Origin: a virus
Strand: one strand, 5' to 3'
Length of the DNA stretch: 34,202 nucleotides
IMG/VR virus record: IMGVR_UViG_3300020183_000258
Location: 1 to 34,202 of that record
Shown here piece after piece: positions 1-34,202 of the stretch (its first letter is position 1; every line of letters starts with the position of its first letter). Under the pieces are notes generated by a model. The model worked only from the letters and a program-made list of their open reading frames with translations. It was not told the DNA's origin and searched no databases. The translations under genes and the position numbers were made by a program.

Positions 1-4
1 CACG

Positions 5-124
5 ATGCCGGTTGTGAGGAAGAAGGAATTGCCCCCCAAGGGTGCCCCCCGCTACGCCAAGGGTGGCAGTGTCGCCCGTGGCATGGGCTGCACCTCCAAG
101 GGCGGCGACTACGTAATCCGGTGA
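5..124 (+). CDS. small basic protein with Gly-rich C-terminal tail (39 aa, may be 5' partial)
   Basis: A 39-codon frame starts with ATG at 5 and ends with TGA at 122. No stop is seen in frame between base 2 and the ATG, so it could be the end of a longer gene entering from the left. The product is basic and rich in Gly and Lys. Its C-terminus (YAKGGSVARGMG, then Gly-Gly-Asp-Tyr-Val-Ile-Arg) is close to the C-terminus of the next gene, which supports real coding. I do not recognise a function. Tails of this kind occur on small phage proteins near structural genes (from memory). Only 7 bases separate it from the next start. Confidence 0.55.
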   Translation: MPVVRKKELPPKGAPRYAKGGSVARGMGCTSKGGDYVIR

Positions 125-131
125 GGGTATC

Positions 132-974
132 ATGAAGAGCGGTATGAGGGGCGGAAAGCCTCGCGACATGGCCACCCACAAGAATGGCGGCAAGGTCAAG
201 AAGCACTCCGCGGGCGGTGCCATTCGCGACGCTTTAGGGGAATACGTGCGCGATCCCCTTACGGGTACCCGCCAGTATGCTACCTTCAGCGACTGGATGG
301 GCGACCTCTTCGGGAAAAAGAAGGCCGAGGAACCCAAGGCCAAGCCTGCGGCTGCCAAGGAGATGCGGGCTGCTGAGGACACGGGTACTCCCAACTCGCG
401 TGAGAGCATCAGCGGCGTCCCCACCATGCAGGGTGTTGATACGGCTCCGGCTCCGGTGCGTCGTCCCTCGCAGGCGCAGAGCCGCAATGTCCAGCGCCAG
501 CGGGCTCTTCGCATGGCGGCGGGTCCTGGTTTCCTCCCCAGCGATGAAGCGGTGACGGGTCCCACGCGTAGCCGTACTCCGCGTCCCATGTCGGAAGCAG
601 AGCGTGCGGCAGAGCAGCCCGACCTTCGTCCGAGGCCACGCAGCGATGTGACGCCCGAGACCGAGACCCCAGGGTTCCGGCCTCCGGGTCCGGTGATGCG
701 CGAGGGTCGCAGGCCCCTGCGTGAGATGGAAGATGAGCTTGAGACGATGGCCCGTGAGCGCGCCACGCAGGCTCCCTACACGCGCATCCCCCGAGCCCGC
801 GAGTCAGAAGTCATGCGCAACCTTCGCAGGGCCGTTCATGGCGAGGAGCGCGCCCGGCAGATGGAATCCGAAGGCTATAAGGCCAAGGGCGGCAGCGTGC
901 AGAAGTATGCCAAAGGCGGCTCGTGCCGGGGCATGGGTGCGGCCCAGCGTGGCGGCAAGTACACTATCAAGTGA
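132..974 (+). CDS. hypothetical phage structural-region protein with KGG-type tail (280 aa)
   Basis: The frame starts with ATG at 132, preceded by GAGGG about five bases upstream. The N-terminus is basic and Gly/Lys-rich (residues 1-35). The middle (about 60-240) is a Pro/Arg/Glu-rich, probably disordered stretch with few hydrophobic residues. The last 30 residues carry two KGGS motifs and an RGMG...RGGKY ending like that of the 39-aa protein just upstream. There are no membrane segments or catalytic motifs. Its place before the adaptor genes suggests a virion-associated or assembly role, but that is inference from position. Function unknown. Confidence 0.6.
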   Translation: MKSGMRGGKPRDMATHKNGGKVKKHSAGGAIRDALGEYVRDPLTGTRQYATFSDWMGDLFGKKKAEEPKAKPAAAKEMRAAEDTGTPNSRESISGVPTMQGVDTAPAPVRRPSQAQSRNVQRQRALRMAAGPGFLPSDEAVTGPTRSRTPRPMSEAERAAEQPDLRPRPRSDVTPETETPGFRPPGPVMREGRRPLREMEDELETMARERATQAPYTRIPRARESEVMRNLRRAVHGEERARQMESEGYKAKGGSVQKYAKGGSCRGMGAAQRGGKYTIK

Positions 975-982
975 TGTAGCGC

Positions 983-1651
983 ATGTCCACCTCCGGGACC
1001 ACCAACTTCTCCCTGCCCCTCGATGAGTTGCTTGAACAGGCATCTCTTCGGGTGGGTGGGGAACAGACCCTAGGTACCGAAGCCCGGGTATCTCGGCGGG
1101 CTTTGAACCTCCTCTTTACCGACTTGCAGAATAGGGGCATCCTTCTCCACACCCTGGAGCAGGTACTGGTTACCCTCACCTCTGCGGTGGCTACCATCTC
1201 TTGCAGCACCGACACCCTTGACCTCCTGGATGCGGTGGTGCGGCGCAACAATACGGACTTGATGATGGTCCGCATTGGCTTCGGAGAATACCTCGACATT
1301 CCCCGCAAGACCCAGCAGGGCAGGCCCACCCACTACTTCGTCAACAGGCAGCGCGAGTTCCCCCTCATCTACGTGTGGCCCACCCCGGAAAACTCTACCG
1401 ACATCCTCGTCTACTGGAAGATGCGCTTCGTGGAGGATGCGGGGAAACTCAGCAACGACCCCGACATGCCTCGGCGCTTCTGGCCCGCCCTGGTTGCCGG
1501 GTTGGCCTACTACCTAGCCATGAATCGCGGGATGCAATTCCCCACGGACAGGCTGGGCATGCTGAAGGCGGAGTACGAGGAGCAGTTGGGGCATGCCACC
1601 CAGGAGGACCGCGAGAGGGCTTCCTTGCGCATCGTCCCCCGCTACAGGTGA
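983..1651 (+). CDS. head-tail adaptor-like protein, first copy (222 aa)
   Basis: The product has a helical N-terminal half (about residues 10-60, 'RRALNLLFTDLQNRG') and a beta-rich middle with a conserved-looking 'FVNRQREFPLIYVWPTPEN' region near 119-137. A helical end follows (WPALVAGLAYYLAMNR, near 170-185). The order 'helical repeat, YYV.., P-x-P strand, WP..L..GLA.YLA' resembles the adaptor proteins that join the portal to the podovirus tail (SU10/P22 gp4 type). The gene at 3396 shows the same layout, so the two may be distant paralogues. It starts 8 bases after the preceding stop. Family assignment is by pattern only. Confidence 0.5.
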   Translation: MSTSGTTNFSLPLDELLEQASLRVGGEQTLGTEARVSRRALNLLFTDLQNRGILLHTLEQVLVTLTSAVATISCSTDTLDLLDAVVRRNNTDLMMVRIGFGEYLDIPRKTQQGRPTHYFVNRQREFPLIYVWPTPENSTDILVYWKMRFVEDAGKLSNDPDMPRRFWPALVAGLAYYLAMNRGMQFPTDRLGMLKAEYEEQLGHATQEDRERASLRIVPRYR

Positions 1652-1654
1652 CGC

Positions 1655-1945
1655 ATGGGTAACTTCGCCTCCGGCAAACACAGCTACAGTCTATGTGATC
1701 GGTGCGGCTTCCGCTATCGCTACCTGCAGATCCGCAACGAGCCGGGCACCCGGTGGCGCGTGTGCAGCACCTGCGATGATGGCGAATTCAACCTCGTCAC
1801 CCACCCACAGAATAGGCCCCCGCCCGTGTACCCCGACCCGCAGGCCATTCGATACCCCCGCCCTGATGTGCCCCTGGCCATCGACTACACTGAGACCGAT
1901 GACCAACAGCTTCCGCTGGATGACGGCGGGCCCGGAGGATCCTGA
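1655..1945 (+). CDS. small zinc-ribbon protein (96 aa)
   Basis: Four cysteines in two CxxC pairs (C14/C17 and C37/C40), with a 19-residue beta-rich spacer containing RYRYLQIRNE, form a clear zinc-ribbon signature. The C-terminal half is Pro- and Asp-rich and probably disordered (repeated YPxPxxIRYPRP). The gene starts 3 bases after the adaptor-like gene and its stop overlaps the next start (TGATG), so translation is probably coupled. Small zinc ribbons of this type occur in phage structural clusters. The partner and exact role are unknown. Confidence 0.65.
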   Translation: MGNFASGKHSYSLCDRCGFRYRYLQIRNEPGTRWRVCSTCDDGEFNLVTHPQNRPPPVYPDPQAIRYPRPDVPLAIDYTETDDQQLPLDDGGPGGS

Positions 1946-3396
1946 TGGCTATTGTCAACGCTGACCGCGTCCGGGAAAACACCACCACCAACGGCACTGG
2001 TGCTCTGGTTCTCCTTGGGGCCGTTACCAACTTCCAGACTTTCCTTTCGGGTGTGGGTAGCGGCAACCAGTGCTACTACGCCATCACCCACCAAAGCAAG
2101 AATGAGTTTGAAGTTGGGCTGGGTACCTTCACCCTCTCCGCTGGCATCCCGACCCTTTCCCGCAATACCATCTTCACTTCCTCCAACGGCAACCTCGTGG
2201 TGAATTTCACCTCCGGCACGAAGCAGTGCGCGGTAGTTTTCCCCGGCACCCAAATCGATACCATTGCCTCCAACGTGGGCGTAGCTGCCGGGTACGCCAA
2301 CGACGCCAACACCTACGCTGCGCTTGCCTCAGTGGCTGCCGTCGACGCCAACCTCTATAGGGTTTCCGCCGCTGCCGAAGCGTCTCTCGCGGGCACATAC
2401 GCTGCCGCCGCCTCGGTGTCCTACGTCGATGCCGCGAGTGCTGCCGCGCAGGCCGCCTCCCTTGCAGCCCAGATTTCCTCGGTTGCCACCGAAGCCTCCC
2501 TCGCGCTGGCGGCCGCCTCCCTCGCCCAGATCTACAAGACCTCCGCCTCCGCCTACGCCACCGAAGCCGGGGGCTATGCCTCAGTGGCCCAAATCTACAA
2601 GGTGTCTGCTAGCGCCTACGCTACGGATGCAGCCAACCAGGCCAGCATCGCCGGAGTCTACAAGGCTTCTGCGAGTGCCTTCGCCACCTCTGCGGCTGCT
2701 GATGCTTCCGCCGCCGCTGTCTCGCGCGCTGCCGCTTCCGCATTTGCCACGCAGGCCAACGACTCTGCCTCCGCAGCCTTGGTATATAGCAACTCGGCGG
2801 TGGCTGCAGCATCTGCGGCTTCGGTGGATGCCTCCCTCGCCTCCATCTATCGCACCAGCGCCAACGAGGCCGCCAGTGCTGCCAACGACTATGCGGCGCA
2901 GGCTTCTTCCTCTAACGTGTCGGCGGCGGCCAACGCATCCTCGGCGGCCATCTACGCAGCTTCCGCCCTCGCGGCGGCCACGAGTGCCAACAATGCGGCC
3001 AGCATCGCCGGGGTCTACGCGGCATCGGCGTCGGCATTTGCTTCGGCGGCTTCCCGCGATGCCTCCCTTGCCCTCATCTACAGGCTCTCCGCGTCGGCTT
3101 ACGCCACGGAAGCTGGGGGCTACGCCTCCCTAGCCCAAATCTACAAGATCTCGGCGGAAAGTGCGGCAAATGTCGCCAGTATCGCCGCAGTCTCTGCCAA
3201 TGCCGCCGCCTCCACGGCCATCGTGGAAGTTGCCAAGCTCAGCTCTTACATCAATGTGTCCACCGAGGGCCTCATTTTCCGAAACTCGGTGGGCCAGATC
3301 ACCACCAAGATTATCCTGGCGGGGGCCAACGCTTCCGTATCCTTTGATGGCAGTGGCAACTTTGTCATCAGCTTCGTGGGTGGATGGGGGAGATAA
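1945..3396 (+). CDS. tail fibre-like protein with Ala/Ser coiled-coil shaft (483 aa)
   Basis: The start ATG at 1945 has a good GGAGG at 1934-1938. Residues 1-105 form a compact beta domain (DRVRENTTTNGTGALVLLG ... EVGLGTFTL ... LSRNTIF.SSNG) that I know from the N-termini of many phage tail/fibre proteins, where it likely attaches the fibre to the tail. Residues about 115-426 are almost only Ala, Ser, Tyr and small residues in a regular 21-residue repeat (listed separately), consistent with a long trimeric coiled-coil shaft. The last 55 residues are a short beta-rich cap (FRNSVGQITTKIIL). No enzymatic or receptor-binding tip is evident; that may be supplied by the fibre gene at 4049. Confidence 0.75.
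   Translation: MAIVNADRVRENTTTNGTGALVLLGAVTNFQTFLSGVGSGNQCYYAITHQSKNEFEVGLGTFTLSAGIPTLSRNTIFTSSNGNLVVNFTSGTKQCAVVFPGTQIDTIASNVGVAAGYANDANTYAALASVAAVDANLYRVSAAAEASLAGTYAAAASVSYVDAASAAAQAASLAAQISSVATEASLALAAASLAQIYKTSASAYATEAGGYASVAQIYKVSASAYATDAANQASIAGVYKASASAFATSAAADASAAAVSRAAASAFATQANDSASAALVYSNSAVAAASAASVDASLASIYRTSANEAASAANDYAAQASSSNVSAAANASSAAIYAASALAAATSANNAASIAGVYAASASAFASAASRDASLALIYRLSASAYATEAGGYASLAQIYKISAESAANVASIAAVSANAAASTAIVEVAKLSSYINVSTEGLIFRNSVGQITTKIILAGANASVSFDGSGNFVISFVGGWGR
2530..3222 (+). repeat. 63-bp (21-residue) tandem coding repeats in the fibre shaft
   Basis: From residue 196 of the fibre the protein repeats every 21 residues with the pattern [IV]Y+xSASA[YF]ATxAxxxAS. 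Successive units begin near 2530, 2593, 2656, 2719, 2782 and 2845. One unit is extended by 14 residues, and the last units begin near 2950, 3013, 3076 and 3139. Twenty-one residues equal three heptads, so insertions of 14 (two heptads) keep the register. DNA identity between units is moderate, so this is old, diverged duplication rather than recent expansion. Confidence 0.8.
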
Positions 3397-4049
3397 TGGC
3401 TACGTCCTACACCGAACTCTACAATTACATCAAGAGCGCCTCCGAGAATGACGATTCGGAGTTTGCCTCTGCCATTCCCACCTTCATCGACCAGGCCCGA
3501 ATGCGCCTCAGCCGTGACATTGACACCTACGGCTTCGTAGTTTATACTACCGCTGCGGTCTCCACCTATCTCGTTTCGGTACCAAGCGATGCGTTGGTGC
3601 TGAAGGCCGTCAACTACGTGTCGGCGGGAAGGTATAGCCAACTTATCATGCGTACCGACGAGTTCCTCCGTGAGTATTGGCCCGACAGGACCTCCGTGGG
3701 GGAACCCAAGTACTACGCGCGTTGGGGCTTCAACCAGATCCTCATTGCCCCCGCACCCTCTACCAGCGCCTCCCTTGAGATTTCCTACGTGCAGATCCCC
3801 ACCAGCATTGGCAGCGTGGGTACCTCCACCAACTGGTTGACAGAGTATGCCCCCGAGGCCCTCTTCTACGGGTGCATGCATGAGGCCTGCATGTTCATGA
3901 AGAACTACCAGGCCGCCGGTATGTGGGAAGCCAAGTACCAGGATGCCGTAGCGAAGCTGCGCAACGAGGCCCGGCGCACCCGCCAGGATGACAACCTCAA
4001 CAATAACTCGCCCGCCGGTGGCGACAATACTCTGCAAGGTGGTGTGTAA
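3396..4049 (+). CDS. SU10-type head-tail adaptor protein (217 aa)
   Basis: I chose ATG 3396 rather than ATG 3384. It follows GGGGGAGA and overlaps the previous stop (TAATG), and the N-terminus MATSYTELYNYIKSASEND is typical of the family. The pattern is: N-terminal helices (FIDQARMRLSRDID, about 30-45), a beta core (YLVSVPSDAL, FLREYWPD, PKYYARWG...ILIAPAPS) and C-terminal helices (ALFYGCMHEACMFMKNYQ, then KYQDAVAKLRNEARR). This matches the phage adaptor family that sits under the portal ring and connects to the nozzle. The gene lies between two fibre genes and is translationally coupled to both. Confidence 0.7.
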   Translation: MATSYTELYNYIKSASENDDSEFASAIPTFIDQARMRLSRDIDTYGFVVYTTAAVSTYLVSVPSDALVLKAVNYVSAGRYSQLIMRTDEFLREYWPDRTSVGEPKYYARWGFNQILIAPAPSTSASLEISYVQIPTSIGSVGTSTNWLTEYAPEALFYGCMHEACMFMKNYQAAGMWEAKYQDAVAKLRNEARRTRQDDNLNNNSPAGGDNTLQGGV

Positions 4050-5389
4050 TGCCCTCTACCTACTCTCCCTCCCTCCGTCTGGAATTGCAGGCCACTGGCG
4101 AGAACGCCAACACCTGGGGTACCAAGACCAACAACAACCTGGAGTTGATCGAGCAGGCTGTAGCGGGCTACGTCAAGATCACCCTCACCAGCGCCTCCGC
4201 CACTTACCCCCTTACTATCGCAGATGCTTCGGCCTCCGATGGACGCAACGCCTACATCGAGTTCGTGGGCACGGTGGCTTCCGCCATCAGCATCACGGTG
4301 CCCGACGTGGAAAAGGGCTACTGGGTCAAGAATAGCGCCACGGGCAGTGCCCTCACTTTCCGCACCTCTTCGGGTACGGGCGTCGTCCTCCCCACCAACC
4401 AGTGGGTCAACCTCGTCAGCGACGGCGCTTCCATCACCTCCACCTTCCCCACCTCCATCGCCGGGTACGCTCTCCTCAGCGCCACCCAGACCTTCACGGG
4501 GGCCAACACCTTCACCTCGGCGGTGAACATCCAGAGCGCGACCTCCCTGGCTTCCACCTTGGTGGTAGGTGGCGCCGCAACCTTCAACAGCCAGGTCAGC
4601 GTTTCCGGCGTGATGGTCGTGGGCGCAGGCGCTGTGGCAACTCCCTCCTACAGCACTACCGGCGACACCAACACCGGCCTCTACTTCCCCTCCGCCGACA
4701 CCATTGCCGCGACGACGGGCGGTAATGAGCGCATGCGGATCGACTCCAGCGGTAATATAGGTATTGGTACGACTTCACCCGTTGCTGGATCAAGACTGGC
4801 GGTTGTCGGCGGCGGCATTCAGTTAAGCGGCGGTACTACTTCGCAAGAAGGTGTTCGTATTCAAAGGGCATCTGGTCTTTGTAGTTTTACCGGAATTAAC
4901 AACGACAACAATGCCTATAACGCCCTTACTTTTGCTACAGGTGCGTCTGAAGCCATGCGGATCGACAGCAGCGGCAAAGTCGGCATTGGGACGAGTTCGC
5001 CCGATTACCTTTTGACACTTCAGACCGGCGACGCAGCAATATCCATGAAGGATACTGGCGGAACAACCAGAGCCTATATTGGTACTGCTGGGATATTAGG
5101 TAGCGCGCCAACTGGTGCTTTGCGACTGCGGTCAGATCAGGGCGGCATAGTTTTCGGTTATCTTGGCTTCGAGACAATGCGGATCGACACCGCCGGCAAC
5201 GTCGTTGCGGGCGGGTCTGTGGCTCTAGCCACTACCGCCACGAACGGCTTCCTGTATGTGCCGACCTGCGCTGGCACGCCGACGGGGACGCCGACCGCAA
5301 TCACCGGCATGGCTCCCATCGTCGTCAACACCACCAATAACAAGCTCTTTTTCTACAGCGGCGGCGCATGGCGTGACGCCGGGCCATGA
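4049..5389 (+). CDS. tail fibre protein with RIDSSG repeats (446 aa)
   Basis: The N-terminal ~100 residues (SPSLRLELQATGENANTWG ... LIEQAVAGYV) are a well-known phage tail-fibre N-terminal domain. Residues 100-215 are beta-rich, with a T/S-rich shaft. From about residue 225 there are three RIDSSG/RIDTAG units near 4735, 4960 and 5180, two followed by a GIGT(T/S)SP segment, as in fibre shafts and knobs that recognise the host surface. The ending (NKLFFYSGGAWRDAG) is also typical. Codon use changes sharply near 4745, where third positions become less C-rich, so the distal half looks exchanged from another phage. Start ATG overlaps the preceding stop (TAATG). Confidence 0.75.
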   Translation: MPSTYSPSLRLELQATGENANTWGTKTNNNLELIEQAVAGYVKITLTSASATYPLTIADASASDGRNAYIEFVGTVASAISITVPDVEKGYWVKNSATGSALTFRTSSGTGVVLPTNQWVNLVSDGASITSTFPTSIAGYALLSATQTFTGANTFTSAVNIQSATSLASTLVVGGAATFNSQVSVSGVMVVGAGAVATPSYSTTGDTNTGLYFPSADTIAATTGGNERMRIDSSGNIGIGTTSPVAGSRLAVVGGGIQLSGGTTSQEGVRIQRASGLCSFTGINNDNNAYNALTFATGASEAMRIDSSGKVGIGTSSPDYLLTLQTGDAAISMKDTGGTTRAYIGTAGILGSAPTGALRLRSDQGGIVFGYLGFETMRIDTAGNVVAGGSVALATTATNGFLYVPTCAGTPTGTPTAITGMAPIVVNTTNNKLFFYSGGAWRDAGP

Positions 5390-5397
5390 GGGGTAAC

Positions 5398-5535
5398 ATG
5401 AAACTTGAACTCAGCGTCAACGAGATCAACGCAATCATGGCTGCGCTGGGGCAGATGCCCTACGCGCAGGTCTTCGAGCTGGTAGAGAAGATCCGCCAGC
5501 AGGCAACTCAACAGATGGAGCAGAAAGATGGCTGA
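5398..5535 (+). CDS. small conserved phage protein next to fibre (45 aa)
   Basis: ATG 5398 follows GGGGTAAC and lies 8 bases after the fibre stop. The product (MKLELSVNEINAIMAALGQM, then YAQVFELVEKIRQQA) is an amphipathic helical miniprotein of a type I recall directly after tail fibre genes in many podoviruses and siphoviruses. It has no membrane segment. The next gene overlaps its last 8 bases. It belongs to the segment with altered codon use that begins inside the fibre gene. Role unknown; a fibre-assembly helper is possible but not shown. Confidence 0.7.
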   Translation: MKLELSVNEINAIMAALGQMPYAQVFELVEKIRQQATQQMEQKDG

Positions 5536-5854
5536 GATTTCTTGGGACATTGCGGCGCTGGATTGCGCGACACTCAAGAATGGCCTCTCGAGGGTTGTCA
5601 CCGCCGTGCATTGGCGCTGCAACGGCGTCGATGGCGATCATGTCGGCAGCAGCTATGGTTCGGTGGGGCTGGCCGATGCGGACCCGGCGACATTCGTGCC
5701 CTTTGATGCTTTGACCAAGGACGTTGTGGTGGCGTGGGCAAAGGCGGCGCTTGGCGATAGTGTCGCTAAGATCGAGGCGGGCATCGAAGCTCAGATCGCT
5801 GCGTCAAAGGCTCCGACGACCGTGACGCCGCCGTTGCCGTGGCATGTGAAATGA
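5528..5854 (+). CDS. conserved fibre-adjacent phage protein (108 aa)
   Basis: The product starts MAEISWDIAALDC, continues through a small beta domain (VVTAVHWRCNGVDGD ... YGSVGLADAD) and ends in an amphipathic helix (KDVVVAWAKAALGDSVAKIEAGIEAQIAA) and a PPLPWH tail. This order matches a widespread uncharacterised phage family found beside fibre genes (I recall it as DUF7936; not verified). It is soluble, with no signal peptide or membrane segment. Its start overlaps the previous gene and its stop overlaps the next start (ATGA), so three small genes are coupled. Confidence 0.65.
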   Translation: MAEISWDIAALDCATLKNGLSRVVTAVHWRCNGVDGDHVGSSYGSVGLADADPATFVPFDALTKDVVVAWAKAALGDSVAKIEAGIEAQIAASKAPTTVTPPLPWHVK

Positions 5855-6040
5855 TTCAACTGCAAGAGACTCAAAAGGCTGCGCTCGACGCCGCCTCCAT
5901 CGGGGCATGGGTCGGCGCCCTGGCCGGGTGGCTGCCTGCCCTCGCCGCGGCGCTGTCGCGCGTGGACGATGATTCGCATCTGCGAGACTCGCACAGTGCA
6001 GTGGTGGCAGTTGCTTTGTGGCGGGGGTAGTCGTGGATGA
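5851..6040 (+). pseudogene. broken holin-like gene (frameshifted relative of the 6033 gene)
   Basis: ATG 5851 overlaps the previous stop. Codons 1-38 give a hydrophobic segment (ASIGAWVGALAGWLPALAAA) that aligns with the intact gene at 6033 (ASLVTMVGTLAGILPAIAAI). The original frame then reads DDDSHLRDSHS and stops at 6030. One frame over, from 5963, it reads WTMIRICETRTVQ, matching WTSIRIYESNTVQ of the intact copy, and stops at 6040. A GTGTGG that lost one GT (now GTGG at 5962-5965) would explain the break exactly. The remaining frame encodes 59 residues. A sequencing error or programmed frameshift is possible but less likely. Confidence 0.7.
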
Positions 6041-6206
6041 CCAAACCAAGAACCTGATGGATACTGCAAGCCTTGTTACCATGGTGGGCACCCTCGCTGG
6101 GATCCTCCCAGCCATCGCCGCTATTTTCACCATTGTGTGGACCTCCATCCGTATCTACGAATCCAATACGGTGCAGAAGTACCTGAAGAGGCGTCGCGGT
6201 GGCTGA
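6033..6206 (+). CDS. small holin-like membrane protein (57 aa)
   Basis: GTG 6033 is preferred over GTG 6018 because GGGGG lies about five bases upstream of it. The product has a short polar N-terminus (DDQTKNLMD), a hydrophobic stretch (ASLVTMVGTLAGILPAIAAIFTIVW, about 12-36) and a basic tail ending KRRRGG. A single- or hairpin-membrane small protein with this charge layout fits a class II/III holin. An alternative is a small tail-associated membrane protein. A separate 3TM holin with an endolysin lies at 25618, so its part in lysis is uncertain. The next gene overlaps its end. Confidence 0.55.
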   Translation: MDDQTKNLMDTASLVTMVGTLAGILPAIAAIFTIVWTSIRIYESNTVQKYLKRRRGG

Positions 6207-8049
6207 TGGAATCGCCAGTCCTCGCCTCATCCCCGTAGGCGCCAAGCCCGGTATCAACCGTGAGCTGACGCGCTATGCGGGTGAGGGTGGCTGGTACGAC
6301 GCCGACAAGGTGCGCTTCCGCTTCGGCCAACCCGAAAAGATTGGCGGCTGGCAAAACATCAACGGCGTGGGGGACTCGGTAAACGTACCGGGTGTCTCCC
6401 GCAGCCTCTTCACGTGGGTCACCCAGGAAGGCCGCGTCTACCTGGCGGTGGGCACCAACTCCCACCTCATGGTGTGGTACGGCGGAGAGTACTACGACAT
6501 TACCCCGGTGGACACCTCGGTCTCGGCCAGCAATATCATCAGCACCTCTGCGGGTTCCACCATCATCACGGTGTCGGTATCTTCCCACGGCCACGGCACA
6601 GGCGACTATTTCTATTTCACTTCGGTGGCTGCCACGGTGGGCGGCAACATCTATCCGGTGTCGGCACCCCTGGGGGGCTACCCCATCACCTTCCTCACGA
6701 GCAGTGCCTTCACGGTGGACACGGGCGTCACGGCGGCTGCCACCTCGGCATCGGGGGGCGGAATTGCCACGGGCTTCTTCCTGGTCAGCGCAGGTGTCGC
6801 ATCCAACGCCGCCAACTTCGGGTGGGGCGCCGGAGTGTGGGGCGGCGGCCAAGGCTGGAGTACTCCCGCTTCGGCTGCCCTGGTGCAGACCCTGCGCTAC
6901 TGGAGCCTGGATAGCTGGGGCGAGGACCTTGTTGCCAGCCCCCGCAACAACGGCATCTACTACTGGGATTCCTCGCAGGGCGTCAACGTGCGGGCCTACC
7001 AGGTTACCGCCTCGCCCACCCAGAACACCCAGATCCTGGTATCCCCAGAGGATAGGCACCTCATCTCCTTCGGGTGCCCCGATGCCCTGACTTCGGTGGT
7101 CAATCCCCTCTACATCCGTTGGTGCAGCCAGGAAAATATCAACGACTGGACGGCCTCGGCTACCAACACGGCGGGGGACAAGGTATTATCGGGTGCCTCC
7201 CGCATCATTGCGGCGCGCCGCACCCGTGGGCAGATCTTGATATGGACCGACGAAAACCTCTACAGCATGCAGCAGGTGGGCCCGCCCTACACCTTTGGCT
7301 TCCAGCTTATTGGTACCAACTGCGGCACCCTTGGGCAGAATGCCATGGTGGAGGTGGGGGGCCGCACCTTCTGGATGGCGGATGAACGCTTCATGATATA
7401 TGATGGTGCTGCCGCCCGGCCCATCCCCTGTGACGTGCTGCGTTACGTCTTCGACAATCTGGACCGCGACCAGTTGGACAAGATCTATTGCGGCAGCAAC
7501 ACCTCCTACAACGAGGTCATCTGGTTCTACCCCACCGCTTCGGGTGAGGTGGACCGTTACGTCATCTATGACTACGTGCAAAACGTGTGGAGCATCGGCA
7601 GCATGGTGCGCACGGCGTGGCTGGACCAAGGCATCAATTCCTACCCTATTGCCGCCGGGTATGCCAGCGCCACCAAATTGTACTACCACGAATACGGCAA
7701 CAACGATGATGGCGCCGCCATGTCTTCCTACATCGAGAGCAACCTCTTCGATCTCGATGCGGGCCAGGAACTGATGTTCGTTGACCGTATCATCCCCGAC
7801 TTCTCGGATAAGGATGGGGACACCCTTCCGGTTCCCATCGAGATTACCCTGCACACCCTAAAGTACCCCAACACGCCCACGTCGCAGGAGATCACCAAGG
7901 GGCCCTTCCAGGTCTCCGCCCACACCCAGAAGATCGACCTGCGCATACGGGGGCGCCACTCCTACTACCGCATCGAGAGCGAGGGCCTCAACGCCTCGTG
8001 GCGCCTAGGTGCCCTGCGCTTCCGCGTTGCCCGGGATGGTGAGCGATGA
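6199..8049 (+). CDS. tail nozzle / stabilisation protein candidate (616 aa)
   Basis: GTG 6199 overlaps the previous gene by 8 bases (GTGGCTGA). The N-terminus (LIPVGAKPGINRELTRYAGEG ... VRFRFGQPEKIGGW) is the common opening of a family of beta-rich podovirus tail proteins that includes P22 gp10-like nozzle proteins. The body is Trp/Tyr/Gly-rich beta sequence with blade-like repeats (FLVSAG, YWSLDSWGEDLVASPRNNGIYYW, GGRTFWMADERFMIYDG, RYVIYDYVQNVWSIG), which suggests a beta-propeller. There is no signal peptide or catalytic motif. Next to adaptor and fibre genes, a hub/nozzle under the adaptor that carries fibres is the best guess. Confidence 0.6.
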   Translation: MADGIASPRLIPVGAKPGINRELTRYAGEGGWYDADKVRFRFGQPEKIGGWQNINGVGDSVNVPGVSRSLFTWVTQEGRVYLAVGTNSHLMVWYGGEYYDITPVDTSVSASNIISTSAGSTIITVSVSSHGHGTGDYFYFTSVAATVGGNIYPVSAPLGGYPITFLTSSAFTVDTGVTAAATSASGGGIATGFFLVSAGVASNAANFGWGAGVWGGGQGWSTPASAALVQTLRYWSLDSWGEDLVASPRNNGIYYWDSSQGVNVRAYQVTASPTQNTQILVSPEDRHLISFGCPDALTSVVNPLYIRWCSQENINDWTASATNTAGDKVLSGASRIIAARRTRGQILIWTDENLYSMQQVGPPYTFGFQLIGTNCGTLGQNAMVEVGGRTFWMADERFMIYDGAAARPIPCDVLRYVFDNLDRDQLDKIYCGSNTSYNEVIWFYPTASGEVDRYVIYDYVQNVWSIGSMVRTAWLDQGINSYPIAAGYASATKLYYHEYGNNDDGAAMSSYIESNLFDLDAGQELMFVDRIIPDFSDKDGDTLPVPIEITLHTLKYPNTPTSQEITKGPFQVSAHTQKIDLRIRGRHSYYRIESEGLNASWRLGALRFRVARDGER

Positions 8050-8309
8050 AGCCCCTGCTGCCCCTGCCGCCGCCCAGCCTTGCCGCCGATGCCCAACTGG
8101 CTTGGGGCGAGATGGTGCGTGTCCTCACTCTCTACCACGGTCAAGTTGTTACGGGCCCGGCAGTGACAGGCTACGCGGTTTCCGGTACAGTACCCACCAG
8201 CGCCACCATCGACCTCGGTAACATCAATGTTACTGCGGTGGCCTTCACCATGGTGAAACTCCTCAACGACCTGCAGGACAAAGGCTTGGTAAAGGTGGAC
8301 AAGACATGA
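8046..8309 (+). CDS. hypothetical small virion-region protein (87 aa)
   Basis: ATG 8046 overlaps the nozzle gene stop (ATGA). The first 15 residues are Pro-rich (PLLPLPPPS). The middle is beta-prone (VTGYAVSGTVPTSATIDLG) and the end is a helix (VAFTMVKLLNDLQDKGLVKV). No known motif is recognised. The overlaps on both sides put it firmly in the tail operon. Possible roles are a tail accessory or assembly protein. Confidence 0.55.
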   Translation: MKPLLPLPPPSLAADAQLAWGEMVRVLTLYHGQVVTGPAVTGYAVSGTVPTSATIDLGNINVTAVAFTMVKLLNDLQDKGLVKVDKT

Positions 8310-9721
8310 AGGGCATTGAATCCGTGATGCGCGGCTACGCCGCCGGTGGTCCCGCAAACCCCTTCGAGGACTACGCGGGGGCCCCGCAGGCATACAACCC
8401 CTTTGCCGGTCTCTCCTACCTCAGCATGCAGGGCAGGCCCCAATATGCCATCCGCCCACCCGCCACCATCATTACCCCCGCAGCTTCCACCACGGGTGGC
8501 TACCGCGACATCTACGGCAACCTCGATGCCATCAAGGCGGCGCAGGCAGCCAAGAAGGCAGCGGAGGCGGCAGCCAGGATTCCCCCATCGGTGCCCGAGA
8601 TTCCCAGCGCACCCCCCGAAGTCGGCGGCGATAAGGGTGATCCCGCAACCGCCGGAGGTACTGCCACCACGGAATCCTTCCGCGATTTTGCCTTATCCGC
8701 CCTAAGTGCCCTCAATCCCCCGCTAGCGTTAACGGGCATCCTTGCGCAAATGGTTGCCAATCCCTCAAGGATGCCCACGACCCCCGGCCCCTTTGGATTG
8801 TATGACGCAATTGCGGAGAGGGGGTACGACCAGCGTGCTGGAGAATTCACGGGTCCGGGCGGACAGTTTCGTAGCGCATCTCCCACTCTTGGCGGCATAT
8901 CCGACACTGACATCAAGGCATTCAATGAAAAAATTGCTGAGAATGCATTATTTGCTGTACCGGCACGCCGGGCGGATCCGAATGCCTCCGCAGCACCTGC
9001 AGCCCCGATACCTCAGTCAGCACAGGCCGTTGTTGCGGGATTGGACAAAGCTTTGGCTGCCATTGTCGAATCTGAGCGCAATGCCGCAGTAGATAAAGCT
9101 ATTTCTGACATAATGTCGGATCTTCCGGCAGCACCTGCAGCCCCCGCAGCACCTGCAGCCCCGATACCTCAGTCAACACTTGCCGTTGTTGCGGGATTGC
9201 CAGCACCGGCACTTGAAGACGCTCCTGTTATTGTTATGCCTTATTTTCCAGCCGAGGTATACGGGCAAAACAATTTGGGGCCCCCTCTTGGATTTGACAC
9301 CGGAGTTAATTTTGGGCCTGAAGTTCCGGGTGTTGACATCAATGTGGATCCGGGGCAGGGACCTCCGGGATCTCCGGGCGCAGATCCTTCCCCCAGTGAT
9401 AGCGGAGATGTCAGCGGGGATACCGGCGGACCTCCGGGAGGTTGGGCCCAAGGTGGCTACGTACCGGGCAAGAGTGGCGGGATGGACGACGACGTGCCCG
9501 CCGTCATCGATGGCAAGCAGCCCGCGCGGTTGTCCTCCGGGGAGTTTGTTTTCGATGCTGCGACGGTTGCGGCGTTGGGGGATGGCAACAACCAGGCGGG
9601 GGCCCGCAAGTTGAATCAGCTTCGCGAGGCCATCCGAAAGAAGGCTTACGGACACAAGCGTCAACCTCCCAAGAACTACAGCGTGGGGGACCTGGTGAGG
9701 ATGTATGATCGTCGCCGCTGA
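8306..9721 (+). CDS. hypothetical Pro/Ala-rich virion-region protein with conserved C-terminus (471 aa)
   Basis: ATG 8306 overlaps the preceding stop. Residues 1-220 are low-complexity Ala/Pro/Gly sequence. Residues about 228-300 hold an internal duplication ('APAAPIPQS...AVVAGL'), and 340-375 is a short PG-rich linker (GPPGSPG). The last ~90 residues are different and look conserved: GGYVPGKSGGMDDDVPAVIDG, then LSSGEFVFDA.TVAALGDGN, then a basic helix. I know this 'D-D-x-P-A..DG..ARLS.GEFV' module from phage virion proteins. The 8800-9400 stretch is visibly more AT-rich than its neighbours. Function unknown; structural or ejection role inferred from position. Confidence 0.55.
   Translation: MKGIESVMRGYAAGGPANPFEDYAGAPQAYNPFAGLSYLSMQGRPQYAIRPPATIITPAASTTGGYRDIYGNLDAIKAAQAAKKAAEAAARIPPSVPEIPSAPPEVGGDKGDPATAGGTATTESFRDFALSALSALNPPLALTGILAQMVANPSRMPTTPGPFGLYDAIAERGYDQRAGEFTGPGGQFRSASPTLGGISDTDIKAFNEKIAENALFAVPARRADPNASAAPAAPIPQSAQAVVAGLDKALAAIVESERNAAVDKAISDIMSDLPAAPAAPAAPAAPIPQSTLAVVAGLPAPALEDAPVIVMPYFPAEVYGQNNLGPPLGFDTGVNFGPEVPGVDINVDPGQGPPGSPGADPSPSDSGDVSGDTGGPPGGWAQGGYVPGKSGGMDDDVPAVIDGKQPARLSSGEFVFDAATVAALGDGNNQAGARKLNQLREAIRKKAYGHKRQPPKNYSVGDLVRMYDRRR
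8990..9199 (+). repeat. two imperfect 54-bp direct repeats
   Basis: Bases 8990-9043 and 9146-9199 are nearly identical 54-mers that encode AAPAAPIPQS(A/T)xAVVAGL. A partial third copy of the Ala-Ala-Pro part lies just before the second. They are in frame within the 471-aa gene and differ only around the middle (gcacagg against acacttg). They look like a recent in-frame duplication in a disordered linker. Confidence 0.75.
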
Positions 9722-10142
9722 AGAAAAGGATATCCCGGCGATGGGTGGCCTGCTGGTGGAGATGCATGCTTCCATCCCCATGAAGCTTCCCCCCATTGCC
9801 CCCCACAAGGTGGAGGCTGCCCTGCGCCATTGCATGCAGAATGGCAGGATCTTCCTCGGATACAAGAAGGAGAAGCTGGCGGGTATCCTCGGCATCCAGG
9901 AGGGGGAACACTGGTACAGCCACGGGAAGTTTCTCGCCGACCTGGTCTTCTTCGTTTCTCCGGGGGCGCGGTCCTCCCGCATTGCCTCCCACCTGTTGCG
10001 CGCAGCTTCCGAGTATGCTACAATTAGGGGCCTTCCCCTCCTCATGGCAGTGGTGAATGGCGAAGACGTGGAGCGCAAGGATTGGTTTTACGCCCGCCAT
10101 GGATTCCAACGCATCGGCGGCGTTTATCATAGGGGTTTTTGA
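9705..10142 (+). CDS. GNAT-family N-acetyltransferase (145 aa)
   Basis: The product has the small GNAT layout: N-terminal strand-helix (MIVAAEEKDIPAMGGLLVEMH), a central beta sheet (RIFLGYKKEKLAGILGIQEG ... LADLVFFVSPGARSS) and the acetyl-CoA-binding turn and helix (PGARSSRIASHLLRAASEYA, residues ~86-105). It ends with the C-terminal strand 'FYARHGFQRIGGVYHR'. GNAT enzymes move an acetyl group from acetyl-CoA to an amine. In podoviruses such a gene often sits between tail and internal-protein genes, as here; its substrate is unknown. It overlaps both neighbours (start inside the 471-aa gene, stop TGATG). Confidence 0.75.
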   Translation: MIVAAEEKDIPAMGGLLVEMHASIPMKLPPIAPHKVEAALRHCMQNGRIFLGYKKEKLAGILGIQEGEHWYSHGKFLADLVFFVSPGARSSRIASHLLRAASEYATIRGLPLLMAVVNGEDVERKDWFYARHGFQRIGGVYHRGF

Positions 10143-11089
10143 TGTCTTTCCTCTGCACCTCCACCACTACCACGCAGCCCACCACATCGGTGCAAACGCA
10201 GCAGATCCCCGCGTGGTACGAGGAGGCACTGCAGCGTCTCATTGGCGCAGGTGAGGCGGAAACGGCGGCGCGCCCCTACCAGTACTACGATCCCCGCGAG
10301 CGCATCGCCCAGCTTAGCCCCACCGAGGAAGCCACCATTGCCCAGATCCCCATGGCTGCGGGTGCCTACATGCCTGGGTTGGCTGCGGGATACCAGAGTG
10401 CCGCCATGGGCTCCCGTGGGGTGAGCGACATTGACTACTCCCAGTACATGAACCCCTACACCCAGTATGTCACCGACATCGCCAAGCGCGAGGCGATTCG
10501 CGACTACGAGAAGATGCGCCCCCAGATGGGATTCCAAGCCAGCAGGCTGGGTGCCTTCGGGGGTGCGCGCTACGGGGTGCAGGAGGCGGAGGCGGAGCGC
10601 AACCTGGGTCAGCGCCTCTCGGACATCCAGCAGACGGGCCTCGAGAGGGCCTTCTCTGCGGGCACCGGCCTCCAGCAACAGGAGGCACAAAGGCAGTTGC
10701 AAGCCGCCCCCATCTTTAGTAGCTTGGGTCAGCAGGCACAGCAGTTGGGATTGGGTGGCCTACAGTCCATCATGCAGTCCCAGGCGGTGCCACGCCAGCT
10801 TGAGCAGCAGCAGCGTGACCTTGCCTTCCAGGAATACATGCGGGGCCAGGGTTACGGGATGCAGCAGCTTGGGCAGTTGAGCGGCTTGATCCGAGGAGTG
10901 CAACCCGGTGGCACTGCCACCACGCAGCAGCAGACCCTCATCCCGCAGCAGTCCCCGCTGCAAACTATTGCTGGCCTTGGCCTTACTGGCGCTGGCATCT
11001 ATAACCTCATGGGGTACGGTCCCCAGAATCCTCTCTTCGGAGCAGCCCGCGGGGGAGCTTCCGGGGCATTCGCTGGGCTCCTACCTTGA
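10142..11089 (+). CDS. internal virion / ejection-associated protein (315 aa)
   Basis: ATG 10142 overlaps the preceding stop. The N-terminus is Thr/Gln-rich. The core (about 90-260) is a long Gln/Arg/Leu-rich helical region with 'AFGGARYGVQEAEAERNLGQRLSDIQQ' character and repeated QQ. The C-terminus has a Gly/Leu-rich hydrophobic stretch (IAGLGLTGAGIYNLMG). I know this type ('FGGxRxGVxExExxRNL', PLxTIAGLG) from podovirus gene clusters just before the transglycosylase and large internal proteins. A structural or ejection protein is the best call. Start and stop are tightly packed with the neighbours (1-base gap after). Confidence 0.6.
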   Translation: MSFLCTSTTTTQPTTSVQTQQIPAWYEEALQRLIGAGEAETAARPYQYYDPRERIAQLSPTEEATIAQIPMAAGAYMPGLAAGYQSAAMGSRGVSDIDYSQYMNPYTQYVTDIAKREAIRDYEKMRPQMGFQASRLGAFGGARYGVQEAEAERNLGQRLSDIQQTGLERAFSAGTGLQQQEAQRQLQAAPIFSSLGQQAQQLGLGGLQSIMQSQAVPRQLEQQQRDLAFQEYMRGQGYGMQQLGQLSGLIRGVQPGGTATTQQQTLIPQQSPLQTIAGLGLTGAGIYNLMGYGPQNPLFGAARGGASGAFAGLLP

Positions 11090-11090
11090 T

Positions 11091-11750
11091 ATGGCAGACG
11101 ATAATCCGCTCCGACAGTATTATGACTTGAAGTACCAGGACAATCCTGAGGTGCAGCGCAACCTGCTCATCGAGGCGGCGGTGTCGCGTGGTTTTCCGCC
11201 CAACTTCCTCATCAACCTGCAGCAGATCGAGACGCCGGATGCCGTGAACCCGCGCACCGAAATTGGGCGTACCCCGCTTCCCGGGGGTGGGCGCGCCAAG
11301 GGCATCCTGCAATTTACCCCCAAAGCGGTGCGTGACTACGACATCGACCCCTATAGTGTCTCCCAGAGTGCCTTTGCTGCCGCCGACATGGCCGACAAGA
11401 ATCGGCAGATGCTGCGCAAGAGGTTTCCCAACCTCAATGAGGATGACCTCAACCACCTCACGGCGGTAGCCCACTTCGCTGGCTACGGCAACGTCAGCAA
11501 GGCAGGGGGCATCCCCAACACCCCCCTCGCCCAAAAGTATTCCAACAAGTTGCGCACGATGCAGCAGCGGGATAAGCAGACGTTGCGAGATGCTGTTTCC
11601 CCGCCCATGCCTCCTCCCCCGCCCCCCGCCAAGCCAAGAGGGGCTGCGGCGCAGCCGGTGCGCAAGGGATCCAACATCTACGACATCCAGCAGATGTATA
11701 GCAATGTCGGGGAATACCCCGCAGACATCGACATTTTTTCCCGAGGTTGA
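11091..11750 (+). CDS. virion-associated lytic transglycosylase, SLT-like (219 aa)
   Basis: ATG 11091 (MADDNPLRQYYDLKYQ) starts one base after the preceding stop. An SLT/lysozyme-like fold is indicated by the probable catalytic Glu47 in 'LQQIETPDAVNP', the 'GRAKGILQFTPKAV' segment (68-80), 'YDIDPYSVSQSAFAAADM' (83-100) and 'LTAVAHFAGYGNV' (123-135), which parallels the usual AAYNAG.G.V motif. Such enzymes cleave the glycan backbone of peptidoglycan to form 1,6-anhydro ends. In podoviruses they are carried in the virion to open the wall for DNA ejection. The last 60 residues are Pro-rich linker. Its location just before the large ejection proteins supports this role rather than lysis. Confidence 0.7.
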   Translation: MADDNPLRQYYDLKYQDNPEVQRNLLIEAAVSRGFPPNFLINLQQIETPDAVNPRTEIGRTPLPGGGRAKGILQFTPKAVRDYDIDPYSVSQSAFAAADMADKNRQMLRKRFPNLNEDDLNHLTAVAHFAGYGNVSKAGGIPNTPLAQKYSNKLRTMQQRDKQTLRDAVSPPMPPPPPPAKPRGAAAQPVRKGSNIYDIQQMYSNVGEYPADIDIFSRG

Positions 11751-11752
11751 CC

Positions 11753-13099
11753 ATGGCTGAGTTTCCAGACATTTACTCGATGAGCTATGATCAGCTTCAG
11801 CGGCTCACCCAAGATCCGTCTTTTCGGGATGCCGGCTGGTTCTACCGTACCCAAGCATTGACTCGTCTAAGGGATTTGTCTTCGCGGGAACAGTCTCGGC
11901 GGGCCGTCGCCCCGATGATGAATCCGGAAGTTGCTCAAAGGGAATCCGAGCGCCTGGGAGCAGAAGCTGCGCGGGAACGTGAGCGCGTTGGGCAGTCAGC
12001 TTCGAGGGCACGGGATATTGCAGCGGGCATGGAGCCTCCGCAGTATCAACCCTATTCCGTGGACCTCACCCGGCTACCGCCGCCTTTTGCGCCTCAGGCT
12101 CCTGCGCCGCCTCCGCCTGCGCCTCCAGATCCTGAGGTGCGGCAGCCCCCGCAGAGCATGGTTGATGCCATGCGCGCCTTCCTCGGGCAGCCCGGAGCTG
12201 GAGGTGGTGGACGCGCCTTCGCCGCGCAGCAGGGCAAGTACGAGGATCCCGAGGAATACAAGAAGCGGGTCATGGCAGAGCTTCCCGAGGAGCGCAAGGC
12301 CCAACCCACCTACAAGGCTGACCAGGGCATGGCCCTGCTTGAGACCGGCCTCAAGATCCTCAGCGCCCAGCCCAAGCTGGGTCAGGGTGCCCTCAGCGCC
12401 ATCGCGGGTCCCGTTGCCGAGGGCGTCAAGGAGTATCGTGGAGAGCGCGAGAAGCAGCGCCTCAGCGAGAAGGAAGAGGCCAAGGAGACGCGCGAGGACA
12501 AGCTGCGCATGGCCGGGATCAAGCGCGACATCGAGAACTCCGCCTTCGAGCGCGACAAGGCCATCAAGACCTACGGCCTCGAAGTGGACAAGCTGCGAGA
12601 GATGCAGCGCCACAACATGTCCAGCGAAGCCACTGCCGCACAGTCCGCACGCGTGGCCCAAGCCAGTCTCCTCGTGCAGAGCGCCAACGTGGACATCAAT
12701 CGCGACCAGCTCAAGGCCAACCTTGCGCGCCAGCCTGCTCAGATCTTCAAGGATCTGGAGAGCAGCGGCGTCATCGATACCGTGTCCGAGCTACAGGGCA
12801 AGCGCGACTCCGGGCAGCGCCTCTCTCCCGAGGAGAATGCGCAGTTGGCCCGGGCCACCATGCAGATTGGCATCATGACGGGCAACTATGCTGGCCTGCT
12901 GCGTAGCGACAGTGCGCAGGATCGCCTCATGGCGCAGAACGCAGCCAACCTGCTCAAGCAGGCCAAGGAGATGGCAGCCCGGGGCGATCCTGAAAGGGCC
13001 GCAGAACTTGAGCGCAGGGCCATGCAGATGATGATGCAGTCCATGGGTATTAGCAGCGAGGCACCTTCTCCGCCGCAGAGCCTCATAACCCCGAGGTAG
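11753..13099 (+). CDS. internal virion protein candidate (448 aa)
   Basis: ATG 11753 is chosen because GAGG (11743-11746) lies just upstream; it begins MAEFPDIYSMSYDQLQRL. Residues 30-95 are helical and highly charged. Residues 105-145 are a Pro-rich linker, and 170-450 are long helices with alternating Lys/Glu/Ala (REKQRLSEKEEAKETREDKLRM) and 'MGIMTGNYAGLLRSDS'-type segments. No enzyme motifs are seen. Long helical proteins directly upstream of giant ejection proteins are typical of podovirus internal cores. The role is inferred from position and composition. Confidence 0.55.
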   Translation: MAEFPDIYSMSYDQLQRLTQDPSFRDAGWFYRTQALTRLRDLSSREQSRRAVAPMMNPEVAQRESERLGAEAARERERVGQSASRARDIAAGMEPPQYQPYSVDLTRLPPPFAPQAPAPPPPAPPDPEVRQPPQSMVDAMRAFLGQPGAGGGGRAFAAQQGKYEDPEEYKKRVMAELPEERKAQPTYKADQGMALLETGLKILSAQPKLGQGALSAIAGPVAEGVKEYRGEREKQRLSEKEEAKETREDKLRMAGIKRDIENSAFERDKAIKTYGLEVDKLREMQRHNMSSEATAAQSARVAQASLLVQSANVDINRDQLKANLARQPAQIFKDLESSGVIDTVSELQGKRDSGQRLSPEENAQLARATMQIGIMTGNYAGLLRSDSAQDRLMAQNAANLLKQAKEMAARGDPERAAELERRAMQMMMQSMGISSEAPSPPQSLITPR

Positions 13100-13101
13100 T
13101 A

Positions 13102-16100
13102 ATGGCCGACACCAAGTACGAGTGGGACGGCACCAAGTACGTCCCATTCCGAAATACGCCCGGGGCCTATGTCATCGAGTGGGATGGCATGGACTGGGTT
13201 GCCAGCAAGACCCCCGAGGGCCCGGGGGCATTCACGCGTGGCCTTGCTACCGGGTGGGAGCAGACCAAGGGTCTTCTCTCGGAGGCCCTGCCTGCCATGG
13301 TCCAGTCCACCATGGGCTACGACGAGGCGGCGCGCCGGAACCTGCAGGCCTACAAGGAGCGCCTAGACAAGCTGGACAAGGCCGGGCTCCAGGCCAAGAT
13401 GACCTACGAGGATGTTAACAGCCTCGGGACCCTCTACGACTACGGAGCCGAGGCCTTTGGCCAGGCACTGCCCAGCATAGCTGCCGCCCTCATCCCCGGC
13501 ATCGGCTTGGGCGCAGCGGGTTCGCGGTTTGCTGCGGGCCGTGCTGCAGCGGGCATGGTGGCTTCGAGGGCAGCGGCCCTTGAGCAGGCGGCCCAAGCCT
13601 CTGGCCAGGTGCTCACCAAGGAAGCCGCGCATGCTGCCGCCATGGCGCAGGTCAGCCAACAGCTTGGTATTGCTTCCGGTGCCATGGTTGGTTCCGGGCT
13701 GCAGAACATTCCAGAGTCGTTTGCCAACATCTACGACGAGACCCAGCAGCTTCGCCCAGGCGCTGCCTTTGCCGTGGGTACGTTGAAGAGCGCCCTCGAT
13801 TCCATAGCACCCGTGATGCTGCTGCGCAAGACGCAGGGCGTGGAGATGGGGGACAGGCTCACCAACCTCATCTCCTCCAAACTGCTGCAGGGCAGGCCCG
13901 GCTGGAGTGGTGCCCTGAGTGGCCTCCTTCAGACTGCGGCCACGGAGGGTCTCACCGAAGGTGCGCAGGAAATCTTGGACCAGGCGGCAGTTAATGTCCT
14001 CGCGGACAAGAGCTTCGACTGGAAGAGGGTGGTGGATGCGGCCCTCAAGGGTGGCATCGGCGCAGCTCCCATTGGTGCGGCAGCCGGGGCCTACGGGGCT
14101 CGGCGTACAGCCCAGGCGGAGGAGCAGCAGCAGCGCGAGGCCGAGGAGCAGAAGGCCCAGCAGGAAGGCATCCTGCAGCAGCAGCGCGCCGCCGAAACCA
14201 AGAAGATGGAGAGCCAGCGCGCCCAGTACCTCAGTGCGGTGCAGCTCCCCGAGGCCTACGCTCTGGCCAAGGAGTATGATCCCGGCAAGCTCCTTGGTCC
14301 CGAGGCCAAGCTGGAGGACAAGCTCAAGCGCAAGCTGGCCATGCGCCAGAACCTCACTCCGCAGGAGGAGGGCGCGCTGGTCAACATGTCCCCGCAGGAG
14401 TTCGAGCGTTACCTCAAGCTCACTTTGGAGGAAGATCCGGAAGTAATCAAGGACATTCCGGAGATCGCCACCTACGACTACATGAACGAGACCCCGCCCC
14501 CGGTGGCCAAGGGTGCAGCTCCCACCGCCGTGGATACCATCTACGATACGGTGCGCGAGAACATCCCCACCACCAAGCAAGGTACCCGGGATCCCAACCA
14601 GGTCTTCACTCCCAAGTTCCTTGAGGAACTGGGCCTCACCACCACGCCAGAGCAGAACAAGGAAGTCCTTGCGCGCCTCGTGGCCGAGGGCGAGGTGGTG
14701 CAGAAGGGTGCGTTCTTCCGCTTCACCTCCGACTCGGAGAAGCAGGCCTTCGACGTTCGGCGCAATCCCAAGCTCATGGATGCACTGCGCACCGAGAGTC
14801 CCGAGACCAAGCTGCAGAAGACGTGGCTGGAGAAGGCCATCGGGGAGCCGGTGGATCCTGCCTCCGTGCCCAAGCTCTTCAACATGCTGGCGCAGGAGGG
14901 CATTGTCAACAAGCATGGGCCCTTCTGGAAACTTGCCGCGCCCCTCAGCATCGACCGCAAGATGCGTCAGCGCCTCTTCGCCATGGGCTACACTCCCGAA
15001 GAGATCCAGGACATGGATCCCCGGGAAGCCAACAACCTCATCATCAACAACACCTGGCGTGGCAACATCCCCGCCGCACCTGCGCAGCCCACTGCCCCCG
15101 CACCTGAGGCTCCAGTCCAAGCTGTTGCCCCGGCACCTGTTGCCCCGGTGGATACCCCGGAGATCCAGGCTCTGTTCGATTTGGGCAGGCAGCGTGGGTA
15201 CGTGACGGATAAGGAGATATTTGACGCAGCACCCGATGTCAGTTCTATAGAGCGTGCTCTAGAGCAGCTTGAGAAAGAGAACATCGAAATTAGGGAGGAG
15301 CCTGTTGCGCCCAAGGTTCCCGCCCCCAAGAGCAAGAGCTTGACGGAGATACTGCAGGAAGCTGGTATAGAGCCTGAGGTTACTCCGACGCAAGAGGCTC
15401 CACCTCCCATGGGCCCCGCACCCACCATCGCGCCCACGGAGGTTACCCCCGCCGCAGAGATCACTCCGCCCGCTGCGCAGCCAGATGCGGGCGCAACCTT
15501 GGAAAACATTTCAAAAGCCTACAAGGCGCTGGCTGGAACCGATTGGCAAAGCTATCAAGGTGCGCGCGGGCCCCTGGTTCTGGTCGCCCATCTCCTCCAG
15601 AGCATTCGCGCCAGCAATCCCCAGTACGCCAAGGAAGATCTTGCGCGGGATTTGCATCTGATAGACAGGAATCCCGACCTGCTTACCAAGGATGGGGCGC
15701 GCATCAGTTTCCTTGCCTCTACGGTAGCCAAGGAGCGGAGGGCCAAGCCCGTTATCTTCAAGGACGCGCAAGGGCGTTCATTTCCATACTACGCGATCAC
15801 TTTTGTCAAGGAAACCCCGGCGGATACCCCAGAGATCCAGGCTCCACCTCCCAGCCCCATCAAGGTGGGCGATGTCGTGTCCGTTCCCGATGGTACCATT
15901 GGAACCGTTGAGCGCATAGAAGGCAACAGGGCTACCATCATTCCCAAGGGCTTTGAAGGTACCCCGAGGCGCTACGAGTATGCAACTGACATCCTTACTC
16001 CGGAAACCCCGGATGTGATGCGCAGCTCTACCGTGGTAGAGACTGATCTTGCCATTGACCCGAAGCTCATCCTTGAGAAGTTTGCCGCGACCACGTATGG

Positions 16101-18189
16101 CAATCGTCCGAGCATCTTGGCTGTCAAGGAGCTTCTTCAGAATTCCTTCGACGCGGTGAAGGAAGCTCTCTACAAGGGTGAGATCACCAAGGGCAAGATT
16201 GATATCACTGTTGATGAAGCCACCAAGACCCTGACTGTAGCCGACAATGGCATAGGGATGTCCCGCGATGTCCTGCTCAAGGCGTTCTTCACTCTTGCCG
16301 GGACCAAGAAGGATACGCCTCCGGCCATGCGCAGTGGCGGCTTCGGCAACGCCAAGCTGGCCCTGTTCACGATGTCGGAAGGCATACGCATCGAGACTGT
16401 AAGGGATGGCGTCAAGACTGTCACGGATGTCGATAGTGCCAAGCTGCTCGATGCGGTTGGCAGGGTCTCGGCCCCCGAAGGTACGTCTCGATCCATCCGT
16501 GCTGTTTCGTCCCCCACGACGGAAAAGAATGGCACGGTAGTCAGCATCAAACTCAAGGATACGTGGACCGATTCCAGAAATGGTACAGTCAATCCTACAG
16601 ATGTTGATACGGATTCGGTTGATGAAATACTTGATCGTCCTTGGATAGCCAGTGATGAAGCTGGAAACTTGTATGATTTTGAAGTAACCGTCAACGGTCT
16701 TCCAACTAGCTTGGGAGTTGGAAAGGAATATCTTAGAAACCGCGACTACACTAAATTTACTACCGTGTCTTTTCCTTGGGGCGACATTGTCATGTACCGG
16801 AGTACGTTACCGTATTCCGAACCGGGCAAACTTGGGTACTATGGAAGAAGGCATAGGGTTCTTTCCAGCGGCGCGTTTCAGTTCGATGCGCAGATTGGTG
16901 CTGCGGAAATTGATCCCTATGGCACTGCGTATCCGTATGACTTGATTCTTGATGTGAAGCCCAAGGTGGCTGCTGGGGACAGGAACTATCCCTTCAATGA
17001 TATCAGAGAGAATTGGCGGGACACGGTAGTTCCATCGATGGCAGCCTTGAATGCGGTCTTCCGTAAACTTTCTGGGGCCAAGGGCACGGAAGATCTTGCG
17101 GCCACGATGGCCAACACGTACACTATGGGCAGGGTGGATCCCTTCGCTACGGGGGCCAAGACGTACAAGGCTCCGGTCAAGATTCCTGCAGCTTCCATTG
17201 CGGCCCCCAGCGTGGTTGGCATTCCCGACAAGTTGGATGTAAAGTACAACACCAAGACATCAGCGTTTCAAGTCACGTATGACAAGAACGGGAAGACGGA
17301 AACTCTTGACAATTTTCTGAGTGGGGCAAAGACTGAACCTCTGAAGGGAATCGATGTAGATACTCCCCTGTACCACAACAACCTTAATGTGGATCTCGTG
17401 GAGGTAGGAAGACAACACGGCAATCCCGTGGCTTACATGAGCGACATTGCCAGCATCTTCATGGAAATGCGTAAAGCCCTTCAGGGTTTTGGCGGCAACA
17501 AGTTCTATGGCAATATGCAGTTTCAGAATTTGCTTAAAGAATACTACATGGGCGTAGGTTTTGACACGGAATACTACGGACTCAATTCCAGGGTTCCGTT
17601 CAAGTCCATGCTGATAAATCCGGTAGCTTCAAAGAGCCAAACCATACAAGGCATTACTTCCCATATCTACAACACCATGATACATGAACTTGCGCACGTG
17701 CAAGTATTTGGACACGACGCGAACTTCATCTCGGCCATGGCAAACATGGAAGAATTCTTGGCTGACAACGGATACCAAGATCCCCTGCGCCGTGCCATTG
17801 AATCCACTGTTGCCAAGAACTTCAACATGATAACCAAAATGCGAGAGGCATTCAATGATCGCAACACAAAAAATGTCGCAAATAGCATTGCGGCAGGCGA
17901 CAAGGTCAAACCCTCCCTCATCGTGGAAGGAGGTAGGCGAGGAAGCCTTGTTGACGCACTTGACCCTTTTCGGGCAGGAGGGGAACTCGGAAGGGACCCG
18001 GGCTTCAGCCGAGGCGCTGCAACTGCTGCGGAGCAGCAAGTCGCTTCAAGACTTCCAAACCAAGGTCGATTCATTGTCCCGGAAGGAATCTCCCGGGAAA
18101 TGAACGATGCCCTCAACGTGATGGAGCAGGGCAACTTCCGCCAGATGGAGGGCGGCGAGGCTTTCACCAAAGACATCTCCTGTGGGTAA
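13102..18189 (+). CDS. giant polyvalent ejection protein: HSP90-like ATPase and zincin domains (1695 aa)
   Basis: Domains in order: N-terminal W-D repeats (1-40); a Gly/Ala-rich membrane-like region (~110-190) and 'GIGAAPIGAAAGAYGARR' near 317-333; two winged-helix-like units (~490-547 and ~574-614); a helical motif 'MRQRLFAMGYTPEEI' (~621); a region resembling sigma-70 region 1.1 (~684-735); an SH3-like 'GDVVSVPDGTIGTVERIEG' (~922); a GHKL/HSP90-like ATPase with N-box E1010 and N1014 (ELLQNSFDA), D1048-NGIGM and SGGFGNAK (1078-1085); and a zincin site H1528ELAH1532 with H1538. Ejected podovirus proteins fused to enzymes are known as polyvalent proteins. It is coupled with the 965-aa gene. 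The stretch from ~15170 to 18100 is more AT-rich, so the ATPase/zincin part was probably acquired. Molecular target unknown. Confidence 0.7.
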   Translation: MADTKYEWDGTKYVPFRNTPGAYVIEWDGMDWVASKTPEGPGAFTRGLATGWEQTKGLLSEALPAMVQSTMGYDEAARRNLQAYKERLDKLDKAGLQAKMTYEDVNSLGTLYDYGAEAFGQALPSIAAALIPGIGLGAAGSRFAAGRAAAGMVASRAAALEQAAQASGQVLTKEAAHAAAMAQVSQQLGIASGAMVGSGLQNIPESFANIYDETQQLRPGAAFAVGTLKSALDSIAPVMLLRKTQGVEMGDRLTNLISSKLLQGRPGWSGALSGLLQTAATEGLTEGAQEILDQAAVNVLADKSFDWKRVVDAALKGGIGAAPIGAAAGAYGARRTAQAEEQQQREAEEQKAQQEGILQQQRAAETKKMESQRAQYLSAVQLPEAYALAKEYDPGKLLGPEAKLEDKLKRKLAMRQNLTPQEEGALVNMSPQEFERYLKLTLEEDPEVIKDIPEIATYDYMNETPPPVAKGAAPTAVDTIYDTVRENIPTTKQGTRDPNQVFTPKFLEELGLTTTPEQNKEVLARLVAEGEVVQKGAFFRFTSDSEKQAFDVRRNPKLMDALRTESPETKLQKTWLEKAIGEPVDPASVPKLFNMLAQEGIVNKHGPFWKLAAPLSIDRKMRQRLFAMGYTPEEIQDMDPREANNLIINNTWRGNIPAAPAQPTAPAPEAPVQAVAPAPVAPVDTPEIQALFDLGRQRGYVTDKEIFDAAPDVSSIERALEQLEKENIEIREEPVAPKVPAPKSKSLTEILQEAGIEPEVTPTQEAPPPMGPAPTIAPTEVTPAAEITPPAAQPDAGATLENISKAYKALAGTDWQSYQGARGPLVLVAHLLQSIRASNPQYAKEDLARDLHLIDRNPDLLTKDGARISFLASTVAKERRAKPVIFKDAQGRSFPYYAITFVKETPADTPEIQAPPPSPIKVGDVVSVPDGTIGTVERIEGNRATIIPKGFEGTPRRYEYATDILTPETPDVMRSSTVVETDLAIDPKLILEKFAATTYGNRPSILAVKELLQNSFDAVKEALYKGEITKGKIDITVDEATKTLTVADNGIGMSRDVLLKAFFTLAGTKKDTPPAMRSGGFGNAKLALFTMSEGIRIETVRDGVKTVTDVDSAKLLDAVGRVSAPEGTSRSIRAVSSPTTEKNGTVVSIKLKDTWTDSRNGTVNPTDVDTDSVDEILDRPWIASDEAGNLYDFEVTVNGLPTSLGVGKEYLRNRDYTKFTTVSFPWGDIVMYRSTLPYSEPGKLGYYGRRHRVLSSGAFQFDAQIGAAEIDPYGTAYPYDLILDVKPKVAAGDRNYPFNDIRENWRDTVVPSMAALNAVFRKLSGAKGTEDLAATMANTYTMGRVDPFATGAKTYKAPVKIPAASIAAPSVVGIPDKLDVKYNTKTSAFQVTYDKNGKTETLDNFLSGAKTEPLKGIDVDTPLYHNNLNVDLVEVGRQHGNPVAYMSDIASIFMEMRKALQGFGGNKFYGNMQFQNLLKEYYMGVGFDTEYYGLNSRVPFKSMLINPVASKSQTIQGITSHIYNTMIHELAHVQVFGHDANFISAMANMEEFLADNGYQDPLRRAIESTVAKNFNMITKMREAFNDRNTKNVANSIAAGDKVKPSLIVEGGRRGSLVDALDPFRAGGELGRDPGFSRGAATAAEQQVASRLPNQGRFIVPEGISREMNDALNVMEQGNFRQMEGGEAFTKDISCG

Positions 18190-18192
18190 GTC

Positions 18193-21090
18193 ATGACCGT
18201 ATGCATTCCAGCCAAGTCGGGCGTCATCGACAACACCCTCGCCAAGGTGGTGGAGCTTCGCTCCCTCCTCGAAGCCGGTGCGCTACAGCCCTCCATGCTC
18301 AAGCTCATGAGCAATGCGCAGCGGTACCTCAGCGGCTTCATCAGCATCGACAACCTCGCCACGCGCTTCCCTACCCTGCGTCCCTACGTCAAGGCGCTGA
18401 AGCTGGGCGAGGAGCTTCGGGCCCGCATGGGCCACAAGTACCAGCCCGTGATGCGCAAGGTGGCAGCACTGTCTTCCCGGCAGTCTCGCGACCTCATGCG
18501 CCTCATCGAGATCGAGAATGCCGAGGAGACCTTGGCCACGGAGAATGCGGACGGCAGCGCCAGCATCGTGGCCACCGAGGACCATGTTGGCTCCAAGACC
18601 GGGGACATCGTCACCCTGCCCAAGGAACTCAATGCACTGCGCAAGGACGTGCGCGTCATTCTCGATGACATCTACGACAACGTCATCTCCGCAGTGAAGA
18701 CCTCGCTTGGCTTCGACCCCACCCTTACCATCTCCGAAATCGAGAACCTCAAGGTCGAGGGGCGCACACCCGAGGAGACCGCCAAGCTGCAGGATGACAA
18801 CAAGGCCGCAGCCGCCATCCTGCGCAGCATCGAAAGCGCCCGCCGCGTGGGCTACTTCCCGCAGGTGCGCCGTGGTGCCTTCGCCGTGGAGTACTACATC
18901 GGGGACCAGAAGCACATCGAGTCCTACGACTCCGTCCTCGCGGAGGGCATGCCCGCCCTGGATCGCTTCCCCGCCCTCAAGAGTTCCCGCGCCAAGGCCG
19001 AGGCCCGTGCAGCACAGCTCCGCAAGGAGGGAGTGCAGACCGTCAAGATCCGAGACCTGCAGGCCGAGCAGGAACTCTATGACCTGTACCTGCCATCCTC
19101 CAACGAGATGCAGCGCATCGATGTGCTCTTCCAAGCCATCATGACGCCCAACAAGGACGACCCCCAGAAGCAGGTTGCCGACATCCTCAAGCGCCTCAAG
19201 GTTGAGGCCGAGAAGCGCCGCACCCCGCGCTTGCGCAAGAGGTTCGACATCCCGGGGTGGCTGCGCCCCGACAACTACGACACCTACTTCCGCAGTACCT
19301 TCGCGCCCTTCACCTACCAGATGACGGACTGGATTGCCAACAAGGCCACGGAGGATACGCGGCGCAGCGCCATCTCCAAGATCCAGGATCCCAAGCTGCG
19401 CATCATCGCGGAGAAGCAGGAGAAGTACCTCCACAGCAACGAGGCCCTGGTCGCCAAGCTCAAGAGCGTGGCCTTCCTCTATACGCTGGGCGGCAACCTG
19501 TCTTCGGCCATGGTGAACCTCACGCAGCTCCTGCACACCACCGTTCCCTTCCTGGGCGGAGTGGGCGGCACCGGCAATGCGATGAAGGAACTCAGCATCG
19601 CTACCACCCAGATCCTGCGCAACATCAAGCTCTCGCTGGATCCCGACAAGATCCTCGACGTGGACAAGATGACGGAACTCACCTCCGACGAGCGCGCCAT
19701 GTTCAAGGAACTCTTCAGCAGTGGCTATGCCGAAGCCCTCCTCACCCGCGACCAGGCTGGCTCCCTCCTTGCGCAGTCCCAGATCGAATCCGTCTACGGC
19801 CTCGGGCAGAAGGCGGGCAGGGTCCTTGAGGCCTTCTCCCTGCCCTTCTCCATGGCCGAGACCATCAACCGCCTCAGCACCGCACTGGCAACCTACCGCA
19901 TGGTAAAAGACGAGCAGGCCTTCCAGCGCATCCAGAAGTTTGCCAGCAACGTGGGCACCCCCATCCGGGATCGCATCGAGGCGGCGAAGTTCGCCGTGGA
20001 GGAAACCCAGTTCAGCATGAGCAAGCCCTTCCGTGCCCAGTACATGCACGGCCTGGTGCCCGGCCTCATCTTCCAGTTCGCAACCTTCCCATTCAAGATG
20101 CTGGGCTTCATACGCCGGGCCGCCGAGTACTACGGGGGCAAGGGCATCATGGCCACCGACGAAGGCAAGAAGGTGCTGGGCCTCATGCTGCTGGGGGTCT
20201 TCGCCACGGCAGGATTGTGGGGCCTGCCCTTCGCGGGACCTGCCGGGGATCTCATCGACAAGCTCACCAACATGGTGGGCCCCTACGTTGGCCTCAGCCC
20301 CACCGCCCTCAAGGCGCAGTTGCGCGAGACCATGCAGCAGTTATTCAAGGAGGTGCCCTCCCTGCAGTTCCTCGGCACTCCGGCAGAGCTGGCTGACTAC
20401 GTCCTCAATGGTCCCTTCCGGGCAACGGGAATAGATATCTCCAAGCGCACGGCCCTGGACCTCAACCTCAACAACATGCTCACCATGGACCTCATGAACA
20501 TGGGTCCCCTCATGGGTGCCGTGGTTGGAGGCGCGGAGGAAGCCTACAAGTACCAGCAGAAGGGCATGCCCCTCATGGCCCTGGCGTCCCTCATGCCGGT
20601 GGCCTTTCGGAATGTGGCCCGGGCAGTCACCATGCGCGACCTCGGCTTCGTCACCCCCGGAAAACTGGAGCCCGTGCTTCCCGCCAAGGAAATGCAGGAG
20701 CCCAAGGAGTTCCTCAAGGTTGCCGCTGGCTTCACTCCCACCGACGTGGCCCGTACCCGCGAGGCCAAGGGGGAGACCAAGGAACTGGGGACGCGCATGG
20801 ACCGCATCCGCAAGTCCTACAGCGACAGCATCGCCGTGGCCCAGGCGCGGGCAATCCAGACCGGGGATCCCTCCTACCGCCAGGAAGCCCAGAGGTTGCG
20901 GCGCGAGATTGCCGAGTACGACAAGGGCCGACCCCTGCGAGACCGCATCGTGCAGGACGCCGACTCCTTCCAGAAGAGCATCGCCAAGAAGATGCAGGAG
21001 TTCCGCCAGCCCCTCACGCTGGAGGATGTGCCCAAGTCGGTACGCCCCGAGCTTGCGCGCAGGATACGGGAACTCAAAGAAATGTCTTGA
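18193..21090 (+). CDS. large polyvalent-type ejection protein, LPD38-like C-terminal half (965 aa)
   Basis: The frame begins 3 bases after the 1695-aa gene. Residues 1-370 are helical, with 'RRVGYFPQVRRGAFAVEYY' and 'LKRLKVEAEKRRTPRLRKRF'. Residues ~385-680 contain the series 'LGGNLSSAMVNLTQLLHTTVPFL', 'SMAETINRLSTALATYRMV' and 'GLIFQFATFPFKMLGFIRRAAEYY'. Two hydrophobic stretches follow near 660-690 (VLGLMLLGVFATAGLWGLPF). This order matches a C-terminal region I know from large polyvalent phage proteins (I recall it as LPD38; not verified). It probably enters the host cell with the genome and may form part of the ejection channel. No catalytic motif is evident. Confidence 0.6.
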   Translation: MTVCIPAKSGVIDNTLAKVVELRSLLEAGALQPSMLKLMSNAQRYLSGFISIDNLATRFPTLRPYVKALKLGEELRARMGHKYQPVMRKVAALSSRQSRDLMRLIEIENAEETLATENADGSASIVATEDHVGSKTGDIVTLPKELNALRKDVRVILDDIYDNVISAVKTSLGFDPTLTISEIENLKVEGRTPEETAKLQDDNKAAAAILRSIESARRVGYFPQVRRGAFAVEYYIGDQKHIESYDSVLAEGMPALDRFPALKSSRAKAEARAAQLRKEGVQTVKIRDLQAEQELYDLYLPSSNEMQRIDVLFQAIMTPNKDDPQKQVADILKRLKVEAEKRRTPRLRKRFDIPGWLRPDNYDTYFRSTFAPFTYQMTDWIANKATEDTRRSAISKIQDPKLRIIAEKQEKYLHSNEALVAKLKSVAFLYTLGGNLSSAMVNLTQLLHTTVPFLGGVGGTGNAMKELSIATTQILRNIKLSLDPDKILDVDKMTELTSDERAMFKELFSSGYAEALLTRDQAGSLLAQSQIESVYGLGQKAGRVLEAFSLPFSMAETINRLSTALATYRMVKDEQAFQRIQKFASNVGTPIRDRIEAAKFAVEETQFSMSKPFRAQYMHGLVPGLIFQFATFPFKMLGFIRRAAEYYGGKGIMATDEGKKVLGLMLLGVFATAGLWGLPFAGPAGDLIDKLTNMVGPYVGLSPTALKAQLRETMQQLFKEVPSLQFLGTPAELADYVLNGPFRATGIDISKRTALDLNLNNMLTMDLMNMGPLMGAVVGGAEEAYKYQQKGMPLMALASLMPVAFRNVARAVTMRDLGFVTPGKLEPVLPAKEMQEPKEFLKVAAGFTPTDVARTREAKGETKELGTRMDRIRKSYSDSIAVAQARAIQTGDPSYRQEAQRLRREIAEYDKGRPLRDRIVQDADSFQKSIAKKMQEFRQPLTLEDVPKSVRPELARRIRELKEMS

Positions 21091-21115
21091 CCCGGGTACC
21101 CGGAGTACCTAGAAT
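21087..21115 (+). promoter_or_regulatory. sigma-70-like promoter with 12-bp palindrome, leaderless layout
   Basis: TTGACC (21087-21092) and TAGAAT (21110-21115) are separated by exactly 17 bases in the only clear gap of the rightward genes. The expected start of transcription, about seven bases after the -10, coincides with ATG 21122. No Shine-Dalgarno lies before that ATG (AATTCAAGC). The spacer contains the perfect palindrome CCGGGTACCCGG (21092-21103), a possible operator. There is no T-tract, so it is unlikely to be a terminator. Confidence 0.55.
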
Positions 21116-21121
21116 TCAAGC

Positions 21122-21883
21122 ATGCTGCACATCTTCATTGGCTATGACTCTAGGGAGGACATCGCCTACAAGGTAGCCGCGCATAGCGTCAAGCGGCATT
21201 GTAGCGTCCCTTGCGTCGTCACCCCCCTCAAGCTCGATGGCCTCAAGGCTGCAGGGAAGTATTGGCGCACATCTTACAGGGAAGGCAATCAGATGATCGA
21301 CATGGGGGACGGTCGTCCGTTCTCCACCGACTTTGCCTTTTCGCGCTTCCTCGTACCTCACCTGGCGCTTCGCAACGGGATCGAGGGGCACGTCGTATTC
21401 ATGGATTGCGATTTCCTCTTCCTCGACGACATCCAGAAGATGCTCCAGTTCTGCGATCCCGAGGTGGCAGTCTCTGTGGTGAAGCACAAGTTTGTACCCA
21501 AAGAAACTATCAAGATGGACGGGATTGCGCAGTCTCAGTACCAGCGCAAACTGTGGTCCTCCCTCATGGTTCTGAATACGCGTCACTCCCACTGCCGGAA
21601 GCTGGACCTCGAAACGGTCAACACCCAGAAGGGGTCTTACCTGCACGGTTTCGAGTGGACGGACTCCATAGGGGAAATCGACGAGACGTGGAACTGGCTT
21701 CCATATCACAGCCCCACTACTCGCTACTCCTACGACAGCCCGAAGGCAATCCACTTCACTGACGGGGGACCGTGGTTCCCCAACTACAAGGACATCCCCT
21801 ACTCCGCCGCTTGGTATGCGGAGAAGGCGCTGGTGGAAAACGACTTCGCCAACTGGAAACATACGGTGGACCTCTTCCGATGA
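21122..21883 (+). CDS. GT-A fold glycosyltransferase (253 aa)
   Basis: The product opens with a Rossmann-like beta strand and 'GYDSREDIAY' and has a DxD metal/nucleotide-sugar motif (MDCDFLFLDD, D95 and D97). 'SSLMVLNTRHSHC' and 'EWTDSIGEIDETWNWLPY' (near 220) fit the acceptor side of GT8/GT32-like enzymes. The C-terminus has 'KAIHFTDGGPWF', often seen as the HxxGxxKPW-like end of GT8 proteins. It would transfer a sugar from a nucleotide sugar to an unknown acceptor. It is the first gene after the promoter-like element and its stop overlaps the next start (ATGA). Acceptor and sugar cannot be inferred. Confidence 0.7.
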   Translation: MLHIFIGYDSREDIAYKVAAHSVKRHCSVPCVVTPLKLDGLKAAGKYWRTSYREGNQMIDMGDGRPFSTDFAFSRFLVPHLALRNGIEGHVVFMDCDFLFLDDIQKMLQFCDPEVAVSVVKHKFVPKETIKMDGIAQSQYQRKLWSSLMVLNTRHSHCRKLDLETVNTQKGSYLHGFEWTDSIGEIDETWNWLPYHSPTTRYSYDSPKAIHFTDGGPWFPNYKDIPYSAAWYAEKALVENDFANWKHTVDLFR

Positions 21884-24048
21884 GAATCATTACTTCCTGG
21901 GGCCCCAAGGGCTGGGACCTTTACGGCAAGAACTTCCTCGACTCAACCCGCCTGTGGGACTCCAACATCCAGCTCACCGTCTACGTAGACGGGATGGACC
22001 CCGCCGAGGTCACCTGCAACCACAGGGCCCTGGCTGTCAAGCGCCTTGAGGAAGTGGAAGGTTTCAACGAATTCCGCGCTGCCCACCCTGACAAGAATGG
22101 GAACACCCCGGAGGGTTACAACTACCGACTCGATGCGCTGAAATTCTGCGCCAAGGTCTTCGCCCTCCACGATGCCGCCCGTGATCCCGAGCCCTTCATC
22201 TGGCTCGACGGGGATGTCATCACCACCAAGCCCCTCACCCTGGCATGGCTGCGGGATGTGTGCAAGAGTCACATCACCCACCTGGGGCGCAAGGGCATCA
22301 ACTATAGCGAGACCGGCTTCATCTACTTCGAGGGCAACGAGGCCCGCACCGTCATTGCCGACATGTACGACATCTACATGTCCGGGGAGATCTTCAACTA
22401 CGCCGAGTGGACCGACGCCTTCATCTTCGAGCGTGTGCTCACTCTCCACAAGATGCACGGGCTTGAAGCCCACAACCTTGTCCACCCCGAGTATGTCGGA
22501 CTCGACGCGTTTGAGCATAGCGCGATCAACGATGTGTTCGTACATCTCAAGGGTAACCGTAAGACCAAGGTCGTCCAGGGCCTCAAGACCCGATATGACC
22601 AGCTCCTCGCGCTCGTCCAGCACTACATGCCCCGCGTCATCCTTGAGACCGGGACGTGGGATGGCGGACGTGCCGTGGCCATGGCGCAGGTTGCGTTTGG
22701 CAAATGGGATCACGTTGTCTATCATGGATATGACCTCTTCGAGGAAGCTACGGGGGATACCGACGCCAAGGAGCACAACGTCAAGAAGCACTACTCCTTG
22801 GAAGACGTGACAGCAAAGCTCACCGAGTTTGCCGCTGCCATGAAGGAGAAGGGCAAGCACTTCGAGTTCCATCTCCATCGAGGCGACACGAAGGAAACGC
22901 TGCGCGACGTGGCGGGCGTGGACTTCGCGTGGCTCGACGGCGGCCACTCGGTGGCGACCATCGCACATGATTGGGAGCAATGCAAGCGCATCCCCGTCGT
23001 GGTCTTTGACGACTACTACGTGGCGGACAAGGACGGCGCGATGCCCGCCCAAGAGTTCCGTGGGGTCGAGGCCACCTTCACCAAGATCCTCCGGGAGAAG
23101 CGGGTCTACAAGTCCAAGGACCAGGTGCAGGGAGGGGGCATCGTCAACATCGCGGCGGTGGGTGAGGGCCTCCCTGACTTGCCAGGTGCCGGGATGGGGG
23201 CAATGCCCCTCAAGGTCACGGCCCAGGACTGCATGCCCAAGGACCACATCATCAACAACGTCAAGGAGAACATGGCGCTGATCCCCCGGTGGATCACCAA
23301 GGCCAAGCCCCATGACAGGAAGCTGGTGATTGTATCGGCGGGCCCCGACATCCACAAGCGCAAAGACAAGATCATCAAGATGTGGCGCGAAGGTGCCGAC
23401 ATCGCGGTGGTGAAGCATAGTTTGCCCACGGTGGTGGGTTGGGGCGTGGACCCTGAGTACCTCGTGCTGCTGGATCCCCGCACCGTCGATGGCATCTCCA
23501 CCCACGGCATCAAGCGCACCGATCTCCTTGGGGATATCCCGCCCACCATGAAGGTGCTGGTGGCATCGATGTCGGATCCCAGCGTCACCAAGCACGTACT
23601 GGGCAAGACCCGCAACGTGTGGGGCTGGCATGCCATGACGCAGGCCCTCATCAAGAGCGAGGTCTTCCCGCCCGGATCCCTCCTCATCAACGGGGGGACG
23701 TGCGCTGCATGGCGGGCCCTGTCCCTCTGCCAGTCCCTGGGGTATAGCGAGTTCCACCTCTTCGGCTTCGACTTCTGCTACCCCGAATCCCAAATTGACA
23801 AGACCGTCAAGGACGAGCAGGGCCGCCCCAAGTACATGGAAATCACCATCGGGAAGACAGGCAAGAAATTCTGGAGCACGGGGGAGCTGATTGCCGCATC
23901 GCAGGATGCCCAGTACTTCTTCGAGAATTCCAGGCAGATGGGCTTCCGGGTGTGGTGCTATGGGGAAGGCATCGGGCCCACCATCTGGAAGCTCGTCCTG
24001 GGGGAGAAGAAGCAGGATCTGCCCAGCCTCAAGGAGGTCTTCCTGTGA
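21880..24048 (+). CDS. three-domain protein: glycosyltransferase, methyltransferase-like, DUF115-like (722 aa)
   Basis: ATG 21880 overlaps the previous stop; the upstream in-frame extension is rejected because it would overlap the first glycosyltransferase gene. Domain 1 (1-225) is a second GT-A domain with D110-G-D112 (WLDGDV). Domain 2 (~250-435) resembles a class I SAM methyltransferase: 'VILETGTWDGGRAVAMA' (253-269) as motif I and 'VDFAWLDGGHSVATIAHDW' (347-365). Domain 3 (~455-722) resembles DUF115/MptE-like proteins: 'KLVIVSAGPDIHKRK', 'LLINGGTCAAWRALSLCQSLG' and 'FHLFGFDFCYP'. The three likely act in sequence on one glycan. No signal or membrane segments; cytoplasmic. Confidence 0.65.
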   Translation: MRIITSWGPKGWDLYGKNFLDSTRLWDSNIQLTVYVDGMDPAEVTCNHRALAVKRLEEVEGFNEFRAAHPDKNGNTPEGYNYRLDALKFCAKVFALHDAARDPEPFIWLDGDVITTKPLTLAWLRDVCKSHITHLGRKGINYSETGFIYFEGNEARTVIADMYDIYMSGEIFNYAEWTDAFIFERVLTLHKMHGLEAHNLVHPEYVGLDAFEHSAINDVFVHLKGNRKTKVVQGLKTRYDQLLALVQHYMPRVILETGTWDGGRAVAMAQVAFGKWDHVVYHGYDLFEEATGDTDAKEHNVKKHYSLEDVTAKLTEFAAAMKEKGKHFEFHLHRGDTKETLRDVAGVDFAWLDGGHSVATIAHDWEQCKRIPVVVFDDYYVADKDGAMPAQEFRGVEATFTKILREKRVYKSKDQVQGGGIVNIAAVGEGLPDLPGAGMGAMPLKVTAQDCMPKDHIINNVKENMALIPRWITKAKPHDRKLVIVSAGPDIHKRKDKIIKMWREGADIAVVKHSLPTVVGWGVDPEYLVLLDPRTVDGISTHGIKRTDLLGDIPPTMKVLVASMSDPSVTKHVLGKTRNVWGWHAMTQALIKSEVFPPGSLLINGGTCAAWRALSLCQSLGYSEFHLFGFDFCYPESQIDKTVKDEQGRPKYMEITIGKTGKKFWSTGELIAASQDAQYFFENSRQMGFRVWCYGEGIGPTIWKLVLGEKKQDLPSLKEVFL

Positions 24049-24791
24049 ATATCCTGGTGCTGCCGGATAGCCATGCCCGCCCGGGGGTCAACCCTCGGAG
24101 GTTTCGCTGGCTCCTCAAGTACCTGCAGGACAGCAACCCCGACATGCTGCTATGCCTGGGGGACTTGGCTGATATGCCCTCCTTGAGTAGCTACGATGGT
24201 AGTGCCCTTACGGGTAGCGCGCGGCGCAAGGCATCCTTCGATGGGCGCACCGTCTCTGCCGACATGACGGCGGCCAACACCGCCCTGCGCATCATCGGGG
24301 AGTGGAGGGGCAAGAAGGTCTTCCTCATGGGCAACCACGAGACCCGCATAGATAGGGCCCTGGACAACGTGCCCGAGTTGCGGGGTACCCTTAGCACCAC
24401 CAACCTTTTCCTCCATGGTTGGGAGGTGGTGCCCTTCCTTGAGGAGTACGAGGTGAAGGGGATGGCGGCCTCCCACTACTTCGTCACGGGGGTGATGGGC
24501 AAAAGTGTGGGCGGAGAGTACCCGGCGGCCACCCTCCTCAAGAAGCAGTATCGCTCATGCATCATGGGGCATAGCCACATTTGGGACGTGGCGGTGCGCA
24601 AGGGCAAGCACAAGATGCTGGGGCTGGTGGCCGGGTGCTACCTTGACCCGCTGCAGAAAGAGGTGTATGCTGGTCCCGCCCAAGATATGTGGACTTCTGG
24701 CCTCACTCTACTTAAGGGTGTATCGGGCGGGTTCCCCCATGACGGCTGGGAATTCATCAGCACCAAGAGGTTGGAGCAGGAATATGGCTAA
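24045..24791 (+). CDS. calcineurin-like metallophosphoesterase (248 aa)
   Basis: GTG 24045 overlaps the previous stop (GTGA). All standard metal motifs are present: D8-S-H10 (LPDSHARPG), G39D40LAD43, G96N97H98E, H144 in ASHYF, and G175H176S-H178 late in the sequence. Such enzymes hydrolyse phosphomonoesters, phosphodiesters or nucleotide derivatives with two metals. The family is common in phages; substrates are mostly unknown. Following two sugar-modifying genes, it could act on a phosphorylated glycan intermediate, but a DNA or nucleotide substrate is equally possible. The next gene starts inside its last codons. Confidence 0.8.
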   Translation: MNILVLPDSHARPGVNPRRFRWLLKYLQDSNPDMLLCLGDLADMPSLSSYDGSALTGSARRKASFDGRTVSADMTAANTALRIIGEWRGKKVFLMGNHETRIDRALDNVPELRGTLSTTNLFLHGWEVVPFLEEYEVKGMAASHYFVTGVMGKSVGGEYPAATLLKKQYRSCIMGHSHIWDVAVRKGKHKMLGLVAGCYLDPLQKEVYAGPAQDMWTSGLTLLKGVSGGFPHDGWEFISTKRLEQEYG

Positions 24792-25038
24792 GACCCCCGC
24801 GTGGCAGCGCAAGGAAGGCAAGTCGGAATCCGGCGGCCTCAATGCCAAGGGGAGGGCCTCCTACAACCGCGCCAACCCCGGCAAGCCCGGCCTCAAGGCA
24901 CCGCAGCCGGAGGGTGGACCCCGCCGGGATAGCTTCTGTGCCCGCATGAAGGGCATGAAGAAGAAGCTGACTTCCTCGAAGACTGCCAACGATCCCAACT
25001 CTCGTATCAACAAGTCCCTCCGTGCATGGAAGTGCTGA
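24784..25038 (+). CDS. small basic phage protein, DUF6321-like (84 aa)
   Basis: ATG 24784 overlaps the phosphoesterase by 8 bases. The product (MAKTPAWQRKEGKSESGGLN, then AKGRASYNRANPGKPGLKAP, ending SLRAWKC) has the 'AWxRxEGK..GGLNAKGRASYN' and 'RRDSFCARMKGM' patterns of a widespread uncharacterised phage family (I recall DUF6321). It is very basic. It opens a run of small basic proteins before the lysis genes. Function unknown. Confidence 0.7.
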   Translation: MAKTPAWQRKEGKSESGGLNAKGRASYNRANPGKPGLKAPQPEGGPRRDSFCARMKGMKKKLTSSKTANDPNSRINKSLRAWKC

Positions 25039-25039
25039 C

Positions 25040-25210
25040 ATGGCAAAATCAACCCCCAAGAATCCCAAGCTGTGGGCTGCCGCCAAGGCCGCCGCCAAAG
25101 CCAAGTTCGATGTTTACCCCAGCGCCTATGCCAATGCGTGGGCTGCCAAGGAGTACAAGAAGAAGGGCGGCAGTTGGGGAGGCGCGGACAACCGCGTGAA
25201 GAAGAAGTGA
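25040..25210 (+). CDS. small basic phage protein, 'YPSAYANA' type (56 aa)
   Basis: ATG 25040 (MAKSTPKNPKLWAAAKAAAK) is preferred over GTG 25022. The motif KFDVYPSAYANAWAAKEYKK followed by GGSWG is known from a phage family in which it is usually the N-terminal part, followed by a 'GLGKWFxEKW' part. Here that second part is a separate gene (25207). The stop overlaps the next start (GTGA). Likely a DNA- or virion-associated basic protein; role unknown. Confidence 0.65.
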   Translation: MAKSTPKNPKLWAAAKAAAKAKFDVYPSAYANAWAAKEYKKKGGSWGGADNRVKKK

Positions 25211-25440
25211 AGGGCGGACTCGGCAAATGGTTTGGCGAGAAGTGGATTGACGTAAAAACCGGCAAGGCCTGCGGGCGCAGTGGTGCGGAGAAGGGCAAGC
25301 GGGGCTATCCCGCATGTCGTCCCGCCGCTGCTGCAGCCAGGATGACCCCAGCGCAGAAGGCCACCATGGCCCGCAAGAAGACGGGGCCCCAAAGGAAGAG
25401 TTGGCCCGTTAGCCCCTCGGGAGCAAGGAAGGGAGAGTAA
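25207..25440 (+). CDS. small basic phage protein, 'GLGKWFGEKW' type, DUF5872-like (77 aa)
   Basis: GTG 25207 overlaps the previous stop. The product (GLGKWFGEKWIDVKTGKACG, then RSGAEKGKRGYPACRP, RMTPAQKATMARKKTGPQRKSW) matches the C-terminal half of DUF5872-like phage proteins, with two conserved cysteines (C22, C37). Together with the 56-aa gene it looks like one protein split in two. Strongly basic; no membrane segments. Confidence 0.65.
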   Translation: MKGGLGKWFGEKWIDVKTGKACGRSGAEKGKRGYPACRPAAAAARMTPAQKATMARKKTGPQRKSWPVSPSGARKGE

Positions 25441-25441
25441 C

Positions 25442-25618
25442 ATGGCGAAGAAGTGGATCCAGGAAGCGGTGAAGAAGCCGGGCGCTCTGCGCAAGGCGCT
25501 GGGTGCCAAGGAGGGCCAGCCCATCCCGGCTGCGAAGCTGGCCAAGGCTGCCAAGGCTCCGGGCAAGATGGGCCAGAGGGCTCGCCTCGCCCAGACCCTC
25601 AAGGGATTCAAGAAGTAA
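25442..25618 (+). CDS. small basic phage protein (58 aa)
   Basis: ATG 25442 follows GGGAGAGTAAC with an SD at proper distance. The product MAKKWIQEAVKKPGALRKAL, ending GKMGQRARLAQTLKGFKK, is a frequent uncharacterised phage miniprotein. It is highly basic and helical. It is coupled to the holin gene through TAATG. Confidence 0.7.
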   Translation: MAKKWIQEAVKKPGALRKALGAKEGQPIPAAKLAKAAKAPGKMGQRARLAQTLKGFKK

Positions 25619-26013
25619 TGTTGCCCATCGTTACTGCGCTGCTGCCCGTGGTGGGCGGCCTCCTCGACAAGCTGATCCCCGACAAGGCGGCGGCGGAGAA
25701 GGCCAAGCTGGAGATGCAGGTGCGCCTCATGGAGATGGCGCAGCAGGGTGACCTCGCCCAACTTGAGGTCAACAAGGCAGAGGCTGCCAGCGACGGCATC
25801 TTCAAGGGCGGGTGGCGGCCCTTCATCGGGTGGGTGTGTGGTGCCGGTCTGGCCTACCAGTTCCTGGCGCGGCCCATTCTCCCGTGGCTGCTGGGTGCCA
25901 TGGGTGTGCAGGTGCCTCCCATGCCGGGACTTGACGGTATGCTGTGGGAGTTAGTGTTTGCCATGCTGGGCATGGGCGGGCTGCGCAGTCTCGACAAACG
26001 TATGAAGTCCTGA
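25618..26013 (+). CDS. 3TM-type phage holin (131 aa)
   Basis: ATG 25618 overlaps the previous stop. The layout is a hydrophobic N-terminus (LPIVTALLPVVGGLL), a charged amphipathic helix with KAxLEMQVRLMEMAQQ (~30-55), and 'GGWRPFIGWVCGAGLAYQFL' with two further hydrophobic segments (~70-125). This fits the Holin_3TM family known from phages and gene-transfer agents. It would open the inner membrane for the endolysin encoded one base later. It ends with a basic tail (KRMKS). Confidence 0.75.
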   Translation: MLPIVTALLPVVGGLLDKLIPDKAAAEKAKLEMQVRLMEMAQQGDLAQLEVNKAEAASDGIFKGGWRPFIGWVCGAGLAYQFLARPILPWLLGAMGVQVPPMPGLDGMLWELVFAMLGMGGLRSLDKRMKS

Positions 26014-26014
26014 C

Positions 26015-26533
26015 ATGAGGGATAACTTCGGAGCCTGTCTTGCTGAGGTGCTGAAGCACGAGGGCGGGTGGAGCCAGCATCCCCGCGACCCAGGTGGGGC
26101 CACCATGCAGGGTATTACCTTAGCTACTTACAGCAAGTATCTGGGCAGGCAGGCCACGCCCGACGAGCTGCGCCGGATGCCCCAGCAGCACCGCGACACC
26201 ATCTACCGCCAGTTCTACTGGGACAAGGTGCGCGGGGATGATCTACCCCGTGGGGTGGATTTGTGCCTCTTCGACTATGCCGTGAATTCGGGGCCGGGCA
26301 GGGCTATCCGCGATGCACAGAAGGTCGTGGGTGCGGAGATCGATGGCATCCTGGGGCCCAAGACCTTGTGGGCCGTGCAGAAGGCGGATGCTGCCACGCT
26401 GGTGACGGAGGTGTGCAAGTCGCGCCTCTCGTTCCTACATACCCTGCCCACGTGGGATGTCTTTGGTGGGGGGTGGCAACGCCGCGTCAAGGAAGTCGAG
26501 GAGAAGGGGAGGGCGATGTGCGCTACATCCTAG
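26015..26533 (+). CDS. GH108-type N-acetylmuramidase endolysin (172 aa)
   Basis: The N-terminal catalytic signature is E16-G-G-W followed by DPGGATMQGIT (25-35), as in GH108 lysozymes; Glu16 is the likely acid. 'RQFYWDKVRGDDLPRGVDLCLFDYAVNSG' (~67-95) and the peptidoglycan-binding-like 'IDGILGPKTLWAV' (~108-120) complete the family pattern. It cuts MurNAc-GlcNAc bonds. There is no signal peptide, so release depends on the holin just upstream. The next gene overlaps its last codons. Confidence 0.8.
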   Translation: MRDNFGACLAEVLKHEGGWSQHPRDPGGATMQGITLATYSKYLGRQATPDELRRMPQQHRDTIYRQFYWDKVRGDDLPRGVDLCLFDYAVNSGPGRAIRDAQKVVGAEIDGILGPKTLWAVQKADAATLVTEVCKSRLSFLHTLPTWDVFGGGWQRRVKEVEEKGRAMCATS

Positions 26534-26769
26534 CTGCGCTGCTGGCGCTGGTACCCGGGGTGGCATGGGCAAATTGTGGGCCCGCAGACAAGGTTGCCCA
26601 GTACCTCCTTGACTATTTCGGGGAGAGGCCTCAGGTTACCTTCTCGGCACCGGAGATCATTTACACCCTCTATGTGGGCTCCAACGGGTGGACGCTGGTG
26701 GGAGTGAAGGGCGACGTTGCCTGCATCGTTACAGAAGGAAAGGCTTGGAAGTTCCATGGCACACTATAA
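26518..26769 (+). CDS. small exported protein (83 aa)
   Basis: GTG 26518 lies inside the endolysin gene end. The first 18 residues are a signal peptide (RYILAALLALVPG, then VAWA) with likely cleavage before NC. Two cysteines (C20 and the one in VACIV) could form a disulfide. No lipobox is seen, so it is not a clear Rz1-like spanin. It follows the lysis pair and may act in the periplasm during lysis or exclusion. Unknown family by name, though similar small secreted proteins are common in alphaproteobacterial phages. Confidence 0.55.
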   Translation: MRYILAALLALVPGVAWANCGPADKVAQYLLDYFGERPQVTFSAPEIIYTLYVGSNGWTLVGVKGDVACIVTEGKAWKFHGTL

Positions 26770-26938
26770 CGAGAGCTGGGACCTGCCCCCGCTGGTGGGT
26801 AGCTGCTACATGTATGGGCCGCAGGTGGGGACTTCCGAAGATAACTTGAGGGCCGCAGTGGAGGGATACCTGCGGGATCATCCCGAGATGGAGGAAGTCT
26901 TCCTTGAGGTGGCCCACGCCTTGGGCTGGACCTCGTGA
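26756..26938 (+). CDS. hypothetical small protein (60 aa)
   Basis: ATG 26756 overlaps the previous gene by 14 bases and has GGAA nearby upstream. The product (MAHYNESWDLPPLVGSCYMY ...) is acidic, with a C-terminal helix (AAVEGYLRDHPEMEEVFLEVAHALGW). The next gene's GTG overlaps its stop. No recognised motif. Confidence 0.5.
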   Translation: MAHYNESWDLPPLVGSCYMYGPQVGTSEDNLRAAVEGYLRDHPEMEEVFLEVAHALGWTS

Positions 26939-27189
26939 AAGAGGGTGACCTCTACTATTTGGAATGGGTTGATGCTGCTACCCTCGGTGGGCACGAGTGG
27001 CGGGAGAAGCGCGAGATCGATGCGCTGCAGACTCCCCACATCAAGACCGTGGGTTGGGTCCACAAGGTGACGGATACCAGCGTACTCATCGTGAGTACCA
27101 TGGACCTGCATGATACCAATGACCCCAGCTACTGGGGTGAAATGATGATACCCAAGGGATGCATCACCAAGAAGAGGAAGATGCGATGA
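26935..27189 (+). CDS. hypothetical phage protein (84 aa)
   Basis: GTG 26935 overlaps the previous stop. The product MKEGDLYYLEWVDAATLGGH, then HIKTVGWVHKVTDTSVLIVS, looks like a small beta-barrel with a GDxYYxxWxD start and an 'IPKGCI' strand. I know this as a recurrent phage miniprotein with a 'xTVGxVxxxxxxxLVLxS' core, but no function is known. Basic tail (KKRKMR). The next gene overlaps by 4 bases. Confidence 0.6.
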   Translation: MKEGDLYYLEWVDAATLGGHEWREKREIDALQTPHIKTVGWVHKVTDTSVLIVSTMDLHDTNDPSYWGEMMIPKGCITKKRKMR

Positions 27190-27317
27190 CCATCACGCGC
27201 GCCCAGATCTCGCAGCAGGTGTCGAAGCCCCCCATGAAGAAGAAGATGGCGCAGGGCAAGCCCAAGGATATCAGCAAGCTGGCCAAGAAGATGCTCAAGG
27301 AAATCAAGCGTGGATAA
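27186..27317 (+). CDS. hypothetical very basic small protein (43 aa)
   Basis: ATG 27186 overlaps the previous stop. The product (MTITRAQISQQVSKPPMKKK ... LAKKMLKEIKRG) is Lys-rich with no acidic clusters. The pattern 'ITRAQI..Q..KPPKKK' resembles small phage proteins near structural or lysis genes. The next gene's GTG overlaps its end by 8 bases. Confidence 0.55.
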   Translation: MTITRAQISQQVSKPPMKKKMAQGKPKDISKLAKKMLKEIKRG

Positions 27318-27552
27318 CGTCTTCAACTTCCCCGACATGAAGGTCAAGGTGAGCGACGAAGAGATCACCAAGGAACTCCTCACGGTGCTTGAGGGGATGC
27401 GCAAGTGCGTGGAAGAGGGAGATGCCGAGTGCATCCTGGTGGTGGGCTTCACCCGCAAGGACGCAATCTTCGGTGCCTTCGGAGGCATGATGAATCCCAT
27501 TGCCATGGCAGGCCTGCTTGAACGAGTCAAGCTCCAGCTACTCACGACCTAA
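27310..27552 (+). CDS. hypothetical phage protein (80 aa)
   Basis: GTG 27310. The product is acidic with a central 'CILVVGFTRKDAIFGAFGGMMN' region containing a Gly-rich turn. No catalytic motif is recognised. It is in the overlapped series of small genes at the end of the rightward block. Confidence 0.5.
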   Translation: MDNVFNFPDMKVKVSDEEITKELLTVLEGMRKCVEEGDAECILVVGFTRKDAIFGAFGGMMNPIAMAGLLERVKLQLLTT

Positions 27553-27847
27553 GTACAAGGGCTACTACGAAACCACGTACAAGGGCATCAATGGCGTACC
27601 CCGTGGGTTCACTGCCCATGAGTACATGCGCATATGCAACTGCCTGCCCAAGTTGGGAGTGCTGCGGCGCAACTGGTTGAGTACCATGCTGCGCAGGAAC
27701 ATAGGCTTCCAGGACTTCACGTATCTGGTGAACTACCTGCAACGAGATGGCAGGCTCAAGGGATATGAGGCGCTTCCGGCACCCAAGGTCACGAAGAGGA
27801 AACGCAGGCTCAAGCCTTCAGGGCCCGGGTGTCCACGATCTCCTTGA
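27518..27847 (+). CDS. hypothetical basic protein at the end of the rightward block (109 aa, start uncertain)
   Basis: The frame has no ATG at its beginning; TTG 27500 or TTG 27518 are candidates. Coding looks real because of the tyrosine-rich, basic sequence 'RPKYKGYYETTYKGINGV' and 'EYMRICNCLPKLGVLRRNW'. The C-terminus is Lys/Arg/Pro-rich. It overlaps the previous gene by 35 bases and overlaps the leftward gene at its end (27810-27847). A nucleic-acid-binding role is possible from the charge; nothing else is seen. Confidence 0.4.
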   Translation: MNESSSSYSRPKYKGYYETTYKGINGVPRGFTAHEYMRICNCLPKLGVLRRNWLSTMLRRNIGFQDFTYLVNYLQRDGRLKGYEALPAPKVTKRKRRLKPSGPGCPRSP

Positions 27848-28049
27848 TGCGGGAAAGCTGGGAGATCAGCTCGGTGCGCTCGAATCCTTGGTACTGGAGG
27901 TCGAGGAGTTCCTCCAGGAGGGCATCGATAGGGACGATGAGTGATGTGCCCTCGTGGGGCCCGGTGTCGCACTCGATGTGCACGGCCCCGTCCCACAGAC
28001 AGATGCTCATGTTGAGGGTGAGGTTGACCCGTATGGGGTTCATCTCCAT
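27810..28049 (-). CDS. hypothetical small protein (79 aa)
   Basis: ATG at 28049 is preferred because GGAGAG lies about five bases upstream. The product (MEMNPIRVNLTLNMSICLWD ... VPIDALLEELLDLQYQ) is acidic and helical at the C-terminus. No recognised family. It is the last gene of the leftward block and overlaps both the nuclease gene (10 bases) and the rightward gene (tail to tail). Confidence 0.55.
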   Translation of the reverse strand: MEMNPIRVNLTLNMSICLWDGAVHIECDTGPHEGTSLIVPIDALLEELLDLQYQGFERTELISQLSRIKEIVDTRALKA

Positions 28050-28468
28050 TGGATCTCTCCGTATTCGCCTGGCTTGAGGGTGCGGATTTCCCAAGGGTCG
28101 AGAGCGTAGGGCTCGCCGCCGTCGAGGTTCTTGTAGATCTGGCAGAAGCTGATGGGCCGCCCAGCGAAAACGCGGGAGAGGGCAGCGCCATAGACTTCGC
28201 GCAGCTTCTTTTCCACGTTGCGCTTGCGGGTGAGCTTAACCTCCACCACCACGATGGGACCCTGCCGTGGGATGACGATGATGTCAGGCTGGCACACCGC
28301 CTTGTCCCAGTAGATCCACTGCCCATGGATGATGAAGTCGTGGAGGCTGCCCTGCTCCGCCATGTAGCGCACCACCTTCTTCTCGTAGAGGATGCCCTTG
28401 CGCTGGATACGTGAGGGCTTGTCCTTCGAGAGGAAGCTGGGCCTATGCCCGAGAGTTGGCGAGGACAT
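28040..28468 (-). CDS. PD-(D/E)XK nuclease domain protein (142 aa)
   Basis: ATG at 28468 (MSSPTLGHRP) has GGGAG eight bases before. The core shows the fold signature: E29 in 'GILYEKKVVRYM', D62 in 'CQPDIIVIPRQG', and E76-V-K78 in 'PIVVVEVKLT', followed by a helix with 'KLREVYGAAL'. This is the metal-dependent nuclease fold of RecB-like, Holliday-junction and restriction-type enzymes. With Sak4-like and polymerase genes nearby, a DNA repair or recombination role is likely. The exact substrate (branched, single- or double-stranded DNA) cannot be told. Confidence 0.7.
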   Translation of the reverse strand: MSSPTLGHRPSFLSKDKPSRIQRKGILYEKKVVRYMAEQGSLHDFIIHGQWIYWDKAVCQPDIIVIPRQGPIVVVEVKLTRKRNVEKKLREVYGAALSRVFAGRPISFCQIYKNLDGGEPYALDPWEIRTLKPGEYGEIQWR

Positions 28469-28769
28469 CGAGGACGGCTCCCACGATCTCCACGGGGTTG
28501 CCCTCCTTGTCGCGCAGGGCTGCATCGCGCATGGTTTCGAGGGGCACTCCGTGCTGCAGGGCGAGGGAGACGAGGGTGGCGGCAGTGCAGCAGATGGCGT
28601 AGAGGTCGGTACCGGCGCGGGGTCCCGAGATGAAGACCTCCCACACCTTTCCTTGGAGGGTGGAGTAGCTCAGGTGGTAGCGTTCCCCGTTGAAGTAGAG
28701 ATCCTCGATGGTGCTCTCACGTCGATTGGGGAGGCGGAAACGAGAAACTGAGATTGCTTCGCAGGACAT
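28443..28769 (-). CDS. TSCPD-domain protein, ribonucleotide reductase-related (108 aa)
   Basis: The product has the TSCPD-type pattern found at the C-termini of vitamin B12-dependent ribonucleotide reductases and as small stand-alone proteins: 'RFRLPNRR' near the start, 'GKVWEVFISGPRAGTD' (~40-55), 'AATLVSLALQHGVPLETMRDA' (~63-83) and 'GNPVEIVGAVLDVL' (~91-104). Stand-alone copies are frequent in phages of alphaproteobacteria. A role in nucleotide metabolism is suspected but not proven. It overlaps the nuclease gene by 26 bases and the 58-aa gene upstream by 53. Confidence 0.65.
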   Translation of the reverse strand: MSCEAISVSRFRLPNRRESTIEDLYFNGERYHLSYSTLQGKVWEVFISGPRAGTDLYAICCTAATLVSLALQHGVPLETMRDAALRDKEGNPVEIVGAVLDVLANSRA

Positions 28770-28893
28770 AGACGGATCCTTCCTTCTCGACTCGGATGTC
28801 GATCTCGATGTCTTTCTTGCGCCAGTAGGCGCGGATGCGGTTGGCTAGTAGCAGACTGTAGTGGCGCGAGTCAAGGTAGTCAGGCGAGTCCAT
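28717..28893 (-). CDS. small hypothetical protein between polymerase and TSCPD gene (58 aa)
   Basis: Reading leftward from ATG at 28893 gives MDSPDYLDSRHYSLLLANRI, then RAYWRKKDIEIDIRVEKEG and VYVLRSNL. The 'LAxRIxxYW++' and 'VRSNL' pattern resembles small proteins next to TSCPD genes in bacteria and phages (from memory). The start overlaps the polymerase stop region by 14 bases and the gene overlaps the TSCPD gene by 53 bases. It is short but fits the only gap between them. Confidence 0.6.
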   Translation of the reverse strand: MDSPDYLDSRHYSLLLANRIRAYWRKKDIEIDIRVEKEGSVYVLRSNLSFSFPPPQST

Positions 28894-30268
28894 CTGGGTT
28901 GTCCTTCTTCTTCTTGCCCCAGTTCATCCCGACCTGGGACTCCCACGGGATAAGCATGGTGCGGGTCTTGCCCCAAATATCCCGCACTTCCAAGGTACGT
29001 GTCAAGCATTTAATTATCTCTGGTACAAGAATATCCTTGCGCTCGATGGGTACCTGGCAGAAGGAAGCATCATGGATGTTGTTTAGTATCTGGACTTCGG
29101 GCAGGGTGTTGCGAATGGCGAGCAGGCCGTTGGAGGTCATGTCCCCCACGGTACTCTGGGGGGTGAAGGCGATGGCGGCTCGCACGGTGGCGTCGTCATG
29201 AGGGTTGCCCCAGAAGTTTCGGACTCTGCCGAAGGGGGTGGTGAGTTTGCGCACGGTCTGGAGTTGCTGGGCTACCCACACCTGCCACTTGCGCAGGTTG
29301 GGAAATGCGCGGAAGTACTTGGACTGGAAGTCCTCGATGATGGGCAGGTCTACCTTGAGGACGCGAGCAATGGTATGAGCTGATCCACCATAGTTGCTGC
29401 CATGAGCTGCTCGCTTTGCGATATCGCGAAAGGACATTTCTCGATAGTACTTGCGATCCGCCAGGTCGCGCTTAGGTTCAAAGCCGAAGACCATGGAGGC
29501 CACCATGGTGTGGACATCACCGGATTCGATTGCCTGTATGTACTTGTCATCACCGGCCAGGTATGCAACAACTCGGGCTTCAGCACCTTGTTGATCGCAG
29601 TTGACGAAGATGTAGCCAGGATCCGGTATGAATATGCGACGGATGTAGTCATCGATGTTTTGAAGATTAGATCCCCAACCAAATGGATGGCTACTACTGC
29701 TCCAGCGCCCGGTATCCGTGCCGCCAATATTGAAGCTAGCATGCCATCGTGCGTCAGGGGAAAGGTCCTTGGTGAGGGTATCAATGGTCTTCTCCAGGTC
29801 CCGCATGGCAAGCAGGCAGGCAGTGATGGGGATGGCGCGCACGTAGTCACGTTGCAGGCGCTCAAGGGTATCGCGGTCGGTGGAGATCTTCTTCTCGCCC
29901 TTCTTCGATACGTAGACCTCGGGCAGCATGAGGTCCTTGTAGAGCAGGGTCTTGAGCTGCATGGGGCTGCGCGGGTTGACCTTGCGCCCGAAGACTCCGG
30001 TGCAGATGGAATTGAAGACGTGGCACGTTCGGTCCCGTTGCTCGCGAAGATGGAGGACCATCTCGTCGCGCCGCTGCATGTCGATGCGGATGCCGCGCCG
30101 CATCATGTCAAGGACGAGGGGCAGGAGGCTGCGCTCGAACTCGTAGGTGGAACTGCGCGGAATGCAGGAGGCGATCTCTTGGGTGAGCATGCCATCCAGC
30201 CCGTTGTACACGAGGTACTGGAGGGGGAAATCCATCTCGGGCAGGGCATCGCTGTAGAGGGTCTTCAT
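28880..30268 (-). CDS. family A DNA polymerase, polymerase subunit lacking most of the exonuclease (462 aa)
   Basis: The N-terminal 30 residues (YLVYNGLDGMLTQEI) match only the last exonuclease motif (Exo III, Y21-xxx-D25). The polymerase domain is complete: 'TDTGRWSSSS...NLQNI' (184-205), motif A with D225 and E230 (VNCDQQGAEARVVAYLAGD), motif B R281-xxx-K285-xxx-H289-G-xx-Y293-G, and motif C with H399-D400-A. It copies the phage genome. Exo I and Exo II lie in the separate protein at 30718-31689, so the polymerase looks split inside the exonuclease domain. Unusual residues: His289 where E. coli has Phe762, and Ala after the motif C Asp. ATG overlaps the previous stop. Confidence 0.85.
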   Translation of the reverse strand: MKTLYSDALPEMDFPLQYLVYNGLDGMLTQEIASCIPRSSTYEFERSLLPLVLDMMRRGIRIDMQRRDEMVLHLREQRDRTCHVFNSICTGVFGRKVNPRSPMQLKTLLYKDLMLPEVYVSKKGEKKISTDRDTLERLQRDYVRAIPITACLLAMRDLEKTIDTLTKDLSPDARWHASFNIGGTDTGRWSSSSHPFGWGSNLQNIDDYIRRIFIPDPGYIFVNCDQQGAEARVVAYLAGDDKYIQAIESGDVHTMVASMVFGFEPKRDLADRKYYREMSFRDIAKRAAHGSNYGGSAHTIARVLKVDLPIIEDFQSKYFRAFPNLRKWQVWVAQQLQTVRKLTTPFGRVRNFWGNPHDDATVRAAIAFTPQSTVGDMTSNGLLAIRNTLPEVQILNNIHDASFCQVPIERKDILVPEIIKCLTRTLEVRDIWGKTRTMLIPWESQVGMNWGKKKKDNPDGLA

Positions 30269-30429
30269 CTGATGTCTCGTTCCATGGCGAGCACGAGGGT
30301 GAGCATGAGGTGGTAGGCTTGGGGGAGGGGCAGGATGATGCGCCGGAGGGATCCCTGCTCCACGACGTTGAGGACTATGCCGTCTCTGGTGCGAGTTGCA
30401 TAGGCCAGGGTGGGTTCCTGGTAGTTCAT
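30265..30429 (-). CDS. small hypothetical protein inserted in the polymerase locus (54 aa)
   Basis: ATG at 30429 overlaps the previous stop, and its own stop overlaps the polymerase ATG at 30268 (ATGA at both ends). The product (MNYQEPTLAYATRTRDGIVL ... LMLTLVLAMERDIR) has a beta N-terminal half and a C-terminal helix. No recognised family. Tight coupling on both sides suggests translation is linked to that of the polymerase. Confidence 0.55.
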   Translation of the reverse strand: MNYQEPTLAYATRTRDGIVLNVVEQGSLRRIILPLPQAYHLMLTLVLAMERDIR

Positions 30430-30725
30430 CGCCGCAGGGTTTCGCCCCGCTGGATCATGCCCTCCACGCGGGCACGGAAGGACGAGTACTCGATGTCCAG
30501 CAGGTGGCACATGCCCTTGAGTTCGGTGGCGGAGACAGAGAAGATCACGCTGCGGGCGCTGTTGCGGATGGGGTCGGGGACGTGGGGATTGGTTGCGTCG
30601 TCAACGGCCTGGATGATGATGGCGAGGAGGAGCTTCTCTTCCGGCAGCAGGGGTCGGCCTTGGATTTCCTCGGCCAGATCGTATTTGATGTCGTCCCAAC
30701 CGCTGGATATGAGAAGCTCACTCAT
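30426..30725 (-). CDS. hypothetical protein inserted in the polymerase locus (99 aa)
   Basis: The ATG at 30725 lies within the last codons of the UDG/exonuclease gene (8-base overlap). The product (MSELLISSGWDDIKYDLAEE ... PEEKLLLAIIIQAVDDATNP ... RNSARSVIFSVSATELKGMC) is helical, with a 'RNSAR.xIFS' motif I associate with small phage proteins near replication genes. It contains no HNH, GIY-YIG or LAGLIDADG motif, so it is not a recognised homing endonuclease. Function unknown. Confidence 0.6.
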   Translation of the reverse strand: MSELLISSGWDDIKYDLAEEIQGRPLLPEEKLLLAIIIQAVDDATNPHVPDPIRNSARSVIFSVSATELKGMCHLLDIEYSSFRARVEGMIQRGETLRR

Positions 30726-31689
30726 CCTTCTTGTTCCGATCCTTTACCTTGCCGACGCGCATGAGCTTCCACGACTTCTCGTTGCAGTAGATGCTGCCAA
30801 GGAAACCCAAGGACTTGGGCCATTCGATCTCATTACTATGGCTCATGAGCATGGTGTCGTCAACAACTCCCGGTACGTGGATACCGTGGGCACCAAGGTA
30901 GGTGAGATCGTAGGTGGCGTTCTGGGCCACCCGCTTGAGGGGAAGGAGGAAGAGCAACTGGATGAGGGCCCAGAGCTGGAGTTCATCCTTGAAGGAGAAG
31001 GTGGAGGTGGGGTTCCAGAAGGGAACCACGTAGACCTCGCGGGAGGAGGGGGCAAAGCAGATGACGGTGATCTGCTGGGCCTTGGTTTCCACGTCGAAGG
31101 CGAAGGATCCGGACTTGACGCAGGCGTCAATGCATCGATGCATGTCGCCGGGGTTCTCCACTATGTGGAGGGTGCGCCGGGGGAATACGCTGCGTGGTTT
31201 GAGGGATTCCTGCCAGGCCTTCTTGAGGTCCATGGCGAGGACGGGCAGGAGGGAGTGGTCCTTCAGAAAAGACCGGGGATTGTGGGTTGGCAGGACACGG
31301 ATGTTGTTCCAGTAGAGGATTGTTCCCCGGTGATCCAGCATCTTGTCGCCCGTGAGGCACCAGAGGGCAAGGTCACCCATAGGGACAAGGAACTTCTGCT
31401 TGCTGCACTCGTCTCGTACTCGATGGTAATCTGGCAGAAACTCTGACTTGAGGTAGCCAAGCTGGGAGTGGAGGGGGTTGCCTCTCGCTTCATCCGGGCA
31501 GTCCTTCCTTGCGTGGAAGTAGGTAGAGGGGTTGGAGAACCTGGGCAGGGTGTGGAAGAGGAAGGTCATGGGCGGCTGGGGCATGCCCGCATAGCGCATG
31601 GCAATGCCCAGCATCTTGGCCGGGAACCCCGTTACGCTGCTACCGCTGCGCAGGTCATGCACTGAGGGGTAGTCCAGCACCATCATCAT
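30718..31689 (-). CDS. uracil-DNA glycosylase-like fold fused to partial 3'-5' exonuclease (323 aa)
   Basis: Residues ~1-165 resemble the UDG-like domain that precedes phage polymerases: 'GSSVTGFPAKMLGIAMRYAG' (16-35), 'FLVPMGDLALWCLTG' (100-114) and 'RVLPTHNPRSFLKD' (131-144). Residues ~190-323 hold Exo I (D199-V-E201, FAFDVET) and Exo II (N257 to D261, QNATYDLTYL), then 'PKSLGFLGSIYCNEKSW', after which the frame ends in a basic tail. Exo III is in the next large gene. The normal catalytic opening of UDG (GEAPG-like) is not seen, so glycosylase activity is doubtful. Start is one of three ATGs (31689/31686/31683). It probably works with the polymerase as a second subunit. Confidence 0.7.
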   Translation of the reverse strand: MMMVLDYPSVHDLRSGSSVTGFPAKMLGIAMRYAGMPQPPMTFLFHTLPRFSNPSTYFHARKDCPDEARGNPLHSQLGYLKSEFLPDYHRVRDECSKQKFLVPMGDLALWCLTGDKMLDHRGTILYWNNIRVLPTHNPRSFLKDHSLLPVLAMDLKKAWQESLKPRSVFPRRTLHIVENPGDMHRCIDACVKSGSFAFDVETKAQQITVICFAPSSREVYVVPFWNPTSTFSFKDELQLWALIQLLFLLPLKRVAQNATYDLTYLGAHGIHVPGVVDDTMLMSHSNEIEWPKSLGFLGSIYCNEKSWKLMRVGKVKDRNKKDE

Positions 31690-31717
31690 ATCACGGCAAC
31701 CACGTCCTCGATAGGGT

Positions 31718-31755
31718 GGGGGATGCCGCCCCCTCGCTCACCACTGGGCAGGTGA
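31718..31755. promoter_or_regulatory. two adjacent small stem-loops in a 76-bp gap
   Basis: The gap 31690-31765 is one of the few without coding in the leftward block. It contains GGGGG(31718-31722)/CCCCC(31729-31733) with a 6-base loop, and TCACC(31738-31742)/GGTGA(31751-31755) with an 8-base loop. No T-tract follows on either strand. It may mark RNA processing, a weak terminator or nothing; no promoter match was found. Confidence 0.25.
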
Positions 31756-31765
31756 CGCCCGACAC

Positions 31766-32173
31766 TCAGGCTGCGGAGATGTTGATGCACTCCCAGTAGG
31801 TGCGGTCGCTGCCATCACGCGCCTTCTTCTGGACGAAGTCGAAGGACACCTTCTCCATGACGATGCTGTCCGCCAGCTCCTTGGCAGTACCCGGCTTGAG
31901 GACGCTGGGGTTGACCCGCTTCACGACACCGGCCAGGCGGGGGATGGCGGGCTTGGTGTCGTAGAAGGTCTCCGACTTCAGCTCCACGGACATCTCCACG
32001 CCCTCAGTATCCTGGCCCGACAGCGGCTCCTCGGCACGGATGAGGAAGCGCACCGTGGTGGTGCCCTTGGCGGTTTTGCCATTGAGGATGCCACAGATGA
32101 CGCCTGCATACTTGCCCGGCGGGAGCCAGCGGCGGCCCTCGAAATCCTCGAGAGTATAGATCTGGTCAGACAT
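31766..32173 (-). CDS. candidate ssDNA-binding or recombination accessory protein (135 aa)
   Basis: ATG at 32173 has AGGAAAG upstream. The product (MSDQIYTLEDFEGRRWLPPG ... KYAGVICGILNGKTAKGTTT ... VSFDFVQKKARDGSDRTYWE) is a single beta-rich domain with alternating basic and aromatic residues, as in OB-fold-like binders. It follows a Sak4-like ATPase gene; in many phages Sak4 is paired with an ssDNA-binding protein. No diagnostic motif identifies it, so this is inference from composition and position. Confidence 0.4.
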   Translation of the reverse strand: MSDQIYTLEDFEGRRWLPPGKYAGVICGILNGKTAKGTTTVRFLIRAEEPLSGQDTEGVEMSVELKSETFYDTKPAIPRLAGVVKRVNPSVLKPGTAKELADSIVMEKVSFDFVQKKARDGSDRTYWECINISAA

Positions 32174-32184
32174 TTTCTTTCCTT

Positions 32185-32937
32185 TCAGGTTTCGATCTGC
32201 TTGAAGATTGCGCCGAGATCGAATGGCGCTTCTGCATTGACCCGATGGGGTGCACTGCATTTCAGGTAGGACATGTCCCGCGTGGTCTGCGTATGGAGGA
32301 CTGGCTTGCCGTCCTTGCGTGTTGCGAGCCAGACGTTGTTCATGTAGCGAGCTACCACGTTGGGGAGTTGCTGTCCTAGGAAACTTGGGAAGGCGCGCAT
32401 GATTCCGCCCGTCTTCTTGTTCTCGATCATGCGAATGTGCGAGATGAGAATCAAGTGGAACTTGTAGCGGTCGGAGGTGAGGCGGGCAACCTGCGTCTCG
32501 AAGCGTTTGTTCATGACGCCCCAGAGGGACTGGTCGAAGCCAGCCTTGTCGTCGGCAATGCCGTTCTCCTTGAGGACCTGGGACATGCAGGTATCGTTCC
32601 AGAAGGAGGCACTGTCCACCACGAGGACGGTGTTGCTGTCCCAGGTGGTGAGGTCCCCGAGGTCTTCGTCGGGCAGGGTCCACTTGGTGGTGATGCTCAC
32701 CGACTTCTTCCACGAGTCCGGATCCTTGGCCGGGATGGAGAAGTAGGAGATGTTGTCCGCCTTGCTTGGCTTGAGGTAGGCGTTGAGGATGGCGAGATTG
32801 TTGTCGAGATCGAGGATGCGCACCTTGTAGTCGAGGTTGGCAAGGGTGGCCAAGAGGCCGGTCTTTCCTGCGCCGGGATCCCCCAGCAGCAGGAGCTTCA
32901 TCCTGCGCTGGTTGGGATGCTGGGAGAAGGTTGGCAT
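32185..32937 (-). CDS. Sak4-like RecA-fold ATPase (250 aa)
   Basis: ATG at 32937 (MPTFSQHPNQRRMKLLLLGD) is preferred to TTG 32949 because GGAG lies seven bases before it. Walker A is GDPGAGKT (19-26, Lys25 and Thr26) and Walker B ends at Asp108 (TVLVVDSASF). 'FHLILISHIRMIENKKTGG' and 'QQLPNVVARYMNNVWLAT' follow as in phage Sak4-type annealing/strand-exchange ATPases. It would load on ssDNA and support annealing in recombination or replication restart. It is next to the candidate ssDNA-binding gene. Confidence 0.7.
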   Translation of the reverse strand: MPTFSQHPNQRRMKLLLLGDPGAGKTGLLATLANLDYKVRILDLDNNLAILNAYLKPSKADNISYFSIPAKDPDSWKKSVSITTKWTLPDEDLGDLTTWDSNTVLVVDSASFWNDTCMSQVLKENGIADDKAGFDQSLWGVMNKRFETQVARLTSDRYKFHLILISHIRMIENKKTGGIMRAFPSFLGQQLPNVVARYMNNVWLATRKDGKPVLHTQTTRDMSYLKCSAPHRVNAEAPFDLGAIFKQIET

Positions 32938-33113
32938 GATGCACTCCAATCTATTTCATCAAGATAAGCCCACGACATCGTGCCGTCGGGCAGGATGATG
33001 TCGTAGCTGGTTCCTAGCTCGACCGTGTAGCGTTCGTCAAGCACGATCTTCACGAGGGTGCCAGGGCCGTGGCCGTTGATGGTGGCAGTGAGGGGTACTA
33101 CACGTTGCGCCAT
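32898..33113 (-). CDS. hypothetical small protein (71 aa)
   Basis: ATG at 33113 (MAQRVVPLTATINGHGPGTL); upstream GGAG is about 11 bases away, so the site is weak. The body is beta-rich with 'YDIILPDGTMSWAYLDEIDW', ending in a Ser/Pro tail. It overlaps the Sak4 gene by 40 bases and the membrane protein gene by 16. No recognised function. Confidence 0.5.
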   Translation of the reverse strand: MAQRVVPLTATINGHGPGTLVKIVLDERYTVELGTSYDIILPDGTMSWAYLDEIDWSASCQPSPSIPTSAG

Positions 33114-33238
33114 AGGGTGTATGCTCCAAGGAGGGGAAGCAGGAAGATGGATGCCCACCACATGAGGGCAATGAGGATGCCCAGCACGAAGAGCAGCAGC
33201 ACCAGGAACTCAGAAGTCGCAGCGTATGCCCGCTTCAC
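33098..33238 (-). CDS. small membrane protein (46 aa, start uncertain)
   Basis: The product has a near-continuous hydrophobic stretch (EFLVLLLFVLGILIALMWWA, SIFLLPLLGAYTLW) that would make one or two membrane segments. The start is uncertain: GTG 33238 (used) overlaps the deaminase by 29 bases, GTG 33202 would leave a bare 34-residue hairpin, and ATG 33316 would overlap by 107. No Shine-Dalgarno decides it. Function unknown. Confidence 0.4.
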   Translation of the reverse strand: MKRAYAATSEFLVLLLFVLGILIALMWWASIFLLPLLGAYTLWRNV

Positions 33239-33632
33239 GGAGGAGATCGCGACTTCGCTGTACCTCTTCGCCCCATCGAGAAGCAAAGTCGGCAGGCATT
33301 TCAGGTGATACCACACGATAGATTCCTTTCGAGATGATACTCAGGGTGCAGTTGCAGCAGGGTGGATGGGTGGTGTAGAGGGTGGCACCTTGCGTGGGGA
33401 AGGCGGCATTGTCAAGCACGTTTCGTTCGGCGTGTTGCGTGAGGGCAAGGCGGGTACTGCGGCACTGGAGGCGCGCGTTGCTATCCTCAATGCCGGTGGG
33501 GAAACCGTTGTAGCCTAGGGCGACGTGGCGCTTGTCCCTGCCCACCAATACGGCACCTACCTTGGTGCTGGGGTCCTTGCTCCAAAAGGATACGTGGGTG
33601 GCGAGGGATAGGAAGCGTTGGTCCCACTTCAT
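33210..33632 (-). CDS. dCMP deaminase (140 aa)
   Basis: The zinc cytidine/deoxycytidylate deaminase signature is complete: H67-A-E69-R-N and P90-P91-C92-C93-N-C95, with 'KDPSTKVGAVLV' (19-30) and 'GYNGFPTGIED' (40-50) typical of dCMP deaminases. It converts dCMP to dUMP, feeding dTMP synthesis in the infected cell. The length is normal for the family. Its start overlaps the preceding gene (ATGA). Confidence 0.85.
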   Translation of the reverse strand: MKWDQRFLSLATHVSFWSKDPSTKVGAVLVGRDKRHVALGYNGFPTGIEDSNARLQCRSTRLALTQHAERNVLDNAAFPTQGATLYTTHPPCCNCTLSIISKGIYRVVSPEMPADFASRWGEEVQRSRDLLREAGIRCDF

Positions 33633-33868
33633 GAGATGCGCCAGATGCGAAGGCCGGGGACGGAGTCCTCGACGGTGGTGCGGGTGGTGAACTTCTTGCC
33701 TGTCTTCTTGGCAAAGGAGGTGGCTGAGTTGTGCACGGTGCTGCGCATCCGTGCGGTGTTGCAGTTGGGCAGGAAGAAGGAATCCCCAATAGCCATGTCG
33801 GGGAAGGGGTACTTGCGCTTGCGCCCCCTGTCCGGGGAGGGGATGGGAATGTTGCTCTGGATGTTCAT
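33629..33868 (-). CDS. conserved phage protein, DUF7303-like (79 aa)
   Basis: ATG at 33868 has AGGAGAAAG just upstream. The product (MNIQSNIPIPSPDRGRKRKY ... YPFPDMAIGDSFFLP ... GKKFTTRTTVEDSVPGLRIW) is basic, with 'P.P...GR...YPF..M..GDSFF' and an end 'G.RIWRI', a pattern I know from small phage proteins in replication regions (recalled as DUF7303; unverified). Perhaps a DNA-binding regulator. Confidence 0.6.
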   Translation of the reverse strand: MNIQSNIPIPSPDRGRKRKYPFPDMAIGDSFFLPNCNTARMRSTVHNSATSFAKKTGKKFTTRTTVEDSVPGLRIWRIS

Positions 33869-34119
33869 GTCTTTCTCCTTAGGGTGAGTTCATAGCCAAG
33901 GGAGTTGGCCATTGCACGGAAGGCACTGAGGGTAGGGGATCCCCGGCTGAACCAGCGGCGAGGGGTCTTCTTGTCCACGCCTACCAGGTTACACAGGTCC
34001 ATGACATGACCCGGATGCTGAAGCAAGAGGGCATGAAGCTCCTTGATGACGGGGTCCACGGCAGGATGTACCGGCATGAAGGATCGGGCACCCACTGCCT
34101 GGGCTTGCTTGGATTTCAT
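33865..34119 (-). CDS. helix-turn-helix protein candidate (84 aa)
   Basis: ATG at 34119 (MKSKQAQAVGARSFMPVHPA) has GGGGAGAAAG upstream. Residues ~40-75 fit a helix-turn-helix: 'HVMDLCNLVGVDKKTPRRWF' then 'LSAFRAMANSLGYELTL', as in Cro/CI-like or small phage regulators. It overlaps the partial gene upstream and the DUF7303-like gene downstream (ATGA). It may regulate this leftward block. Confidence 0.55.
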   Translation of the reverse strand: MKSKQAQAVGARSFMPVHPAVDPVIKELHALLLQHPGHVMDLCNLVGVDKKTPRRWFSRGSPTLSAFRAMANSLGYELTLRRKT

Positions 34120-34202
34120 TTCTTTCTCCCCTTGTATGGGTTGTCGCCACTCCGCCGGTAGCCGTGGCCCCAGCCTTCCTGCCACACTTTCGCGCAGCGT
34201 TT
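34116..34202 (-). CDS. C-terminal part of a gene cut by the window edge (28 codons)
   Basis: Reading leftward from the window end, frame -1 gives KRCAKVWQEGWGHGYRRSGD then NPYKGRKK and a TGA at 34116-34118 that overlaps the ATG of the next gene (ATGA). The 'G..HG.....NPY' ending resembles the tails of small phage proteins. The start lies outside the window. Confidence 0.55.
   Translation of the reverse strand, partial: KRCAKVWQEGWGHGYRRSGDNPYKGRKK

What the first reader, a model, noticed from the sequence alone, without database searches (positions are those of the whole stretch)
28880..31689. DNA polymerase split inside its exonuclease domain by two small genes
Exo I (D199/E201) and Exo II (N257/D261) sit at the end of the UDG-like protein, while Exo III (Y21/D25) sits at the beginning of the polymerase protein. 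The two parts would join smoothly ('SLGFLGSIYCNEKSW' then 'YNGLDGML'). Between them are two genes (30426-30725, 30265-30429) linked by ATGA-type overlaps, with no homing endonuclease or intein motif. A two-subunit proofreading polymerase would be unusual.
Basis: partly seen in the sequence, partly recalled or inferred. Interest (0 to 1): 0.85.

Follow-up and report, generated by a model that had tools for sequence, protein, structure and literature searches.

The report
Phage DNA polymerase split through its proofreader
A large group of uncultured phages, and one cultured phage of Caulobacter, make their DNA polymerase as two separate proteins cut through the middle of the proofreading site, so the proofreader can probably work only when the two proteins come together.

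Summary
The split is real and is not local damage. The 323-aa protein (31689-30718, -) carries a family-4-UDG-like domain and the exonuclease core with Exo I and Exo II. The 462-aa protein (30268-28880, -) begins with the Exo III helix, followed by a complete family A polymerase. Two small genes lie between, joined by 8-, 4- and 4-nt overlaps.

I found 158 non-identical loci with the cut at the same place and no fused relative inside that clade. They form one side of a single branch (SH-aLRT 99). The six exonuclease residues are kept in practically all of them, four on one chain and two on the other.

The sequence at the seam varies: P0003-type gene plus others, nucleotide-metabolism genes, unrelated genes, or nothing (10 loci). 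This rules out an intron, an intein or assembly error as the reason for the split. Caulobacter phage Kuura, a cultured phage with a complete genome, has only this polymerase.

Best reading: a two-chain polymerase whose proofreading site is assembled in trans. Separate exonuclease and polymerase genes are already reported (LUZ24 group, phiEco32), but LUZ24 keeps Exo I-III together on one protein. The cut inside the active site is the new part. Association of the two chains is inferred, not shown.

The parts
30718..31689 (-). First half of the split polymerase (323 aa): family-4-UDG-like domain (about 1-165), then 3'-5' exonuclease core with Exo I D199/E201 and Exo II N257/D261
30718..30765 (-). 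Conserved C-terminal tail after invariant W307-K308 (15 residues plus the stop codon); the last 12 residues are disordered in the single-chain model; candidate contact with the second half
30426..30725 (-). Small gene P0003 (99 aa), first gene at the seam; family of unknown function found at the seam in the window clade and the marine clade, absent from the fused loci examined
30265..30429 (-). Small gene P0004 (54 aa), second gene at the seam; this slot is variable in relatives
28880..30268 (-). Second half of the split polymerase (462 aa): Exo III Y21/D25 on helix 14-35, then complete family A polymerase (catalytic D225, D400; motif B R281/K285, His289 at the E. coli 762 position)
31766..32173 (-). 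Unnamed 135-aa gene just upstream in the same gene cluster
   Evidence: no family match
32185..32949 (-). Sak4-like ssDNA-annealing ATPase upstream in the same gene cluster (replication/recombination module)

Best explanation
This is a two-chain family A DNA polymerase. Chain 1 (UDG-like domain plus Exo I/II) and chain 2 (Exo III helix plus thumb, palm and fingers) are translated separately from one overlapping operon and associate. The helix that carries Y21 and D25 docks into the exonuclease core of chain 1 and completes the two-metal proofreading site in trans. The cut lies where the Klenow loop between Exo II and Exo III lies, a place that tolerates a break. It arose once, in an ancestor with an unsplit UDG-exo-pol gene, and has not been healed in any relative seen. 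The seam then became a place where small genes, often of nucleotide metabolism, come and go. Shown: the split, its single origin, its conservation, and retention of all catalytic residues on both chains. Inferred: association of the chains, proofreading activity, and the role of the tail (1) and head (2) as an interface.
For: Same cut in 158 non-identical loci: chain 1 ends 11-18 aa after an invariant W/Y-K in 157 of 158, and chain 2 can start 14-32 codons before the Exo III Tyr in 157 of 158. Split loci form one side of one branch, SH-aLRT 98 and 99. D199, E201, N257, D261, Y21, D25 are kept in practically all, while neighbouring residues vary. Wherever the contig reaches upstream, both halves are present. 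Models of the halves tile Klenow. pN/pS is about 0.3-0.4 in both halves. Kuura, a plaque-forming isolate with a complete genome, has only this polymerase and no PolB or PolIII alpha (PMC9959647).
Against: No complex was predicted or purified; the folding tool takes single chains. The Exo III residues could be kept for another reason, such as folding of the thumb linker. Host polymerase might do the replication.
Confidence: 0.82

Rival explanations
1. The two proteins are made separately and do not share an active site: chain 1 is a free-standing UDG/exonuclease-like repair protein and chain 2 an exonuclease-free polymerase.
For: Each half folds with high confidence on its own (pLDDT 88 and 90); polymerases without working exonuclease exist (Bst, Taq; own knowledge).
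Against: Y21 and D25 on the polymerase chain and DxE/NxxxD on the other are invariant in effect across the clade, and the halves are always found together and close. A lone chain 1 lacks an Exo III residue.
Confidence: 0.1
2. The halves are joined after transcription or translation (intron, trans-splicing, split intein, ribosomal bypass), so the working enzyme is one chain.
For: Introns and inteins are common in phage polymerase genes; close relatives carry an intein elsewhere in this same gene (motif B).
Against: No Rfam match; tails of only 11-18 aa hold no intein half; the seam holds unrelated genes or none, with 6 or more changes of the no-gene state; no fused relative in the clade.
Confidence: 0.03
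3. Decaying pseudogene or assembly artefact.
For: A single sequence would not exclude it.
Against: 158 loci from many datasets plus a finished isolate; purifying selection.
Confidence: 0.01
4. The chains associate, but the exonuclease site is structural or regulatory only and does not proofread.
For: Activity was not tested.
Against: Retention of all six catalytic residues while neighbours vary.
Confidence: 0.04

Closest known systems
LUZ24-group phages (LUZ24, PaP3, tf, UFV-P2) and phiEco32: separate exonuclease and polymerase genes
   Same: Phage family A polymerase with proofreading exonuclease and polymerase on different genes with small genes between (PMC3517423, PMC3890496).
   Different: LUZ24 gp25 keeps Exo I, II and III (YCLQD) on one 169-aa protein, so the cut is at the domain border. 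Here the cut is inside the domain, before Exo III, and chain 1 also bears a UDG-like domain.
Caulobacter phage Kuura (OQ067476)
   Same: Same cut, at the same residues, with two small genes at the seam; isolate; chain 1 annotated 'hypothetical protein'.
   Different: The seam genes are unrelated to P0003/P0004; only 29-38% identity.
OM43 phages MEP401/MEP402 split PolA (PMC10580990)
   Same: PolA in two ORFs with a small ORF between, also common among relatives.
   Different: Cut inside the polymerase domain; the whole exonuclease is on the first ORF.
Unsplit UDG-like-exo-pol phage polymerases (ctMlz233 MW202489, Microcystis phage Mel-JY34)
   Same: Same domain order, His at the 762 position, nearest unsplit sequences in the tree.
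   Different: One polypeptide.
Split T4-like or archaeal PolB and split-intein polymerases (own knowledge; MIJ3 PolB in PMC6892783)
   Same: Replicative polymerase encoded in pieces.
   Different: Family B, other cut sites, often rejoined by intein splicing; here family A with no intein at the seam.

Membership tests
Family A DNA polymerase (PolA) | DNA_pol_A domain with motif A, B and C residues | tested here: met
   PF00476 1.3e-42; D225, R281, K285, Y293, H399, D400 conserved; Klenow Z 35.8
DEDDy 3'-5' exonuclease of PolA | Exo I DxE, Exo II NxxxD and Exo III YxxxD all present | tested here: met
   Met by the two chains together, 4 residues on chain 1 and 2 on chain 2; neither chain alone has the set
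DEDDy 3'-5' exonuclease of PolA | Exonuclease activity | not testable with these tools
   needs purified proteins
Family 4 uracil-DNA glycosylase | UDG fold | tested here: met
   residues 1-166, Z 15.3 to 1ui1; TM0511 4e-8 by profile
Family 4 uracil-DNA glycosylase | Fe-S cysteines and catalytic motif A | tested here: inconclusive
   alignment begins at chain residue 36-47 of known members, so the N-terminal cysteine segment seems absent; motif A region reads DYPSVHD; catalysis not tested
LUZ24-type separate exonuclease subunit | complete Exo I-III on one separate protein | tested here: not met
   Exo III is on the polymerase chain
Intron- or intein-interrupted polymerase | self-splicing RNA or intein blocks at the break | tested here: not met
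   no Rfam match; short tails, no intein blocks; relatives with no insert still split

The most novel reading that the evidence does not exclude
The proofreading site of a replicative polymerase is shared between two chains in a large, old phage clade because this is useful: proofreading (and the UDG-like module) can be switched or dosed by assembly, with the P0003-family protein at the seam as a third subunit that holds or regulates the junction.
Probability: 0.2. Interest if true: 0.8.

Novelty: new variant of a known kind. Interest (0 to 1): 0.64.

Why it matters
DEDDy proofreading exonucleases are usually described as one-chain domains. Here the metal-binding residues come from two genes, the arrangement arose once, and it has lasted through a large clade of phages. 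That offers a natural split polymerase in which proofreading could be added or left out by mixing chains, and a cultured phage (Kuura) in which to test it. It also shows that annotation hides it: chain 1 is called hypothetical in the only isolate.

Tried and rejected
Intron at the seam: no Rfam hit at E<=1. Intein: absent at the seam; a likely intein was found elsewhere in relatives. Prophage copies: the genome-contig scan with the polymerase alignment found no relative. Family assignment of P0003/P0004: none in Pfam, PHROGs or NCBIfam; tblastn of a marine P0003 relative gave only E 0.3-0.5 hits in Pelagibacter phages. A second intact polymerase in the same genomes: none by PolA profile, PolB or PolIII alpha. 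The pN/pS comparisons for P0004 with L009 used a wrong frame and are ignored. Paper searches for split phage PolA found only PMC10580990, PMC6892783, PMC7824862 and, through LUZ24, PMC3517423 and PMC3890496; a report outside that open-access library may exist.

Full report
OBSERVATION. The window (a 34,202-base virus record) carries on the minus strand four overlapping genes: 31689-30718 (P0001, 323 aa), 30725-30426 (P0003, 99 aa), 30429-30265 (P0004, 54 aa) and 30268-28880 (P0002, 462 aa). Overlaps are 8, 4 and 4 nt. P0002 is a family A polymerase (PF00476, 1.3e-42); P0001 has a sub-threshold match to the PolA 3'-5' exonuclease. PHROG 17, phage DNA polymerase, is matched at 553-798 by P0001 and 816-1238 by P0002. 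An alignment to unsplit relatives and Klenow puts the break in the loop between the Exo II region and the Exo III helix, with nothing missing.

DOMAINS. Profiles of relatives hit type-4 uracil-DNA glycosylases (TM0511, 4e-8) and the Klenow exonuclease (2.4e-5) for P0001, and Taq/Klenow polymerase (down to 1.6e-44) for P0002. AlphaFold2 models are confident (pLDDT 88 and 90). Model N matches family 4 UDG over 1-166 (Z 15.3) and Klenow 324-484 over 169-319 (Z 12.1). Model C matches Klenow 467-928 over 3-462 (Z 35.8). The last 12 residues of N and the first 5 of C are the stretches with pLDDT under 50.

THE SPLIT IS OLD AND STABLE. Searches with single proteins and with alignments gave several hundred loci in viral contigs. 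In a survey of stop-to-stop frames, 159 non-identical loci have the two parts in different frames. One of these, ctLwi270 (L217), is cut elsewhere, which leaves 158 with this cut. All 110 new loci with enough upstream sequence from the last three scans were split. The only fused forms lie outside the clade. Chain 1 ends 11-18 residues after the conserved W/Y-K in 157, and chain 2 has a start 14-32 codons before the Exo III tyrosine in 157 of 158. In trees, the split loci are one side of one branch (35 rows, SH-aLRT 98; 95 rows, SH-aLRT 99).

THE SEAM VARIES. The distance from the chain 1 stop to the Exo III codon runs from 57 to 2,392 nt. P0003 relatives lie at the seam in the window clade and the marine clade (69 of 79 loci; the wider six-frame search leaves only the Kuura-like lineages without it), and they are absent from the fused loci examined. 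Other seam genes are ThyX, dATP/dGTP diphosphohydrolase, dCTP deaminase/dUTPase-like, DUF1937, DUF3310 and DUF6378. Ten loci have no room for a gene; in L120 a GTG start follows the stop of chain 1 by 2 nt. The no-gene state needs at least 6 changes on the tree. An intron, an intein or an inserted element therefore does not explain the split, and no Rfam family matches the region.

THE ACTIVE SITE IS KEPT ON BOTH CHAINS. Over all loci, D199, E201, N257, D261 (chain 1) and Y21, D25 (chain 2) are the same residue in 158-159 of 159 rows. Neighbouring positions vary: F198 is F in 96, N22 is N in 128, G23 is G in 119. Only 23 of 319 chain 1 columns and 49 of 451 chain 2 columns are 97% conserved, so six of six by chance would be about 3e-7 (rough, columns taken as independent). 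pN/pS between close relatives is about 0.3-0.4 for both halves and 0.3-0.6 for P0003; P0004 is weaker at 0.5-0.9.

IT OCCURS IN A VIABLE PHAGE. Caulobacter phage Kuura, a plaque-forming podovirus with a complete genome (PMC9959647), has the same cut between Kuura_029 (annotated hypothetical) and Kuura_026, with two unrelated genes between. Kuura, the window record and five other long records have no PolB or PolIII alpha. Nine of nine viral records tested have one PolA only; two of these, G002 and G003, give two pieces because of the intein.

MECHANISM. The most likely mechanism is a heterodimer in which the Exo III helix of the polymerase chain completes the exonuclease core of the other chain. 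The conserved tail of chain 1 and head of chain 2 would form the junction. The genetic and evolutionary parts are shown; association and proofreading are inferred.

COMPARISON. Exonuclease and polymerase on separate genes are reported for the LUZ24 group and phiEco32 (PMC3517423). I translated LUZ24 gp25: it holds Exo I, II and III on one protein, so that cut is at the domain border, as it is in ctLwi270. OM43 phages (PMC10580990) and VS-ABTNL-3 are cut inside the polymerase domain. A cut inside the exonuclease active site, fixed across a large clade, was not found in the papers searched. I rate it a new variant of a known kind.

Noticed in passing
L033, L035, L036, L037, L042 (polymerase ORF, after residue 290 of P0002): A 294-aa in-frame insert beginning CLTSDHEVLTPSG and ending IMVTGN before Ser, in motif B of the polymerase: an intein by its end blocks, not matched by Pfam or NCBIfam. 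L110/L112 carry a shorter insert (about 150 aa) at the same site. The window lacks it.
   Followed up: partly
window 28880-30268 (residue 289 of P0002): The position equal to E. coli PolA 762 is His in the split clade and in its nearest unsplit relatives (ctMlz233, Mel-JY34, Desulfofustis phage), where the virioplankton PolA paper (PMC6302109) describes Phe, Tyr or Leu types.
   Followed up: partly
L216 (Vibrio phage VS-ABTNL-3) 3456-6590: PolA cut at another place, inside the polymerase domain, with a 184-aa gene of unknown function between the parts.
   Followed up: partly
L217 (ctLwi270) 1727-4364: PolA cut between the exonuclease and polymerase domains, after Exo III, like LUZ24.
   Followed up: partly
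window 30426-30725 and relatives: P0003 is a small protein family with no Pfam, PHROG or NCBIfam match, found right after the first polymerase half in most of the window and marine clades; its helical end could be a helix-turn-helix.
   Followed up: partly
no window coordinate: BFVD entry A0A6J7X5H1: A 313-aa 'exonuclease domain containing protein' of an uncultured phage matches the whole P0001 model (TM about 0.8): another free-standing first half in public data.
   Followed up: no
window 28443-28769 (-): A 108-aa protein with a TSCPD-domain match (E 1.5e-5) standing alone downstream of the polymerase.
   Followed up: no
L031 polymerase ORF: A frame break around residues 73-77 of the polymerase half, probably a sequencing or assembly error.
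   Followed up: no
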